Source: Acidipropionibacterium jensenii DSM 20535
Lineage (GTDB): Bacteria > Actinomycetota > Actinomycetes > Propionibacteriales > Propionibacteriaceae
Direction of reading: 5' to 3'
Length of the DNA stretch: 64,000 nucleotides
Assembly: GCF_000425285.1 (NCBI RefSeq)
Contig: NZ_AUDD01000005.1
Span: 1-64,000, forward strand
The notes under the pieces are model-generated. The model ran no database searches. It saw only the letters and a program-made list of their open reading frames with translations, and had not been told where the DNA came from. The position numbers and the translations under genes are program-made. This document shows, in pieces, positions 1 to 64,000 of the stretch. Position 1 is the stretch's first letter. Every line of letters begins with the position of its first letter.

Positions 1-307
1 TCGCCATCCCCGCCACCCTCGCCCGGAGCGGCCGGCGCGTCATCCTGCACGTCTCGGATCGCCAACCATGGGTCGACACCGTGGTCGCCGCAGTCGGCGT
101 GCTGCGGGGCCTGCCCGCCCCCGCGGGATAGCCCCCGGTATGCACCTTGACCGCCCACCATCTGAAAGAACCCCACGGCCCGGACAGCCCGACCCCCGCA
201 GCGACATGCGGCGAACCGTCGCACCCGCCTGCCAGAATCAATGCTCAGTTCGACGACACAGCCGCCGAACCCCCACCCAGCAGCCACCCATGAAAAATCG
301 AGGCTAG
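1..307 (+). mobile_element. 3' end of an IS1380-like insertion sequence
   Basis: The window starts inside an insertion sequence. It holds the last codons of a transposase (3-131), then about 170 bp of non-coding sequence ending near 'atgaaaaatcgaggctag' (290-307), which resembles the terminal repeat of actinobacterial IS1380 elements as I remember them. Downstream of about 307 the tape-measure reading frame begins abruptly with no start codon of its own, as expected if the element landed in that gene. The other end and the target duplication lie outside the window, so the boundary is accurate to a few bases only. Family assignment is from recall of transposase C-termini. Confidence 0.55.
3..131 (+). 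CDS. IS1380-family transposase, C-terminal fragment
   Basis: Frame 3 is open from the window edge to TAG at 129-131, giving 42 residues. The 'LARSGRRVILHV...PW' pattern followed by a final 'LRGLP' resembles the C-terminus of DDE transposases of the IS1380 family in actinobacteria. The catalytic core lies left of the window, so whether the transposase is intact cannot be judged. The alternative is an unrelated C-terminus, but the repeat-like end at about 290-307 and the interrupted tape-measure gene next door support an insertion sequence. Confidence 0.5.
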   Translation, partial: AIPATLARSGRRVILHVSDRQPWVDTVVAAVGVLRGLPAPAG

Positions 308-2211
308 CGGGATTCGGCACGCGGATGTCCCGGTTCTGGGCGTCGGCCCGCACACGGGCGTCGTCACTGATGTCATCTATGTGGTCCAGGCTCGGCGGCA
401 TCTTCAACCGTGGCCGTGCGACGGTCGCTTCGATCGCGTCGAGGGTGTCGTCGTCGATCCGGTCCACATTCTCGACCATGTCATCCGGGGTGCAGCGCAT
501 CTGGCGTTCCATGGCGTCTGCGGTGGGCCGGATCTGGTCCGGGCTGAAGGAGATCGCCGCCAAGCCGATCCGGTTCGTGTTGAACACCGTGATCAACGGC
601 GGGTTGATCGGCGGCTACAACAGCCTCGTCTCGAAGTTGAAGCTTCCGGGGTCGATGGCTGTGAAGGCCATCACGTGGCCGAGGTTCCAGTCCGGCGGGT
701 TTGTCGATCTGCCGTGGTCGGCCCGGACCCGTGATCCGTATGTGGGGGTGTCGCCGCACGGGGCGTTCCGGTTCGAGGGTGAGGAGTTCATCACCAACCG
801 GCGCGCCACGTCACAGTCGCGGGGTCTACTGGAGTCCATCAATTCCGGCCAGCTGACGGACCGGATGACCGGTTTCGCCTCTGGCGGGTTCGTGGGAGGC
901 CGTGGCCGTCTGACTGCGCTTGCTGCGGCCCGTGTGGCTGCCGCTGCGGCATCGCTCAATCAGACGTTCCAGTTGGCTCAGCGAGGATGGAATGCCGCCA
1001 ATGGGCTATCAGGCACCTCCCATACCGGCGACGCGGTGGATGTGTCTGGCCCGCGAGGCGGGGTCAACCTGTGGAAGATCCGTGACGCGCTGCGCCGCCA
1101 GAACTGGGCGGCGTGGGTGCGCGGCCCGAAACAGAACTTCGCGTGGCATGTGCATGCTGTGCCGGGGCCCGGCGCCGGTACTCCCAGGGGGTCGGCCGTC
1201 TATCAGTGGGGCGACTACCGGAGGGGCGGTGCCGGCCTGCGTGGTGTCGGCCAGCCCGACCCGTACGCGACTCCTGGGTTCGGCACGTGGCTGTCCCAGA
1301 TTGGCTCCGGGGTGCTCGGGGCGGCAATGTCATTCGGCGACTGGTTCAAGTCGAAGATGGGCAAGGCTCTCGGTGCCGCGTCGTCGATCAAGGACTGGAT
1401 GTCGAACCGTGTGTCGGGGGCCCTGAAGGGGGCCCGCGACAAGGTCGGCGGTGGGGTGTTCTTCGACGCCGCCGCGAGGGTCCCGGGGATGGCTGTTCAG
1501 GCTATTTCGGACAAGATCAAGTCGGCCGCCGAGAAGGTTTTCGGTGCCGATGGTGGCGGCGGTGCGAATCCGTCCGGATCTGGTGTTGAGCGGTGGCGTT
1601 CCACGGTCGCTCAGGCTTTGAAGCGGTCTGGTATCGGCGGCGGTAAGTCTGATGAGGATCTGTGGCTGAAGCAGATCATGACCGAGTCCGGCGGAAACCC
1701 GAATCTGGTGCAGTCGAGTTCGCTGCGTGACATCAATGTGTTGCGTGGGGATCCCGCCCGTGGTTTGGCGCAGGTTCCTGGTGTGACGTGGGCCGATTTC
1801 GGCCGGGATATGGGTCCGTTCCTGTCCAATTGGATGAACGGTTTCAAGAATCTGGTTGTCGGGATGCGGGCGGCGTTCGCTCAGCATGGCGGTGCCAGGT
1901 GGCGGAATGCGATCGGCAAGGGCCACGGGTACGCGTCTGGCACTTCATGGGCGTTGCCTGGTGCTGCATGGCTTGCAGAGGAGGGGCCGGAGTTGGTCGT
2001 GGGCCGTCAGATGGCGAATCTCACTGCAGGTTCCAAGGTCTATAACGCTTCCCAGACCGCGCAAATGCTTGGCGGTGGAAGTGGCCCCTCGGTCATGATT
2101 GTGAAGGACGTCAATAATGAGCTGATCGGCCGCGTTCGGATTGAGAGTTATGAGCAGGCTTTGAATGCCATCGATGACAATGCGGATCGGATTGCGAGGG
2201 TGGGCGGATGA
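307..2211 (+). pseudogene. Phage tail tape-measure protein, 5'-truncated by an insertion sequence
   Basis: Roughly the last 635 codons of a siphovirus tape-measure protein, which sets tail length and is ejected with the DNA. The open frame can be read from an ATG at 241, but codons 241-306 belong to the insertion element. Tape-measure genes are usually far longer, so the N-terminal part is missing. Numbering from 241, residues 255-306 carry a zinc-peptidase-like pattern ('SHTGDAVDV', H261 and D265, then 'WHVHA'). Residues 470-545 carry a lytic-transglycosylase-like pattern ('MTESGGNPN', E482, then 'RGLAQV'). Alanine/arginine-rich helical stretches fill the start. The end overlaps the next tail gene by 4 bp. 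The truncation probably makes the prophage defective. Confidence 0.75.
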
Positions 2212-4064
2212 CGACAACGACTCTGAGGGCCGCATATACGACGTGGCTTCAGCAGGACCATCCGACCCGGAACTGGTTCGGAAAGACCGGATACATGTCC
2301 CTTTATGGGGTGTCCGGCCGGGCGAATATGGGTCTTGTTTGGTTCGGGAATCCTTTTCCGTCGGCTGGTGCGAATGTGGTCAAGGCGACTTTGACACTGC
2401 GCACCCGGGCGGTCGCCGGCCATGGTGCATCACAGATCACCGCGCAGCTGTGCGCTCCGTGGTCGAATCATTTCGGCACGGTGACCTGGAACACCAGGCC
2501 GGCAGGCAAGCTCGCCCAGGCATCACTTCATAAGCCAAACCCTCTGGCGACCAATCAGACGTGGGTCTTCGATGTAACCGCGCAGATGCAGGCGGTCGCT
2601 TCCGGGGAAGCATTCTCGGGCTTCGTGCTGACCACCAAGTCTGAGCACCAGATCCTGGTGCAGGGGAATATGTCTCACGCCCTTGATCCGTCGCTGTCGG
2701 TGGAGTGGCAGGAGAATCCGCTGCCGCCGACCGATCTGGCGCCGTCGACCGGTCAGGCTGTCGGCACCGGCTCTCCTGTCCTGCGATGGTCGTACCGCGA
2801 CTATGTGGGCGGGGACGTGCTGGAATCTGCTCAGGTGCGGACGGGGACGTCGGAGACGACGGTGCACACCGCGCCGTCGTGGGATTCGGGTGAGGTGGCG
2901 ACGACCGTCTCGCAGCTTGACCTGTCCGCCCAGTCGGGCTGGAAGCCGCCGGCCAAAGACACGGTGGTGTGGTGGCAGGTCCGCTGCCGGGACTCGTCGG
3001 GTGTCTGGTCGGGCTGGTCGGATGCGGTGAGCTGGAAGTGGCATCCCCGTCCGACGGTGACGCTCACGCAGCCTGATCCGGCGGGGTCGAGTTTCGCCGA
3101 TCCGACACCGCCCATTGAATGGACCTACAGCGGCGACATGCCACAGTCCCGCTGGGCTGTGTCGGTGGACCGGCTGGTCGGGTCGAGGTGGGTACGTGTC
3201 GCCCGGTCCGGTGTGGTCGCCGGTGCTGATTCGAGATGGACGCCGACCGTCGGCCTGGCGAAGGCGGGCACGGTGCGGATCAATGTGGAGGTGTGGGACA
3301 GTCGAGCCCGAGAGGCGACGCCCGGGATGCCGATCTCCGCGTCCGTGTCGCAGGAATTCTCTTTCGCGCCGACGAAGACCGTCGTGGCCGTGTCGGGTCT
3401 GAAGGTCACACCGGATCCGGTGCTGCCGTCTGTCGCCCTGTCATGGCTGCGGTCCGAGGTGCCCGACCGCGTCGACGTGTACCGGGACGGCAAGTTTCTG
3501 TCCTCCCATCCCGGCCTGGACTGGTTCCGGTCGGGGTCATCATCATCCATGCGGGATGCTGCATGCCCAGGAGGACCGCACACCTGGACGGTCTACGCGA
3601 TCGTCAATGGCAAGTCGTCAAAACCGGCGACAGTCACCGCAAAGATCAAGCACCGAGGAACATGGATCGTCGACGAAGACACCGGAGATCGTGTGTGCAT
3701 CGTCAATGACACCGACCACGATATGACGATGCCGGAGACCGTGACTGAGTTCGCGCCGATCGGTGGACGGTCGAAGATCAGGGTCACCAGCGCCCAATAC
3801 GGTTTTGAGGGGTCTCTTTCCGGCGTGCTGGCACCACAGATTGTCATGCCATCAACTGAGACGCCGAAGCTGTGGCATGACCGTCTTCTCGCCTGGAAGT
3901 CAGTTCCCGGCAAGGAACTTCGACTGCTGATCGAGGACCTGGGTTTCACGATCAATTTGACCGATGTCTCCGTCACATCTGTCCCCGGGCGTGCCGGTGA
4001 GCTCTTCAATGTGTCTTTGAAATTCCATCAGGTGGACGATTTCATTTTCGGGGAGAACTCGTGA
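2208..4064 (+). CDS. Phage minor tail protein with DNRLRE-like and fibronectin-like domains
   Basis: 618 residues, starting at an ATG that overlaps the tape-measure stop. The first 165 residues look like a DNRLRE-type beta domain (conserved 'WNTRPAG', 'VFDVTAQMQ', 'GFVLTTKS'), found in secreted and phage structural proteins and likely to bind carbohydrate or stabilise the particle. The middle has two or three fibronectin-III-like repeats ('PVLRWSY', 'WQVRCRDSSGVWSGWS', 'PPIEWTY'). The last 110 residues resemble the C-terminal beta domain of distal tail proteins. Position right after the tape measure fits a distal-tail role. The exact function is inferred from synteny. Confidence 0.7.
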   Translation: MTTTTLRAAYTTWLQQDHPTRNWFGKTGYMSLYGVSGRANMGLVWFGNPFPSAGANVVKATLTLRTRAVAGHGASQITAQLCAPWSNHFGTVTWNTRPAGKLAQASLHKPNPLATNQTWVFDVTAQMQAVASGEAFSGFVLTTKSEHQILVQGNMSHALDPSLSVEWQENPLPPTDLAPSTGQAVGTGSPVLRWSYRDYVGGDVLESAQVRTGTSETTVHTAPSWDSGEVATTVSQLDLSAQSGWKPPAKDTVVWWQVRCRDSSGVWSGWSDAVSWKWHPRPTVTLTQPDPAGSSFADPTPPIEWTYSGDMPQSRWAVSVDRLVGSRWVRVARSGVVAGADSRWTPTVGLAKAGTVRINVEVWDSRAREATPGMPISASVSQEFSFAPTKTVVAVSGLKVTPDPVLPSVALSWLRSEVPDRVDVYRDGKFLSSHPGLDWFRSGSSSSMRDAACPGGPHTWTVYAIVNGKSSKPATVTAKIKHRGTWIVDEDTGDRVCIVNDTDHDMTMPETVTEFAPIGGRSKIRVTSAQYGFEGSLSGVLAPQIVMPSTETPKLWHDRLLAWKSVPGKELRLLIEDLGFTINLTDVSVTSVPGRAGELFNVSLKFHQVDDFIFGENS

Positions 4065-5227
4065 TCAGTCTCGGACTGTCTGCCGCCGACCAGATGGCCT
4101 TCGAGGCGGGGCTGTTGGGCGACCATCAGGTGTCCACGCGGGTGTCGATCCTGGACATGGATCAGCAGATGCTGGGCCAGGTGACCGGCGGGGTGCTGTC
4201 CGGTCAGGTGGATGTGGACTCTGCCCAGGACGTGGAGCGCAGCTGCACGCTGGAGGTCAGGGATCCGTCGAATGCTCTCGGGCTGGTGGCTGCAGGGCCG
4301 ACATCCCCGCCTGTGGTGGCGACGATGATGGTCCGCGTCGAGCACGGGGTGCGGGTGTCAGCTCTCGGCCGGTGGGTGTGGGTGCCGCTTTTCACCGGAC
4401 CGATCCAGAAAGCCGAGATGGGCGACGGGAAGGTCACCATCACCGGGCAGGGCAAGGAGTCACTGCTGAATGCGGCGACGTCGATGACGACGACCTACAA
4501 GAAAGGTTGGCCGAAAACCAATATCATCGCGAATCTGCTTGCCAAGAATGGCGAGCGCTTCCGGCAGATCACCCGCTGGTCTGACAAGACGACCGCCGAT
4601 ATTGTGGTGGCGTCGACGGCGGCACCGTGGCCGGTGCTCAAGCAGCTGGCCCGGGGGCTTTCAGGCTCGGACTCAAACTATCCTTGGCTCGGCTATGACG
4701 GGCGCGGCGTGTGTGTGCTGAAGTCGCATTCCCAGGCGGTGAAGTGGCGCTTTGACCAGGCGCAGCTGATGTCGAGGCCGGCGATCACAGTCGACGCGGA
4801 TGCGATGCGGAATCTGGTGGTGGCGACTCCGAATGACACCGGGTCGAAAAAGAAGCTGAAGCAGGCGGTCGCCCGGGCCCCGAAATCTGATCCTTTCTCT
4901 CCGGAGTCTTTGGCGCGTGGCGGTGTGCCGCGCTTTGTCCGCGACGAGATCACCGGGGACTGGAAGTCTCAGGCGCAGATCAAGGCGGCAGCAGCAGCCC
5001 GGCTGAAAGCAGTCCTGATGGCCAGTGTGACGGTGTCGATGGACACCCTGGTCATCCCCCACCTGGAGCCCCGGGATGTGGTGCGGATCGTCACCGACAC
5101 GTGGACGTGGGACATGCAGGTGACGAAATTCACGATCCCGCTTGGTGCGGTCCAGGCGATGAGTCATGGGCGGACCAGGGTAGTGCGTCCGAAGGCACGG
5201 ATGAGAGGGAAGGTGGTGCACAGATGA
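4061..5227 (+). CDS. Phage tail protein, probable baseplate/tail hub component
   Basis: 388 residues from GTG, with GTGA overlap to the upstream stop. Mixed beta-rich sequence with 'LEVRDPSN' and 'FTGPIQKAEMGDGKVTITGQGK' near residues 65-135, the pattern of hub proteins that follow the distal tail protein in actinophages ('virus ReqiPepy6 Gp37-like' or minor tail proteins). The C-terminal 'VIPHLEPRDVVRI' block is also typical of these. No enzymatic motif is visible. It sits between the distal-tail-like gene and the fibre gene and is translationally coupled to both by 4-bp overlaps. The assignment rests on gene order and pattern recall. Confidence 0.6.
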   Translation: MISLGLSAADQMAFEAGLLGDHQVSTRVSILDMDQQMLGQVTGGVLSGQVDVDSAQDVERSCTLEVRDPSNALGLVAAGPTSPPVVATMMVRVEHGVRVSALGRWVWVPLFTGPIQKAEMGDGKVTITGQGKESLLNAATSMTTTYKKGWPKTNIIANLLAKNGERFRQITRWSDKTTADIVVASTAAPWPVLKQLARGLSGSDSNYPWLGYDGRGVCVLKSHSQAVKWRFDQAQLMSRPAITVDADAMRNLVVATPNDTGSKKKLKQAVARAPKSDPFSPESLARGGVPRFVRDEITGDWKSQAQIKAAAAARLKAVLMASVTVSMDTLVIPHLEPRDVVRIVTDTWTWDMQVTKFTIPLGAVQAMSHGRTRVVRPKARMRGKVVHR

Positions 5228-8175
5228 GCGGGCAGATGAGTGGTGTGGTGGTGTCGGTGGAGTCGGCCCGTCAGGGTGTCATTGCGACCTCATGGTCTGG
5301 GAAGCTGCTGTCGGTGTGGAATGCGGCCGACGTGGACCGGGATGGCTGCGATCTGACCCCCGACGATGGGGTGACGCGGTATCACGCGACGGGTGAGGTG
5401 GCCGAAGGGCTCACCGATGACGACCCGGATGTCGTGACGATGGCCGACACGGCGCCGGCGGACTGGCCTGCTGGCGGCACTGACGATGACGGGCAGCCGA
5501 TTCCGACCGACACACGGCTGGATCTGTGGCCGGAGGTGCTGGATGTTGTCGCCCAGGTGGACACGGGCGATGATGATCTGCTGCCGGTGGCGGTGCCTCA
5601 TGCTCTGCGTCCTCTGCTGTCTGAGGGGCTGCGGGATGAGGGTGGAGGCGAGCAGGTGATCTGCGAGGCTCGTGGCACCGGCTGGGTGATTGTCGATGTG
5701 ATCGGCCGCCGTGGCGAGATCGGCCTGGATGGTCTGGGCGACGATGTGACCGGTGCGATCGATGATGCGTCGCAGGTGGGCGCGGATGCCCGCACGGCTG
5801 CTGATGCTGCCCAGCAGGTGGCAGATCAGGCACAGTCTGCGGCGTCGACTGCTCAGAGCGCGGCATCGGCTGCTCAGTCCCGCGCGGATGCTGCGAAGCA
5901 GGCTGCGGATGCTGCTGCTGCTACGGCTGGCACGTCATCCCAGCAGGCCCAGGATGCGGCTGCTGCTGCATCGACCGCCCAGCAGATCGCGAATGCTGCG
6001 AAGGCGAATGCGGCTACGGCCCAGTCGGCTGCCGATGCCGCCCAGCAGTCGGCGGATGGTGCCGCATCTGCTGCGGCCAGCGCCCAGTCGTCGGCGAATG
6101 CGAATGCCTCGGATCTGGCGTCCTTCACCACCACGGTGAATGCGAAGTTCACAGACGTCCAGTCGCAGATCGACGGCAGCATCGCGACATGGTTTTACCC
6201 GGTGCCTCCGACCAACACCAACACTCCTGCGTCTTCCTGGACAACGACGGACATCCAGAACAATCACCTCGGTGACCTGTACTACGACACCAACAGCGGC
6301 TACTGCTACCGCTGGCAGATAGCCTCGCAGGCCTACAGCTGGCAGCGCATCACCGATGTGGATGTGACGAAGGCGCTGGCGGATGCGGCGAAAGCTCAGG
6401 ACACCGCCGATGGGAAGCGGCGCGTCTTCACTGCCACACCGGTCCCGCCGTATGACGTGGGTGATCTGTGGGCGGGCGGACCGTCTGGCGAGCTGATGCG
6501 ATGCAAGGTCGCCAAGACATCCGCGCAGTCCTATGCCGCTGGCGACTGGGAGAAGGCCAGCAAGTACACCGACGACACTGCCGCCGATCAGGCTAAGGCT
6601 GCCGCTGATGCCGCCCAGTCCGCTGCCGATGCTGCTGCTGCGAAGGCGGGCACTGCTCAGGCGTCCGCAGATGGGAAGAATGTCGTCAAGCACTCCACCG
6701 CCCCGGCCACCGGCAGCAGCGGAACGCCCGGCGACATGTGGTTTCAGCACCAGACGGACCCGAGCAATGCCGGCTCGCTGGCCATGCCCGTCCTTGCCTG
6801 GTGGATGTGGTCGGGGACCGCGTGGATCTCGCAGCAGCTCACCGGGGCCGTCCTCACCGCGCTGGATGCGGGCACCATCACTGTGGGCGCACTGTCTGGG
6901 ATCAACATTTTCTCCCCGGGTGCTGGCCTGCTGCCTCGCACACAGATTGTCGGCTCGACTATCAGCGTGATCCGTGCCGGCGCTGAGGGCGAGGAAGTGA
7001 CCACCGTCCAGCTGGGTGGTGCCGATGATGACCAGCTGATGATTTCCGACACGGACGGGTCACCGCTTGGTGGCATCGATCCCGAAGGGAACGTGCTCGC
7101 CCAGGATCTGTCGGTCAACGGCGATCTGACCGTCGGCGGCGTGGCACTACCCGACATGCTGTCACCGCTCCCCCAAGGCATCATCGCCCGGCAGAAGCTT
7201 GGCAGCACGTCAGCGCTGAATTCCATCTACGTCGGCGGGACTGAGCTGGGCCTGCTGGAATTGTCCGCCGATTTGCACGCTGGCAGGGAGTACGAGTTCT
7301 TCGTCGGCGGGAATGTGAAGACGTCGGCGGCCGGGATTGTGTCTCTGCGGGTGCGGGCCACCACTGCGGCGCTCGGTTCGACCCCGGCGGCTCCGGCGAT
7401 CCCCTCGCCGGGGCTGCTGACGGCTGTGATCCCCTGCCAGTCCGGCAATCAGGAGATCACCTGGTCGAAGATCTTGCCCGTGCAGGCTTCTGACGTGTCG
7501 GCGCGCATTCTGTTGACTGCTCAGACGTCGTCGGCGTCCATGTCGCTGAGATTCAATACGTCGGACACTCTGACCAGCGACATCATGATCACCGACCGCG
7601 GGTCTTACGGGTCATGGGGTGATGGTGCCGTCTCCAATGGTGGCGGTACGCCTTTCTCGGGCACGTCGACCAATCCGTCGAGCACGAATCCGACGAGGAC
7701 ATACACCAAGTCGTGGAAGGTGGCGGCGACCAGGACGTGGCGGAATGGTTCGGTCGTCTCCGGCAAGTTGATGCAGGGCTACTACAGCCCTGGACAGCGC
7801 TACGGCCTGTGGTTGTGGGACGGGTCAATCGCGGCAACTGTCGGATCTAACGCCAATATCCAGTCGTGCATTCTGACGGTCAAGAATGTTGATTTTCCGA
7901 CGACTCCGGGTAGGAATGGGATTCTGCGGATCGGCCATTACGATTCCACAGCGCTGCCGGGGTCCCCGCAGACGTCCGGCGGCAGCGCTGTGTCGGTATC
8001 CATGAAGGCCGGCCGAACGGCGAAGATCGGCCTACCGGGCGGATGGTGGGTCGGTATCGCGACCGGGGCCATCCGAGGGATCACGATCGGCGAGGTCGGC
8101 TCCGGCGCTGCGAACAAGCCGACCTACGGGCATTTCGAGCCGTCCGCGACCATCACCATGACCTACACCAAGTGA
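5224..8175 (+). CDS. Phage tail fibre / minor tail protein with Ala-rich coiled coil
   Basis: 983 residues starting at the ATG that overlaps the preceding TGA (ATGA). A longer open frame exists upstream but would overlap the hub gene. Residues 1-175 form an acidic N-terminal attachment region. About 180-300 is an Ala/Gln/Ser heptad region ('AADAAQQVADQAQSAAS' type) predicted to form a trimeric coiled-coil shaft, and a shorter copy returns near residue 455. Tyr/Trp-rich beta segments lie between them. The last 330 residues are Ser/Thr/Gly-rich beta sequence, likely the receptor-binding tip. Host recognition is inferred. Confidence 0.75.
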   Translation: MSGQMSGVVVSVESARQGVIATSWSGKLLSVWNAADVDRDGCDLTPDDGVTRYHATGEVAEGLTDDDPDVVTMADTAPADWPAGGTDDDGQPIPTDTRLDLWPEVLDVVAQVDTGDDDLLPVAVPHALRPLLSEGLRDEGGGEQVICEARGTGWVIVDVIGRRGEIGLDGLGDDVTGAIDDASQVGADARTAADAAQQVADQAQSAASTAQSAASAAQSRADAAKQAADAAAATAGTSSQQAQDAAAAASTAQQIANAAKANAATAQSAADAAQQSADGAASAAASAQSSANANASDLASFTTTVNAKFTDVQSQIDGSIATWFYPVPPTNTNTPASSWTTTDIQNNHLGDLYYDTNSGYCYRWQIASQAYSWQRITDVDVTKALADAAKAQDTADGKRRVFTATPVPPYDVGDLWAGGPSGELMRCKVAKTSAQSYAAGDWEKASKYTDDTAADQAKAAADAAQSAADAAAAKAGTAQASADGKNVVKHSTAPATGSSGTPGDMWFQHQTDPSNAGSLAMPVLAWWMWSGTAWISQQLTGAVLTALDAGTITVGALSGINIFSPGAGLLPRTQIVGSTISVIRAGAEGEEVTTVQLGGADDDQLMISDTDGSPLGGIDPEGNVLAQDLSVNGDLTVGGVALPDMLSPLPQGIIARQKLGSTSALNSIYVGGTELGLLELSADLHAGREYEFFVGGNVKTSAAGIVSLRVRATTAALGSTPAAPAIPSPGLLTAVIPCQSGNQEITWSKILPVQASDVSARILLTAQTSSASMSLRFNTSDTLTSDIMITDRGSYGSWGDGAVSNGGGTPFSGTSTNPSSTNPTRTYTKSWKVAATRTWRNGSVVSGKLMQGYYSPGQRYGLWLWDGSIAATVGSNANIQSCILTVKNVDFPTTPGRNGILRIGHYDSTALPGSPQTSGGSAVSVSMKAGRTAKIGLPGGWWVGIATGAIRGITIGEVGSGAANKPTYGHFEPSATITMTYTK

Positions 8176-8181
8176 GGCACT

Positions 8182-8625
8182 ATGCACATCACACCGGATC
8201 AGTTCGGGGCAGCAGTCGGGGGGCTGATCGTCATGCTGGGCGCACTCGGGATCATCGTCGCCAAAGGCTGGCAGGCCCTTGCTGACATTCGCGGCGAGGT
8301 TAAGCACGATCACGGCTCCTCGATGAAGGACGCCTCGACTCGCACCGAGGAGAAGGTCGACAGTCTCGGGGCTGCACTCCATGCGGTCGAGACAGGCCTG
8401 GGCGGCATCCGCGACGAGATCCGCAACAACCGCCGCCACGCCGACGAGGAGCACGAGTCCCTGCGCGACGAGCTCCATGAACTGCGCGGATCAGCAGACC
8501 GCACTCACCGGGATCTGTCGGGCGGCCAGAAGGACCTGGCCAGCCAGCTCGACGAACTCACCAACCCGTGTGCTGGCTGGGACTTCGGCGACCACGTCAC
8601 ATCACACACCAATCAGGAGGACTGA
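8182..8625 (+). CDS. Small phage membrane protein with coiled coil (DUF2746-like)
   Basis: 147 residues. One hydrophobic segment lies near the N-terminus (about residues 10-27, 'AAVGGLIVMLGALGIIV'), followed by a charged helix with repeated E/D/R/H heptads to about residue 125. This layout matches the DUF2746 family of actinophages, encoded next to lysis genes and suspected to be a second holin or spanin-like helper. It starts 6 bp after the fibre gene, and its stop overlaps the endolysin start by one base. The role is inferred from position only. Confidence 0.6.
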   Translation: MHITPDQFGAAVGGLIVMLGALGIIVAKGWQALADIRGEVKHDHGSSMKDASTRTEEKVDSLGAALHAVETGLGGIRDEIRNNRRHADEEHESLRDELHELRGSADRTHRDLSGGQKDLASQLDELTNPCAGWDFGDHVTSHTNQED

Positions 8626-9449
8626 TGGCCACACCACTGACAGCCGATCAGCAGCTAGCCGCCTACAAGGCGGCCGGCATCAAGAAGATCGTCCAGAACC
8701 GGGGTTGGCGCACCCGGGGAATGTGGAGGATATCTGCGAAGGGCTGGCAGCCGCGCGGGATCATCATCCACCAGACCGCCGGGAACCTCGGCAGCCGCAC
8801 CGTCCAGCAGTACGCCGATGACATTCTCAATGGCGACCCGGCATGCCCTGACAAGTGCAATGTCTTCATTCCGCCGGACGGGTCGCTGTGGGTCAATGCG
8901 GCAGGTCGGGCGAATCACTGCCTGCAATACTCGGCGAAGGCACTCGCAGCTCTGACCAGAGAGACCTTCCCTCTGGCCGGCAAATACCACGATCTGCGCG
9001 GATCGCAGCAGAACATGAATCGCTACACCTACGGCGTCGAGATGATCGCCACCGCCCCGAATGCGGCCCAGATTGAGACCGCCGCCCGCTGGGCAGCCGC
9101 ACTGTGTCGCGCCCACGGCTGGTCCGCCGGGGCCGTCGCAGGCCACGGGGAGGTCGCTGACGACCGCGACTATTCCGACCCCGGAATTGACATGGGCGCA
9201 TTCCGCGCACGTGTCGCAGCCCTCATCAAGTCCAAGAATTCGCCAAAAGAATTGGAGCTCACCATGTCCCAGTACACCGCCATCATGTCCAAGCTTGCAT
9301 GGCTGGAGAAGATCCTCATCGAAACTCAACGCCGCGTTACCGCCGACAAGGGCACCGACGAGTTCACTCAGAAGGTCGTCGTGGAGAATCAGAAGAGGAT
9401 CAACCAGGTCAACGCCACGCTGTCCACCATCTCGAAGGAGTCCAAGTGA
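8625..9449 (+). CDS. Phage endolysin, N-acetylmuramoyl-L-alanine amidase
   Basis: 274 residues. An ATG at 8625, preceded by a strong AGGAGG, is preferred over an in-frame GTG at 8568 that would extend into the upstream gene. It cleaves the bond between N-acetylmuramic acid and the stem peptide. The amidase_2/PGRP zinc site is visible: H49 in 'IIIHQTAG', H174 in 'GHGEV' and the following 'D..DYSDPG', with 'YGVEM' between. Residues 1-200 are the catalytic domain. After a short linker, residues 205-274 form a helical, Lys/Glu-rich C-terminal region with no recognised wall-binding repeat. The stop overlaps the holin start. Confidence 0.88.
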   Translation: MATPLTADQQLAAYKAAGIKKIVQNRGWRTRGMWRISAKGWQPRGIIIHQTAGNLGSRTVQQYADDILNGDPACPDKCNVFIPPDGSLWVNAAGRANHCLQYSAKALAALTRETFPLAGKYHDLRGSQQNMNRYTYGVEMIATAPNAAQIETAARWAAALCRAHGWSAGAVAGHGEVADDRDYSDPGIDMGAFRARVAALIKSKNSPKELELTMSQYTAIMSKLAWLEKILIETQRRVTADKGTDEFTQKVVVENQKRINQVNATLSTISKESK

Positions 9450-9871
9450 TGACCAGTATCGCATTCTGGAAGGGTGCCGGTGAGCGCGCCGGGAAGACCT
9501 TCCTTCAGGTCGGGATCGCCACCCTCGGCATTTCTGCCGGATCCGTCTACAGCGGTGAGGCGGCGCTCCGTCTGCCGTGGGAGACGGCGCTGGTGACCGC
9601 ACTGCTGGCGGCCTTGCTGTCGGTCGTCACCTCCCTCCTCAACCCGAGCTTCACCGCCGGGACGGCCCCGGCGTCCACCACGGATTCCGGGGCTCTCTCC
9701 GGGGTCGCCATTTCTGACGGGTCCGTCGTGCCCGACACCGACCCCGGCGCCGGCAGCGGCGATGTCACCACCGAGGACATCGACCAGACTGTCACCGCCC
9801 ACACGCCGGAGCACGCCGAGGACGCCTCGGTGATCCCTGACGGCGAGGGTGTCGCCACCAGCCAGTCCTGA
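9449..9871 (+). CDS. Phage holin, r1t-like
   Basis: 140 residues, starting at the ATG that overlaps the endolysin TGA. The N-terminus 'FWKGAGERAGKTFLQVG' is typical of the r1t-type holin family of actinophages and lactococcal phages. Two hydrophobic segments (about residues 19-35 and 45-63) are followed by a long acidic, Ser/Thr/Asp-rich tail of about 75 residues, longer than usual. It forms pores that release the endolysin. It is the lysis partner of the amidase just upstream. Confidence 0.8.
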   Translation: MTSIAFWKGAGERAGKTFLQVGIATLGISAGSVYSGEAALRLPWETALVTALLAALLSVVTSLLNPSFTAGTAPASTTDSGALSGVAISDGSVVPDTDPGAGSGDVTTEDIDQTVTAHTPEHAEDASVIPDGEGVATSQS

Positions 9872-9930
9872 CCGTCCACTGCCCCCGTGCCATCCCGGCA
9901 CGGGGGCGCCCACACTTTCGAGGAGGACAG

Positions 9931-11064
9931 ATGACCACACCACTGCCATCGGAGATGACACCGGCTGGCCATGTCGTCGGCCGGGTGGCCCGTGCCACAG
10001 GTGACACCACGGCGGACACAGACTCAGATCCGGAGATGACCCCGGTCGTCGGCGAAGGGCTGGTGGTCTTCGTCAATTCCCGGGTGTCGCAGGTGGTGAC
10101 GTCGACCAGCCCGGACATGCTCGTGCTGCACGATCCGGTCCTGGCCAACCTTGACGCTGACGGTGTGCTGTCGGTGGCAGGAGTGCAGGGGGTCGAGCTG
10201 TGGCCGGGCGACTGGACTGTCTCCCCGGGCAATCGGACCATCTTCGACTTCCCGGACTTCACGGTCACCGTCACCACCGCCCACACCGCCGCCGCGCCCT
10301 TGCAGCTGTGGGGTGTCGCACCGCCCGACCCGGCACCCGGCGTCCCCGTCTACACCCTCGTCGTCCCCACCGGCCAGCAGCCGGGCCAGACTCTCGGCTG
10401 GGATGGCTCGCAGCTGGCATGGGTGACGCCGAAGATCACGCCGACGGTCACCACGCTGGCGGCAGGGTCCGATGCGACGGCCACCATGACGGGCTCGTGG
10501 CCCAATCTGACCTTGGGGCTCGGCATCCCAGGCAAACCGTCCACCTATCAGATTGTCGGCGCGGGCCGCCCGGACATCCCGGCATCCATGACCAAGACCG
10601 TGCAAGCCCAGGTCGCTGCCGCACCGATCGGGGCCACCTTCACCTCCACTGATGGTGCGTCGGTCGGCGCATGGCAGTGGCAGAATCTCCCCGCTGGCTG
10701 GCAGATCGTCGCCCTGGACACTGGGTGGCGGGCACTCACCCCCACCGGCTCCAATGTGAGCGCATTCACGACGCTGGCGATCCGGCGTGTCAATCAGCTG
10801 GTCCGGCTGCGAGTGGCTGGTCTCGTCCTCACCGGCACCGGCATCTTCGCGCCTGCCGTGACCGGATTCTCGCCGGGCGCGTACGTGCGCTTCCCGCTGC
10901 TGACCTCCGGGTCCACCACCTCGTGGACCGGCACCCTGGTCGTCACCCCGACCGGCGGCCTTCAGTCCACTGCCGCTTTTTCCACCACCGGAGACGCGCT
11001 GGAGATGAACTGGGCCACCACCGACGCGGCACCCACCACACTCCCCGGCACCGTCACCAGCTGA
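9931..11064 (+). CDS. Phage fibre-like structural protein, unassigned
   Basis: 377 residues with an AGGAGG ribosome binding site. No catalytic motif is seen. It is rich in Thr, Val, Pro and Gly and alternates short beta-like strands. Residues 1-140 look like a beta-sandwich. A central 'GKPSTYQIVG' segment follows a 'TVTTLAAGSDATATMTG' stretch like those seen in fibre and collagen-linker proteins. The C-terminal 120 residues are again beta-rich. Placement after the lysis genes is common for accessory receptor-binding or head-decoration proteins of actinophages. Function unknown. Confidence 0.6.
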   Translation: MTTPLPSEMTPAGHVVGRVARATGDTTADTDSDPEMTPVVGEGLVVFVNSRVSQVVTSTSPDMLVLHDPVLANLDADGVLSVAGVQGVELWPGDWTVSPGNRTIFDFPDFTVTVTTAHTAAAPLQLWGVAPPDPAPGVPVYTLVVPTGQQPGQTLGWDGSQLAWVTPKITPTVTTLAAGSDATATMTGSWPNLTLGLGIPGKPSTYQIVGAGRPDIPASMTKTVQAQVAAAPIGATFTSTDGASVGAWQWQNLPAGWQIVALDTGWRALTPTGSNVSAFTTLAIRRVNQLVRLRVAGLVLTGTGIFAPAVTGFSPGAYVRFPLLTSGSTTSWTGTLVVTPTGGLQSTAAFSTTGDALEMNWATTDAAPTTLPGTVTS

Positions 11065-11075
11065 CAGGACACCTC

Positions 11076-11297
11076 ATGGCCATCGACACCGACAATCTCA
11101 CCACCCTCTCTGACACGGACCTCGGCAGCCTGCTCACAGCAGCGTTGGCCGAGCAGTCCCGCAGGTCCACCCTCGCCACCGCCGTGCAATCGGTCACGCA
11201 GACGGCACAGCAGTTCGTGGACATCGGCGGGGACAAGACGAGTCTTGTCACCGCCATCCAGGACCTCACCCCACAAGCCGAGAAGACCGCCAGCTGA
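11076..11297 (+). CDS. Small phage protein of unknown function
   Basis: 73 residues, 11 bp after the preceding gene. Mostly helical, rich in Thr, Leu, Ala and Asp ('LSDTDLGSLLTAALAEQ'), with no cysteine, no membrane segment and no recognised motif. It is the last gene of the rightward late transcript, directly before a strong terminator. Coding is supported by its tight spacing and G/C-rich third positions. Confidence 0.55.
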   Translation: MAIDTDNLTTLSDTDLGSLLTAALAEQSRRSTLATAVQSVTQTAQQFVDIGGDKTSLVTAIQDLTPQAEKTAS

Positions 11298-11315
11298 CCC
11301 GGCACACACACGACA

Positions 11316-11350
11316 CCGCCCCGCCCTCGCTGTGAGGGTGGGGCGGCTTT
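11316..11350 (+). terminator. Strong rho-independent terminator ending the phage late operon
   Basis: A 13-bp stem (ccgccccgccctc / gagggtggggcgg, one G-T pair, loop gctgt) is followed by 'ctttcgt'. It lies between convergent genes and probably works in both directions. Confidence 0.8.
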
Positions 11351-11359
11351 CGTGCGTCC

Positions 11360-11707
11360 TCAGCCCTTCCCCAGTGCCTTGCGGATCGTCTGCCGTGCCA
11401 GCCCGAAGGCCTCCGCCGTGCCCAGCTCCGTCGAATCCTGGTAGTAGGCGACGATGCCCCCAGTCATCCGGGCGTGAGCGTCATCGGCTGCCTGCTGGGC
11501 CCGGCGCCAGTCGGCCACCAGCGACTCGGGTGTCGCGTCGCCCAGGACCAGCTGCGCCGCCCCAGTGAAAGCCTCCCGGTCGGCATCCGGGTCATCATCC
11601 CAGCGGCCCTCCAGATCAGCAGCAGCCCGTCTCAGTGCCACCCGCTGCTCGTCGGTCGTCTCCGTGTCACCCAGCCATTCGGCCAGCTCGAAATCCTCCA
11701 TGATCAT
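11360..11707 (-). CDS. Hypothetical phage protein
   Basis: 115 residues, acidic and helical, no membrane segment. It contains 'LAEWLGD' near the start, 'ADWRRAQQAADDAHARMTGG' in the middle, and an end ('EAFGLARQTIRKALGKG') that reads like a small helix-turn-helix. It is read against the late genes, from the end of the prophage, together with the next gene (60 bp apart). This position is usual for accessory, lysogeny-expressed genes. I do not recognise the family. Confidence 0.55.
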   Translation of the reverse strand: MIMEDFELAEWLGDTETTDEQRVALRRAAADLEGRWDDDPDADREAFTGAAQLVLGDATPESLVADWRRAQQAADDAHARMTGGIVAYYQDSTELGTAEAFGLARQTIRKALGKG

Positions 11708-11767
11708 GTCCTCTCAGATATCCATTGCGTCGTGATAGTCGTCGGGCTCGGCCGTCGTCCTTGCCGC

Positions 11768-12187
11768 TCAGGCCGTCCATCCAAGCGCCTCGTCGAGCAG
11801 CTGGTCGAAGGCGTCGTAGGTGGCGTCGCCCTCGTCGTAGACTCCGACGATGCGGGTCGGCCAGGTGAGGACCGCGCCAAGGTCGGCATCATGATCGTCA
11901 TCGTCGGCCAGCTCGGCCTCGAACTCCACGATCACCGGATTGTCTCCGCCGACCCCGGTCTGGGCGACGTAGGCGGCGAGGTCTTCGATGGACTCGCAGG
12001 CTGACACACCGTAGCGGACGTCCTCGACCAGCTCGCCGGTCTCGGGATCTTCGACCCAGCGGCCTCCGCCGATCTCGCGGGAGTCCCACTGTGACTTGTC
12101 GCAGATGCCTGCGTGGTCCCGGTCGCCTGCGTGGATCCGGTAGTAGGTGCCGGTGCTCTTCTCGGTGGCCATCTCTGTCGTGCTCAT
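11768..12187 (-). CDS. Hypothetical protein, lysogeny-region accessory gene
   Basis: 139 residues, very acidic toward the C-terminus. The order 'TYYRIHAGDRDHAGICD', 'YGVSACESIEDLAAYVAQ', 'PVIVEFEAELADDDDHDADLG', 'TWPTRIVGV' matches a type of small protein widespread in actinobacteria and their phages that has no firm function. The 'YYRI...GVSAC' opening is loosely like folds that bind NAD or nucleotides, but no catalytic residue can be assigned. It probably starts a leaderless transcript from a promoter with a perfect inverted repeat immediately upstream. Confidence 0.6.
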   Translation of the reverse strand: MSTTEMATEKSTGTYYRIHAGDRDHAGICDKSQWDSREIGGGRWVEDPETGELVEDVRYGVSACESIEDLAAYVAQTGVGGDNPVIVEFEAELADDDDHDADLGAVLTWPTRIVGVYDEGDATYDAFDQLLDEALGWTA

Positions 12188-12194
12188 GACCCAT

Positions 12195-12212
12195 ACTGTA
12201 CACGGGGTGTAC
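12195..12212 (-). promoter_or_regulatory. Probable promoter with operator-like inverted repeat
   Basis: Reading leftward, a TACAGT box (12200-12195) lies seven bases before the ATG of the 139-residue gene, so the message would be leaderless. It overlaps the perfect inverted repeat gtacac-ggg-gtgtac (12198-12212), a plausible repressor site. No regulator gene is visible in this part of the prophage. Confidence 0.4.
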
Positions 12213-12261
12213 CGCGACGTCTACCCCATGCCCAGGGCATGGCACCCCTGACACCTTTCGT

Positions 12262-12340
12262 CACACCGCGCGTATGCGCGGGGACCCAAACCGCCCCGAG
12301 GCTCATCCCCGGGTAACCCCCGCCTACGTGGGGACAGCAC
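12262..12340. other. Cluster of GC-rich hairpins at the phage/host edge
   Basis: Two stem-loops 50 bp apart share 'ggggac': cgcgc-gtat-gcgcg (12268-12281) and cccc-gcctac-gtgggg (12318-12333). A run of ccccgggg-like sequence lies between them. They superficially recall type I-E CRISPR repeats, but the spacing and the divergence between the two do not fit an array. They could be terminators or part of the attachment-site region. Confidence 0.3.
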
Positions 12341-12439
12341 AGCCCGCCGGATCGTGTCGCTCTCCTTAGACTCACACCTTGACTCACTCGGAGCGACACG
12401 GGATGCCACCTCACCGCGCCATGACAGGCTTAGGCGGCT

Positions 12440-12462
12440 ATTGATTGTCAGAACTGGGAGAT
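12440..12462. other. Probable right attachment junction (attR) of the prophage
   Basis: Homology of the radical-SAM gene starts at the TGT codon 12446-12448. Just before it the frame carries 'AAID' after a TAG at 12431, unlike any homologue. The recombination core therefore probably includes part of 'tgtcagaactgggagat'. The matching left junction is outside the window. Confidence 0.55.
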
Positions 12463-13240
12463 CTCAACGTCGCGCCAGTGGGACACCCTGGCTGCCGAGG
12501 CCTCTCCCCGAACCATCGCCGAGACCGCCCGGGACCTGGCGGCGACCAGCGTGGCCTTCACCTACAACGACCCGGTGATCTTCGCCGAGTACGCCATCGA
12601 CACCGCCTGGGCGTGCCGCCAGGCAGGGGTTCAGCCGATCGCGGTGACGGCCGGCTACATCTCTGAAGAGGCCCGGCCGGCCTTCTTCGCACCGATGGCG
12701 GCGGCCAACATCGACCTCAAGGGATTCACCGAGCAGTTCTACCGCCGGGTGACCGGTGCACGACTGGAGACCGTTCTGGACACTCTGCGCTATGTGGTCC
12801 ACGAGACCGATGTGTGGACCGAGATCACCACCCTGGTGATCCCGGGGTTCAACGACTCCGACGAGGAGCTGACCCGGCTCTCGCAGTGGGTGGCCGGGGA
12901 GCTGGGCCCCGATGTGCCTCTCCACTTCTCGGCCTTCCATCCCGACAACAGGATGCGCGATGTGGCCCGCACCCCGGTCTCGACCCTGCGCAGAGCACGA
13001 GAGCTGGCGCGGGCGGCCGGGCTGCACCACGTGTACGTCGGCAATGTCCACGACACCGATGGGGACACCACCTGGTGCCCGGGTTGCGGGACCGCCCTCA
13101 TCGTGCGCGACTGGTACCAGATCCTGTCCTACCGGCTGGGCCCGGACGGCCGTTGCCCCGACTGCGGAACTCCGATCCCGGGGCGCTGGGAGGAGAGCCC
13201 CGGGGACTTCGGCAGGCAGCGGATCCCTGTCCGGATCTGA
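12446..13240 (+). pseudogene. amrS: AmmeMemoRadiSam-type radical SAM protein, 3' fragment cut by the prophage
   Basis: 265 codons of a roughly 340-residue radical SAM protein of the AmmeMemoRadiSam system, PflA-like, substrate unknown. The fragment starts at 'CQNWEIS', whose cysteine is the third of the CxxxCxxC Fe-S motif. The first two cysteines and the N-terminus are absent. It continues with 'SVAFTYNDPVIFAEYAID', 'VTAGYI', 'ANIDLKGF', 'VWTEITTLVIPGFND' and 'PLHFSAFHPD', and ends in two CxxC zinc-ribbon pairs ('CPGCG', 'CPDCG'). An internal GTG at 12551 could start a shorter product, but it could not bind the cluster. The gene would be restored only if the prophage excises precisely. Confidence 0.8.
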
Positions 13241-13247
13241 GCTCCCG

Positions 13248-13270
13248 CCCCCTCCTTCGAGGGGGTTCGG
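13248..13270 (+). terminator. Possible terminator after amrS
   Basis: Stem ccccctc / gaggggg with loop cttc (13248-13265), followed by a short 'ttcgg'. The T-run is weak. Confidence 0.35.
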
Positions 13271-13278
13271 GGCCCTGT

Positions 13279-13349
13279 CCTCCAGAGGACCGACCCCCAG
13301 GAACCTCCCCAGAGGACCGACCGACATCCAGGAACCTCCCCAGAGGACC
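13279..13349. repeat. Short direct repeats, period 31 bp
   Basis: The 22-bp block 'ccaggaacctccccagaggacc' without its last two bases is at most 20 long and occurs at 13297 and 13328. A partial copy (ccagaggaccgacc) precedes it at 13282. No gene overlaps it. Together with the repeat array further right it fills the 520-bp gap between amrS and pepC. Confidence 0.6.
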
Positions 13350-13550
13350 ACACTCACCCAATCTGCTCCGGGTGGCCTCCTTCTCGTCCGTCGCCATGGC
13401 CTGGTTCTCACGCGTCGTCGACAGCTTCCTTCTCGGCTGTCATGTGTGCGTCAGACTTGGGAGTTGCCAACCTGTCCCCGCCATCCGTTGATCCAGGTGC
13501 TCGGAAGTCCCACTTCACTGGGGCCGAGTCTGCTGGGAGCGCCCGCCGCG

Positions 13551-13712
13551 ATGAGATCTGCCACAGAGGAGCCACCACGCGGATAATCCACATGCCGACC
13601 CAATTTCTGGCAGAACTCGTTCAGGGGGCCGCCCGGGGCTGGTATGAGATCTGCCACCACGGAGCCAGCAGCTGGACTATCCAGTCGCCGACCCTGTGGT
13701 GGCAGATCTCAT
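13551..13712. repeat. Array A of nested palindromic repeats (2 units, 93-bp period)
   Basis: Two units start with gagatctgccac at 13553 and 13646. Each has a central dyad (degenerate gcggataatccac in unit 1, ctggactatccag in unit 2), a 'cgcc-a/g-gccc'-like stretch, and a closing arm (ctggcagaactc in unit 1, gtggcagatctcat in unit 2). The array is therefore bounded by a perfect 14-bp inverted repeat, atgagatctgccac at 13551 and gtggcagatctcat ending at 13712. The same units recur at 58041-58293. No credible gene lies in 13241-13761. Confidence 0.8.
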
Positions 13713-13761
13713 CAGTACCCGGCGCGCCAGGCATCCGTACCCGGACCCGGGGCCGGCGGGA

Positions 13762-15093
13762 TCAGGCCAGGGCATCCCACTCGGGCAGCACGATCGGCTC
13801 GGTCTGCCACTGCTGCCGGATCTCCTCGCTGACCCGCTCCGGGGCGACCACGACCTGGAAGACGTACTCGTCGAACCAGGAGTCGTTCATCGTGAAGAAC
13901 CCCTTCTTGCCGACCTCATCTCCCCAGGAGTTCTCGACCCGCCAGCGCCGAGGCTCCCCATCGACCAGATCCACCCCGACCAGGGTCATCGCGTGGGTCG
14001 GCCCGGTCTCACGGCCGCGCATCCGATCGGCCTTGGTCATCGACATGTCGATCCCGTAGAGGCCGTTGTAGTCGTGGAGGTTGGCATCCCAGATGCCACC
14101 GGTCCGGTCGAACTGCTGCTTCACGTCACAGGTGAACCAGACCGGCTCACCGTCGCGGATGGCGGCGATGGCTGCCTCTTTGAGGTCCTTGATGTCCGCG
14201 GTGACGTGGGCGTAGGGGGTTCCCCCCTCCATCAGCGGGGTGTGGTCGATGACGTACTTGCGACCGACCGGGTTCTCCGTGCGGGGGTCGTGTCCGACCG
14301 TGAGGTACCCGTCCAGCGACTCGGGTGCGTACCTGGCCGCGAACTCCAACGGCGTCAGTCGACCCTCGGAGTGGAACTTCTTGTCCTTGTCCCGGTACTG
14401 CCAGGTGAAACTGGTGGGCGGGGTACCGAGGTGGATCGCCAGCACCCGGTAGACATCGGCGAGCGCCTGGCGGTGCTCCTGCTGAATGCGCTCGGCGCGC
14501 TCCCGGCCGTCGGAGTCGGTGATCTCGACCCGGATCCGCAGCACGGCGCGGCGCAGCACCTGAGCCAGCGCCCGGTTGAGCTGGTCGGTGTTGCCGGCCG
14601 ACTCGGTGTCGGGCATCGCCCAGACCGGCACCAGACCGTACTTGCGCACCAGGTCCAGGAACTGCGGCCAGTACCCGCCGTCGCCGGAGACATCCTCCAG
14701 GATGTCCCGAACCTCCTCCTCGGCAGGGTCGTGATCAGCGGTGGCGATCGCCCGCACCAGGGTGTGGTTGGCCTTCTCCAGCTTGTCGTGGAAGGCGATG
14801 AAGTTCTGCGAGAACTCGAAGTTCTCGAGGTTGAGGTCCTTGATCATCCTGGCCCGCAGCACGTTGAGACCGGCGAACTCCCAGCACCGTCCCGAGTGCT
14901 TCTGATTGGTGACCGTCCAGGCGTCCAGTCGCTCGCACACCGAGTCATCGGTCTGGTTGACGATCCGCCGGTCGAGGCTGACGGTGTCGGCACCGGTACC
15001 GGTCACGGCATTCTGGACAATCCGGGCAGTCGGGTCGTCGTCGAAACTCTGCCCGCACTCGGCGGCGAAGGACGGTTCGAGGATTGAGGTCAT
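13762..15093 (-). CDS. pepC: Aminopeptidase C (bleomycin-hydrolase family, peptidase C1B)
   Basis: 443 residues, the normal length for PepC. It is a cytoplasmic papain-like cysteine aminopeptidase, usually a hexamer, that trims N-terminal residues from peptides. The catalytic triad is visible: C70 in 'HSGRCWEFAG', H367 in 'THAMTLVG' and N388 in 'VENSWGDE'. The conserved N-terminal 'ARIVQNAVTGTG' and the self-inserting C-terminal tail ending 'EWDALA' are also present. It stands alone between repeat array A and a membrane-protein gene on the same strand. No upstream signal peptide. A probable peptide-nutrition enzyme, as in lactic and dairy actinobacteria. Confidence 0.95.
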   Translation of the reverse strand: MTSILEPSFAAECGQSFDDDPTARIVQNAVTGTGADTVSLDRRIVNQTDDSVCERLDAWTVTNQKHSGRCWEFAGLNVLRARMIKDLNLENFEFSQNFIAFHDKLEKANHTLVRAIATADHDPAEEEVRDILEDVSGDGGYWPQFLDLVRKYGLVPVWAMPDTESAGNTDQLNRALAQVLRRAVLRIRVEITDSDGRERAERIQQEHRQALADVYRVLAIHLGTPPTSFTWQYRDKDKKFHSEGRLTPLEFAARYAPESLDGYLTVGHDPRTENPVGRKYVIDHTPLMEGGTPYAHVTADIKDLKEAAIAAIRDGEPVWFTCDVKQQFDRTGGIWDANLHDYNGLYGIDMSMTKADRMRGRETGPTHAMTLVGVDLVDGEPRRWRVENSWGDEVGKKGFFTMNDSWFDEYVFQVVVAPERVSEEIRQQWQTEPIVLPEWDALA

Positions 15094-15215
15094 CGATGCA
15101 TCTCCAGGCGGTTGCTCGCCCGTGACCCACTCACAGGCGCTTCCTCACTGTGCCACGCCCGCGCACGGATCGACAGCGGGACCCCCGCGACATCTGCGAC
15201 CCGCAGCCGGACGGA

Positions 15216-16334
15216 TCAGATGAACTGGTCGGCGAAGGCGGTCGCATAGCTGTAGTTGAGCCCCACGACATCGCGGTCGTCGGTCATCGTCACTCTCACC
15301 GCGGCCGCGTTGCGGAAGAACAGGCACTCCAGGGAGGTCTGGGACTGGATGTAGCAGACCGCGTCCCGGTAGTAGTACATCGACCGGTTGGACGGGAACA
15401 ACGGGCTGGCGTCCCGGACCCCCTCGCGCGCCGCGACCGTCACGGTGCGGCTGGCCTGGGTGCCGACGCCGCGGTACGTGAGACTCACCGAGGCGTCGTC
15501 GCCGCGCCGGGTGACCTGAGTGGCTCTGGAGTCCAGGATCAGCAGGTTCACCACCGGGCTGAACGACGAGGTCCGCTTGATCCGGCCGGATCCGGAGGTG
15601 ATGCCGGAGGGCCGCTGGCCGATGGTGGGGCCCGGCTCGGGGGTCACACCGGTCCGGCCGGAGGGGCCGGTGCGCGGACCGCGGCCGTCGGTGGGGTCGT
15701 TGGCCACCGTGTCATCGCCGCCCGGATCGGACTCCCCGGGGTCGCTCTGGGTGGGGTCCGCCCCGGTCGGGAAGACGTCGGAGGGGTCGGTTCCCGGAGT
15801 CTGCGAACGGGATGAGGCCGAGGTGCTCGGGGAGGCGGCGGGACCGGCGGCGGGCCGGTCACGGTAGGCATTGAAGAGCAGGGCTCCGCCCACCACGACC
15901 AGGACCAGCACCGCGGCGATGATCCCGAAGACCAGTGGAAGCCGGGATCTCCTCGACCCGCCCGAGGATGGCGGCTGGTGGGGCGGCCCGTACCCTCCTG
16001 GAGGTCCGTACTGGCCGGGTTGGCCAGGCTGGACGTACTGGCCAGACTGAGCGGGCTGGCCGTACTGGCCCGGTTGTCCGTAGGGGGCGTAGTCGCCAGG
16101 CTGACCCGACTGAGCGGAGGTGCCGGACGGGTACTGGCCGGGATACCCGGACGACCCCTGTCCGTACTGGCCCGGCTGTCCGGAGGTGCCGTGTCCGTAC
16201 TGGGACGGCGTCGGGTGGGAACCGGGCTGCTGGAAGGAGGGACGGTCGGGCGGTGGCCCCGACTGATCCCGCGGACCGTTGGCCGGCCACCAGTTCCGGC
16301 CCGACCCGTCGGGACGACCCGGATTCTCGGTCAT
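15216..16334 (-). CDS. Single-pass membrane protein with Gly/Pro/Gln/Tyr-rich cytoplasmic repeats
   Basis: 372 residues, not assigned to a named family. Residues 1-125 are low complexity with repeated 'GQPGQYG' units, then basic 'SRRSRLP' and one membrane segment (about residues 134-156, 'LVFGIIAAVLVLVVVGGALLF'-like). A Ser/Thr/Pro/Asp-rich linker of about 100 residues follows, then a folded domain (about 260-372) with one cysteine pair ('AVCYIQSQTSLECLFF'). The topology suggests a cytoplasmic disordered tail and an extracellular sensor or binding domain. Such tails are common in actinobacterial envelope proteins and may phase-separate or bind partners. Confidence 0.65.
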   Translation of the reverse strand: MTENPGRPDGSGRNWWPANGPRDQSGPPPDRPSFQQPGSHPTPSQYGHGTSGQPGQYGQGSSGYPGQYPSGTSAQSGQPGDYAPYGQPGQYGQPAQSGQYVQPGQPGQYGPPGGYGPPHQPPSSGGSRRSRLPLVFGIIAAVLVLVVVGGALLFNAYRDRPAAGPAASPSTSASSRSQTPGTDPSDVFPTGADPTQSDPGESDPGGDDTVANDPTDGRGPRTGPSGRTGVTPEPGPTIGQRPSGITSGSGRIKRTSSFSPVVNLLILDSRATQVTRRGDDASVSLTYRGVGTQASRTVTVAAREGVRDASPLFPSNRSMYYYRDAVCYIQSQTSLECLFFRNAAAVRVTMTDDRDVVGLNYSYATAFADQFI

Positions 16335-16516
16335 GGTGGCTCCATCGTCTCGCAGCGCAAGGACTCGTTCGGCGATTCTTTCAGGGTAGGGGTCAGCGCC
16401 GAAAGCCCAGTAAAGGATCAGCGGGTCGCGCCGGCCTCCTCAACTGCATTCATCCCGGACTTCAAATCCCTCGGACTGCAAACCCCTCGGACAGCATCCC
16501 TCCGGACGGCATCCTC

Positions 16517-16538
16517 CCCGGCGCCGGCCCCCGCCGGG
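16517..16538 (-). terminator. Hairpin downstream of tsaD
   Basis: Stem cccggcg / cgccggg with loop ccggcccc, immediately after the tsaD stop on the minus strand. The 16335-16516 gap beyond it holds imperfect 'ccctcggac' and 'catcc' repeats and no gene. Confidence 0.4.
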
Positions 16539-16540
16539 CC

Positions 16541-17584
16541 TCAGACCAGAACCCTGGTGACCGGCAGTCCGGAGTCGGCGCTGATGTCCATCGCCGAGGG
16601 CCTCAGCCCGGCCTTGACGACCTGGACGCCGAGAGCGGCGATCATCGCCCCGTTGTCGGTGCACAGCCCGGGTCGGGGACGCCGCAGCTCCACCCCGGCG
16701 TCGGCCATCCGTTCGGCGAGGAGTGTGCGCAGCCGACTGTTGGCCGCCACTCCACCGCCGATGAGGAAGTGCTTCAACCCGTAGTGGCCGCACAGATCGA
16801 CGGCCTTGGCGGTGAGCACATCGGCGACCGCCTCCTGGAAACTGGCGGCGACGTCGTTGATCGGCACCTCTCGGCCGGCCTGCTGCTCGGTCTCGACCCA
16901 CCGCGACACCGAGGTCTTGAGCCCGGAGAAGGAGTAGTCGAAGCGGTGCTTGGCCATGTCGTGGCGGGCGGTGAGGCCGCGCGGGAAGTGGATGGCGGTG
17001 GGGTCGCCCTCGGCGGCGGCCCGATCGATCACCGGGCCACCGGGGTAGGGCAGGCCGAGCAGCCGTGCCACCTTGTCGTAGGCCTCGCCCGCGGCGTCGT
17101 CGATGGTGGACCCGACCTCGGTGATGCCGTCGGCGATCGAGGTGACCGACAGCAGGGAGGTGTGGCCCCCTGAGACCAGCAGCGCCCCGCAGGGCATCGG
17201 CAGGTCGCCGTGCTCGAGCAGGTCGACGGCGACATGGCCGGCCAGGTGGTTGACGCCGTAGAGGGGCTTGTTGAGCCAGCCGGCCAGGGCCTTGGCCGCC
17301 GACAGGCCGACCACCAGGGCTCCCATCAGTCCGGGGCCGGCGGTCACCGCGATGCCGTCGACCTGGCTCAGGTCGATGTCGGCCTTGGCGACCGCCGCCT
17401 CCAGCACCGGGACGACGGCCTCCAGGTGGGCTCTGGAGGCCACCTCGGGAACCACGCCTCCGAAGCGGATGTGCTGCTCCATCGAGGAGGCGACCTCGTT
17501 GGCGAGCAGGTCGTTGCCGCGCACGATGCCGATGCCGGTCTCGTCGCAGGACGACTCGATGCCCAGGATGAGCGGTTCAGACAT
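16541..17584 (-). CDS. tsaD: tRNA N6-adenosine threonylcarbamoyltransferase
   Basis: 347 residues, full length. It transfers the threonylcarbamoyl group to A37 of ANN-decoding tRNAs, working with TsaB and TsaE. ASKHA-fold signatures are present: N-terminal '[10 protein letters not shown]', metal-binding 'VNHLAGHVA' (HxxxH), '[11 protein letters not shown]', and '[14 protein letters not shown]' near the end. It is the last gene of the compact tsaE-tsaB-rimI-tsaD operon, and its ATG overlaps the end of rimI by 8 bp. Confidence 0.97.
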
Positions 17585-18218
17585 GTCTCTCCTCGTTGCT
17601 GCCAGCGGTGCTGGTGGTGTCTTCGGCGCAGGACTCCAGTGATGCCGACATCACCAGGGCGTCCTCGCCGGTTCCGTAGTAGTGGTTGCGACGCGCGATC
17701 TGGTCGAATCCGTGGGACCGGTAGAGAGCCAGGGCCGCGAGATTGTCGGGGCGGACCTCCAGCAGGATCTGGCGTGCGCCGCGGCGGGCGGCCCAGCCCA
17801 TGCCGTGCCTCAGCAGCCGGCCGGCCATCCCGGCTCCCCGGGCGGCGGGGACCACCATGATGCGGTCCAGGTCGCAGGAGTCGATGACGTGGCTGAAGTC
17901 GGCGACCGCACGGGGACCCGTGCGATCCTCCTCGATGAGCACCAGACGCCCGGTCGTGGGGGTAGCCGCCTCCTGCCGGGCCGAATCGGTGCCGACTGCC
18001 CCCGAATCGGTGCCGGACGGCCCCGAGACGGTGCCGGAAGCCTCCGGATCGGTGTCAACTGCCACCCGGTGATGGACCCGGTCATTGCTCTGGAGCTCGG
18101 AGCGCCAGGCGGCGCGGCTCCAGGCCTGCCGGTCCCCGGCCTCCCTGGTCCCGAAGCAGGCGCGCTCGACGACCATCACCTGGTCCAGGTCCTCGGGACC
18201 AGCCTGTCGCAGGGTCAT
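17577..18218 (-). CDS. rimI: Ribosomal-protein-alanine N-acetyltransferase-like GNAT protein
   Basis: 213 residues. GNAT fold with '[21 protein letters not shown]' at the start, the acetyl-CoA loop '[16 protein letters not shown]' and the terminal '[18 protein letters not shown]'. In the tsa operon this matches RimI, which acetylates the N-terminus of protein S18. It is about 60 residues longer than usual because of a Ser/Gly/Thr/Asp-rich insertion at about residues 53-88 made of 'SGTxSG'-like repeats, encoded by imperfect tandem repeats at 17965-18060. It starts one base after the tsaB stop and runs 8 bp into tsaD. Confidence 0.88.
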
Positions 18219-18953
18219 TCAGCGTGCCTGACGGTTCTTCATCGCGGCGGGCAGCCTCAGCCGGGTGGGGGTGAGGGTGGCCTTGCGGGTGGTGGGGACG
18301 ACGGCGTCGGGGTCGCGCAGGTAGAGGGGCTCGATGCCGACATCGGGCAGCTTGGTCCAGTGGGCGGCAAGCACACCGGCGTCCAGGACCTCGGGAGCCC
18401 CGGCAGCGGCCTCGAGTCCGCGGGCGGCGCATCCCGGTCCGCCCACCGGGACGCCGGCAGGCAGAGTGTCGGGGGCGCCGACCTCGGGACCCTCCAGACG
18501 GGCGCCCTGTCCGTCGTAGCGGGCCCAGTAGAGCTCGTGGCGTCGGGCGTCGGTGGCGACCACGAAGCCGTCGGCCGGGGCCGAACCGAACTCGACCCAC
18601 TGGAGGGCCAGGACGTCGAGGGAGCAGACCGGGTGGGGCTGGGTACCGCCCAGGTGGGCCAGTACATGGCCGGTGACGATACCGACCCGCAGGCCGGTGT
18701 AGGGGCCGGGGCCCACCCCGACCGCGATCTGGTCGATCTGGCCGACGGCGATTCCGGCCTGCCCGCAGGCCTGCTCGACCAGCGGCATGAGCTGCTCGGC
18801 GTGGGCGCGCGGGTTGTCGTCGCGCAGGCTGATCACCTGGTCGCCGCGGGCCAGGCCGACGCACACCGCCGTGGAGGTGTCCACCGCCAGGGTCCAGCCG
18901 GATCCGGCCCGGTCGGTGCCGAGATCTGATTCGGCCTGAGATGCAGTCATCAC
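18219..18953 (-). CDS. tsaB: tRNA threonylcarbamoyladenosine biosynthesis protein TsaB
   Basis: 244 residues. An inactive ASKHA paralogue of TsaD that forms the scaffold dimer of the t6A complex. The N-terminal 'LAVDTSTAVCVGLA' and 'IAVGVGPGPYTGLRVGI' are the family hallmarks. The C-terminal part is more variable. Its start overlaps the end of tsaE by 4 bp, and the next gene follows at once, so it is co-translated with its partners. The first 19 residues before 'WTLAVDTST' may be an overlong start. Confidence 0.93.
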   Translation of the reverse strand: MMTASQAESDLGTDRAGSGWTLAVDTSTAVCVGLARGDQVISLRDDNPRAHAEQLMPLVEQACGQAGIAVGQIDQIAVGVGPGPYTGLRVGIVTGHVLAHLGGTQPHPVCSLDVLALQWVEFGSAPADGFVVATDARRHELYWARYDGQGARLEGPEVGAPDTLPAGVPVGGPGCAARGLEAAAGAPEVLDAGVLAAHWTKLPDVGIEPLYLRDPDAVVPTTRKATLTPTRLRLPAAMKNRQAR

Positions 18954-19903
18954 TGTGCTTCCTCGCTGCGGGCCGGCGTGTCGGGGCCCTGGTGGTCCGG
19001 GGCGTCCGCGGGCCGGGCGGCCTGGCGCAGGACGCCGAGGTCGACCCCCTGCCAGCGCGGGCCCACAGGTTGGATGTAGAGGATCCGGGTGTCATCGGCG
19101 GGGTCCCCGGAACGCTCGATGTCGATCTCCAGGTAGGAACCCTCGAGCTCCTCGGCGATCCCAGCCCCCCACTCGACGACGGTGACCGACTCGTCCATCG
19201 TCTCGTCGAGATCCAGATCGACCAGCTCGGCCAGGGATCCCAGCCGGTAGGCGTCGACGTGGACCAGGCCCGGCCGTCCCTCGGTTCCGGCGTGGCGTCG
19301 GACCAGGACGAAGGTCGGTGAGATCACCGGCCCCTGGACGCCGAGTCCGGCGCCGATTCCCTGGGTGAGGGTGGTCTTGCCGGCGCCCAGATCACCGGAG
19401 GTGAGAATCAGGTCGCCGGCGTGAAGAATCTGCGCCAGCGCGACGCCGAGGGAACGCATCTCCTCGGTGGTGGCGGCCTCCAGCCGGATCGGCAGGGTGC
19501 GCACCAGGTCGGCCCCGTCGGCGCGGTAGCCGTGCTCCAGCAGGTCGGCGCGCAGTGCGGCGCGGTCCATCGGGTGGTCGCTCCAGCTCTTGACCCGCAG
19601 ATCGTGCGAGCCGAGATCGGTGGCCAGCTGGGCGGCCCCCTCGAGGAGGTCGCGCTCGACGTCGAGGCGCTGCGCACCGGGTGCCACCAGGATGGCGTGC
19701 ACCGCGGCGCGACCGCCCTCATCGACCAGGCGCAGCAGCCCGACGGGCCGGCCGCCGGCCTCGGCAAGGACACAGAGGTCCTCGTCGAGCCAGCGGGCCA
19801 CCTGGTCGGTGAGCTGCTGCTCGCCCAGTGCCTGCGCCAGCGCGGGGGCGTCGGAGGGGTCCCCGACCCGCAACTGTCGTGACTCGGTCTCAGTGGTCTC
19901 CAC
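18950..19903 (-). CDS. tsaE: TsaE ATPase with an extra N-terminal GNAT-like domain
   Basis: 317 residues, about twice the usual TsaE. The C-terminal half (about residues 140-290) is a standard TsaE P-loop ATPase, with Walker A 'GDLGAGKTT' near 170, then 'SPTFVLVRRH', 'HVDAYRL' and 'VVEWGAGI', needed for turnover of the t6A complex. Residues 1-138 look like a GNAT-type acetyltransferase fold ('LRVGDPSDAPALAQAL', 'CVLAEAGGRPVGLLRLVDEG', 'LLEHGYRADGADLVRTLPI'), although the acetyl-CoA loop is weak. It leads the operon. Fusion is supported by one uninterrupted frame. What the extra domain does is unknown. Confidence 0.85.
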   Translation of the reverse strand: METTETESRQLRVGDPSDAPALAQALGEQQLTDQVARWLDEDLCVLAEAGGRPVGLLRLVDEGGRAAVHAILVAPGAQRLDVERDLLEGAAQLATDLGSHDLRVKSWSDHPMDRAALRADLLEHGYRADGADLVRTLPIRLEAATTEEMRSLGVALAQILHAGDLILTSGDLGAGKTTLTQGIGAGLGVQGPVISPTFVLVRRHAGTEGRPGLVHVDAYRLGSLAELVDLDLDETMDESVTVVEWGAGIAEELEGSYLEIDIERSGDPADDTRILYIQPVGPRWQGVDLGVLRQAARPADAPDHQGPDTPARSEEAQ

Positions 19904-19929
19904 GATCTGCCAGCCTAACCCTTCAGGTC

Positions 19930-19946
19930 ACGGCCCTGCAGGCCGT
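19930..19946 (-). terminator. Small hairpin after the helicase gene
   Basis: acggcc-ctgca-ggccgt lies in the 64-bp gap between the helicase stop and tsaE. There is no T-run, so termination is uncertain. Confidence 0.3.
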
Positions 19947-19967
19947 TGACTCCTCGAGGTAGCGGTC

Positions 19968-22367
19968 TCACCAGGTCTCGGAGCCGGAGCGCCCGTAGCG
20001 ACGCTCGCGGTCGTCGCGCGACGCGTTGCGGTCGCGACGCGGTCCACGACGGTCGTCGTAAGAGCCGCGTCCACCGCGGTCCCCACGGCCACCGCGGTCA
20101 CGGCCACCACGACCGCCACCGAAACCGCGGCCACCACGGCCACCGCCGTAGGAGTCCTTGCGACGTCCCTTGCGGGAGTGCTGCTGGCGAGGAGCCACCA
20201 CCGCGTCGAAGGCCTCCTGGGCGATCGGCTCGCCGCTGACCGGCTGGCAGTCGGCGATCTCGGCGAGATTCTCCCCACCGAGCCTCACCTCGGCCTCCAC
20301 CGGCTTGACGCCGGCGCCGCGGAACAGCCGCGACATCGCCCTGCGCTGGTGCGGCAGCACCATCGAGAGGACGACGCCCTTGTGGCCGGCCCGGGCGGTC
20401 CGCCCGGAGCGGTGCAGGTAGTCCTTGGAGTTCATCGGCGGGTCGACCTGGAGGACCAGGGTGACGTCGTCGACGTCGATCCCGCGGGCCGCCACGTCGG
20501 TGGCCACCAGGACCGGCAGGGAGCCGTCCTTGAAGGCCTTGAGCACCCGGGCCCGGGCGCCCTGGGTGAGTCCGCCGTGCAGCGCACCGGCCATCACGCC
20601 GGCGTCGCGCATCTGCTCGGCCATCCGGGATGCGCCGCGCTGGGTGCGGGCGAAGACGATGGTGTGGCCGGGCCGGTTGGCGATCTCGCACATCACCGAG
20701 ACCTTCTCATGGGGCTTGACCTGGAGGCTGTAGTGGACGGCCGTCGAGACCGCCCCCTTCTCCGGGTCGATCTCGTGGGTCACGGGGTCGTGCAGGTAGC
20801 GCTTGACGAGCTTGCCGACCGCCTCATCGAGGGTGGCCGAGAACAGCAGGTGCTGGGCCTCGCCGGGAACCGCGTCCAGGATGGCCGAGACGGCCGGCAT
20901 GAAGCCGAGATCGGCCATGTGGTCGGCCTCGTCCAGGACGACGACCTCGACACCGGACAGATCGGCGTCACCGGTCTCCAGCAGGTCGACCAGCCGGCCG
21001 GGGGTGGCGACGACGAGGTCGACCCCCTTGCGGAAGGCGCGGGTCTGCGGGCCGTAGCCCATGCCACCGGCGATCAGGATGGTCGACATGTTCATCGCGG
21101 AGGCCAGCGGGGACAGCACGTCGGCGATCTGCATGGCCAGCTCGCGGGTGGGCGAGAGGATGAGGGCGCGCGGCCGCTTGTCGGGACGCTCGGCGGCGGC
21201 CAGGCGGGTCAGCACCGGCACCCCGAAGGCCAGGGTCTTGCCCGAGCCGGTGGAGGCCCGGCCCAGCAGGTCGCGCCCGGCGATGGCGTCGGGGATGGCG
21301 GCGATCTGGATCCGGAACGGGGCGTCGATGCCGGTGGCCTTGAGGGCGGCGACGATCCGGTCCGGGACGCCGAGGGCGGAGAAGCCGCCCTCGTGGTCGA
21401 TGGTGGAGGTGTCCAGATCGGTCAGCTCGGCGGCCGACCACTCCATCTGGTCCTCATTGCCGGCAGCGGACTGGTCGGCGCCGTCGTGGTCGCGGAACCC
21501 GCCGCGGTCCTTGCTGAAGCCGCGGTCCTTGTTGTAGCCGTGCTCCTTGAAACCGTGGTCGCGCGATCCGTGGTCATCGAAGCTCCGCTTGAAGCCGTGC
21601 TCCTGGGAGCCGTGGTCCCCGCGGTAGCCGCCGCGACGCTCGTCACGGTCGCCGTACCGGTCGTGGCCGCGGTCGCCGTAGTCGCGACGTCCTCCGTCGC
21701 GGAAGTCGCGTCCGCCGGACCGGCGGTCATCGCCGTCCCGGTTCCACGAGTCACGGCCCGAGGACCTGGAGCCACGACGGTCGTAGGAGCGGTCGCCGCC
21801 ACGGTCGTCGTCGTTCCAACCGCCACGACGGTCCTTGTTGAATCCGCCCTTGCGGTAACCGCCCTTGGAGAACCCGTCCCGGCCGTAACGGTCAGTGTGG
21901 AAGCCGCCCTTGCGATATCCCTCGGAACCGCGACGATCCCTGTCGTAGGGACGACCACCGCGGCGATCCTCGGAGCCGCGACCGTTGTCGTCACGGTCCC
22001 AGGAGTCCTCGCGTCGGGAGTCGTAGCGCCGCGACCCGCCGCGACGGTCGAAGGAACGGCCGCCGGACCGGCCGTCGCGGTCATAGCGGCCACCGCTGCG
22101 ACCCTGACGGTCATCGCGGTCTGCGAACCGGGACTCGCGGTGATCGGGCTGGTCATCGGAGCGCGGGGACCAGGACTGGAAGGTGCGACCCTCACGGTCG
22201 GTGTGGCCGCCCTCGTGGGACTTCCCGTAGGACTTGCCCGAGTTGTACGACTTCCCGCCGCGGGTGTGCGGCTTGTGCCCCTTGGCGGCGCGCTCGGCCG
22301 ATGTCCAGCGCTTCTTGGGGGTGCCGTCGGCCTTGTAGGACTTCGGCTTGCGATTCTGTGAACTCAC
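19968..22367 (-). CDS. DEAD-box RNA helicase with very long RG/D/Y-rich extensions
   Basis: 799 residues from a GTG with a good GAGGTG upstream. A longer open frame runs to 23000 but lacks any helicase character there. Residues 1-315 are a disordered, positively charged region of D/R/G/Y/S repeats ('GRSGGRYDRDGRS', 'DRYGRDGFSKGGYRKGGFNK'). The core (about 325-705) has motif I 'ASTGSGKT', Ia 'PTRELAMQ', II 'DEAD', III 'SAT' and VI 'HRSGRTARAG'. The last 90 residues return to RG-rich sequence ('GGGRGGRGFGGGRGGRDRGG'). It is likely an RNA helicase for ribosome assembly or mRNA decay that uses the tails for RNA binding. It has its own promoter and long leader. Confidence 0.92.
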   Translation of the reverse strand: MSSQNRKPKSYKADGTPKKRWTSAERAAKGHKPHTRGGKSYNSGKSYGKSHEGGHTDREGRTFQSWSPRSDDQPDHRESRFADRDDRQGRSGGRYDRDGRSGGRSFDRRGGSRRYDSRREDSWDRDDNGRGSEDRRGGRPYDRDRRGSEGYRKGGFHTDRYGRDGFSKGGYRKGGFNKDRRGGWNDDDRGGDRSYDRRGSRSSGRDSWNRDGDDRRSGGRDFRDGGRRDYGDRGHDRYGDRDERRGGYRGDHGSQEHGFKRSFDDHGSRDHGFKEHGYNKDRGFSKDRGGFRDHDGADQSAAGNEDQMEWSAAELTDLDTSTIDHEGGFSALGVPDRIVAALKATGIDAPFRIQIAAIPDAIAGRDLLGRASTGSGKTLAFGVPVLTRLAAAERPDKRPRALILSPTRELAMQIADVLSPLASAMNMSTILIAGGMGYGPQTRAFRKGVDLVVATPGRLVDLLETGDADLSGVEVVVLDEADHMADLGFMPAVSAILDAVPGEAQHLLFSATLDEAVGKLVKRYLHDPVTHEIDPEKGAVSTAVHYSLQVKPHEKVSVMCEIANRPGHTIVFARTQRGASRMAEQMRDAGVMAGALHGGLTQGARARVLKAFKDGSLPVLVATDVAARGIDVDDVTLVLQVDPPMNSKDYLHRSGRTARAGHKGVVLSMVLPHQRRAMSRLFRGAGVKPVEAEVRLGGENLAEIADCQPVSGEPIAQEAFDAVVAPRQQHSRKGRRKDSYGGGRGGRGFGGGRGGRDRGGRGDRGGRGSYDDRRGPRRDRNASRDDRERRYGRSGSETW

Positions 22368-22466
22368 GTGTGTCACCTCATGACGCGGCACAGCGCAGGG
22401 CGACGAGCCCGGCAGCAGTGCGATTCGATAACGTCGACCCGAGATCCCGCGATGGCACGGACTCAT

Positions 22467-22490
22467 ATGGAGATCCCTGTGGATCTCCAT
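22467..22490 (-). promoter_or_regulatory. Perfect hairpin in the helicase 5' leader
   Basis: atggagatcc-ctgt-ggatctccat, 10 paired bases with a 4-base loop, 100 nt before the helicase start and within the predicted leader. No T-run follows. A role in mRNA stability, attenuation or self-regulation of the helicase is conceivable. Confidence 0.5.
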
Positions 22491-22653
22491 CGCGAAGAGC
22501 TGCCAGTAATTGGGAGAGTCGCGGACGATCTGTGTCGTCCGCCCAGGCCCCGGGTTCGGGACGCATCGAGCAACTGAACGCATCATGGGCTCGTCGTGCG
22601 CAGCGCCCGCATCGGTGTGCGGACGACACGGCGAGCCGTGGTCAACTCGCCCA

Positions 22654-22682
22654 AATATACGGCACCGGGCACTTTGGACCAA
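22654..22682 (-). promoter_or_regulatory. Probable helicase promoter
   Basis: Reading leftward, TTGGTC (22682-22677), 17 bp, then TATATT (22659-22654). This predicts a leader of about 280 nt. The -35 box overlaps the 11-bp palindrome tttggaccaaa (22673-22683), a possible operator. The rest of the 22368-22779 gap shows no gene. Confidence 0.5.
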
Positions 22683-22779
22683 ATCCCGCGCACCCCGACC
22701 CGCACTGTTCACCGATGTCGCCCCGGGCGGCCACCGCCAGTACTCGATTCGCCACCGAGGGCCCATTACCATCCAGGGT

Positions 22780-23931
22780 GTGCGGGTAGCGATCATCAGT
22801 GAGTCGTTCCTCCCCCAGGTCAATGGGGTGACGAACTCCATTCTGCGTGTCCTGGAGTACCTGCGCGCCCACGGCCACCAGGCGGTGGTGCTGGCACCGG
22901 GCGACCCCGCGGTGGCCCCCAAGGAGTACGCCGGGTTCCCCGTCCTCACCCTGTCATCGGTGACCTGGCCGGGGTACCAGGACGTCCGGGTCTCGACCAC
23001 CCCGCAGTGGACCCTGGAGCGCTACCTCAACGAGTTCTCCCCCGACGTCGTCCACCTGGCCAGCCCCTTCATGATCGGCTACAAGGGGGCGCTGGCCGCG
23101 GCCACCCTGGGCATCCCGGCGATCGCGATCTACCAGACCGACATCCCCAGCTACGCGGCCCGGTACGGGATCGGGCACCTCGAGTTCTACGGCTGGTACC
23201 GGGTCCGCCAGATCCACTCCCTGATGGTCGCCACCTACGCCCCCTCGACCTACTCCCGTGACCAGCTCGTCGCCCACGGCGTGCCGCGGGTCGGCATCTG
23301 GGGGCGAGGGGTGGACAAGGTGAGGTTCAACCCGGCGAAACGGTCCCAGGCGCTGCACGACCAGTGGGCCCCCCGGGGGGAGACCGTGATCGGCTACATG
23401 GGCCGGCTCGCCTCCGAGAAGCGGGTCGAGGACATGATCCATCTGGTCGGCATCCCGGGCACCAGGATCGTCATCGTCGGGCACGGCCCGCAGCGCGAGT
23501 CCCTGGAGAAGGAGATGCCCGACGCCGTCTTCTGCGGCGGGCTCTACGGCGAGGACCTGCCCCGTGCGCTGGCCTCGATGGACGTCTTCTGCTCCACCGG
23601 CGAGCTGGAGACCTTCTGCCAGGCGGTCCAGGAGGCCAAGGCCAGCGGTCTGCCGGTGGTGAGCCCGCGCCGCGGCGGCCCGATCGATCTCATCGACCCC
23701 TCGCGGACCGGCTGGCTGTACGAGCCGGGGAACATGACCGAGTTCCGGGAGCGGGTGACCGATCTGGTCGGCGACCCCTTCAAGCGGGAGGCGATGGGGC
23801 GCGCCGCCCGGGCCTCGATCGAGGACCGCACCTGGGACCACCTGTGCGCCGAGCTGATGGACCACTACCGCGAGGCGATCCGGCTGGGCAGCCTCGCCGC
23901 CGCACGCAGCGACGACCGCAGCAACGCCTGA
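22780..23931 (+). CDS. GT4 glycosyltransferase, GDP-mannose-dependent mannosyltransferase-like
   Basis: 383 residues from GTG, giving the canonical N-terminus 'RVAIISESFLPQVNGVTNSI'. In-frame codons further left have no homology. Two Rossmann domains: the N-terminal one binds the acceptor, and the C-terminal one has 'GRLASEKRVEDMIHL' and the nucleotide-sugar EX7E region ('STGELETFCQAVQEAKASG'). The opening is nearly that of actinobacterial MgtA/PimB'-type alpha-mannosyltransferases, which extend membrane glycolipids or lipomannan precursors. Acts at the inner face of the membrane without a transmembrane segment. Monocistronic. The exact acceptor is unknown. Confidence 0.8.
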   Translation: MRVAIISESFLPQVNGVTNSILRVLEYLRAHGHQAVVLAPGDPAVAPKEYAGFPVLTLSSVTWPGYQDVRVSTTPQWTLERYLNEFSPDVVHLASPFMIGYKGALAAATLGIPAIAIYQTDIPSYAARYGIGHLEFYGWYRVRQIHSLMVATYAPSTYSRDQLVAHGVPRVGIWGRGVDKVRFNPAKRSQALHDQWAPRGETVIGYMGRLASEKRVEDMIHLVGIPGTRIVIVGHGPQRESLEKEMPDAVFCGGLYGEDLPRALASMDVFCSTGELETFCQAVQEAKASGLPVVSPRRGGPIDLIDPSRTGWLYEPGNMTEFRERVTDLVGDPFKREAMGRAARASIEDRTWDHLCAELMDHYREAIRLGSLAAARSDDRSNA

Positions 23932-23965
23932 TCCTGCCCGCAACGGCTGATCCGCCCTCGCCGGG

Positions 23966-25423
23966 TCAGGCCGAGAACTCCCGCTCCACCGCCCCGACGG
24001 GTCCGGGTGCGACCAGCCGGCCGATCACCTCGGGGAACCGGTCGGCGAGCTGATCGGGGGACCACGGCCCCGGACTGAGGATCGCGGCCAGGGCCTGCAG
24101 CCCGGCACCGGCCAGACCGGCATCCCTGGCCGACAGCCCGGCGGCCAGCAGGGTGCCGCAGACCCCGGCCAGGGTGTCCCCCGAACCGGCCTGGGCGGTC
24201 CATGCCGGTCCGGGCAGGGCAGCGCTGATCTGTTGATCGGGGGTCGCCACCCACTGGATCGAGCCCTTGAGCAGGACGGTCGCCCCGAACATCCGGGCCC
24301 CCGCCAGACAGGAGCCGCGCCGGTCGGCCTCCACCTCGGCCCTGTCGATCCCGAGCATCCTCGCCAACTCGCCGGCGTGCGGGGTGAGCAGACAGCCCTC
24401 CGGGATCCGGCGCGGCAGCACGGCCAGGGCGTCGGCGTCCACCACGACCGGGACGCCGTCCGCCAGCCGCCGGTCCAGCCGCGCGGCGTTGCCGGCGTCG
24501 TCCCCCCATCCCGACCCGACCACCCAGGCCTGGACCCGCCCGGCCGCGCACACCACGCTGGGGGTCCGGTCCATCACGTGCTGCCGGACGGCGTCGGGGC
24601 CGACGCAGCGCACCATTCCGGCTCCGGAGCGCAGAGCGCCCAGCACGCCGAGGACCCCGGCACCCGGGTACTGCGACGACCCGGTGTCGCACCCGACGAC
24701 CCCTCGCGAGTACTTGTCGCTGGCCGGACCGGGAACCGGCCACAGGTCGGCCAGGTCGGTCACCGAGGCGACCTGGTCGGCGTCGGGGACGGCGACCCCG
24801 ATGTCGGCGAGGATCACCCGTCCGCAGCAGGCGGCCGCCGGTCGGGCCAGATGGCACCACTTGCGGGAGGCGAAGGTGACGGTGGTGCGGGCGTGCACGC
24901 AGCGCACCACCTCTCCCGAGTCGGCGGACAGGCCCGAGGGCAGATCGACCGCCAGCACCGGGGTGTCTGCGCCGGCCAGGGCCTCGTCCAGCCGGGCCAG
25001 GGAGTCCGGTATCGAGGGCCGCCCCCCGATCCCCAGCACCGCGTCGATGGCCAGGTCGTAGTGCCGGTCCAGGGCATCGACGGGGCTCACCTCCCCGCAT
25101 CCGGCCTCCTGGGCGGCGCCGGCCCCCGCCTCGTGGAGGGATCCGAGGACCGGGCAGACGTCGACCACCCAGCCGTCGCGGCACAGCTCGGCGGCCGCGA
25201 AGAGCCCGTCGGCGCCGTTGTTGCCTCTCCCCGCCATCACCAGCACCCGCTGCTGGGCGATCCACTCGGCGGACTCCTCGAGGGGCTCATCCCCCAGCAG
25301 CATCGTGACCGCGGTGGTCGCCACGGCGTGGGCGGCCACCGCCATCAGGTCGGCTCCCGGATGGGCGTCGAAAAAGGCGCGTTCGGCGGTTCGCATCTGT
25401 TCGGCGGTGCACACGGTGGTCAT
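23966..25423 (-). CDS. nnr: Bifunctional NAD(P)H-hydrate repair enzyme (epimerase + dehydratase)
   Basis: 485 residues. The ATG at 25423 with GAGAGGA upstream is chosen because homology starts at 'CTAEQMRTAERAF'. It repairs damaged NAD(P)H hydrates. The N-terminal half (1-215) is the epimerase ('MAGRGNNGADGL', 'IDAVLGIGGRP', 'AVDLPSGLSADSGEV'). The C-terminal half is the ADP/ATP-dependent dehydratase ('KYSRGVVGC', 'LTPHAGELARMLG', 'VLLKGS', and phosphate-binding 'AQAGSGDTLAGVCG'). Cytoplasmic housekeeping enzyme. It is convergent with the glycosyltransferase and divergent from the alpha-galactosidase locus. Confidence 0.95.
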   Translation of the reverse strand: MTTVCTAEQMRTAERAFFDAHPGADLMAVAAHAVATTAVTMLLGDEPLEESAEWIAQQRVLVMAGRGNNGADGLFAAAELCRDGWVVDVCPVLGSLHEAGAGAAQEAGCGEVSPVDALDRHYDLAIDAVLGIGGRPSIPDSLARLDEALAGADTPVLAVDLPSGLSADSGEVVRCVHARTTVTFASRKWCHLARPAAACCGRVILADIGVAVPDADQVASVTDLADLWPVPGPASDKYSRGVVGCDTGSSQYPGAGVLGVLGALRSGAGMVRCVGPDAVRQHVMDRTPSVVCAAGRVQAWVVGSGWGDDAGNAARLDRRLADGVPVVVDADALAVLPRRIPEGCLLTPHAGELARMLGIDRAEVEADRRGSCLAGARMFGATVLLKGSIQWVATPDQQISAALPGPAWTAQAGSGDTLAGVCGTLLAAGLSARDAGLAGAGLQALAAILSPGPWSPDQLADRFPEVIGRLVAPGPVGAVEREFSA

Positions 25424-25602
25424 CGGGCTTCCTCTCCGGGACGGGCTCCCCCACCTTATTTCCCGGCGCTGCCCCTCCGTCCCTCCGTCCCCCCCCCAGC
25501 CCGCTTCGGCGTGCCGGAGGCCCGTGCGTTCCCGCGTCGGGGGACCGCGGGTGGCAATCGGAGCCAAAGGGTTCCCAGGACCACGGATCTGGGTTACGCT
25601 CG

Positions 25603-25638
25603 ATCCGTAATTTTCTTCCAAGGAAGAGAATTACGGAT
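25603..25638. promoter_or_regulatory. 36-bp near-perfect palindrome, likely operator for the galactoside locus
   Basis: Arms of 17 bp around a central 'aa', 16 of 17 positions matching (left arm atccgtaattttcttcc, right arm ggaagagaattacggat). It is AT-rich in a GC-rich genome and lies 88 bp before the alpha-galactosidase ATG, between divergent genes, so it cannot be a terminator for either. It resembles ROK-type (NagC/XylR) operators in general style. The rest of 25424-25725 holds no gene. Confidence 0.6.
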
Positions 25639-25725
25639 CCGGGGCAACGCGGTCCCGGTTCCTCACCTTCTGACCCGCATGTCGCCAGCCGACCCGGGCC
25701 ACCGGAACGCCCCCAAGGATCAGCA

Positions 25726-27891
25726 ATGACCGATGCACTCATCCACCTCCGCGCGGCGGGGGTATCCCTTCTCCTGAGCACCCCGGCCGACCAGGCCGTG
25801 GGCATCGTCCACTGGGGCACCGATCTGGGCCCGCTCACCGCGGATGGCGCGGCGGCAGTGGCCACCAGCGTCGTCGAGCCGCTCGGCGGCAATGCCGTGG
25901 ACGTGCCGATCCACCGTGCCCTGCTCCCCCAGCTGGCCGACGGCTGGCTGGGACGTCCGGGCATCGAGGGATCCCGCCCCGACGGATCGGACTTCACCCC
26001 CCGCTTCCGCACCACCGGGATGAGCCTCGACGACTCCGCGGTGAGCGGCTTCCACGAGGCCGGGGCGGCCACCGTCGTGGCCCTCGCCGAGGACACCGAG
26101 GCCGGGCTGCGCACCGAGACGACCATCGAGATGACCGCCCAGGGGCTGGTGCGGATCGCCACCACCCTCACCAACACCGGCTCCGAGGCATTTGTCCTGG
26201 AAGGCCTTCAGCACTGCCTGCCGATCCCCGTCGACGCCGACGAGATCCTGGACTTCGCGGGTCACTGGGGCCTGGAGAGATTCCCCCAACGCACCCCGAT
26301 CGGCACCGGCACCCACCTGCGGGAGAACCGCCGTGGCCGCACCGGATCCGACTCCGCCTATGTCATGCAGGCCGGCACCCCCGGATTCTCCTTCCAGCAG
26401 GGAGAGGTCTGGGCCGCCCACCTGGCCTGGTCCGGCAACCACCGCCACTACGTGGAACGGCAGGCCAACGGGTTCGGCGTGATCGGCGCCGGGGAACTGC
26501 TGCTGCCCGGTGAGGCCCGCATCGCCCCCGGCGAGTCCTACACCAGCCCCGACCTCTACGCGAACCACGCGCACGGCCTGGACGGCATCGCCCACCGGTT
26601 CCACCACTTCGTCCGCGAGGACCTGCATCCGCTGTCGACCGACCGACCGGTCACCATCAACGTCTGGGAGGCCGTCGAGTTCGACCACCGGATCGGCAAG
26701 CTCCTGGAGCTGGCCGAGATCGCCGCCTCGATCGGCGTCGAGCGGTACGTCCTGGACGACGGCTGGTTCGGCTCCCGGCGCGACGACACCTCGGGACTCG
26801 GGGACTGGACGGTCTCCCCCGACGCCTGGCCCCAGGGCCTCGACCCGCTGGTCGACCGGGTGCGCTCCCTGGGGATGCAGTTCGGTCTGTGGTTCGAGCC
26901 CGAGATGATCAACGAGGACTCCGACCTGGCCCGCGCCCATCCCGACTGGATCATGGCCCCCGGCAAGCGGATGCCGCTCACCTGGCGCAACCAGCAGGTG
27001 CTCAACCTGTCGATCCCCGAGGCCTGGGAGCACACCCTCGAGGCCATCTCCAAGGTCATCGCGGAGTACCACCTCGACTACATCAAGTGGGACCACAACC
27101 GCGACCTCATCGAGTCCGCCACCCGGGCCAACGGCGCCGCCGCCACCCATGCCCAGACCCTCGCCGTCTACCGGATGTTCGACGTCCTCAATGAGCGGTT
27201 CCCCGATGTGGAGATCGAGTCCTGCTCCTCGGGCGGCGGCCGGGTGGACCTGGGGGTCATCAAGCGCTGCTCGCGGATCTGGGTCTCGGACTGCATCGAC
27301 TCCCTGGAGCGCCAGACGATGATGCGCTGGACGGCCCAGCTGCTCCCCCTGGAGTTCCTCGGCAGCCACATCGCCTCCAGCCCCTCCCAGACCACCGGAC
27401 GTCGTCACAGCCTCGGCTTCCGCGCGGCCACCGCCGTGTTCGGCCACCTGGGCATCGAGTGGGACATCACCGAGACCACCGAGGAGGAGCGCCGCGAGCT
27501 GGCCGGCTGGATCGACTTCTACAAGAAGCACCGGGACCTGCTGTTCAGCGGAGACCTGACCCGCGTCGACCGCGCCGAGGACAGCCTGCAGATCTGCGGT
27601 GTGGTCGCCAAAGACCGCTCCGAGGCGCTGTTCAGCATCGTCTCGATGCGCCGCTCCCCACTCTCCCCGCGGGGCATGGTGCGACTGTCCGGACTGGACG
27701 CCGACCGGACCTACCGGGTCGTCCCGGTGATCATCGGGGAGGAGCCCGGCGGACTGATCCGGCCCCCGTGGTTCGGCGACCAGGACCGCGGGATCGAGCT
27801 GCCCGGTTCGGCCCTGATGGCGTCGGGTCTGCACAGCCCCTGCCTGTACCCCGAGCAGGCCGTCGTACTCCAGCTCACCGCGATCGACTGA
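25726..27891 (+). CDS. Alpha-galactosidase, GH36
   Basis: 721 residues, the usual size for tetrameric bacterial GH36 enzymes. It hydrolyses terminal alpha-1,6-galactosyl bonds of melibiose, raffinose or stachyose. The catalytic residues are visible: nucleophile D456 in 'YIKWDHNRD' and acid/base D522 in 'WVSDCIDSLERQ'. Typical 'FGLWFEPEMINEDSDL' and 'ESCSSGGGRVDLG' blocks flank them. No signal peptide, so it is cytoplasmic and acts on imported sugars. It leads an operon with two permeases and a binding lipoprotein. Regulation is probably through the upstream palindrome and the ROK repressor downstream. Confidence 0.95.
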   Translation: MTDALIHLRAAGVSLLLSTPADQAVGIVHWGTDLGPLTADGAAAVATSVVEPLGGNAVDVPIHRALLPQLADGWLGRPGIEGSRPDGSDFTPRFRTTGMSLDDSAVSGFHEAGAATVVALAEDTEAGLRTETTIEMTAQGLVRIATTLTNTGSEAFVLEGLQHCLPIPVDADEILDFAGHWGLERFPQRTPIGTGTHLRENRRGRTGSDSAYVMQAGTPGFSFQQGEVWAAHLAWSGNHRHYVERQANGFGVIGAGELLLPGEARIAPGESYTSPDLYANHAHGLDGIAHRFHHFVREDLHPLSTDRPVTINVWEAVEFDHRIGKLLELAEIAASIGVERYVLDDGWFGSRRDDTSGLGDWTVSPDAWPQGLDPLVDRVRSLGMQFGLWFEPEMINEDSDLARAHPDWIMAPGKRMPLTWRNQQVLNLSIPEAWEHTLEAISKVIAEYHLDYIKWDHNRDLIESATRANGAAATHAQTLAVYRMFDVLNERFPDVEIESCSSGGGRVDLGVIKRCSRIWVSDCIDSLERQTMMRWTAQLLPLEFLGSHIASSPSQTTGRRHSLGFRAATAVFGHLGIEWDITETTEEERRELAGWIDFYKKHRDLLFSGDLTRVDRAEDSLQICGVVAKDRSEALFSIVSMRRSPLSPRGMVRLSGLDADRTYRVVPVIIGEEPGGLIRPPWFGDQDRGIELPGSALMASGLHSPCLYPEQAVVLQLTAID

Positions 27892-27934
27892 TCGTCACCT
27901 GCTGGCATCCCATCCATCCACGACAGAAAGAGCA

Positions 27935-28855
27935 ATGATGTCGACAACGGCTTCAAAGGTGCGGCCGGGTCACAGACCGCACCTCACATCCACGTCCGAC
28001 CTGCCGCTGGCGCTGGTGTTCATCGCGCCCGCCGCGGTCGGACTGATCGTCTTCCTCATCCGTCCGCTCATCATGGGCATCTACTACAGCTTCACCAACT
28101 TCAACGTCCTCACCCCGCCACACTGGGCCGGCCTGAAGAACTACGCGGAGCTGTTCGCCGATGACCGGTTCTGGAACTCCCTGAGCGTCACCGTCGAGTA
28201 CGTCATCATCAACATCGGGGCCCAGACCATCCTGGCCGTGCTCATCGCGGCCCTGATGCACCGGCTCACGAAGTCCACCTGGGTGCGCTCCTTCGTGCTG
28301 ACCCCCTACCTGGTCTCCAATGTCGTCACCGCCCTGGTGTTCCTGTGGATGCTCGACACCCAGCTCGGCATCGTCAACCACGTCATCACCTCACTGGGTG
28401 GAAGTGCGGTCGGATTCTGGACCACCGAGTCCACCGTGATCCCCACCGTCGCCCTGGTCAACGTGTGGCGGAACATGGGATACACCGCCCTGCTGATCTT
28501 CGCCGGTCTCCAGGGCATCCCGGAGAACCTCTACGAGGCGGGCCGCACCGATGGGGCCACCGAGTCTCAGATGTTTTTCCGGATCACCCTGCCGCTGCTG
28601 CGGCCGATCCTGGCTCTGGTGCTCATCATGACGATCATCGGCTCCTTCCAGGTCTTCGACACGGTGGCGGTGGCCACCTCCGGAGGTCCCGCGGACGCCT
28701 CGAACGTGCTGCAGATGTACATCTACCAGAAGGCCTTCGGGGAGTTCGACTTCGGCTACGCCTCCGCGCTGTCGGTGGCCCTCATGATCATTCTCGTCAT
28801 CATCACCGCCATCCAGTACAAGGTCACTCGCGCCGGCGAGACCGACCTGGACTGA
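27935..28855 (+). CDS. Sugar ABC transporter permease, MalF-type
   Basis: 306 residues, six predicted membrane helices. N-terminal 'DLPLALVFIAPAAVGLIVFLI' then 'YSFTNFNVL..PHWAGLKNYAELF' is standard for carbohydrate (CUT1) permeases. The EAA loop 'EAGRTDGATESQMFFRITLPLLRP' docks the ATPase. It pairs with the next permease. No ATPase gene is in the operon, so a shared MsmK/MalK-type ATPase elsewhere is likely. A second ATG at 27938 is an equally good start. Confidence 0.92.
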   Translation: MMSTTASKVRPGHRPHLTSTSDLPLALVFIAPAAVGLIVFLIRPLIMGIYYSFTNFNVLTPPHWAGLKNYAELFADDRFWNSLSVTVEYVIINIGAQTILAVLIAALMHRLTKSTWVRSFVLTPYLVSNVVTALVFLWMLDTQLGIVNHVITSLGGSAVGFWTTESTVIPTVALVNVWRNMGYTALLIFAGLQGIPENLYEAGRTDGATESQMFFRITLPLLRPILALVLIMTIIGSFQVFDTVAVATSGGPADASNVLQMYIYQKAFGEFDFGYASALSVALMIILVIITAIQYKVTRAGETDLD

Positions 28856-28865
28856 GGAGATCACC

Positions 28866-29813
28866 ATGGCTACCGTCTCTCTGACCGGCGCTGCGAGCGC
28901 CACCACCGCCCCCATCACCCAGAAGGTCCATCACAAGCGGACCGTGACCCCCGGCAAGGTGGTCGGCTGGGTGTTCATGGTGATCATCCTGTTCATCACC
29001 CTGTTCCCCTTCTACTGGATCCTGCGCACCGCCCTGTCCAGCAATGCCCTGCTGGCCACCCGCCCCGGCTTCTTCGGGCCGGTGGGCACCAATATGGGCG
29101 GCTTCGCCCGCGTCTTCGGCGCCCAGGACGTCGCCACCGCCGTCTCCCAGGGAGGGTCGGGTGCCAGCATCAACTTCTGGCGCTACCTGATCAACTCCCT
29201 GATCGTGGCGACGGTCATCACCCTGGTCCAGACGCTGAGCTGCGCGATGGCCTCCTACGCCTTCGCACGGCTGCGCTGGAAGGGTCGCAACCTCGTCTTC
29301 AGCATCTTCCTGGCGGCGATGATGATCCCGAGCATCTTCACCTTCCTGCCGAACTTCATCCTGATGAAGCAGCTCCACCTCATCGACACCCTGCTGGGCA
29401 TCATGCTCCCCACCATGCTGATCTCCCCCTTCGCGGTGTTCTTCCTGCGGCAGTTCTTCATGAACATCTCCCGCGAGGTGGAGGAGGCCGCCCTCATCGA
29501 CGGCGCCTCCAAGACCGTGGTGTTCTGGAAGCTCATCCTGCCGATGGCCAGCGCACCGATGTTCACCCTGGGGCTGCTGACCTACATCACCGCCTGGAAC
29601 GACTACTTCTGGCCGTTGATGGTCTCCTACACGGACTCCTCGAGGGTGCTCAACGTCGCCCTGGGCGTGTTCCGTGCCCAGTCCCCCCAGTCGGGCGTCG
29701 ACTGGTCGGGTCTGATGGCGGCGACCCTGGTGTCGGCCCTGCCGATGCTCATCCTGTTCGCCTGCTTCGCCAAGCGAATCGTCAACTCCATCGGTTTCAC
29801 CGGGATCAAGTGA
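28866..29813 (+). CDS. Sugar ABC transporter permease, MalG-type
   Basis: 315 residues with six membrane helices. Starts 10 bp after the MalF-type permease. 'FPFYWILRTALSSN' opens the membrane core, and the EAA loop 'EAALIDGASKTVVFWKLILPM' contacts the ATPase. Ends in 'FACFAKRIVNSIGFTGIK', typical of MalG-type subunits. Forms the heterodimeric channel with the upstream permease for alpha-galactosides. Confidence 0.92.
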   Translation: MATVSLTGAASATTAPITQKVHHKRTVTPGKVVGWVFMVIILFITLFPFYWILRTALSSNALLATRPGFFGPVGTNMGGFARVFGAQDVATAVSQGGSGASINFWRYLINSLIVATVITLVQTLSCAMASYAFARLRWKGRNLVFSIFLAAMMIPSIFTFLPNFILMKQLHLIDTLLGIMLPTMLISPFAVFFLRQFFMNISREVEEAALIDGASKTVVFWKLILPMASAPMFTLGLLTYITAWNDYFWPLMVSYTDSSRVLNVALGVFRAQSPQSGVDWSGLMAATLVSALPMLILFACFAKRIVNSIGFTGIK

Positions 29814-29820
29814 GGTTGCC

Positions 29821-31173
29821 ATGTCTCTGAGAAGACCATCGATCCGACGCGCTCTCACCGCGACCCTGGCCGCCTGCATGATCGGAGTCACCGGCTGCTC
29901 CTCCCAGGCGGGCGGCAAGACCTCCATCGACTACTGGCTGTGGGACGCCAACCAGCTGCCGAGCTACGCCAAGTGCATCGCCAAGTTCGAGGACAAGAAC
30001 CCCGACATCAATGTCCGGATCAACCAGCTCGGATGGAGCGACTACTGGACCAAGCTCACCGCCAGCTTCGTCGCCGACTCCGCCCCCGACGTCTTCACCA
30101 ACCACCTCGGGCGCTACCCCGAGCTGGTGAAGCTCGGCGTCCTGCAGCCCCTCGACGAGCTGCCGGAGCTCAAGTCGATCAAGGACACCGACTACGAGCC
30201 GGGGCTGGCGAAGCTGTGGACGGGTTCGGACGGACACCGCTACGGCGTCCCGAAGGACTACGACACCGTCTCGATCATGTACGACAAGACCAAGCTGCAG
30301 GCGGCCGGGATCACCGACGCCGAGCTCGCCAGTGCCACCTGGAACCCCACTGACGGTGGCTCCTTCGAGAAGATCCTCGCCAAGCTCACCGTCGACAAGA
30401 ACGGCAAGCGCGGCGACCAGAAGGGGTTTGACAAGACCAACGTCAAACAGTACGGGCTGGGTGTCGACAAGAACTTCGACTACACCGGCCAGACGAACTG
30501 GTCCCCCTTCGCTCTGTCGACCGGCTGGTACTACACCAACAAGCCGACCTGGGGAACGGAGTTCAACTACGACAACCAGCAGTTCCAGAACTCCCTGGGC
30601 TGGTACGTGGGACTGTCCAAGAAGGGCTACATGCCCAGGTACGGACAGTTCGGCCAGAGCGTGACGACAGACCAGCAGTTGGCCTCCGGGCAGGTGGCGC
30701 TGTCACTCAACGGCTCCTGGATGCTGCGCACCTACGCCAACCTCAAGACCGTCAAGCTCGGCATCTCGCCGCTGCCCAGCGGCCCCGTTGGGCACCCGGT
30801 CTCGCTGTACAACGGCCTGGGCGACTCGATCTCGAAGTTCTCCAAGCACAAGACGGAGGCCGCGAAACTGGTCGCCTTCCTGGGCTCGGACGACTGCCAG
30901 AACATCGTCGGGACCGACGCGGTGGTGTTCCCGGCCCGACCCGCCGGCACCGCAAAGGCCATCGAGACCTACCGGCAGAAGGGCCTGGACGTCACCCCCT
31001 TCACCGACCGGGTGAAGAAGGGTCAGACGGCCCTGTACCCACTCGTGTACCACGGTTCGGAGATCTCCTCGCTGATGCAGCCGACCCTGGACTCGGTGTG
31101 GATCGGCAGCACGCCGGTCTCGGCCCTCACCGGGGTCAACACGAAGGTCAACGCGATCCTCGCGGAGAAGTAG
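29821..31173 (+). CDS. Sugar-binding lipoprotein of the alpha-galactoside ABC transporter
   Basis: 450 residues. The lipoprotein signal peptide ends in 'GVTGC', giving a lipid-modified cysteine near residue 25. The mature part is a family-1 extracellular solute-binding protein ('YWLWDANQLPSYAKCIAKFEDKNPDINV', 'TASFVADSAPDVFTNHLGRYPELVKLG', 'VALSLNGSWMLRTYANL'). It captures the oligosaccharide outside the cell and delivers it to the two permeases just upstream. It is last in the operon, whereas binding proteins usually come first. A strong terminator follows. Confidence 0.92.
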   Translation: MSLRRPSIRRALTATLAACMIGVTGCSSQAGGKTSIDYWLWDANQLPSYAKCIAKFEDKNPDINVRINQLGWSDYWTKLTASFVADSAPDVFTNHLGRYPELVKLGVLQPLDELPELKSIKDTDYEPGLAKLWTGSDGHRYGVPKDYDTVSIMYDKTKLQAAGITDAELASATWNPTDGGSFEKILAKLTVDKNGKRGDQKGFDKTNVKQYGLGVDKNFDYTGQTNWSPFALSTGWYYTNKPTWGTEFNYDNQQFQNSLGWYVGLSKKGYMPRYGQFGQSVTTDQQLASGQVALSLNGSWMLRTYANLKTVKLGISPLPSGPVGHPVSLYNGLGDSISKFSKHKTEAAKLVAFLGSDDCQNIVGTDAVVFPARPAGTAKAIETYRQKGLDVTPFTDRVKKGQTALYPLVYHGSEISSLMQPTLDSVWIGSTPVSALTGVNTKVNAILAEK

Positions 31174-31212
31174 CGTCTCTGCGCGACAGCACGACCCCAG
31201 CAGGACAACCCC

Positions 31213-31254
31213 ACCAGCACGGCCCCGGAGAGCATCCTCCGGGGCCGTGCTGGT
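31213..31254 (+). terminator. Strong terminator of the alpha-galactoside operon
   Basis: 18-bp perfect stem (accagcacggccccggag / ctccggggccgtgctggt), loop agcatc. It sits between convergent genes and is likely bidirectional. T-run weak. Confidence 0.8.
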
Positions 31255-31329
31255 GTCGCGGCCGGGGTGAATCCGCAGCACACCGGGTGGGGGTGCGATC
31301 ACCGTGGCCGTGCAGCCCGGCGCCTGCCC

Positions 31330-32478
31330 TCAGACCCGCAGCAGTTCCTCCACCGCGATGACCGCCGCCCCGCGGGCCCAGTCGCCCAGCTCCCAGTCGG
31401 CGATGTGGATCGGGATGGTGCGCTGCAGGGGGCTGACCAGGCCCGCCAGCCGCGCCGCCAGGCCATCGGCCACCGGGGTGAGCAGGGGGCTGAGCTCCCC
31501 TCCCAGCAGAATCAGCTGCGGGTCGGTGAAACTCACCAGGGAGGCCAGCAGCGGTACCAGCCGGTCGACCACCCAGTCGGCGACCTGCAGGGCCCGGGGG
31601 TCTCCCGACTCTGCCGCCCGGATCAACGGGTCCAGCTCGGCGGGCAGATCCCGGGCCGCGCACTGGTCGAGGATCGCCGGGGTGTTGAGGAGCCTGCCGC
31701 CCGGCTGAGGACGTCCCTCCTCGTCCAGGGTCGTCATCCACTGGCTCAGCCCGGCCTCGCCGGTGGCCCCGGTCACCGCATGACCGTGGTCGACGATGCA
31801 GGCCCCGAGCCCCTCCCCCAAGGTCACCATGATGAAGGATCCGACGTGACGGCCGATCCCGATCCGTCGTTCCATCTCGACCAGGCTGCGCAGATCGTTC
31901 TCGACGTGCACCGGGATGCCGAGCTCCCGCTCGATGTCGGCAACCAGATCCTGGCCCGGGGTCGCCTCCAGGACCGGTGCGCGGACCAGGGTCCGGCGGT
32001 CACGGGCGATCGTCCCGCCGACGCCCAGCCCCAGACCGACCACCGGTCGGTCGGCGTCCAGACGCCGGGCCATCTCCAGGCACCCGGTGGTGATCCACTG
32101 GGCGGTGGTCGCCGGGATCGGGGTCTCGGCGCGGGCGAGCACATCGCCCATCAGATTCGCCCGACAGCCCAGCACCCGGCCCGGAACCACCTTGCAGCCG
32201 ATGACATTGAGCTCGTCGGCCCGCGCGGAGACCGGCTGGAGGGGTCTTCCCACCGTCCCCGAGACGGCGGCCGGTCCGATCTCGGCCAGCCCCTCGGTGG
32301 TCAGTGTGCGCACCGCCTTGGTGACCGAACCGGTGGTGACCCCCAGTCGGTCTGCCAGCCTGGTGCGCGGGGTCGGACCGTCGGTGAGCAGGACGTCGAG
32401 CACCCGACGGGCGACGTCTCCCTGGGTCCCGAGAACTCGGTGCCAGGGAGAGTCCGGGGAGCGTGGATCGATGAACAT
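31330..32478 (-). CDS. ROK-family transcriptional repressor
   Basis: 382 residues. N-terminal winged helix-turn-helix (about 18-75, 'VARRVLDVLLTDGPTPRTRLADRLGVTTGSVTK' region) followed by a ROK kinase-like sugar-sensing domain ('VVGLGLGVGG', 'VENDLRSLVEMERRIG', 'SFIMVTLGEGLGACIV', 'TGATGEAGL'). The CxCGxxGCxE zinc signature of kinases is missing, as in many ROK regulators. It faces the alpha-galactoside operon and is the natural candidate to bind the palindrome at 25603-25638. The start is at an ATG without a strong ribosome site. Confidence 0.85.
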   Translation of the reverse strand: MFIDPRSPDSPWHRVLGTQGDVARRVLDVLLTDGPTPRTRLADRLGVTTGSVTKAVRTLTTEGLAEIGPAAVSGTVGRPLQPVSARADELNVIGCKVVPGRVLGCRANLMGDVLARAETPIPATTAQWITTGCLEMARRLDADRPVVGLGLGVGGTIARDRRTLVRAPVLEATPGQDLVADIERELGIPVHVENDLRSLVEMERRIGIGRHVGSFIMVTLGEGLGACIVDHGHAVTGATGEAGLSQWMTTLDEEGRPQPGGRLLNTPAILDQCAARDLPAELDPLIRAAESGDPRALQVADWVVDRLVPLLASLVSFTDPQLILLGGELSPLLTPVADGLAARLAGLVSPLQRTIPIHIADWELGDWARGAAVIAVEELLRV

Positions 32479-32488
32479 GGGTCTGCGG

Positions 32489-32842
32489 TCAGCGCCCCTC
32501 GCACACCACGAGGGCGACGGCCAGACCGGCGTCGTGGCTCAGCGACAGGTGCACCGCCGCGATCCCCTGCTCACGGGCCACCTCGGCGACCCGGCCGCGC
32601 AGCGCGAAGGAGGGTGCACCGGTCTGGTCGACCGTCACCTCGGCATCGGCCCAGCTGAGTCCTCGCGGCCCGCCGAGGGCCTTGTGGAGGGCCTCCTTGG
32701 CGGCGAACCGGGCGGCCTGGGACTGCGCCGGACGGCCGGCCTCCTGGGCGCTCAGGACGCGTCGGGCCAGCCCGGGATGGCGAGCCAGGGCGGCCTGCCA
32801 CCTGGACACCTCGCAGACGTCCACCCCGATGCCGAGAATCAC
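32489..32842 (-). CDS. acpS: Holo-[acyl-carrier-protein] synthase
   Basis: 117 residues from GTG (the upstream frame is non-homologous). Transfers 4'-phosphopantetheine from CoA to acyl carrier protein. Metal-binding D8 in 'GIGVDVCEV' and E50 in 'RFAAKEALHKAL' are conserved, as is 'HLSLSHD'. It lies between the ROK regulator and glmS, all on the minus strand. Confidence 0.93.
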   Translation of the reverse strand: MILGIGVDVCEVSRWQAALARHPGLARRVLSAQEAGRPAQSQAARFAAKEALHKALGGPRGLSWADAEVTVDQTGAPSFALRGRVAEVAREQGIAAVHLSLSHDAGLAVALVVCEGR

Positions 32843-32951
32843 GGCTCCAAATCTACGCGGTGACGGGAGGAACCCCGCCACCCGGGCGGGGCAGGGCTGT
32901 ATCGGGGCGGGGCTGAACTGCTGAGGAGAACACACCAGAAACAGGAGAGCA

Positions 32952-32987
32952 CCGGGGGCAGGGCAGGATGCTCCGTCCTGCCCCCGG
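32952..32987 (-). terminator. Terminator-like hairpin after glmS
   Basis: ccgggggcagg / cctgcccccgg, 11 paired bases with a 14-base loop that can pair further. It starts 8 bp after the glmS stop on the minus strand. Confidence 0.6.
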
Positions 32988-32994
32988 CCCGGGG

Positions 32995-34842
32995 TCACTC
33001 CACGGTGACGGACTTCGCCAGGTTGCGGGGCTGGTCGACATCGTGGCCCTTGGCGGTGGCCAGCTCGCAGGCGAAGGCTTGGAGCGGCACGGCGGCCACC
33101 AACGGCTGGAGCAGGGTCGAGCACCTCGGCAGGGTGAAGAGGGTGTCGGCGAAGGCCTCGACGGCGGTGTCCCCCTCCTCGGCCAGCACGATGGTGCGGG
33201 CACCGCGCGCCCTGATCTCCTCGATGTTGGAGACCACCTTGTCGTGCAGCTGGTCGCGGCCCTGCGGGGGCACCACGACGAAGACCGGGGTGCCCTCCTC
33301 GATGACGGCGATCGCCCCGTGCTTGAGCTCGCCGGCGGCGAATCCCTCGGCATGCAGGTAGGCGATCTCCTTGAGCTTCAGCGCCCCCTCGAGGGCCACC
33401 GGGTAGCCGACGTGGCGGCCGAGGAAGAACACCGCGTCCTCGTCCTTGGCCATCTCGCGAGCCAGCTCGTAGACCGGCTCGATTCCGTCCAGCACCTTCT
33501 GGATCTTGTCGGGCATGGTTTCCAACTCGTCGAGCAGGGACCGGATCTCGTCGCCGTACTTCATCCCCCGCACCTGGGCCAGGTAGAGGCCCAGCAGGTA
33601 GCAGGCGACCACCTGGGTGAGGAATCCCTTGGTGGAGGCCACCCCGATCTCCGGGCCGGCGTGGGTGTAGATGGCCGCGTCGGACTCGCGGGGAATGGTG
33701 GCGCCGTTGGTGTTGCAGATCGCGATGACCCGGGCGCCCTGCTCGCGGGCGTGCCGGATGGCCATCAGGGTGTCGGCGGTCTCACCGGACTGGGAGATGG
33801 TGATGACCAGGGTCATCGGGTCGATGATAGGGTCGCGGTAGCGGAACTCGCTGGCCAGCTCCACCTCGCAGGCCACCCTGGTCCAGTGCTCGATGGCGTA
33901 CTTGGCGACCATCCCGGCGTAGAAGGCCGAACCGCAGGCCACGATGACGATCTTGTTGATCCTGCGCAGCTCCTCCGGGGAGATCCGCACCTCGTCCAGC
34001 ACGAGGTCGCCGCGGTCGGTCCACCGGCCCAGCAGGGTGTCGGCGACGGCCTTGGGCTGCTCGAAGATCTCCTTGCGCATGAACCAGTCGTAGCCCTGCT
34101 TCTCGGCTGCCGAGAGGTCCCAGTCGACGTGGTAGGGGCGCCCCTCGGAGGGGTTGCCGTCGAAATCGGTGATGGTGACCGAGTCGGAGGTGATGGTGAC
34201 GACCTGGTCCTGACCGAGCTCGAGGGCGTCGCGGGTGTGCTCGATGAAGGCCGCGACGTCGGAGGCGAGGAAGTTCTCCCCCTTGCCCAGGCCGACCACC
34301 AGCGGAGAGTTGCGGCGGGCGGCGACGACCACGTCGGGCTCCCCGGCGTTGACCGCGACCAGGGTGAACGCACCGGTCAGCCGGGAGGCGACGTGCTGCA
34401 TCGCCACGGCGAGGCTGGCACCCGCGGCGACCTCCTGGCCCAGCAGGTGGGCCGCAACCTCGGTGTCGGTGTCGGAGGTGAAGGTCACACCCTCGGCGAT
34501 CAGTTCGGCGCGCAGGCTGGCGAAGTTCTCGATGATGCCGTTGTGGACGACGGCGACCCTGCCGTCGGAGGAGACGTGGGGGTGAGCATTGGCGTCGGTG
34601 GGTGCACCGTGGGTGGCCCACCGGGTGTGCCCGATGCCCTGGGTGGAGGGGGGCAGGGGATGGGCCTCGAGGTCAGCGCAGAGATTGGCCAACTTGCCCG
34701 ACTTCTTGTCCCAGTAGAGTGTGTTGTCGGCGACCACCGCAAGGCCCGCGGAGTCGTAGCCGCGGTACTCAAGCCGTGTGAGCCCCTCAATGATGATGTC
34801 GCGAGCCTGTCTGGGGCCGCAATAACCTACAATTCCGCACAT
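32995..34842 (-). CDS. glmS: Glutamine-fructose-6-phosphate aminotransferase
   Basis: 615 residues. The ATG at 34842 gives the required N-terminus 'MCGIVGYCG', where C2 becomes the catalytic nucleophile after methionine removal. It makes glucosamine-6-phosphate from fructose-6-phosphate and glutamine, the first step to UDP-GlcNAc. The glutaminase domain (1-240, 'GHTRWATHG', 'VVHNGIIENF') precedes two SIS domains ending 'LAKSVTVE'. The window also carries glmM, the next enzyme. No glmS ribozyme is seen in the 129-bp upstream gap. Confidence 0.97.
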   Translation of the reverse strand: MCGIVGYCGPRQARDIIIEGLTRLEYRGYDSAGLAVVADNTLYWDKKSGKLANLCADLEAHPLPPSTQGIGHTRWATHGAPTDANAHPHVSSDGRVAVVHNGIIENFASLRAELIAEGVTFTSDTDTEVAAHLLGQEVAAGASLAVAMQHVASRLTGAFTLVAVNAGEPDVVVAARRNSPLVVGLGKGENFLASDVAAFIEHTRDALELGQDQVVTITSDSVTITDFDGNPSEGRPYHVDWDLSAAEKQGYDWFMRKEIFEQPKAVADTLLGRWTDRGDLVLDEVRISPEELRRINKIVIVACGSAFYAGMVAKYAIEHWTRVACEVELASEFRYRDPIIDPMTLVITISQSGETADTLMAIRHAREQGARVIAICNTNGATIPRESDAAIYTHAGPEIGVASTKGFLTQVVACYLLGLYLAQVRGMKYGDEIRSLLDELETMPDKIQKVLDGIEPVYELAREMAKDEDAVFFLGRHVGYPVALEGALKLKEIAYLHAEGFAAGELKHGAIAVIEEGTPVFVVVPPQGRDQLHDKVVSNIEEIRARGARTIVLAEEGDTAVEAFADTLFTLPRCSTLLQPLVAAVPLQAFACELATAKGHDVDQPRNLAKSVTVE

Positions 34843-34971
34843 GGCAAGAAACGTACAGCAGAGCTGAGCGTTCTGGCCAGCCGGGACACACCGAACGGTC
34901 ACATCGACACCGACCGCACTCGACGCTACCCGGATCGGGGCGGCCGGTTCCATCAACTATCGTCCTGTGAT

Positions 34972-35796
34972 GTGAGAACTGCGTCTCAGACCCCGAGTCA
35001 CGAGCACTCGGACAGGTACACCCACGGCTACGAGCGGCCGGTGCTGGCCGCCCATGCCACCCGCACCGCACAGACCTCGGCCGGGTACCTGTTGCCGCAC
35101 CTGCGCCCCGGAATGAGTCTGCTCGACGTCGGCTGCGGCCCGGCATCCATCACCCTGGATCTGGCGCAGAGACTGCGCCCGGGCAGAGTCCTCGGGGTGG
35201 ACACCTCCGCTCAGGCCCTGGCCGCCGCCCGGGCCGAGGCGGCGCGCCGCGGGGACTCGACCACCTCCTTCGAGCAGGCCGACGCCTACTCGCTGCCCTG
35301 CGCCGACGGGTCCTTCGACGTCGTGCACGCCCACCAGGTGCTCCAGCACCTGGCCGACCCGGTGGCGGCCCTGCGCGAGATGGCGCGAGTGGCCGGCTCA
35401 CTGGTGGCGGTACGCGACGTGGAGTACCGGACCATGAGCTTCTTCCCGGATCTGCCGGGGCTCCAGATGTGGCTGGACACCTACCGCCAGATCGCCCGGG
35501 CCAATGATGCCGAGCCCGACGCCGGGCGGTACCTCAAGGCCTGGGCGCACGCCGCCGGGCTGGCCGATACGACCGTCACGGTCTCCGCGTGGTGCTACGC
35601 CGATCCGGACTCGGTGCACTGGTGGTCGCACTCCCAGGCCGAGCGGGTGCACGGCCAGGCCTTCACCAGCGAGGCCATCGAGGCCGGCCGGAGCGCCGCC
35701 GAGGTCGAGGAGATGGTCCAGGCCTGGATCGACTGGGGAGACAGCCCGGACGCCTACTTCACCATGACGCACACCGAGCTGCTCGCCAGGGTCTGA
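34972..35796 (+). CDS. SAM-dependent methyltransferase, class I
   Basis: 274 residues from GTG, divergent from glmS. The SAM-binding motif 'LLDVGCGPASITLDLA' is at about residues 45-60, the acidic end of strand 2 is 'VLGVDTSAQAL', and 'FDVVHAHQVLQHLADP' is motif II of the UbiE/COQ5 type. C-terminal 'AWIDWGDSPDAYFTMTHTELLAR' is typical of a widespread actinobacterial subgroup with unknown small-molecule substrates. There is no clear ribosome site, and a TATCGT box 9 bases before the GTG suggests a leaderless message. Confidence 0.8.
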   Translation: MRTASQTPSHEHSDRYTHGYERPVLAAHATRTAQTSAGYLLPHLRPGMSLLDVGCGPASITLDLAQRLRPGRVLGVDTSAQALAAARAEAARRGDSTTSFEQADAYSLPCADGSFDVVHAHQVLQHLADPVAALREMARVAGSLVAVRDVEYRTMSFFPDLPGLQMWLDTYRQIARANDAEPDAGRYLKAWAHAAGLADTTVTVSAWCYADPDSVHWWSHSQAERVHGQAFTSEAIEAGRSAAEVEEMVQAWIDWGDSPDAYFTMTHTELLARV

Positions 35797-35994
35797 TCCC
35801 GCGCCGCCTCGCCGGACCGGCCGTCGTCACTGCGACTGCGCGGCCGCCCCGGTGCACAGCCGGGGCCGGATTGGGTATCGTCTCGGTGTCACTGCACGAG
35901 TCGCACCGGCGGGGACGATCGGGACGACGCAGCGCATTCGGCCGCGCCCTCTCCTCCTCACCGCGGCCGGATCGACGACACACCCGAGGTACCC

Positions 35995-36978
35995 ATGGAT
36001 CTCACCCCGACACCGCCCGTCGACGACGACAACACCGAGGTCGGCCCCTTCATCGAACTCAGCCGCCGGGCCTTCGCCGACCTGGCGCAGCGGACCGACA
36101 TCCACATCGATGACGAGACACTGGTCGACATCCGCGGCCTCGGGGACCCCACCAGCCAGCGCGACGTGGTGGAGGTCTACCGGCCCCTCACCCAGTTGAT
36201 CCACCTGTACTGCATGCACACCGGTGCCCTCTTCGAGGCCTCCAACGCCTTCCTGAGACTGGACCACCACGAGATGACGCGCACCCCCTTCGTCATCGGG
36301 ATCGCCGGCAGCCCGGCGGTCGGCAAGTCCACCGTCGCCAGACTGCTCAAGGAGCTGCTGGCCCGCTCCCCGCGCCGGCCCAAGGTCGATCTCATCACCA
36401 CCGACGGATTCCTGTACCCCAACGAGAAGCTCACCGAGCTGGGACTGTTCGACCGCAAGGGGTTCCCGGAGTCCTACGACCGCAAGGCGCTGCTCAAGTT
36501 CGTGGTGGACGTGAAGTCGGGGATGCCCGAGGTGCGCGCCCCGATGTACTCCCACATCAACTACGACATCCTCCCCCACGAGCAGATCGTCGTCCGTCAC
36601 CCCGACATCCTCATCGTCGAGGGTCTCAACGTGCTCCAGCCGCCGCGGTCGCGCACCAACGGCACGATGGGCCTGGCGCTCAGCGACTTCTTCGACTTCT
36701 CGATCTATGTCGACGCCGACGAGTCCGACATCATCGACTGGTACACCAGCCGCTTCCTGGCGCTGCGCGAGACGGCCTTCACCGATCCCCAGTCCTACTT
36801 CACGGCATTCGCCGATCTCAGCGACCAGCAGGCCGTCCAGGTGGCCCTGGAGATCTGGAAGAAGGTCAACAGCCCGAACCTGCGACACAATGTGCTGCCG
36901 ACCCGCGGCAGGGCCACCGTGATCCTGCGCAAGGGCCGCGACCACGAGGTGCGCAGCGTCTGGATCCGCAAGGTCTGA
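35995..36978 (+). CDS. coaA: Type I pantothenate kinase
   Basis: 327 residues. Phosphorylates pantothenate, the first and controlling step of CoA synthesis. P-loop 'GSPAVGKST' at residues 105-113, 'ITTDGFLYPNEKL' and 'KGFPESYD' for substrate binding, and 'SDFFDFSIYVDA' near the end. This is the CoA-inhibited CoaA type, not CoaX. The 200-bp gap before it holds no gene. A GGTATCG stretch near 35875 could be its promoter. Confidence 0.96.
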   Translation: MDLTPTPPVDDDNTEVGPFIELSRRAFADLAQRTDIHIDDETLVDIRGLGDPTSQRDVVEVYRPLTQLIHLYCMHTGALFEASNAFLRLDHHEMTRTPFVIGIAGSPAVGKSTVARLLKELLARSPRRPKVDLITTDGFLYPNEKLTELGLFDRKGFPESYDRKALLKFVVDVKSGMPEVRAPMYSHINYDILPHEQIVVRHPDILIVEGLNVLQPPRSRTNGTMGLALSDFFDFSIYVDADESDIIDWYTSRFLALRETAFTDPQSYFTAFADLSDQQAVQVALEIWKKVNSPNLRHNVLPTRGRATVILRKGRDHEVRSVWIRKV

Positions 36979-36991
36979 GGCCCCGGGAGCC

Positions 36992-37816
36992 TCAGAACGG
37001 GAGGACGGTCGGCGCCAGCACCGGGACCTCGGGCAGTCTGCGCGAGATCGTCGCACTCGCCCGGTCGTCGACCGGCCCGACCAGCAGATGACGGTGGTCG
37101 GGAGCGGCCACCAGAATCTGCCCGGTCGTCCCCGGTGCGAACCGGGTGGCGAGCTCGGCGGGCAGCAGCGCCCAGGAGGCGGTCAGCCAGGAGGGGGAGG
37201 ACACCTCCACGACGCCATCGGCGATCTGCGCGACCTCGGCGGGAGTCGCCGCCAGATCGGCGGTCAGGTTCGCCCGTCCGGCCGCGAAGGCGGCATCCAG
37301 GTCGACGACCTGAGAGAGGGCCGCGTCATTGAGCAGGTCCAGTGACTCCTCGCCGTCCCAGGCCAGGGCCACCACGACGTCGGTTTTCCCGGCCCCTCCC
37401 TCATCGGCCATGCCGGACCCTGTGCGGCCGCCGTCGGGGACCACCGAGGACAGTGCCCGGGCGCGGCGGAAGGAGCGGCCCATCCGTTCCCGGTCGGGCA
37501 GCAGCCGCCACACGACGTGCCGGCCGATCGTGGCGTCCGACAGCTGGCGTGCGCCGTCGGCCAGCGCGCGAACCATCCGCTTGACGACCTCGTCGACCAG
37601 GAAGGGCCAGCTCCGCGGGTCCTGATCGGCGCACTCGCGAGCCACCGGCTCCAGGGTGAACTCCCCCAGCGTGGACTCGACCCGCGCGCCGTCCACGGTC
37701 GCGCTGATCCCGAGAGCCTGAAGGGACTGCCGGGCCAGGGCGCGGATCCGGTCGGCGGAGGCGGCGTCCAGCTCGGGAAGGTCGGGGTCGGGACGCCGGC
37801 GTCTGAACAGGGCCAT
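36992..37816 (-). CDS. Hypothetical cytoplasmic protein
   Basis: 274 residues, no signal peptide or membrane helix. Starts with a basic 'FRRRRPDP', then helical 'ADRIRALARQSLQALG', 'FLVDEVVKRMVRALADG' and 'VVWRLLPDRERM'. The C-terminal half is alternating alpha/beta ('ILVAAPDHRHLLVGPVDD'). No catalytic motif recognised. It is transcribed toward coaA and lies before glmM on the same strand (95 bp). Conserved-looking codon use supports a real gene. I do not assign a function. Confidence 0.65.
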   Translation of the reverse strand: MALFRRRRPDPDLPELDAASADRIRALARQSLQALGISATVDGARVESTLGEFTLEPVARECADQDPRSWPFLVDEVVKRMVRALADGARQLSDATIGRHVVWRLLPDRERMGRSFRRARALSSVVPDGGRTGSGMADEGGAGKTDVVVALAWDGEESLDLLNDAALSQVVDLDAAFAAGRANLTADLAATPAEVAQIADGVVEVSSPSWLTASWALLPAELATRFAPGTTGQILVAAPDHRHLLVGPVDDRASATISRRLPEVPVLAPTVLPF

Positions 37817-37911
37817 CAGACGACCCTGTCAGACCGCGTGAGCCTGAAGACGGCCCCCCGAACGGGAGGCCGCACGCGGAGTCACCGCCCGCAGAGTCAC
37901 CGCCCGCAGAG

Positions 37912-39264
37912 TCACTTGGCGAGCCGCTGCTTCACGGTCGCCGCCAGAGACTTGCAGATCTTGTCGGCCTGCTCCTGGGTGGCGGCCTCGACCATCACGC
38001 GGACCAGCGGCTCGGTGCCCGAGGGGCGCAGCACCACGCGACCGGTCTCACCGAGCTCGTGGTTGGCGTCGGAGACGGCGCGGCTCACCTCGGGATCCAT
38101 CCCGGCGCGCAGCTTGTCGACCCCGCTGACGTTGATGAGGGCCTGCGGCAGCCGGGTCATCGCGCTGGCCAGTTCCTTGAGGGACTTGCCGGTGCGGGCC
38201 ACCCTGGCGGCCAGGTGCAGGCCGGTGAGGACGCCGTCACCGGTGGTGGCGAACTCGCTCATGATGACGTGACCGGACTGCTCCCCGCCCAGCGAGAACC
38301 CGTTGGCGTTCATCGACTCCAGCACGTACCGGTCCCCGACCTTGGTGCGGTCGACGTGGATGTCGTGCTCCTTCATCGCCAGGGTGAGGCCCAGGTTGCT
38401 CATGATCGTGGCGACCACGGTGTTGGAGGCCAGCCGGTGGTCCTCCTGGAGCCCCAGGGCCAGGATCGCCAGGATGTGGTCCCCGTCGATCAGGTTGCCC
38501 TCGTTGTCGACCGCCAGGCAGCGGTCGGCGTCACCGTCGAAGGCCAGACCCAGATCGGCGCCGACCTCGACCACCTTGGCCTGCAGCTTCTCCGGGTGGG
38601 TCGAGCCGCAGCCGTCATTGATGTTGATGCCGTCGGGAGAGGCATGGATCGCGGTGACCTCGGCGCCCTGGGCGGCGAAGGCGGTCGGGCCGGTCTTGTA
38701 GGAGGCGCCGTTGGCGCAGTCCAGCACGATCTTCAGCCCTGCCAGGGTGTTGTCCTGACGGAGGCTGGACACCAGGTGGTTGATGTAGGTGTTCACCGCA
38801 TCGCCCGAGTAGCGGATCCGCCCCACCTGCTCGCCGATCGGACGGCTCCAGGGCTCCTTCATCCGGGCCTCGATGGCGTCCTCCAGCTCATCGGCGAGCT
38901 TGACGCCGCCGCGCTGGAAGAACTTGATGCCGTTGTCGGGCATCGGGTTGTGGGAGGCCGACAGCATCACGCCGAGATCGGTGCGGAACTCGCCGACCAG
39001 ATAGGCCGCGGCCGGGGTGGGGATGACGCCCACCCGCATCACGTCGACGCCCGCGCTGGCCAGACCGGCGCACACCGCGGCCTCGAGAAACTCTCCCGAG
39101 GCACGGGGGTCGCGGGCCACCAGCGCAGTGGGCTGGCGGTGCCCGAAGGCGCCCGCCTCCCCCAGCACATGGGCCGCCGCCACAGACAGGTCGAGGGCCA
39201 ACTCGGCGGTGAGGTCCTTGTTCGCCACACCGCGCACACCATCAGTTCCGAAAAGTCTTGCCAC
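37912..39264 (-). CDS. glmM: Phosphoglucosamine mutase
   Basis: 450 residues from GTG, giving '[14 protein letters not shown]'. Converts glucosamine-6-phosphate to glucosamine-1-phosphate. The active-site serine S104 is in 'SASHNP', metal-binding 'DGDADR' in '[14 protein letters not shown]', the sugar loop is 'GGEQSGHV', and the phosphate loop '[15 protein letters not shown]' is near the C-terminus. It follows the rplM-rpsI operon on the same strand but is separated by a strong terminator, so it needs its own promoter. Confidence 0.97.
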
Positions 39265-39376
39265 GGGAGAACACTCTATGTCATGAGCACCGGAAATGAG
39301 CGTTCCGGTGACATCCGACACCCCGCGGGATCCGCCCGGACCGCTGCCGGGCGGGTCCGACAACGGGCGATGACGC

Positions 39377-39412
39377 CACTGGGGCGGCCTCCCGAGGGAG
39401 ACCGCCCCAGTG
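39377..39412 (-). terminator. Terminator of the rplM-rpsI operon
   Basis: cactggggcgg / ccgccccagtg stem enclosing a second small stem (cctccc/gggag), 62 bp after the rpsI stop on the minus strand. Confidence 0.75.
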
Positions 39413-39474
39413 ATCTGGAGCAGCAGGGCCGCCGACCCCGGCCGAGCCGGGTCGACGTCTGCTGTCCTGCCGGA

Positions 39475-39999
39475 TCAGCGCTTGCTGTACTGAGGAGCCT
39501 TGCGGGCCTTCTTGAGGCCGGCCTTCTTACGCTCCTTGATTCGGGCGTCGCGGGTCAGCATGCCGGCCTTCTTGAGGGCGGCACGGGAGGCCTCGGCGTC
39601 CACGGCGTTGAGCGCGCGGGCGATCCCCAGGCGCAGCGCGCCGGCCTGGCCGGTCACCCCGCCACCGGTGATCCGCACGACGACGTCGTAGGAGCCCTCG
39701 ACACCGGCGGTGGTGAAGGGGTCGGTGACGATCTGCTGGTGCACCTTGTTGGGGAAGTACTCCTCAAGGGTGCGGCCGTTGATCTTCCACTGGCCCGACC
39801 CCGGGAAGATCCGGACGCGGGCGATGGCCTCCTTGCGGCGGCCGGTGGCCTGTCCGGGGGCGACGACGGCGGGGCGGACGGCCTCGCCGGCGGCGACGGC
39901 CGGATTGGAGTCGGTACGGAAGGCGATCTCGCGGTCGCCCTCGGTGAACGGAGTGACCTCGGACTCGAGGTTCTCTTCGTGATGTGCGGTTTCAGTCAC
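39475..39999 (-). CDS. rpsI: 30S ribosomal protein S9 (uS9)
   Basis: 174 residues. Core from about residue 45 ('[17 protein letters not shown]') to the C-terminal '[12 protein letters not shown]' tail that reaches the P-site tRNA. The first 45 residues are an acidic, disordered extension ('[17 protein letters not shown]'), common in actinobacterial S9 and absent in E. coli. Partner of L13 in a two-gene operon, 22 bp downstream of rplM. Confidence 0.97.
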
Positions 40000-40021
40000 T
40001 GTCAGAATCCTTGGCTAACGA

Positions 40022-40474
40022 TCACTGGGCGATCTGGGCGATCTTGGTGATCTTGTACGGCTGCGGCTTCTGCGCAGCATGAGGGTGCTCCGGTCCTGCG
40101 TAGACCTTGAGCTTGTTCATCTGCTGACGCGAGAGCTTGTTCTTCGGCATCATTCCCCACACGGCGCGCTCGACGGCGCGACGCGGGTTGGTGGCAAGCA
40201 GCTCGCCGATGGTGGTGGTGCGCAGGCCACCCGGGCGACCGGAGTGGTCGTGACGCAGCTCGGTGGTCGCCTTCTTGCCGGTGATGGCGATCTTGGACGC
40301 GTTGACCACGACGACGAAGTCGCCGGTGTCGATGTGGGGGGCGTACTGCGGCTTGTGCTTTCCGCGCAGCAGGGTCGCGGTGGTGGTCGCCAGACGACCC
40401 AGGACGATGTCCTCGGCGTCAATGACGTACCAGTTCCGCGTGACCTCGCCGGCCTTGGGGCTGTAGGTGGTCAC
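40022..40474 (-). CDS. rplM: 50S ribosomal protein L13 (uL13)
   Basis: 150 residues, usual length. '[25 protein letters not shown]' at the start, '[14 protein letters not shown]', and the '[25 protein letters not shown]' signature. Early 50S assembly protein. First gene of the rplM-rpsI operon. A 5' leader with a hairpin lies immediately before it. Confidence 0.97.
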
Positions 40475-40494
40475 AGGTACCTTCTCGACTCAGT

Positions 40495-40513
40495 CCCCCG
40501 AACAGCTCGGGGG
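40495..40513 (-). promoter_or_regulatory. Hairpin in the rplM leader
   Basis: cccccga-acagc-tcggggg, 20 bases upstream of the rplM start. The 40475-40776 gap otherwise holds no gene. A TATGGT box (minus strand, about 40711) could be the promoter, giving a leader of over 200 nt. Autogenous control by L13 is possible but not shown. Confidence 0.4.
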
Positions 40514-40776
40514 ATCTCAAACTCGCTACCCACGCCCGGATGGCGCAGGCATCTTGTGCAAAAGTGACTCCCGGGCCTGGCCTCCTCGACGGCGTCGGAC
40601 GTGGACGCCGGAGATCCGGCCACCGCATCGCGACATCGACGTGTCGGACAGCGAAGGAGCCGCGGCGGCTCACTTCCGTTTGCTCGAGGGCAACAGAGGC
40701 ACCATACACCGGCCCATCGCCCGATGACCAACCGGACATGGAGGGTCCGGGGCCCGACGGGTTACCATCGGCGACC

Positions 40777-41634
40777 GTGACCGATCAGCCCACACCCTCC
40801 CACCGACCGGGACCCGCCGATGCGACGCCCGGACCTGCGGCCGACCGTTCGGCCGGCGCCCACCGCAGCGGCGACCGGTTCCGTCGCGGGGTGGTCTCCT
40901 TCGTGCGCCGCTCCCCCCGGATGAACACCTCCCAGGAGCACGCGATGGCCCGGCTCTCCGACCGCTACCTGGTCGAGGTGCCCCACGACACCACGACCAC
41001 CTCGGTGGCACCCGGATCCCATCTCGACCTGACGGCGATCTTCGGACGCCGGGCACCGTTGACGGTGGAGATCGGCTCGGGATCGGGGGATGTACTGGCG
41101 TCGGTGGCCCCCGCCCATCCCGACCGCGATTTCATCGGCTTCGAGGTCTACCTGCCGTCGGTGGCCTCCTCCCTCACCAACCTCGAGAGGGCCGGGGCCG
41201 ACAACGTCCGGATCATCGTCGCCGATGCCGCCGCCGGCCTCGAGCACCTCATCGGTCCTTCTGAACTGGACGAGTTGTGGACCTTCTTCGCCGATCCCTG
41301 GCACAAGAAGCGCCACCACAAGCGCCGGATCGTCAATCCCGACATGGCCCGGCTCGCCGCCTCCCGGCTGCGCCCGGGAGCGGTCTGGAGACTGGCCACC
41401 GACTGGGACGACTACGCCTGGTGGATGCTCGACGTGCTGGCCGCCGAGCCGGGGCTGGAACCGGTCGACGCCGGCCTCGACGGATTCTCCCCCCGGTGGT
41501 CCGAGCGTCCGATCACCCGCTACGAGCGCAAGGGCAGGACCGCCGGCCGGGCGGTTCGCGATCTCACCTGGCGCAGCCTCGGCGCCTCGGCGCAGGACTC
41601 CCGGCAGACTCCCGGGGAAGCCGTGCACCGATGA
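40777..41634 (+). CDS. trmB: tRNA (guanine-N7)-methyltransferase
   Basis: 285 residues from GTG. A leaderless start is likely, since a TACCAT box is 8 bases before it and there is no ribosome site. Methylates G46 of tRNA. SAM motif 'VEIGSGSGDVLASVA', 'FIGFEVYLPSVASSL', the substrate motif 'FFADPWHKKRHHKRRIV' and 'RYERKG' are typical TrmB. About 40 disordered residues precede the core. The stop overlaps the truA start by 4 bp. Confidence 0.95.
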   Translation: MTDQPTPSHRPGPADATPGPAADRSAGAHRSGDRFRRGVVSFVRRSPRMNTSQEHAMARLSDRYLVEVPHDTTTTSVAPGSHLDLTAIFGRRAPLTVEIGSGSGDVLASVAPAHPDRDFIGFEVYLPSVASSLTNLERAGADNVRIIVADAAAGLEHLIGPSELDELWTFFADPWHKKRHHKRRIVNPDMARLAASRLRPGAVWRLATDWDDYAWWMLDVLAAEPGLEPVDAGLDGFSPRWSERPITRYERKGRTAGRAVRDLTWRSLGASAQDSRQTPGEAVHR

Positions 41635-42554
41635 CCGGTCCCCACACCCGCGGCCGGACCCGCCGGTGGCGCCTGGACCTCGGCTATGACGGGACCGACT
41701 TCTCCGGGTGGGCCCGCCAGCCCGACCGGCGCACCGTCCAGGGAGAGCTGGAGAGCTGGCTCCCCCGGGTGCTGAGGAGCCCCGACCCGATCCCGCTCAC
41801 CGTGGCGGGACGCACCGACGCCGGGGTCCATGCCCGCGGGCAGGTCGCCCACATCGACCTGCCGGCCGACCTCGATCCGAGGCCCGACCTGGTGCGCCGA
41901 CTCTCCCGGGTGCTGGATCCCGACATTGTGGTGCACCGGGTCACCCCGGTGCCCGACTCCTTCGACGCCCGCTTCTCGGCCCTGTGGCGCCGCTACGTCT
42001 ACCGGCTGTGGGACGCCGACTCCGATCCCGACCCGCTGGCCCGCCGGCAGGTGGTCGCGGTCCGTGAGCACCTGGACCTCGACCGTCTCAACACCGCCGG
42101 CAGCTCCCTGCTGGGGCTGCGCGACTTCGCCCCCTTCTGCAAGCGCCGCGAGGGCGCCACCACGATCCGCACCCTCACCGACTGCCGGGCCCGACGTCTC
42201 GACGACGACTGCGCGACGATCTGCCTGACGGTCCGCGCCGACGCCTTCTGCCACTCGATGGTCCGCTCCCTGGTCGGGGCGCTCACCGCGGTGGCCTCCG
42301 GGCGCAGGGATCAGGACTGGCTCGACGAGGTCGCCGCTGCCACCGGCCGGGCCTCCAGCGTCCTCGTGATGCCCGCCGCCGGCCTCACCCTCGAGGAGGT
42401 CGGCTACCCGCCGGCCGATCAGCTCGCGGCACGCGCCCGCCAGGCCAGGGCGGTGCGGGTCGCCCCTCCCGAGGGCTCTGGCAGCATGGATCCCGCCGGA
42501 CCCCACCCCGACCCCCGGGGCGCCGGCGACTGCGGTTGTGACCAGGAGGGCTGA
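41631..42554 (+). CDS. truA: tRNA pseudouridine(38-40) synthase
   Basis: 307 residues. The ATG overlapping the trmB TGA is chosen, as longer frames intrude into trmB. Catalytic aspartate in 'GRTDAGVHARGQVAH', with 'YDGTDFSGWARQP' at the start, 'RYVYRLWD', and 'FCHSMVRSLVGALTAV' of the C-terminal half. Makes pseudouridine in the anticodon arm. About 35 extra residues at the end run into the next gene by one base. Part of a trmB-truA-methyltransferase operon. Confidence 0.95.
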   Translation: MTGPHTRGRTRRWRLDLGYDGTDFSGWARQPDRRTVQGELESWLPRVLRSPDPIPLTVAGRTDAGVHARGQVAHIDLPADLDPRPDLVRRLSRVLDPDIVVHRVTPVPDSFDARFSALWRRYVYRLWDADSDPDPLARRQVVAVREHLDLDRLNTAGSSLLGLRDFAPFCKRREGATTIRTLTDCRARRLDDDCATICLTVRADAFCHSMVRSLVGALTAVASGRRDQDWLDEVAAATGRASSVLVMPAAGLTLEEVGYPPADQLAARARQARAVRVAPPEGSGSMDPAGPHPDPRGAGDCGCDQEG

Positions 42555-43144
42555 TGAGCCACTACTTCGAGACGCCGACCGGCCCGGTCTCCACCCGCCG
42601 CATCACCGTGCGGATCTGGGGCCGCGAGCACACCTTCACCACCGCCGGCGGGGTGTTCTCCGGGTCGCGGCTGGACCTGGGCACCTCGGTGCTGTTCCGC
42701 TCGGTCCCTGCGCCCTCCGGCCCCGGCACCTTCCTGGACCTGGGCTGCGGCTACGGCCCGATCAGCTGCGCCCTGGCCCTGGCCTGCCCCGACTCGCGGG
42801 TCGTCGGGGTCGACGTCAACGATCTGGCCGTCGACCTCACCGCCCGCAACGCCCTGGATCTGGGGGTGGCCGATCGGGTCCGGGCCTGTCGTCCCGAGCA
42901 GGTTCCCGCCGACCTCAGGTTCGACGAGATCTGGTCGAACCCGCCGATCCGGGTCGGCAAGGAGATCCTCCACGAGATGCTCCTGCACTGGCTGGACCGG
43001 CTCGGCCCGGACGGCGTCGCCCATCTGGTGGTGGGCAGGAACCTGGGGGCGGACTCACTGGCCCGATGGCTGGAGGCCAACCACTGGCAGGTCGCCAGGG
43101 TCGCCTCGGCCAAGGGCTACCGGGTCCTCGACGTCACCCGCTGA
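42554..43144 (+). CDS. RsmC/RsmD-like class I methyltransferase
   Basis: 196 residues. 'FLDLGCGYGPISCALAL' SAM motif, 'VVGVDVNDLAVDL', and the amino-methyltransferase signature 'NPPIRVGK', matching the RsmC-type N2-guanine methyltransferases of 16S rRNA (methyltransferase-small family). The single-domain form is usual outside proteobacteria. Third gene of an RNA-modification operon (1-bp overlap with truA), which supports an rRNA or tRNA target. Exact target unproven. Confidence 0.82.
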   Translation: MSHYFETPTGPVSTRRITVRIWGREHTFTTAGGVFSGSRLDLGTSVLFRSVPAPSGPGTFLDLGCGYGPISCALALACPDSRVVGVDVNDLAVDLTARNALDLGVADRVRACRPEQVPADLRFDEIWSNPPIRVGKEILHEMLLHWLDRLGPDGVAHLVVGRNLGADSLARWLEANHWQVARVASAKGYRVLDVTR

Positions 43145-43284
43145 GCCGAACCTCCCACCCGAGCTGGATCCGGGGCGCAGCGACGAGCCCGTCGACAGAT
43201 TCCCCTCGGGCGCACCGCGGCGGGCCCGGAAGCCTTGAGAGGACCCGGGGCCGACATCGACACTTCCGCCGGGGCCGGTCACAG

Positions 43285-43425
43285 GCCTAGGATGCTGCTC
43301 GTTCCCGAGGGAGGAATCCGGTGCGAATCCGGAGCTGACCCGCAACCGTGACGCCCAGTCGGGCGGAGCCGGAGTGTCCCCCGTCGGCCACCGCGTGACA
43401 GGCGTCGACAGACGTCATCATCGCC
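43285..43425 (+). promoter_or_regulatory. Cobalamin riboswitch
   Basis: Contains the class-defining core 'ggaatccggtgcgaatccgg' followed by 'agctgacccgcaaccgtga', then 'ggagccggagtg' and 'ggccacc' regions. It precedes a transcobalamin-like protein and ECF transporter operon, which fits repression by adenosylcobalamin. The 5' edge ('atgctgctcg') and 3' edge are approximate. Between its core and the first start codon lie about 165 nt that probably hold the expression platform. No separate gene seen in 43145-43590. Confidence 0.88.
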
Positions 43426-43590
43426 GCGGCCGTGGAACAAGACCCGTCGGGGCCCCGCCGCAGATCGGACATCCGGTCGACGGTCCGGTCACCGAGTTCC
43501 GTCGAGGTCGCGGATGGGTCCGTGAGGTGCCCGGACCCTGCGTCCACGACACGAGACGGACCGTTCACGGCCCATCACGAAAGGCATCTC

Positions 43591-44304
43591 GTGACATATT
43601 CCCGTACCGTCCGGACCCCTCAGGGACACCGGACCGGTCATCGTCTGCTCGCCGCCCTGGTGGCGCTGCTCGCCGGTCTGGGGATCCTGGGGATCGCCCC
43701 GGCCGCCCTCGCCGCCCCCGTTCCGCAGGGTTCGCCGGCCCGGGCGCTGCCCGCCGCCACCCCCCAGGACTGCCAGTCCGCCGGGAAGGTGTGGGTCTAC
43801 GTCACCTACTCCGACGGCTCGGTGCTGGCCAACCGGTGCGTCTCCGAGCACGCCACCGGTGAGGCCGCGCTCAAGGCCGCCGGGGTGGCGGTCAACAAGG
43901 ACTCCAAGGGGCTCATCTGCGCGCTGAACGAGCACCCCAGCCCCTGCCCCACCAGCTTCAACGGTCAGTACTGGAACTACTACTCCTCCACCGACGGCAA
44001 GAAGTTCAGCTACTACCAGACCGCCGCGAACGCCTCCAAGCCGAAGCCGGGGTCCATCGAGGCCTGGTGCTACAACAAGAAGACCGAGAAGTCCTGCACC
44101 CCGCCCACCCTGTCGCTGACCGCTGATGTGCCCGAGGCCTCCGCCGCCGGCACCCCGGCCGCCGGGAACAGCGCCGCCGCCAGCCCCGCACCGGCCTCCT
44201 CGTCGAGCGCCAGGACCGGAACCGTGTGGGGGATCGTGGCCGTCGTCGCGATCATCGTCATCGGTGCGGTCGCCTTCGTCGTGGTCCGTCGCCGCAGGCA
44301 CTGA
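43591..44304 (+). CDS. Membrane-anchored transcobalamin-like (DUF4430-type) surface protein
   Basis: 237 residues from GTG with AAAGG upstream, start chosen so that the signal peptide is N-terminal ('RLLAALVALLAGLGILGIAPAAL', cleavage near 'ALA-AP'). The mature part has a beta domain with four cysteines ('DCQSAGKVWVYVTYSDGSVL', 'CALNEHPSPCPTSFNGQYW', 'YYSSTDGKKFSYYQ'), reminiscent of the C-terminal cobalamin-capping domain of transcobalamin. An Ala/Ser/Pro stalk and one membrane helix with 'VRRRRH' at the end follow. First gene after the riboswitch, so probably captures cobalamin for the ECF transporter. Binding is inferred. Confidence 0.7.
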   Translation: MTYSRTVRTPQGHRTGHRLLAALVALLAGLGILGIAPAALAAPVPQGSPARALPAATPQDCQSAGKVWVYVTYSDGSVLANRCVSEHATGEAALKAAGVAVNKDSKGLICALNEHPSPCPTSFNGQYWNYYSSTDGKKFSYYQTAANASKPKPGSIEAWCYNKKTEKSCTPPTLSLTADVPEASAAGTPAAGNSAAASPAPASSSSARTGTVWGIVAVVAIIVIGAVAFVVVRRRRH

Positions 44305-44308
44305 CCCG

Positions 44309-45487
44309 GTGGCACGTCTGCTGGAACGCCCGGTCGATGCCGTCGTGGGACCCGACGACGGCGTCGCCGACGCGTCCCCGGGCGTCCCGACACATCCGTG
44401 GGCGTGGTGGGCCTGGGCGCTGGGCACCGGGGCGGCGGTCAGCATCACCACCAACCCGCTGCTGGTCACCCTGCTGGTGGCCGCCCTGGTTCTGGTGGTG
44501 GCCGCCCGACGCACCGACGACCCGTGGGCCCGTTCCGCCCGGGTGTACATCACCCTGGGCCTCGGCGTCATCGCCATCCGGATGGTCTTCCAGATCCTGC
44601 TGGGATCCGACTCCACCGGGACGGTGCTGTTCACCCTGCCCCGCCTCCCGCTGCCGACCTGGGCCGCCGGGGTGTCGGTGGGCGGGCCGGTGACCGCCGA
44701 GGGGCTGGTCGGCACCGGCTACGACGCCCTGCGGCTGGCCGTGATGCTGGGCTGCTTCGGCGCCGCGAACACCCTGGCCAATCCCCGTCGGACCCTCAAG
44801 TCGGTGCCCGCCGCCCTGCACGACATGTCGGTGGCGGTGGTCATTGCACTGTCGGTGTTCCCCCAGCTCATCGCATCGGTGGCCCGGATCCGGCGCGCCC
44901 GGCGGCTGCGCGGAGACACCACCGGACGTCGCCACGCGCTGCGCACCATCGCGGTGCCGGTACTGGAGGACGCCGTCGAGGGATCGATGAGCCTGGCCCG
45001 GGCGATGGAGTCGCGCGGCTTCGGCCGCACCCGCGACAACCGCCGGGTGCCCCCCGGCACCACAGCGCTGCTCATCGTCTCGATGGGACTGCTCACCGTC
45101 GGCTGTTTCCTGGTGCTGTCCAACCCGCAGTGGACCGTCCTGCCCCGGCTGGACGGCCAGGGGGTCGGCGCCCTCCTGGTGCTGGCCGGGATCGCCGGTG
45201 GAGTCGCCGGACTGCGGTCGGCCGGACGCCGGCTGCGCGTCACCCGGTACCGACCCGACCGGTGGACCCGACGATCGGTGGCCGTCGCCGCCTGCGGACC
45301 GCTGGCGGCCGGGATGGTGGCCCTGCTGGGACGCCTCTCCCCGCTGGCGCTCAACCCGCCGACCAGCCCGCTGGCCTGGCCGCAACTTGATCCGCTGATG
45401 CTGCTGGCGGCCGTGATCGTCGCCTCGCCGATCCTGCTCAGTCAGGCTCCGGCACCCACCCACACTCCCCCGGAGGATCTGCCGTGA
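44309..45487 (+). CDS. ECF transporter T component (EcfT/CbiQ-like)
   Basis: 392 residues from GTG, 4 bp after the surface protein. Membrane protein with six or more helices; 'WALGTGAAVSITTNPLLVTLLVAAL' at the start. The coupling-helix signature 'ARAMESRGFGRTR' (Ala-Arg-Gly motif) at about residue 230 contacts the ATPases. It is longer than usual because of an additional membrane region after the T domain (about 250-385). Partner of the ATPase and S component that follow. GTGA overlap with the ATPase gene. Confidence 0.85.
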   Translation: MARLLERPVDAVVGPDDGVADASPGVPTHPWAWWAWALGTGAAVSITTNPLLVTLLVAALVLVVAARRTDDPWARSARVYITLGLGVIAIRMVFQILLGSDSTGTVLFTLPRLPLPTWAAGVSVGGPVTAEGLVGTGYDALRLAVMLGCFGAANTLANPRRTLKSVPAALHDMSVAVVIALSVFPQLIASVARIRRARRLRGDTTGRRHALRTIAVPVLEDAVEGSMSLARAMESRGFGRTRDNRRVPPGTTALLIVSMGLLTVGCFLVLSNPQWTVLPRLDGQGVGALLVLAGIAGGVAGLRSAGRRLRVTRYRPDRWTRRSVAVAACGPLAAGMVALLGRLSPLALNPPTSPLAWPQLDPLMLLAAVIVASPILLSQAPAPTHTPPEDLP

Positions 45488-47286
45488 CCTGCGCCATCCG
45501 TCTCGACGACGTCTCGGTGACCCTGCCGGACGCCGCCGGCCCCGTTCTGGACCACCTCGACCTCACCGTCGAGGAGGGTGATCTGGCGCTGGTGGTGGGT
45601 CGGACCGGCACGGGCAAGTCGACCCTGCTGGGGACCCTCAACGGTCTGGTGCCCCACTTCACCGGCGGCCGGCTGACCGGCACCGTCACGGTGGCCGGCC
45701 GAGACACCCGTGACAACCGGCCCCGCGACCTGGCCGACGTCATCGGGGTGGTCGGCCAGAACCCGCTGGCCGGATTCGTCACCGATACCGTGGAGGACGA
45801 GATCGCCTACGGGATGGAGCAGTTCGGGATCTCGCCGTCGATCATGCGCAAGAGGGTCGAGGAGACCCTCGACCTGCTCGACATCGCCGACCTGCGCTCG
45901 CGCGCCCTGCTGGACCTGTCCGGGGGCCAGCAGCAGCGGGTCGCGATCGCCTCGGTGCTGGCCGCCCAGCCGCGCATCCTGGTCCTCGACGAACCGACCA
46001 GTGCGCTGGATCCCAATGCCGCCCAGGACGTCCTCGCCTCGATCACCACCCTGGTTCAGGACGTCGGGCTGACGGTGGTGCTCGCCGAGCACCGGCTGGA
46101 ACGGGTGATGCATGCCGCCGACACCGTCATCTGGCTGCCCGGGGACGGCTCGGCGGTCCAGGGAGAACCCTCCCAGGTGCTCAGAGTCTCCGACGTCACT
46201 CCCCCGCTGGCCGACCTGGCCCGGGTGATGGGCTGGCCCGACGTGCCCACCTCGGTGCGCCAGGCCCGACGCCGCGTCCAGGACGCCGGGATCCGGCTGT
46301 CGACCCGCACCGCCGCCGAGCCGACCGAGGCGATCAGCTGGCCCGACGACCCGGACGCCGATGTGCTGCGGCTCACCGACCTCACGGTGAGCTACGGCGG
46401 CCTGCGAGCGGTGGACTCGGTGACCCTCGGACTGCAGCCTGGCACCGTCACCGCCCTGATGGGGCGCAACGGGGCCGGCAAGTCCTCGCTGATGTGGGCC
46501 GTCCAGGGAGCCACCCGCAGTTCCGGTGAGGTCCGGGTGCGCGAGTCGGGCCCCGGCGACGAGTCCTGGGCCGACCCGCGCACCGTGAGCGCCTCCCGGG
46601 CCCGCGAACTGGTCTGTCTGGTGCCCCAGTCGGCGGCCGATCTGCTCTACCTGCCCAGCGTCGGCGCCGAGTGCGGCCAGGCCGACCGCGAGTCCAGGGT
46701 GCCGGACGGAACCACCGTCGCCATCCTGTCGCGGCTCGGCGTCGAGCTGCCGGCCGACCGGGATCCCCACGACCTGTCGGAGGGCCAGCGACTCGCCCTG
46801 GTGCTGGCCATCCAGCTCGCCGCCAGCCCCCGGGTCATCCTCCTGGACGAACCCACCCGGGGGCTCGACTACGCCATGAAGGCCAAGCTGTCGGGGATCG
46901 TCGCGGCGCTGGCCGACCCGGACGGGGCGGGCAGCGGCGCGGCGGTGCTCATCAGCACCCACGACGTCGAGTTCGCCGCCGCCTGCACCCAGCGGACCAT
47001 CGTGATGGCGGCCGGCCAGGTCGTCGCCGACGGCACCACCCGCACCGTCTGCACCTCCTCCCCGGCCTTCTCCCCGCAGATGGCGAAGGTCTTCCACCCC
47101 GCCGACCTGCTCACCCCCGCCGAGGTCGCCGAGGCGCTGGCCGACAGCAGGCAGCGGCCCGGGGTCCCGACAGCTCCGGCGGCCCTGACGGCCCCGACGG
47201 CCCCGACGGCCCCGGCCACGGTTCCGGCGGTACCCGATGAGGGGATCGGCGGATGGTCAGCCGCGCCGAGGGGCTCACGGCGATGA
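45484..47286 (+). CDS. ECF transporter ATPase, two fused ATP-binding cassettes
   Basis: 600 residues. Two complete ABC domains in one chain: first Walker A 'GRTGTGKST' (about residue 40), signature 'LSGGQQQR', Walker B 'ILVLDEPTSALD'. Second Walker A 'GRNGAGKSS' (about 328), signature 'LSEGQRLAL', and Walker B 'VILLDEPTRGLD' with 'HDVEF'. The second signature has E for G, so the two sites may differ. It replaces the usual EcfA/EcfA' pair. A 'TAP' repeat linker lies near the C-terminus. Overlaps both neighbours, so expression is coupled. Confidence 0.92.
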   Translation: MTCAIRLDDVSVTLPDAAGPVLDHLDLTVEEGDLALVVGRTGTGKSTLLGTLNGLVPHFTGGRLTGTVTVAGRDTRDNRPRDLADVIGVVGQNPLAGFVTDTVEDEIAYGMEQFGISPSIMRKRVEETLDLLDIADLRSRALLDLSGGQQQRVAIASVLAAQPRILVLDEPTSALDPNAAQDVLASITTLVQDVGLTVVLAEHRLERVMHAADTVIWLPGDGSAVQGEPSQVLRVSDVTPPLADLARVMGWPDVPTSVRQARRRVQDAGIRLSTRTAAEPTEAISWPDDPDADVLRLTDLTVSYGGLRAVDSVTLGLQPGTVTALMGRNGAGKSSLMWAVQGATRSSGEVRVRESGPGDESWADPRTVSASRARELVCLVPQSAADLLYLPSVGAECGQADRESRVPDGTTVAILSRLGVELPADRDPHDLSEGQRLALVLAIQLAASPRVILLDEPTRGLDYAMKAKLSGIVAALADPDGAGSGAAVLISTHDVEFAAACTQRTIVMAAGQVVADGTTRTVCTSSPAFSPQMAKVFHPADLLTPAEVAEALADSRQRPGVPTAPAALTAPTAPTAPATVPAVPDEGIGGWSAAPRGSRR

Positions 47287-48149
47287 GGCAGAGCGCGGTG
47301 TCCACCCCGCGGACGGCCCGGATCACCCTGGCGCTGACGGCGGTCCTCGGGCTGGTGGCGTTCGGTTGGCCGCTGCTGCTCAGTCCCGGCTCCCAGGCCG
47401 ACTACGAGACCCGCGCCCCCTTCCTGCTGGCGGGGATCCTGGTGCTGGCCGTCGCCATCGTCGTCAGTCAGCTCGGGGCCAACGGGATCGACGCCAAGGC
47501 GCTGGCCATGCTCGGCGTCCTCACCGCCTGCGGGGCGGCACTGCGCCCGTTGGGGACCGGAACCGCGGGAATCGAGTTCGTCTTCCTGCTCATCATCCTG
47601 GGTGGGCGGGTGTTCGGGGCCGGGTTCGGCTTCCTGCTGGGAGCCACCACCTTCCTCACCTCGGCCCTGCTCACCGCCGGATTCGGCGCCTGGCTGCCCT
47701 ACCAGATGGTGGCGGCCGGATTCGTGGGGCTGGGAGCGGGCCTGCTGCCTTCGCTGTCGCGACTGGGCGAACGCCGTCGCGCCCTCGCCGAGACCGCCAT
47801 GCTGGCGGGCTACGGGTTTCTCACCGCGTTCGGCTACGGATGGCTGATGGACTTCGCCTTCTGGCCCTTCACCCTGGGTCTGTCGACCTCCATCAGCTAC
47901 TCGGCGAGCGCCTCGATCGGCACGAACCTGTGGCACTTCGTGCTGTACAACCTCGCCACCTCGATGGCCTGGAACCTCGGACGGGCGCTCACCAATGTGG
48001 TCCTCATCGTGCTGGTCGGCCAGCCGGTGATGAGGGTGCTGCGCAGGGCCGCCCGCAGAGCCTCCTGGTCGACGCCGGGGTCAGTCCCCGAGCCGGTTCC
48101 GGGGACCTCCGCGGACCACGACCGCAGGGTCGCCCACCGCATCCCGTAA
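47253..48149 (+). CDS. ECF transporter S component, probable cobalamin-specific
   Basis: 298 residues, or 288 if the ATG at 47283, which overlaps the ATPase stop, is used; both have GAGGGG at good spacing. Six membrane helices with 'GAGFGFLLGATTFLTSALL' and 'TAFGYGWLMDFAFWPF', like CbrT-type S components of group II ECF systems. Position behind a cobalamin riboswitch and a transcobalamin-like protein makes cobalamin or a precursor the likely substrate. The C-terminal 40 residues are cytoplasmic and basic, then disordered. Confidence 0.78.
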   Translation: MVSRAEGLTAMRQSAVSTPRTARITLALTAVLGLVAFGWPLLLSPGSQADYETRAPFLLAGILVLAVAIVVSQLGANGIDAKALAMLGVLTACGAALRPLGTGTAGIEFVFLLIILGGRVFGAGFGFLLGATTFLTSALLTAGFGAWLPYQMVAAGFVGLGAGLLPSLSRLGERRRALAETAMLAGYGFLTAFGYGWLMDFAFWPFTLGLSTSISYSASASIGTNLWHFVLYNLATSMAWNLGRALTNVVLIVLVGQPVMRVLRRAARRASWSTPGSVPEPVPGTSADHDRRVAHRIP

Positions 48150-48247
48150 GCCGACGGGCCCCGGGCATCCCTGCGAGAAGTCCTGCCGAATCGGGAATGA
48201 ACCCGGTGGCCGATGTGCTGTAATGCGAGCAAGCCCCGCAATGGGAA

Positions 48248-48269
48248 CCGCCGGGAGAGCACCCGGCGG
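48248..48269 (+). promoter_or_regulatory. Hairpin in the superoxide dismutase leader
   Basis: ccgccggg-agagca-cccggcgg, 27 bases before the start codon. A TGTAAT box near 48220 may be its promoter. Confidence 0.4.
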
Positions 48270-48296
48270 AACGCAACAACGCGACCTGGAGGAAGC

Positions 48297-48914
48297 ATGG
48301 CTGTCTACACCCTTCCCGACCTCGACTACGACTACGGCGCTCTTGAGCCGTACATCTCGGGCGAGATCATGCAGCTCCACCACGACAAGCACCACCAGAC
48401 CTACGTCACCGGAGCCAACACCGCTCTGGAGAAGCTGGCCGAGGCCCGTGAGAAGAACGACCTCGGAGCCGTCAACAAGCTCGAGAAGGATCTGGCCTTC
48501 AACCTGGGCGGCCACATCAACCACTCGGTGTTCTGGAAGAACATGTCCCCCGATGGCGGCGGACGTCCCGAGGGCAACGACCTGGCGGCGGCGATCGACG
48601 AGTACTTCGGCTCCTTCGAGGCCCTCCAGAACCACTTCAACGACACCGCCAAGGGTCTTCAGGGATCCGGCTGGGCGATCCTGGCCTGGGACGTCCTGGG
48701 TCAGCGCCTCAACGTCCTGCAGCTGTTCGACCAGCAGGGCAATGTGCCGACCGGACAGATCCCGGTGCTGCAGCTGGACATGTGGGAGCACGCCTACTAC
48801 CTGCAGTACAAGAACGTGAAGGCCGACTACGTCACCGCGTGGTGGAATGTCGTCAACTGGCCCGATGTCGAGGCCCGGCTGGCCCGTGCCAAGGGCACCG
48901 CTGGCCTCATCTGA
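48297..48914 (+). CDS. sodA: Superoxide dismutase, Fe/Mn type
   Basis: 205 residues; ATG with AGGAGG-like 'ggaggaagc' upstream. Converts superoxide to peroxide and oxygen in the cytoplasm. The metal ligands are in '[11 protein letters not shown]' (H28), 'HINHSVFW', and '[12 protein letters not shown]'. The sequence is close, as I recall it, to the cambialistic (Fe or Mn) enzyme of dairy propionibacteria, which functions with either metal. Monocistronic with a strong terminator. Confidence 0.96.
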
Positions 48915-48960
48915 TCCCCGTGCTCAGGTTCGCCTGAACCGCCGATCGACCAGGACGCTC

Positions 48961-48990
48961 CGCGGCCCCCGTCACCCGACGGGGGCCGCG
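48961..48990 (+). terminator. Terminator after superoxide dismutase
   Basis: cgcggcccccgtc / gacgggggccgcg, 13 paired bases, loop accc. T-run weak ('ccgtctgtcc'). Confidence 0.8.
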
Positions 48991-49171
48991 CCGTCTGTCC
49001 AGCCCGTTCAGCGGTCCGTTGTCACCTGCCGCGCGACACCCCGGGGCGCTCGGCGGGCCCGCTAAGCTGTGGCGCGTCGAGGGGATGCCGCGGCACACCG
49101 TGTCAGATCTGTGCCATGTCGTGGTCTCCCGCGGGGGCCGATCGGCCCCGTGTCCCGATCAGGAGACTTCC

Positions 49172-49198
49172 ATGCACACCACCAGCAGGGACCACTGA
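49172..49198 (+). CDS. Eight-codon upstream ORF (leader peptide candidate)
   Basis: ATG-CAC-ACC-ACC-AGC-AGG-GAC-CAC-TGA, product MHTTSRDH. It is preceded by AGGAG at the ideal 6-base distance, a better site than that of the next gene, whose ATG follows the stop by one base. The leader also contains the palindrome 'ggggccgatcggcccc'-like stem at about 49136-49151. Translation is plausible but unproven. Confidence 0.45.
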   Translation: MHTTSRDH

Positions 49199-49199
49199 G

Positions 49200-49886
49200 A
49201 TGCCCACCGCCATTGCGCTGCGTCACGTCCACTTCGAAGATCTGGGGATCATCGAGCCGGTGCTGGGCACCGCGGGCTACGGCGTCGAGTACCTCGACGT
49301 GGCCGACGGTCCCGGCCGGATCGCCGACCTCGACCCCGACCTGCTCATCGTGCTGGGAGCCCCGGTCGGCGCCCTGGACGACGACATCCATCCCTGGCTC
49401 GCCGAGGAGCGCGAGCTGCTGCGTCACCGGCTGGCGGTCGACGCGCCGACCCTGGGAATCTGCCTGGGAGCGCAGCTGATGGCGGTCGCCGCGGGAGGCG
49501 CTCTGACCAGCGGGGAGGCCTCCGAGATCGGCTACGCGCCGATCGAGCTCACCGACCAGGGCCGCTCATCGGTGCTGCGACATCTCGACGGCGTGCCGGT
49601 CCTGCACTGGCACGGGGACCGGTTCACCACGCCCTCTCGGGCGGTCCGACTGGCCCGCACCGAGGCGGCTGACCAGGCCTTCTCGATCGGCCCGCGGATC
49701 CTGGGACTCCAGTTCCACGTCGAGGCCGAGCCCTCCCACATCGAACGCTGGCTGATCGGCCATGCCCACGAGCTCGCGGCCCACGACGTCTCGCCGGTCC
49801 AGATCCGTCAGGACGCCGAGCGGTACTCGACCCGGCTGGGATCGGCGGCCCGGCAGATGATCCAGGAGTGGGTCTCCGGGCTGTGA
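49200..49886 (+). CDS. Class I glutamine amidotransferase-like protein
   Basis: 228 residues. Stand-alone GATase: C88 in 'GICLGAQLMA', H173 and E175 in 'LQFHVEAEPSH'. Releases ammonia from glutamine, or a gamma-glutamyl hydrolase or transferase in some members. No synthetase partner is nearby. Resembles the GuaA-like amidotransferases that are common orphans in actinobacteria. The start is at the ATG right after the 8-codon upstream ORF. Confidence 0.85.
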   Translation: MPTAIALRHVHFEDLGIIEPVLGTAGYGVEYLDVADGPGRIADLDPDLLIVLGAPVGALDDDIHPWLAEERELLRHRLAVDAPTLGICLGAQLMAVAAGGALTSGEASEIGYAPIELTDQGRSSVLRHLDGVPVLHWHGDRFTTPSRAVRLARTEAADQAFSIGPRILGLQFHVEAEPSHIERWLIGHAHELAAHDVSPVQIRQDAERYSTRLGSAARQMIQEWVSGL

Positions 49887-49955
49887 GCCCCCGGGCGCCC
49901 CGGCCGCATGGCCGTCAGGCGCTCCGACCCCACGACCCCCACCTCCGAAGGGCCG

Positions 49956-50681
49956 TCAGGCGCTCTGCCCGAAGGGCCGGTACATCCACCGCGGCACCGG
50001 ACGGCGCTGCAGCCGGCTGCGCCACCACCCGGCGACCACGATCGGCGCCAGGGCCAGGGTGGTGTCGAGGTGGGTGAGCCGGCGGAAGGGCCGCACCTCG
50101 GTGATCGGGACGAAGGCCACCTCGCCGGCGCGGTTGCCGGGCCGGGAGGCGCAGACGTCCAGTCGGCGTCCCTCGCAGACCACCTGCAGCCAGGTGTGAC
50201 CGGTGTGGAACCAGGGATGGTGCTCCATCCTCACCCGGGAGGCGTGCACCACGTGCACCGACAGTCCGAGGCGACGCAGGATCTGGGCCAGAGCCAGGTT
50301 GTACTGGGTGGAGCAGCCCTGCCCCGCCGCCAGGGACCGGGCCGGGCTGAGCCACAGGTGCCAGCAGGAGTAGCGGGTGTACATCCGGTGGACCAGTGAG
50401 GTGGCCAGGTCGACCAGCGGCCAGCCCTGCAGACCCGAGGCACGGCAGGCGTCCACGACGTCGTCGACGGTGCGCAGCGGGGTCGATCCCCCGTCGGTCA
50501 TCTGGCTATCGAGGATCTGGCCGCCCGACACCTGGTCGTCTGTCATCTCGTTGTCTGCCATCAGATGGTCGGGCATCCGGGAGTCCGGCAGCGCCGGCTC
50601 GGGTCGCGGTGCACTCGCCACCACCGGCAGCACGAGGGCCGCGGCGATCCCCGCGACCGCCAGCAGTGCGGACTTCTTCAT
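49956..50681 (-). CDS. Exported transglutaminase-like cysteine protease/transferase
   Basis: 241 residues with AAGGAG upstream. N-terminal signal peptide or anchor ('KKSALLAVAGIAAALVLPVVASA'), then an unusual Met/Asp/Gln-rich linker (about 30-65, 'RMPDHLMADNEMTDDQ'). The folded domain carries a transglutaminase-type triad: C123 in 'GQGCSTQYNLAL', H162 in 'HTWLQV', D175 in 'LDVCAS'. The end is basic with two Trp ('VAGWWRSRLQRR'). Overlaps the upstream glycosyltransferase by 4 bp, hinting at an envelope role. Product unknown. Confidence 0.75.
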   Translation of the reverse strand: MKKSALLAVAGIAAALVLPVVASAPRPEPALPDSRMPDHLMADNEMTDDQVSGGQILDSQMTDGGSTPLRTVDDVVDACRASGLQGWPLVDLATSLVHRMYTRYSCWHLWLSPARSLAAGQGCSTQYNLALAQILRRLGLSVHVVHASRVRMEHHPWFHTGHTWLQVVCEGRRLDVCASRPGNRAGEVAFVPITEVRPFRRLTHLDTTLALAPIVVAGWWRSRLQRRPVPRWMYRPFGQSA

Positions 50682-51922
50682 GATCGACGCTCCTTGCGGT
50701 GGAGGTGTTCGGGACCCAGGTTCTCGGGGGTCGGCAGGTCGGCCAGACCGCTGTGGGCGTCCATCCGGGCATGCAGGTCGGCACGCCAGTAGGGCTTGCG
50801 GGTGACGGTCTCGGCGAGCATCGTGTGCAGTTCCAGCATCCGGTCGACCGATGACTGCCAGGTGTACTTCTCGGCCCGGGCCCGGGCGGCGGCGCGAAGG
50901 TCGGGGCCGAGCCGGGCGGCGAGCCGCTGGACGGCGTCGGCCAGCCCCTCCGGGTCGGGTGCGGCCGACTCCCCGGAGGTCTCGTCGACCAGTTCGTGGG
51001 CCCCGCCGCGGTTGGAGGTCACGACCGGGGTGCCGCAGGCCAGCGCCTCCAGCACGGCCAGGCCGAAGGTCTCGGCCGGGCACACCGACATCGAGATGTC
51101 GGCCGCCGCGAAGGCCCGGGCGACGTCGTCGCGGGAGTCCACGAACCCGTGGAAGACCACCGGGGCGTCGCCGGCCTGCTCGCGCATCGCCTCCATGTCG
51201 GGCCCCACCCCGTACATGTCCAGCCGCATCGGAACTCCTCGGCGGTGCAGCTCCACGGCCGCCGCTACCGCCAGCTGGGGGCTCTTCTCGTGGGACATCC
51301 GTCCCACGTAGCACAGCCTCAGGACGCCGTCCGGATCCGGGCTGAGGGCCCCGGGATCGCGCTTGTCGGGGTTGAAGGTCACCAGGTCCACGCCCAACGG
51401 GACCTTGAACAGCCGGGCATCGGTGTCGGCGAACTCCCCGGCGGAGTAGTCGGAGGTGACCACCACGACGTCGAAGGCCTTCGACAGGTGCCGGTTCAGG
51501 GCTCCCACCGCGGCCTCCACGCCGAACTGGCGCCGGACGAGCAGGGAGAGCATGTCGTCGAGCCGTTCGTGGCTGAACAGGGCCGACCCGATCCCCCGGC
51601 GTCGCGCCCAGCCCGCCGCCGGACTGAGGGTCCACTTGTCGGAGGACTCGATGGAGGTGGGGTGGAAGCGGTCCAGGATCCGCAGCGCCCGCCACGGGGT
51701 GGCGATCATCCGGTACTCCCGGGAGACCCTGGGGGCGGCCACCTGGACGACGATGCCGCCCTCCCCCTCCTCGACACGGTCCTGTGGCCCGGGGATCACC
51801 AGGATCCGGTCATGACCGGCACGGACATAGCCCTGTCCGAGCTGATCGATGGCGACCTTCATCCCCCCGGAGACCGGGCCCACGAAGTTGGCGAGTTGGG
51901 CGATGCGCAGTCGGGTCGTCAC
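50678..51922 (-). CDS. GT4-family glycosyltransferase
   Basis: 414 residues. N-terminal 'LRIAQLANFVGPVSGGMKVAIDQLG' and C-terminal 'LRLCYVGRMSHEKSPQLAVAAAVEL', 'FHGFVDSRDDVARAFAAADISM' and 'ETFGLAVLEALACGTPVV' (EX7E) are typical of retaining GT-B enzymes. Membrane-lipid mannosyltransferases of actinobacteria are the closest type I recall. First gene of a pair with the transglutaminase-like protein. The last 25 residues are charged and loop past the GT fold. Acceptor unknown. Confidence 0.85.
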   Translation of the reverse strand: MTTRLRIAQLANFVGPVSGGMKVAIDQLGQGYVRAGHDRILVIPGPQDRVEEGEGGIVVQVAAPRVSREYRMIATPWRALRILDRFHPTSIESSDKWTLSPAAGWARRRGIGSALFSHERLDDMLSLLVRRQFGVEAAVGALNRHLSKAFDVVVVTSDYSAGEFADTDARLFKVPLGVDLVTFNPDKRDPGALSPDPDGVLRLCYVGRMSHEKSPQLAVAAAVELHRRGVPMRLDMYGVGPDMEAMREQAGDAPVVFHGFVDSRDDVARAFAAADISMSVCPAETFGLAVLEALACGTPVVTSNRGGAHELVDETSGESAAPDPEGLADAVQRLAARLGPDLRAAARARAEKYTWQSSVDRMLELHTMLAETVTRKPYWRADLHARMDAHSGLADLPTPENLGPEHLHRKERRS

Positions 51923-52025
51923 CGGCCCAGCCTATGCCGCGGCCACCGGGGCCGGAACCCCGACGGGTTGCGCACTGAGCCTTGGACGACGCCTCCCGAC
52001 GGATCGCAGACGCCCCTGGACGCAG

Positions 52026-52059
52026 CGCGGCCGCCCCGGTGGGTACCGGGGCGGCCGCG
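52026..52059 (-). terminator. Terminator of the ribosomal/rpoA cluster
   Basis: cgcggccgccccggt / accggggcggccgcg, 15 paired bases, loop gggt, 14 bp after the rplQ stop on the minus strand. Confidence 0.85.
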
Positions 52060-52072
52060 TCGCAGCTGGGTG

Positions 52073-52624
52073 TCAGGCCGTGGGCTTGTCCTCGGCCTCG
52101 GGGGCCTCGGCCTCAGCGGCGGGAGCCTCGGCGTCGACCGGGTGACCCTCGGCGGCCTTCTCCTCCTCGACCTCGTCGGCGGCGACCTTCGCGGCCTCCA
52201 CGGCAGCGGCGGCGGCGTTGATCTCGGCCTTGGTCTGGTCGACCGTGGCCGGGGTGGCCGGGGCGAGCTTCTCGGTGACGATCTCGAGGACGGCCAGCGG
52301 GGCGTTGTCGCCCTTGCGGTTGCCGATCCGGGTGATCCGGGTGTAGCCGCCGTCGCGTCCCTCCATCGAGGGGGCGATCTCGGCGAACAGGGTGTAGACG
52401 ATGCCCTTGTCGAGGATCGTCTTGTTCACCTCGCGGCGGTTGGCCACCGTGTCGGTCTTGGCCCGGGTGATGAGCTTCTCGGCGAGCGGACGGACGCGCT
52501 TGGCCTTGGTGACCGTGGTCACGATGCGGCCGTGCTCGAAGAGCTGGCTCGCCAGGTTGCGCAGGATGATCCGCTCGTGGGCCGGCGTTCCGCCGAGCCT
52601 GGGACCCTTCGTGGGCTTGGGCAT
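52073..52624 (-). CDS. rplQ: 50S ribosomal protein L17 (bL17)
   Basis: 183 residues. Core 1-120 ('[20 protein letters not shown]', '[21 protein letters not shown]', 'GGYTRI'). It has an Ala/Glu-rich acidic C-terminal tail of about 60 residues ('[21 protein letters not shown]') not found in E. coli but common in actinobacteria. Last gene of the cluster. The 280-bp gap before it contains a gggaggac / gtcctccc hairpin at about 52682-52705. Confidence 0.97.
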
Positions 52625-52903
52625 TCTTTTCTCCTTGTGTGTCGGTGCTCCGGGCAGGTGGACCCGGTGCGTTCCGGCTGGAGGGAGGACTCTCGTCCTC
52701 CCCTCCCTGCACCCGGACGGGCCAGGGGTTCGGCCAGGGTCCACCCCCCTGGCCACCGTCTCGCAGAACGGCAGGTTATTCGGTTGTGACGTCCCTCAGG
52801 TGCGAGGGGCGGTGATCGGGGACCGGTTCCCCGGCCTCCCCGGTCCGGGCGTCATCGACGTCCGGACCCGAGGGGAGAGCGCGGGATCCCGGCTCCGACA
52901 GAC

Positions 52904-53926
52904 TCAGTACTGCTCGGTCTCGGCGAGGTCGTCCTCGGGGGACTCCCCCTCCTCGTAGTTGTCGGCGGCGGCGATGGGATCGAAGCCGGGGGCGGAGTCC
53001 TTGAGGGACAGCCCCATCTCGGCGAGCTTCTCCTTGACCTCGTCGATCGACTTGGAACCGAAGTTCCGGATGTCGAGGAGATCCTGCTCGGAGCGGGAGA
53101 CCAGCTCACCCACGGTGTGGATGCCCTCGCGCTTGAGGCAGTTGTAGGAGCGGACGGTGAGGTTGAGGTTCTCGACCGGCACCGCGAGGTTCTCGGCGTA
53201 CTGCTCGTCGACCGGCGACGGGCCGACCTCGATGCCCTCGGCGTCCATGTTGAGCTCCCGGGTTAGCCCGAACAGCTCGACGAGGGTGCGCCCGGCCGAG
53301 GCGACGGCGTCGCGCGGCAGCATCGACAGCTTGGTCTCGACGTCCAGGATGAGGCGGTCGAAGTCGGTACGGGTGGCGACACGGGTGGCCTCCACCTTGT
53401 AGGTGACCTTGAGCACCGGGGAGTAGATCGAGTCGACGGCGATCCGGTCCAGCTCGGCCTCCGGATCATCGTTGAGGACGCTGGAGACGTAGCCGCGGCC
53501 GCGCTCGACGACCAGCTCCATCTCGATCTTGCCGTCCTCGTTGAGGGTGGCGATGTGCAGATCGGGGTTGTAGATGACCACCCCGGCCGGCGGGTTGATG
53601 TCGGCCGCGGTGACCTCACCGGCACCCGACTTGCGCAGGTACATGGCCACCGGCTCGTCCTCCTCGGAGGACAGCACCAGCTCCTTGAGGTTGAGGATGA
53701 TCTCGGTGACGTCCTCGACGACGCCCTCCAGGGTGGCGAACTCGTGGCGGACACCCTCGATCTTGATGCTGGTGACCGAGGCGCCGGGGATCGACGACAG
53801 CAGCGTGCGACGCAGCGAGTTACCCAGGGTGTAGCCGAAGCCGGGCTCCAGGGGCTCGATGACGAACCGGGACCGGAAGTCGGAGACGGGCTCCTCGGTG
53901 AGGGTGGGGCGCTGAGCGATGAGCAT
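52904..53926 (-). CDS. rpoA: RNA polymerase alpha subunit
   Basis: 340 residues. N-terminal dimerisation domain ('[29 protein letters not shown]' region) and C-terminal DNA-binding domain ('[20 protein letters not shown]', '[19 protein letters not shown]'). The C-terminal tail is acidic. ATG at 53926 with GGAAGGAA upstream. Preceded by a strong hairpin after rpsD, so expression may depend partly on its own promoter. Confidence 0.98.
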
Positions 53927-54068
53927 GTGACATTCCTTCCGCGCCAACCGCTATATGAAGGCGCAAATGGGGATGGTGGGGAACTCCCCCACCGGGAGTG
54001 GAACAGTGCGGCCCTCCGCGGTGCCGCGACCATGCCGGAGCATGATCGGCGGCACACCGGTGGGGTGC

Positions 54069-54100
54069 GTGCGGGGGCCGGTCAGGACCGGCCCCCGCAC
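54069..54100 (-). terminator. Strong hairpin between rpsD and rpoA
   Basis: gtgcgggggccggtc / gaccggcccccgcac, 15 paired bases, loop ag, 8 bases after the rpsD stop. No T-run. It could attenuate transcription into rpoA or protect the 3' end of the upstream mRNA. Confidence 0.6.
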
Positions 54101-54107
54101 CGCAGGA

Positions 54108-54713
54108 TCACTTCGAGTAGAGCTCGACGATGGCCTGCTCGTTGACGTCGAGGACGATCTGCTCGCGGGTCGGCAGCTGGTGCACGAGGATGCGTCCGCG
54201 GTTGGGGCGCACGTCGAGCCATGCCGGCACGTCGCGGGTCTCGAAGGTCTCGCGGGCCACCACGATCGGGTGGAGGTCCTTGGACTTCGGGCGGACATCG
54301 ATGATGTCGTGGGCGGTGACGCGGAACGACGGGATGTTCACCTTCTTGCCGTTGACCAGGAAGTGACCGTGGGTCACGAGCTGGCGGGCCTGGCGCCGGG
54401 TGGCGGCCAGTCCGGAGCGGTACACCACGTTGTCCAGGCGGGACTCGAGGATCTGCAGCAGCAGGTCACCGGTCTTGCCGGTGCCGCGGGCCGCCTCCTC
54501 GTAGTAACGGCTGAACTGCTTCTCGAGAACGCCGTAGGCGTAACGCGCCTTCTGCTTCTCGCGCAGCTGCAGGGAGTACTCAGAGTCCTTGGTACGGCCG
54601 CGGCCGTGGACGCCCGGCGGGTAGGGGCGACGCTCGAATGACTTGTCGTTTCCGACAAGGTCAGTCCCGAGGCGACGGGACTTCTTGGTCAGGGGGCCGG
54701 TGTAACGGGCCAT
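54108..54713 (-). CDS. rpsD: 30S ribosomal protein S4 (uS4)
   Basis: 201 residues. '[20 protein letters not shown]' at the start and the S4 domain '[20 protein letters not shown]' plus '[18 protein letters not shown]'. Early 16S rRNA-binding assembly protein and possible regulator of its own operon. No zinc-binding cysteines (C- form). Confidence 0.98.
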
Positions 54714-54748
54714 TGTGTATCAGTCCTTAAATGTGCTCTCGGAGGGGA

Positions 54749-55156
54749 TCAGACGCGGCGGCGCTTCGGCGGCCGGCATCCGTTGTGCGGAACGGGGGTG
54801 ACGTCGGAGATCGGTCCGATCTCCAGGCCGACGGCCCCCAGCGAACGAATGGCGGTCTCGCGGCCCGATCCGGGCCCCTTGACGAAGACGTCGACCCGCT
54901 TCATTCCGTGCTCCATGGCACGACGTCCGGCGGCCTCGGCGGCCATCTGGGCGGCGAACGGGGTGGACTTGCGCGAGCCCTTGAAGCCGACGGTGCCGGC
55001 AGAGGCCCATGCGATGACCTGACCGGCGGGGTCGGTGATCGCGATGATCGTGTTGTTGAACGTGCTCTTGATGTGCGCCTGGCCGGCGACGACGTTCTTC
55101 TTCTCCTTGCGGCGCACCTTTGCCTTGGGCGCGGTCTTACGGCCTGCAGTAGCCAT
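54749..55156 (-). CDS. rpsK: 30S ribosomal protein S11 (uS11)
   Basis: 135 residues. '[23 protein letters not shown]' and '[18 protein letters not shown]' end. Part of the platform near the mRNA exit. Follows rpsM by 72 bp. Confidence 0.98.
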
Positions 55157-55228
55157 GTGTTGTCTCTCCTGGAGTCAGTGTGATCTCAGCGTGGGAGAAG
55201 GGGGTGTCCAGACGCGGGGCGTCTTGGA

Positions 55229-55603
55229 TCACTTGACCTTCTTCTTTCCGGCGACGGCCTTCTTCCGACCCTTGCGGGTGCGGGCGTTGGTCCGGGTGCG
55301 CTGACCACGAACCGGCAGGCCACTGCGGTGACGACGGCCCTGGTAGCTGCCGATCTCGATCTTGCGACGGATGTCGGCGGCCACCTCACGACGAAGGTCA
55401 CCCTCGACGTGGTAGTTGCTCTCGATGTAGTCGCGCAGTGTCACCAGCTGATCGTCGCTCAGCTTGTTCACGCGGAGGTCACCACTGAGTCCGGTGGCCT
55501 TGAGGGTCTCGGCGGCACGGGTGCGCCCGATGCCGTAGATGTAGGTCAGTGCGACCTCGAGGCGCTTGTCGCGCGGCAGGTCCACTCCGATGAGGCGTGC
55601 CAT
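55229..55603 (-). CDS. rpsM: 30S ribosomal protein S13 (uS13)
   Basis: 124 residues. '[25 protein letters not shown]' and C-terminal '[26 protein letters not shown]'. Head protein contacting the P-site tRNA. Preceded by a 470-bp gap with hairpins and repeats. Confidence 0.98.
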
Positions 55604-56076
55604 GTGGCATCCCTTTCGTCTCCGGCCCCGAGGGGCCGCGAAGGTGTCTGGCGTGGAGCGTCCCCGTCACTGGTCAGCCCGGAGGAGATCCTCCAAGCCT
55701 CTCGGCGACGGACGAGATCTGCTCGTCCGACGGGGCCCCGGCCTTCGCCCGGGGGTGGTGGCCCGGATCCGTGTTCGATGGTTTCGAACGGGGTTCCGGG
55801 ACGTGCTTCCACGGTGTTCCCGGACCTCGCGGTCCGGGTGAGCTGAGTGGGAAGAGGATGGCTCGATGATGGTCGACCCATCCTCCGACTCAGCCGTGTT
55901 CAGTTGTCATTCTGTTCAGTTGTTCACTGTTCAGTTTTCTTGTCGGCATCACCGCGTCCACCTGGATGGTGGACCCGACGGTGGACCTCAGGGGTCGAAC
56001 CCCTGCATTCCTGCTGGTCACAGCACCGGGATGAGCTCCCGGCGATGACGACCTGCGATCCCGTCGCGGCGAGGGC
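55604..56076 (-). promoter_or_regulatory. Structured intergenic region between rpmJ and rpsM
   Basis: Unusually long for this cluster and without a convincing gene. It holds a perfect stem cccggacc-tcgc-ggtccggg (55819-55838), a longer stem gaggatgg / ccatcctc (55854-55885) extended by gagt/actc, and three copies of tgttcagtt at 55897, 55913 and 55928. A t-arm-like hairpin 'aggggtcgaacccct' is near 55990. It probably contains a promoter or leader for rpsM-rpsK-rpsD-rpoA-rplQ. Confidence 0.5.
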
Positions 56077-56190
56077 TCAGCCCTGGCGCTGCTTGTGACG
56101 CGGGTTCTCGCAGATGATCATCACGCGACCATGGCGACGAATGACCTTGCACTTGTCGCACATCTTCTTGATGCTCGGACGAACCTTCAT
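56077..56190 (-). CDS. rpmJ: 50S ribosomal protein L36 (bL36)
   Basis: 37 residues, '[20 protein letters not shown]' to 'NPRHKQRQG'. The C-x2-C-x12-C-x4-H zinc motif is present, so it is the zinc-containing (C+) paralogue. Starts 91 bp after infA. The chosen ATG at 56190 gives the canonical N-terminus. Confidence 0.97.
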
Positions 56191-56281
56191 CGAGCTTCTC
56201 TTTCGCGTAACGGTCCCCCGGGGGGAACCTGGATGGAGATCGTCCCCGACGGGGACGACCATGGTCAGTGGTTGACGGCGG

Positions 56282-56503
56282 TCACTTGTGCCGGTAGACG
56301 ATGCGTCCGCGGGTCAGGTCATAAGGAGACAGCTCCACCACGACCCGGTCCGACGGAAGGATCCTGATGTAGTGCTGACGCATCTTGCCGCTGATCGTGG
56401 CAAGGACACGGTGTCCGTTCTTGAGCTCGACACGGAACATGGCGTTGGGAAGAGCCTCCACCACTGTGCCTTCGAGCTCGAGCGCTCCCTCTTTCTTGGC
56501 CAT
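56282..56503 (-). CDS. infA: Translation initiation factor IF-1
   Basis: 73 residues from ATG 56503 ('[20 protein letters not shown]'), ending '[13 protein letters not shown]'. OB-fold protein that binds the A-site of the 30S subunit. A longer frame upstream is not homologous. First gene of the infA-rpmJ segment. Confidence 0.98.
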
Positions 56504-56635
56504 TGCGTCCAATCTGTCAATCGGTGTGCCCATCTGGGCGTGACTGTCTCCGCCTACACGGGGACCGACGAGTAAGCCTACCCGAGGGCCACGACCGATC
56601 AAAATCTGATTCCTGGGCCCGGTGACGCCCGGGTG

Positions 56636-57004
56636 TCACAGCAGGATGGCCAGAATGATGATCAGCAGCACCACGACCAGGCCGCCACCGCCGACCAGGG
56701 TGGCCATGGTCCTCCCCGACATCGGCCGGGACGGGGTCAGCTCCCCGGGCGCCGCGGTGCTCTGTTCGATGTTCTGCGGGACATTGTGGGTGGCCCTGGC
56801 GGGCAGATCGGCGACCACCGGGGCGAGATCTCCCAGGGTGGTGGCGGCGTAGAGGGCATCCAGGTGGTGCTGGAAGGTCTGCTCGTCGAGTGTCCCGGCG
56901 CTGAAGGCGTCATTGAGCCAGGTGTTGATCTCGGTCCGGTCGGCATCGGTCACCGGTTCGGAGGCGCGGGCGACATATCGGGAGGATGGCGGCAGCTCTT
57001 TCAC
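56636..57004 (-). CDS. DUF1707 SHOCT-like membrane protein
   Basis: 122 residues from GTG. 'YVARASEPVTDADRTEINTWLNDAFSAG' plus 'TLDEQTFQHHLDALYAATTLGDL' is the DUF1707 pattern, of unknown function and common in actinobacteria. A C-terminal membrane helix (about residues 100-122, 'LVGGGGLVVVLLIIILAILL') anchors it. Separated from infA by 130 bp. Confidence 0.8.
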   Translation of the reverse strand: MKELPPSSRYVARASEPVTDADRTEINTWLNDAFSAGTLDEQTFQHHLDALYAATTLGDLAPVVADLPARATHNVPQNIEQSTAAPGELTPSRPMSGRTMATLVGGGGLVVVLLIIILAILL

Positions 57005-57014
57005 GGTCCCAAGG

Positions 57015-57872
57015 CTACCGACCCCGGTGGGCACGCCTCCTGGGCCAGTGGTGGTCACCGCGCCGGACCACTGTGAGGATCTGCTCCTGGGCCTGTGGCC
57101 AGCCGAACATGACATCCTCCCAGGTGAGCCTCATCACCCGGTACCCCAGCGCAAGCAGCCGCCGGTCCCGGACCCGGTCGGCTTGGTAGCTCTGTTCGCT
57201 GGTGTGGTGAGCTCGCGAGTCGACCTCGATGACGAGCCTCTCCCCCACCAGCAGATCAACCCGGCCCACCCCGGGGATCGTCACCTGTGAGGCGACCTGG
57301 ACGTTGTGGCCACGCAGTCTGATCCTCACCAGGGTCTCGGTCCCGGACTCGGCGCGGTCGCACTGGGACAGCAGGGCGCGTGCCCTGGGCGAGTCCGCGA
57401 GCTCCAGTGCCAGATCGGCCATGGTCGCCACCCGCAGATTCACCATCGAGTCCAGAACCGCCACCCCGTTGTCCCGGTCCAGGCATCGGATGGCCGCTCG
57501 CACGGCGACCAGCGGATCGTCGATCGCCCGTATCGGTGCCGGTCTGCGCCCCGGCGAGCACTCCTGGACACGCTTTGAACCGGTCGTGCCCCGGCTCGCC
57601 CTCACATGCAGCGCGGTGTCGCCGAACGGCCGGAACACTCCGAATCTGGCCAGGGCAGAGACACAGGTCATCACACCGCCGGCGCGCACCGCGGCGACCA
57701 CCTCCGGGTCGGCATCGCGCAGGCTCCACCACCCGGGCCTCAGGTTCTCGACCAGATCGCCGGAGAGGTGCAGCTTGCTGATGTCGGGATAGGAGTAGCC
57801 CGCACTCCGCAGGACTCTGGTGGAGACCACACCGCCGGGGCGCAGCTGGGGTGGGATGTCGTAGTGCTTCAT
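57015..57872 (-). CDS. DUF559 nuclease-like protein with AbiEi-like N-terminal domain
   Basis: 285 residues; the ATG at 57872 gives 'MKHYDIPPQLRPGGVVSTRV'. The N-terminal 95 residues form a helix-turn-helix-like region ('GVVSTRVLRSAGYSYPDISKLHLSGDLVENLRPGWW'), as in AbiEi-type antitoxin-domain proteins. The C-terminal 100 residues show the very-short-patch-repair-like fold 'RVDLLVGERLVIEVDSRAHH', 'RDRRLLALGYRVMRLTWEDV'. PD-(D/E)xK nuclease residues D and E-x-D are in place. No toxin partner is visible. It lies 10 bp after DUF1707 and directly beside repeat array B. Confidence 0.7.
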   Translation of the reverse strand: MKHYDIPPQLRPGGVVSTRVLRSAGYSYPDISKLHLSGDLVENLRPGWWSLRDADPEVVAAVRAGGVMTCVSALARFGVFRPFGDTALHVRASRGTTGSKRVQECSPGRRPAPIRAIDDPLVAVRAAIRCLDRDNGVAVLDSMVNLRVATMADLALELADSPRARALLSQCDRAESGTETLVRIRLRGHNVQVASQVTIPGVGRVDLLVGERLVIEVDSRAHHTSEQSYQADRVRDRRLLALGYRVMRLTWEDVMFGWPQAQEQILTVVRRGDHHWPRRRAHRGR

Positions 57873-58040
57873 GCCTCCACTTATCGGGGCCGCAACCCCG
57901 ATCTGCCGCCCGTGCGCCAATCTGGGGACAACTTCTGTCACCCATGGAGCGGGCTGTGGATGGGCAGTCGCCGGCCCCGGGATGACAGAACTCACTGGAA
58001 CCGCACCCCGGACTCACCGGAACCCCACCCTGGACAGAAA

Positions 58041-58293
58041 CGAGATCTGCCACTGAGAAGGCACCCGCCTGGACTATCCAGTCGCCAGCCCACAGATGGC
58101 AGAACTCACCGGAGACCCCCCGAGCACAAAACGAGATCTGCCACCAAGACCGCACCCACCTGGACTATCCAGCCGCCGGCCCACAGATGGCAGAACTCAC
58201 GGGAGACTCCCCGAGCACAAAAACGAGATCTGCCACCAAGACCGCACCCACGTGGACTATCCAGGTGTGTGCCTTCTCAGTGGCAGATCTCAT
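58041..58293. repeat. Array B of nested palindromic repeats (3 units, 91-92 bp period)
   Basis: Units start with gagatctgccac at 58042, 58133 and 58225. Each has the inner dyad (ctggactatccag in units 1 and 2, gtggactatccag in unit 3). The first two close with tggcagaactca and are joined by 'gagcacaaaa' spacers. The last closes with gtggcagatctcat (58280-58293), the exact inverse of the opening arm. A degenerate unit precedes (57930-57995, ending 'gacagaactcac'). The 57873-58317 gap holds no gene. Same family as array A at 13551-13712. Confidence 0.85.
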
Positions 58294-58317
58294 GGCTACC
58301 GGCGCGGCCGGCCCCTC

Positions 58318-59157
58318 TCAGTCCAGTGGACCGAAGGCCACCCCTCGCGCCGTCAGCTCGGCCTCGCCGCCATCGGGCTCGGTGAGCACCCACAGCCCGT
58401 TCCGCGTGACGGCCACCGTGTTCTCCCAGTGGCTCGACCACGAACCGTCGAGGCTGCGCACCGTCCAGTCGTCATCCAGGGTGACATTCTCCTCATCGCC
58501 GAGGGTGGCCATCGGCTCCACGCACAGGCACATCCCCTCGGTGATTCTCGGCCCCCGGTGGGCCCGGCCCCAGTTCGGCACATCGGGATCCATGTGCATC
58601 TCAGTGCCGATGCCGTGACCGGTGTAGTCGCGGATGATCCCGTAGTCGTGCTCGTGGGACTCCAGGGACACCTGGACCGCCGACGAGACATCACCGATCC
58701 GTGCTCCCGGAGCGATCTGGGCGATCCCGTCCCACATCGACTTGCGGGTCGCCTCCGACAGCTCCCTCACCTCATCGGAGACCTCGCCGACCAGGGCGGT
58801 GCGGGCCGCATCGCCGTGCCAGCCGTCCACGATGGCGCCGTAGTCGATCGAGACGATGTCCCCGTCGTGCAGCTCCCGCTCGTCGGGGATCCCGTGCACG
58901 ATGACCTCGTTGACGCTGATGCAGGCCACTCCGGGGTAGGGCTGGATCCCCCACTCGGCGCCGTACCCCAGGAAGTTCGAGGTCGCGCCGTGACGGGCGA
59001 TCACCTCCCTGCCGATGCGGTCGAGGTCCGCGGTGGTCGCACCGGGGACCGCGGCGGCCACCATCTCGGCCAGCCCCTCGGCGACCACCAACCCGGCGCG
59101 ACGCATCACGCGGATCTGGTCATCGTCCTTGATCTGGATCCTGTGGCGTCCGAGCAT
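58318..59157 (-). CDS. map: Methionine aminopeptidase type I
   Basis: 279 residues. Removes the N-terminal methionine from new proteins. Metal-binding residues are visible in 'DIVSIDYGAIVDGWHGDAART' (two Asp), 'YTGHGIGTEMH' (His), 'CVEPMATLG' (Glu) and 'SSHWENTVAVT' (Glu). Its ATG overlaps the adk stop by one base, so it is in the secY-adk-map operon. The repeat array B begins 25 bp downstream. Confidence 0.97.
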   Translation of the reverse strand: MLGRHRIQIKDDDQIRVMRRAGLVVAEGLAEMVAAAVPGATTADLDRIGREVIARHGATSNFLGYGAEWGIQPYPGVACISVNEVIVHGIPDERELHDGDIVSIDYGAIVDGWHGDAARTALVGEVSDEVRELSEATRKSMWDGIAQIAPGARIGDVSSAVQVSLESHEHDYGIIRDYTGHGIGTEMHMDPDVPNWGRAHRGPRITEGMCLCVEPMATLGDEENVTLDDDWTVRSLDGSWSSHWENTVAVTRNGLWVLTEPDGGEAELTARGVAFGPLD

Positions 59158-59726
59158 CAGGCGCGGGCGTCCAGGGCGGAGAAGATCCGGTCGCGGACAT
59201 CGGAGATCTCGCCGACCCCGTCGACCGGCACCAGCAGACCCGCCTGGCGGTAGTGGTCGATGAGGGGAGCGGTCTGGGAGGTGTAGACGTCCATCCGGTT
59301 GCGGATGGTCTCCTCGTTGTCGTCGGCCCGTCCCTCGATCTGGGCGCGCTTGAGCAGCCGGGCGGTGAGCAGCTCCGGGTCGACCTCCAGGCTCACCACC
59401 GCGTCCAGAGCCAGACCGTTGGCACTCAGGTAGCCGTCGAGGGCCTCGACCTGGTGGAGATTGCGCGGGTAGCCGTCGAGCAGGAACCCCTCGGCCGCGT
59501 CGGACTGGCCGAGCCGGTCGACGACGATCTCGTCGGTCACCACGTCGGGGACCAGGTCTCCGGCGTCCATGATCGCCTTGACTTTCTTGCCGAGTTCGGT
59601 GCCGCCCTTGATGTTCGCCCGGAAGGTGTCGCCGGTCGAGATCGCGGGGATCCCGTAGTGCTCGGCGATCGAGCTGGCCTGGGTGCCTTTGCCGGCGCCG
59701 GGGGCGCCAATGATGAGAAGCCTCAT
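59157..59726 (-). CDS. adk: Adenylate kinase
   Basis: 189 residues, the short form without the zinc-binding LID. '[16 protein letters not shown]' P-loop, 'ISTGDTFR', 'FLLDGYPRN'. Interconverts AMP, ADP and ATP. Overlaps the secY stop by 4 bp. Confidence 0.98.
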
Positions 59727-61048
59727 GATGTCAGGAATCCTTCGTAACTTCGTTGCTGGAGCTTGCTCTCAACCTGTTTGACGGTGTCGAGACCGACACC
59801 CACGACAATGAGGATGCTGGTGCCGCCGAACGGGAAGTTCTGATTGGCGTTGAGGAAGACGAACGCCAGGGTCGGTATCAAGGAGATCAGTCCGAGGTAC
59901 AGGGAGCCGGGAGCCGTCAGTCGCGACAGCACGAAGGCCAGGTAGTCCTCGGTGGGCTTGCCGGCCCGGATCCCCGGGATGAATCCGCCGTACTTCTTCA
60001 TGTTGTCGCTCATCTCGACGGGGTCGAAGGTGATCGCCACGTAGAAGTAGCAGAAGAAGATGATGAGCAGGAAGTAGATGAGGTTGTACAGCGGATGGTC
60101 ACCGCGGGTGAAGTTCTGACCGATCCACTGCGCGGCTCTGCCCTCCGGCCGGAAGGTCGCGTACAGCACCGGCAGGTACATGATCGAGGAGGCGAAGATC
60201 ACCGGGATGACGCCGGACTGGTTCACCTTCAGCGGGATGTAGGTGCTGGTGCCACCGAACATCCGCCGGCCCACCATCCGCTTGGCGTACTGGACCGGGA
60301 TGCGCCGCTGCCCCTGCTCCATGAACACCACGCCGGCCATCACGATGAGCCCGATCGCGATGACGGTGAAGAAGATGAACCAGGCGTGCGCCTCGCCCTG
60401 GCTGTTGCGGGTGACCTTGATCTGCCACAGGGAGTCGGGGAAGCGGGCCGCGATCTGGGTGAAGATCATGATCGACATGCCGTTGCCGATGCCGCGGTCG
60501 GTGATGAGCTCGCCCATCCACATCACGATCGTGGTGCCGGCGGTCATGGTCAGCACCATCACGATGACCGGGAAGACCGAGGTGTCGTGGACCACGATCG
60601 GGTCGGAGCAGGAGCTGAACAGCCGCCCCGAGGTGGCCAGGGTGGTGAAGGCGGTGGCCTGCAGGACGCCGAGCACCAAGGTGAGGTACCGGGTGTACTG
60701 GGTGATCTTGTTCTGCCCGGAGGCGCCCTCCTTCTTGAGGGCCTCGAGCTTGGGGATGACGACCGTCAGCAGCTGCAGAATGATCGACGAGGTGATGTAG
60801 GGCATGATGCCCAGGGCGAAGATCGCCAGCTGCAGCAGCGCACCGCCGGAGAACAGGTTGATCATCGAGTACAGCCCGGCGGCGTCGCTGGACTGGGACT
60901 GGGTGACGCAGGCGTTGATCTTGGCGACGTCGACGTTGGGCACCGGGATGGTGGAGCCGACCCTGAAGATCGCGAGGATGAACAGCGTGAAGAAGATCTT
61001 CTTGCGCAGATCCGGCGTCTTGAAGGCACTGGCGAAGGCGGAAAGCAT
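59723..61048 (-). CDS. secY: Protein translocase channel subunit SecY
   Basis: 441 residues, ten predicted membrane helices. '[21 protein letters not shown]' start, plug region around residues 55-75, '[12 protein letters not shown]' and the '[33 protein letters not shown]' ribosome-binding loop region. Forms the Sec channel with SecE and SecG. First gene of secY-adk-map. A weak AGAG is the ribosome site. Confidence 0.98.
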
Positions 61049-61191
61049 TCGGGCTCTCTAGGGTTTGACGACACGCCCTGCGGGCGGCTCGGTGGATCGG
61101 CCTGGCGGTCGGTCGCCGAACGGGCAAGGACAACAGCGCAGGTAGCCTATCAACTTGTCGCCATCACGTGACATCCCGACGAAGGAGCCCC

Positions 61192-61866
61192 ATGCGTCCG
61201 CCAGTGGTCATCACATCGCGTTCGGGTCGGATCGGGACCGCCGCACTGGCGGTGGCGGCGCTGGCCCTGCTGGTGTGGGACGCCACCCGGGCCGGACTCC
61301 TCCAGGCCCTCGTCAACGCCCCCTTCGTGGCTCTGTTCGTGTGGTGCGCCTGGATCTTCTGGGGGCTGGCCTCGATCCGGATCGACAACGACGGGGTGCA
61401 CGTCATCAACCAGCTGCGGATCTGGGATGTGCCGTGGGCGCAACTGAAGACAGTCACCGGTCGCTGGGGAGTGACCCTCACCACCCTCCCGCAGGACTCC
61501 TCACGAGCTCCCGAGAACTCAGAGACGACCGGGACATCCGAGTCGACCGGGGCGGGCGGCACGCCCGGGACGGGCGAAACCCGGCCCGCCAGGGGCCACA
61601 GCATCCGCGCCTGGGCGGCCCCGGCGAAGGGCACCGCCGGGAAGATCATCGGGACCGACCGGGAGTTGCCGATCATCCCGGACCAGGGTCACGAGCCGAT
61701 CCGGATCAGCCTCGACGCCTTCGCGGCGGCCCGACTCATCGAGATCGAGCAGATTCAGCGCAGAGCAGGTGCAACATCCTCGGACGCCGCGCCGGTGCGG
61801 GTTCGGGTCAACTGGCCGACCGTCATCATCTCCGGCGTCCTGGTGATCCTGGCCGTGCTGGCCTGA
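61192..61866 (+). CDS. PH-domain membrane protein
   Basis: 224 residues; ATG with AAGGAG 7 bases upstream is preferred over a GTG at 61168. Two membrane helices lie at the start (about 12-30 and 36-60), then a bacterial-PH-like segment ('SIRIDNDGVHVINQLRIWDVPWAQLKTV'), a Ser/Thr/Gly-rich insertion (about 106-140, 'TGTSESTGAGGTPGTGETRP') and the rest of the domain. A last helix is at the C-terminus ('VIISGVLVILAVLA'). Role unknown. Divergent from secY. Confidence 0.75.
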   Translation: MRPPVVITSRSGRIGTAALAVAALALLVWDATRAGLLQALVNAPFVALFVWCAWIFWGLASIRIDNDGVHVINQLRIWDVPWAQLKTVTGRWGVTLTTLPQDSSRAPENSETTGTSESTGAGGTPGTGETRPARGHSIRAWAAPAKGTAGKIIGTDRELPIIPDQGHEPIRISLDAFAAARLIEIEQIQRRAGATSSDAAPVRVRVNWPTVIISGVLVILAVLA

Positions 61867-61905
61867 GCGGGAACACCGCCCAGGGTCTGGCTCCTGCCAG
61901 CATCG

Positions 61906-61962
61906 GGTGCCGCCCACGATCAGGGCCTTGGCAGAGGCAGGTGCCGCCCAGGAGCAGGGCCT
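61906..61962. repeat. Short direct repeat, 34-bp period
   Basis: ggtgccgcccacgatcaggg at 61906 and ggtgccgcccaggagcaggg at 61940. A further pair, 'gacgcctcgca', lies at about 62001 and 62020. No gene is present in the 61867-62118 gap. Confidence 0.5.
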
Positions 61963-62034
61963 CCACCGGAACCGAGTCCGCTCGGCACCCTGAACCTCAG
62001 TGACGCCTCGCACCTCAGAGACGCCTCGCAGCGC

Positions 62035-62072
62035 GACAGGGGGCGGCCCGCAGATGCGGGCCGCCCCCTGTC
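62035..62072 (-). terminator. Very strong terminator-like hairpin
   Basis: An 18-bp perfect stem runs gacagggggcggcccgca / tgcgggccgccccctgtc with a 2-base loop. It lies between convergent genes, downstream of the peptide-binding lipoprotein. Confidence 0.85.
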
Positions 62073-62118
62073 GAGACTCCGGTGACCCCTTCAGGACGCC
62101 GGATCTGGGCTTCTCAGA

Positions 62119-63834
62119 TCACTTGGTGAAGCCGATGTCCTCACTGCGGTAGCTCTGGAAGGTCGAGGCACCGAAGTTCGCCAGGTTCTTCGGAACGGCG
62201 GAGAACTGCACGCGGCGGTACAGCGGCAGGGTCATCACGTTGTCCCAGATGATCTTGTCGACCTGGTTGGTGAGGTCCTGACGCTTGGTGACGTTCTCCT
62301 CGGTGTCGATCTGCGGGATGAGCTTCTCGATCTGCGGATCGACGAGCTGCGAGAAGTTCGACTGGCTGGCCTCCTTGGAACCCTCGGACGCAGCGCCGTA
62401 GATCTGACGGACGTTGTTCATCGGGTAGGGGGTGGACTGCCAGGTGAAAGCGATGATCCCGAAGGAGTGGCTCGACAGCACCTGGTTCATCGAGTCGGAC
62501 GGGGTGTTGACCAGGTTCACGGTGACGCCGATCGCCGCCATGTTCTGCTTGAGCAGTGCGCCCTCGTTCTCGGAGGTCGGCACGCCGGTCAGCATCGCGT
62601 AGTCGATGGTGAGCTTCTTGCCGTCCTTCTCGCGGACGTTGCCGTTCAGCTTCCAGCCGGCGGCGTCCAGTTCCTTCTTGGCCTGCTCCGGGTCGTAGTT
62701 GTAGTCGGTCGAGTTGTCCTTGTAGCCGGCCTGGCCGGGCATGAAGAAGTGGTTGCCGAGCATCACGGCGTTGCCGTCGACCGGCAGCCCCGCGAGGTCG
62801 GACTTGGCGATCGCCTGGCGGTTGATGCCCTTGACGATGGCCTGACGGACCGCCTTGTCGGTGAGCCCGTTGGACCTGGTGTTGAAGGTGAAGTGACGCC
62901 ACTGCGGGGAGCCGGCCTCGCGCAGCTCGCCGTCGGTGCGCTTCTTGGCGGTGTCGTAGCCATCCTTGGTGATGATGGTGCTGACGACGTCGATCTCCTT
63001 GTTGGCGAAGGCCTTGGTCGTCGTGGCGTCGTCCAGCTCCTTGAAGGAGACGGAGTCGAGCTTGGCCTTGTCGCCCCACCACTTGTCGTTGCGCTTGACG
63101 GTGAGGGTCTTCTGAGCCTGGTCGACCTTGTCGAGGGTGAACGGACCGGTGAACCAGTTCGGGTTGAAGGTCTTCCAGCCGGAGTTGAAGACGGCCGGGG
63201 AGGAGGCGCCCTCCTTCGGCAGGACGGTGCTCCAGGTGGCGGTCCAGTCCGGGTAGGAGGTCTTGAAGGTCATGACGACGTCGGTCGGCTTGTCACCCTT
63301 GGTGATCGAGGTGATCTGGTTGAAGCCGTCGGTGGTGGCCGGCTTGAAGGCCGGGTTCGACCCGTTGTTGGCCTTCCAGGTGGCGACGTAGTCGGTGTAG
63401 TCGATCGTCCGGCCCGAGTTCCACTTGGCGTTCGGGTTCAGGTGCAGCGTGACCTGCTGGTGTCCTCCGTTGTCGGAGGCCTTCTTGACGTCGTAGGACT
63501 GCAGGAAGTTCTTGTTCGGGGTGGCCGCGGCATCCTTGCCGATGTCGAAGTTCGTCGCGCCGACGAAGTTCCAGATGGTGGAGTTCAGGTCGACGTTGTT
63601 GTTGTCGACCTCGAATCCGTTCCATGCGGTCGGGAGCTGGCTGATCGCGAACCGCAGCGTGCCGCCGTCCTTGACCTGGTCCCGCTGGGCCGGGTTCATC
63701 TGGGCCAGCGGGAGCGCCTTGGGCGCCGAGCTCGCACTGCTCGAGCTGCTGCTCTGATTCTTCTGACCGCAACCGGTCAGGGCAAGAGACCCCACCGCCA
63801 GGAAGGCGATGGCAGTCATGACGGGCTTACGCAC
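62119..63834 (-). CDS. Peptide/nickel-type ABC transporter solute-binding lipoprotein (family 5)
   Basis: 571 residues from GTG with GGAGG upstream. The lipoprotein signal 'FLAVGSLALTGCG' is cleaved before the cysteine at about 22. A poly-Ser spacer precedes the SBP_bac_5 fold ('GGTLRFAISQLPTAWNGFE', 'VTLHLNPNAKWNSG', 'FTGPFTLDKVDQAQKTLTVKRNDKWW'). Binds oligopeptides or similar solutes outside the cell for an Opp/Dpp-type importer, whose other genes are not in the window. The 166 bases upstream show no further gene. Confidence 0.92.
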   Translation of the reverse strand: MRKPVMTAIAFLAVGSLALTGCGQKNQSSSSSSASSAPKALPLAQMNPAQRDQVKDGGTLRFAISQLPTAWNGFEVDNNNVDLNSTIWNFVGATNFDIGKDAAATPNKNFLQSYDVKKASDNGGHQQVTLHLNPNAKWNSGRTIDYTDYVATWKANNGSNPAFKPATTDGFNQITSITKGDKPTDVVMTFKTSYPDWTATWSTVLPKEGASSPAVFNSGWKTFNPNWFTGPFTLDKVDQAQKTLTVKRNDKWWGDKAKLDSVSFKELDDATTTKAFANKEIDVVSTIITKDGYDTAKKRTDGELREAGSPQWRHFTFNTRSNGLTDKAVRQAIVKGINRQAIAKSDLAGLPVDGNAVMLGNHFFMPGQAGYKDNSTDYNYDPEQAKKELDAAGWKLNGNVREKDGKKLTIDYAMLTGVPTSENEGALLKQNMAAIGVTVNLVNTPSDSMNQVLSSHSFGIIAFTWQSTPYPMNNVRQIYGAASEGSKEASQSNFSQLVDPQIEKLIPQIDTEENVTKRQDLTNQVDKIIWDNVMTLPLYRRVQFSAVPKNLANFGASTFQSYRSEDIGFTK

Positions 63835-64000
63835 GGTAAAACCTCCAGATTTGATTGCGGGCAGGTACTGCTCGCACTTCTTTACAGTCCTGAGCCTGTC
63901 ACTGCCGCTCGCCGATCCCTCACTTCTGGACGGCCCTGCGCGGCAATCGTTATCGGAACGTGACGACACCCCCGTCACACGGAACACCCGATCACACGGG

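What the first reader, a model, noticed from the sequence alone, without database searches (positions are those of the whole stretch)
13551..13712. New-looking family of nested palindromic repeats, array A
Two units with a 93-bp period are bounded by a perfect 14-bp inverted repeat (atgagatctgccac / gtggcagatctcat). Inside each is a second dyad centred on ggactatcc. The units match those 44 kb away nearly base for base in the arms and centre, while the spacers differ. This suggests a dispersed element that is moved or maintained, for example REP/MITE-like or a multimerised protein-binding site. The amount of conservation is more than chance, and no known class fits the size and nested layout.
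Basis: seen in the sequence. Interest (0 to 1): 0.75.

Follow-up and report, generated by a model that had tools for sequence, protein, structure and literature searches.

The report
Fixed-geometry palindromic repeats in Acidipropionibacterium
This is an old, genus-specific family of short symmetric DNA elements between genes, whose ends, centre and exact spacings are kept while the DNA in between drifts; it behaves like a set of protein-docking sites on the chromosome, and what uses them is unknown.

Summary
Array A (13551-13712) and array B (58040-58293) belong to a dispersed intergenic family: 24 units in 12 arrays in this 3.03-Mb genome, about 118 units in five Acidipropionibacterium species, almost none in the other 193 genomes of the family searched. 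Each unit is a 65-66 bp dyad: two 11-bp arms (GAGWTCTGCCA / TGGCAGAWCTC) flank an 11-bp centre (TGGA-nnn-TCCA). The sequence between drifts, but its length does not: in four species arm, centre and arm lie 32|32 bp apart in 55 of 58 units, and neighbouring units repeat at exactly 91 bp in 36 of 39 cases, although the 26-bp spacers share little sequence. Arm changes are compensated on both sides. G-U and A-C mismatches are equally frequent, so an RNA hairpin is unlikely; no U-tracts and no gene-orientation bias argue against terminators. Several arrays sit at the same intergenic site in different species. Best reading: phased DNA sites for an unidentified dyad-binding protein. Main rival: a REPIN-like mobile element, but this genome has no RAYT-type (Y1) transposase. 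Not in Rfam; no describing paper found. A new variant of the REP/BIME/REPIN kind. Function is inferred, not shown.

The parts
13551..13619 (+). Array A unit 1: arm 13551-13564, centre GGATAATCC 13581-13589, right arm CTGGCAGAACTCG 13607-13619
   Evidence: sequence; covariance-model hit E 4.1e-17
13644..13712 (+). Array A unit 2: arm 13644-13657, centre GGACTATCC 13674-13682, perfect right arm 13699-13712; folds end to end as a near-complete hairpin
   Evidence: z -8.8 and -9.7 on the two strands; E 1.0e-20
13620..13643 (.). Spacer between the two units of array A (the arm-to-arm gap is 27 bp here, 26 bp in almost all other pairs of the genus)
57928..57995 (+). Array B degenerate unit
   Evidence: E 2.3e-5
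58040..58109 (+). Array B unit 1 (centre 58071-58079)
58131..58200 (+). Array B unit 2 (centre 58162-58170)
58223..58293 (+). Array B unit 3, near-perfect hairpin (centre 58254-58262), about 25 bp from the stop codon of map
13762..15093 (-). Flanking gene: C1-type aminopeptidase (bleomycin hydrolase family); its 3' end faces array A
   Evidence: Pfam PF03051 E 7.6e-136
12551..13240 (+). Flanking gene: C-terminal part of AmmeMemoRadiSam radical SAM enzyme; its 3' end faces array A
   Evidence: TIGR04337 E 2.4e-108, profile positions 121-349
58318..59157 (-). Flanking gene: methionyl aminopeptidase (map); its 3' end faces array B
   Evidence: TIGR00500 E 4.1e-80

Best explanation
Arrays A and B are members of a genus-wide set of double-stranded DNA sites with fixed geometry. 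An unidentified DNA-binding protein, probably a dimer or higher oligomer particular to Acidipropionibacterium, recognises the two inverted arms and the central TGGA-nnn-TCCA palindrome of each unit, and binds neighbouring units cooperatively at a 91-bp pitch. The bound pair most likely acts on the DNA itself (wrapping, bridging or a local topological barrier between genes), not as a promoter operator or an RNA signal. Shown: the family, its geometry, compensated arm changes, absence of an RNA strand bias, conservation of lengths without sequence, and retention at orthologous sites. Inferred: that a protein binds, that binding is cooperative, and the architectural role.
For: Length without sequence: G001-G004 units are 32|32 about the centre in 55 of 58; the period is exactly 91 in 36 of 39 neighbours; 26-bp spacers in nearly all pairs have 43% mean identity against 33% shuffled. 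Larger departures of the period are about +21 (array B degenerate unit), +22 (G004) and about +31/+32 (two G000 arrays), close to whole helical turns (only four cases). Dyad kept through paired changes: cells changed on both sides 202 against 147 shuffled, 0/500; columns 9:61 U-A to G-C in 10 sequences. At seven orthologous units of G001 and G002 the arms are 85%, the centre 79% and the interior 63% identical, without indels. DNA, not RNA: G-U 92 and A-C 105 in interiors, and 56 against 50 when oriented to transcription. Same site across species, e.g. next to map in four species.
Against: No binding protein was identified and no binding data exist. Interiors keep slightly more pairing than swapped halves (8.4 against 7.5 of 14, 0/2000), and some units are near-perfect hairpins, which fits a single-strand or cruciform role too. 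Arrays come and go: site A is empty in A. thoenii and lacks an array in the MAG; others are missing in G001. In G000 the unit is mostly 66 bp, sometimes 65 or 67.
Confidence: 0.48

Rival explanations
1. REPIN-like non-autonomous mobile element: inverted conserved ends and a spacer of conserved length that fold as a hairpin in single-stranded DNA and were spread by a tyrosine (HUH) transposase, now lost or unrecognised.
For: REPINs show the same plan: inverted conserved ends, intervening sequence where length and hairpin capacity matter, compensatory changes, tandem clusters (PMC3116915). Two arm subtypes (TCTGCC and TCGGCC) coexist in G004. Lineage-specific sets: nearest neighbour in the same genome for 14 of 24 (G000) and 22 of 31 (G002) units. 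Array A is absent in A. thoenii.
Against: No Y1_Tnp gene in four of five genomes including this one; the only one, in G002, is an IS200/IS605 transposase with no unit beside it. No GTAG or CGTC tag in the aligned units. Interiors within a genome are too diverged for recent copying. Orthologous site sharing is frequent.
Confidence: 0.32
2. Transcribed RNA hairpins: bidirectional terminators or 3' UTR stabilisers.
For: Strong hairpins; many arrays lie 10-60 bp after a stop codon.
Against: 12 of 47 arrays lie between divergent genes and only 9 between convergent ones; no TTTT at any of 96 array ends; G-U equals A-C; exact spacer length between hairpins is not needed for this role.
Confidence: 0.1
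3. Symmetric bidirectional promoters: arms as -35 elements, the centre as a shared -10 element (A at position 2, T at position 6, 18-bp spacing).
For: One sigma-70-like match CTGCCA-18-GATAAT inside unit 1; nearly invariant A and T of the centre; constant 18-bp spacing.
Against: First -10 base is G or C, not T; the arms are conserved over 11-12 bp, far more than a -35; promoter function does not explain the 26-bp inter-unit spacing or placement between convergent genes.
Confidence: 0.06
4. Chance, or ordinary tandem duplication without function.
For: One array holds identical units (C10: 2110 and 2202), so local duplication does occur.
Against: 25 against 0 exact arms; about 118 units in five species with the same geometry.
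Confidence: 0.02

Closest known systems
REPINs (REP doublets forming hairpins; PMC3116915)
   Same: Intergenic, two inverted conserved ends, less conserved interior of fixed length with compensatory changes, sometimes tandem clusters, several subtypes per genome
   Different: Ends are 11 bp and not themselves palindromic; there is a third conserved block at the centre; pairs at an exact 91-bp pitch with unrelated spacers; no RAYT in this genome; 6-40 copies per genome; Actinomycetota
REP/BIME of enterobacteria, and GTAG/CGTC-tagged REPs (PMC3733652, PMC2817692)
   Same: Alternating orientation of a short motif with two alternating spacings between genes; [quoted passage not shown]
   Different: No GTAG or CGTC tag; unit 65 bp, not 20-40 bp; spacer sequence not conserved
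Chromosome-organising site families (SlmA, Noc, MatP sites; from general knowledge)
   Same: Tens of palindromic sites per chromosome at retained positions; in G001 and G002 all arrays lie in the origin-proximal 55%
   Different: Those sites are single short palindromes; the origin bias does not hold in G000 or G004
MITEs / ERIC-like repeats (general knowledge)
   Same: Terminal inverted repeats, intergenic, size about 65-130 bp
   Different: No autonomous partner or convincing target duplication; interiors not conserved

Membership tests
REPIN / REP | Two inverted conserved ends that can form a hairpin, intergenic | tested here: met
REPIN / REP | RAYT (Y1/HUH tyrosine transposase) in the genome, flanked by the repeat | tested here: not met
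   PF01797 absent from G000, G001, G003, G004; the G002 gene has no unit near it
REPIN / REP | GTAG or CGTC tag at one end (GTAG/CGTC REP superfamilies) | tested here: not met
   aligned unit ends read mostly ACGAG/ATGAG and CTCAT/CTCGT
REPIN / REP | Recent within-genome copying (near-identical copies at different sites) | tested here: not met
   5 of 842 between-array pairs above 75% interior identity
MITE | Target-site duplication at an empty/filled site pair | tested here: inconclusive
   G002/G001 pair at L113 shows only ACTG on both sides, and looks like a deletion in G001; A. thoenii lacks the whole 520-bp intergenic stretch of array A
MITE | Autonomous element with the same terminal repeats | tested here: not met
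   exact arms outside units are few strays, one of them seen to lie in a sugar-transferase coding sequence; draft gaps in G000 leave some room
Intrinsic terminator | Stem-loop followed by a U-tract downstream of genes | tested here: not met
Known RNA family (Rfam 15) | Match above a gathering score | tested here: not met
   0 matches in the window
Cooperative protein-binding array | Sequence-specific protein binding with phase dependence | not testable with these tools
   only indirect: conserved lengths

The most novel reading that the evidence does not exclude
A chromosome-structuring system of Acidipropionibacterium not yet described: a dedicated protein docks on paired three-block palindromes at an exact 91-bp pitch at a dozen or more positions, and its specificity has shifted between lineages (TCTGCC to TCGGCC arms, 65 to 66 bp units), so that sites change in step while staying at the same chromosomal positions.
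Probability: 0.25. Interest if true: 0.72.

Novelty: new variant of a known kind. Interest (0 to 1): 0.5.

Why it matters
Why bacteria keep palindromic repeats between genes is a long-standing question, usually confounded by recent copying. Here the copies are old, the interiors have drifted, and only blocks and exact distances remain, so selection on the DNA geometry can be separated from descent. The family is in cultured dairy-associated species, so binding and deletion tests are practical.

Tried and rejected
Exact pattern scans of genome contigs and viral contigs found nothing (records near the source may be left out). Nucleoid-occlusion-like origin bias: in G001 and G002 all arrays lie within about 1.08 Mb of oriC, and this is not because the terminus half is poorly conserved (its sampled stretches align better with G001); but arrays of G000 and G004 map into the terminus half (smpB-ftsX at 1.56 Mb, polyprenyl synthetase at 2.26 Mb, others), so it is not a property of the family. 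RAYT association: rejected. Terminators and RNA: rejected. Phages and plasmids: no repeat match. Literature searches found no description. Gene calls around arrays come from a simple GC3-weighted ORF picker, so the orientation counts are approximate.

Full report
Observation. The two units of array A start at 13551 and 13644 (93-bp period), with ATGAGATCTGCCAC and its exact reverse complement at 13699-13712. Unit 1 has an imperfect right arm and the centre GGATAATCC; unit 2 has GGACTATCC. Array B (58040-58293) holds three more units, plus a degenerate one at 57928-57995. Chance is excluded: 23 near-matches of the arm in the window against 9.3 expected and 25 exact arms in the genome against none for the reversed control.

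Family. Species names for G000, G001 and G002 were not established. Covariance models (R1; R2) give 24 distinct units in 12 arrays here (the copies at the ends of contigs C6 and C9 are one and the same: 499 bp identical), 16 in G001, 32 in G002, 6 in G003 and 40 in G004. Over 198 genomes of the family only these five carry the repeat in number; three others have one or two weak places each. Arms occur outside units only as strays, one of them seen in the coding sequence of a sugar transferase. Rfam has no match.

Anatomy. A unit is arm (GAGWTCTGCCA), about 16 free bases, centre (TGGA-nnn-TCCA), about 16 free bases, inverted arm. In G001-G004 the centre lies exactly in the middle (32|32) in 55 of 58 units; in G000 one half is usually a base longer, sometimes the left and sometimes the right. 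Neighbouring units lie exactly 91 bp apart in 36 of 39 cases in G001-G004; the spacer is 26 bp in nearly all pairs of all species, including G000 where the unit itself is longer, although spacer sequences are only 43% identical on average (33% for shuffled ones). The four large departures from the usual spacing (about +21, +22, +31 and +32) are near whole helical turns; this is suggestive only.

Selection. Arms change in step on both sides: pairs 5:65, 6:64 and 9:61 of the alignment switch by double changes, and overall 202 double-change cells stand against 147 in shuffles (0/500); these counts include relatedness of the sequences. Interiors pair slightly more than swapped halves do (8.4 against 7.5 of 14 pairs). 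At seven orthologous units of G001 and G002, arms are 85% and interiors 63% identical, without length change. Between arrays of one genome, interiors are 50-54% identical against 39% for shuffled interiors, and only 5 of 842 pairs exceed 75%. So the copies are old, and what is kept is arms, centre and distance.

Position. Seven of the own arrays have an array at the same intergenic place in at least one other species: next to map, pstB, cca, an amino-acid ABC transporter/hisC, an ABC permease/dihydropteroate synthase, and two more. At several of these the interior is saturated and the arm type differs (GAGATCTGCCA in G000, GAAATCGGCCA in G004). Arrays are also lost or gained: array A is absent in A. 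thoenii, where the two genes abut, and in the MAG; G001 lacks arrays present in its relatives at several sites. Flanking genes are 26 co-directional, 12 divergent and 9 convergent.

DNA or RNA. If one RNA strand were selected, G-U mismatches should exceed A-C mismatches in the interior. They do not: 92 against 105, and 56 against 50 after orienting to transcription. No array end is followed by TTTT (0 of 96), and no terminator-like site lies near array A. The constraint therefore appears to act on DNA.

Interpretation. The simplest account is a phased array of sites for an unidentified dyad-binding protein. Conserved distances without conserved sequence are what cooperative binding or wrapping predicts; neutral old duplicates should have collected insertions and deletions. 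The protein, the cooperativity and the architectural role are inferences. The strongest rival is a REPIN-like element: PMC3116915 describes inverted conserved ends, an interior where length and hairpin capacity matter, and compensatory changes. Against membership: no Y1 transposase in this genome, no GTAG or CGTC tag, no recent copying. I therefore call it REPIN-like in plan, not a REPIN.

Rejected lead. In G001 and G002 all arrays lie in the origin-proximal 55% of the chromosome, with the terminus half actually better conserved between the two in the sampled stretches, which resembled nucleoid-occlusion sites. Mapping of G000 and G004 arrays onto G001 put several into the terminus half, so the bias is lineage-specific at most.

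Noticed in passing
window 13351-13423: About 73 bp next to array A are 76-85% identical to plasmid sequences of Pseudomonas and Rhodococcus, in one case at the edge of a helix-turn-helix (recombination-annotated) gene near an IS3 transposase: probably an insertion-sequence end remnant.
   Followed up: partly
window 13288-13349: A separate 31-bp tandem repeat, two copies, 93% alike, in the same intergenic stretch.
   Followed up: no
window 12551-13240: The AmmeMemoRadiSam radical SAM ORF matches only profile positions 121-349; its N-terminal part is missing from this frame (possible frameshift or other start).
   Followed up: no
G001 at about 75,530-75,600 (site of the C1/hisC array): Where G000 and G002 carry an array, G001 has a different 16-bp inverted repeat near GGATCTCCCGACAG/CTGTCGGGAGATCC.
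   Followed up: no
G001 and G002 chromosomes: All arrays lie within about 1.08 Mb of oriC and none in the terminus half, unlike G000 and G004.
   Followed up: partly
G004 C3:20500-20772 (L140 2101-2373): A TGGCC-type pair stands directly beside a TCTGCC-type unit, 113 bp on (91 + 22), so the two arm subtypes meet in one intergenic region.
   Followed up: partly
window 57015-57995: ORF beside array B with a DUF559 / MTES_1575-type nuclease-like domain.
   Followed up: no
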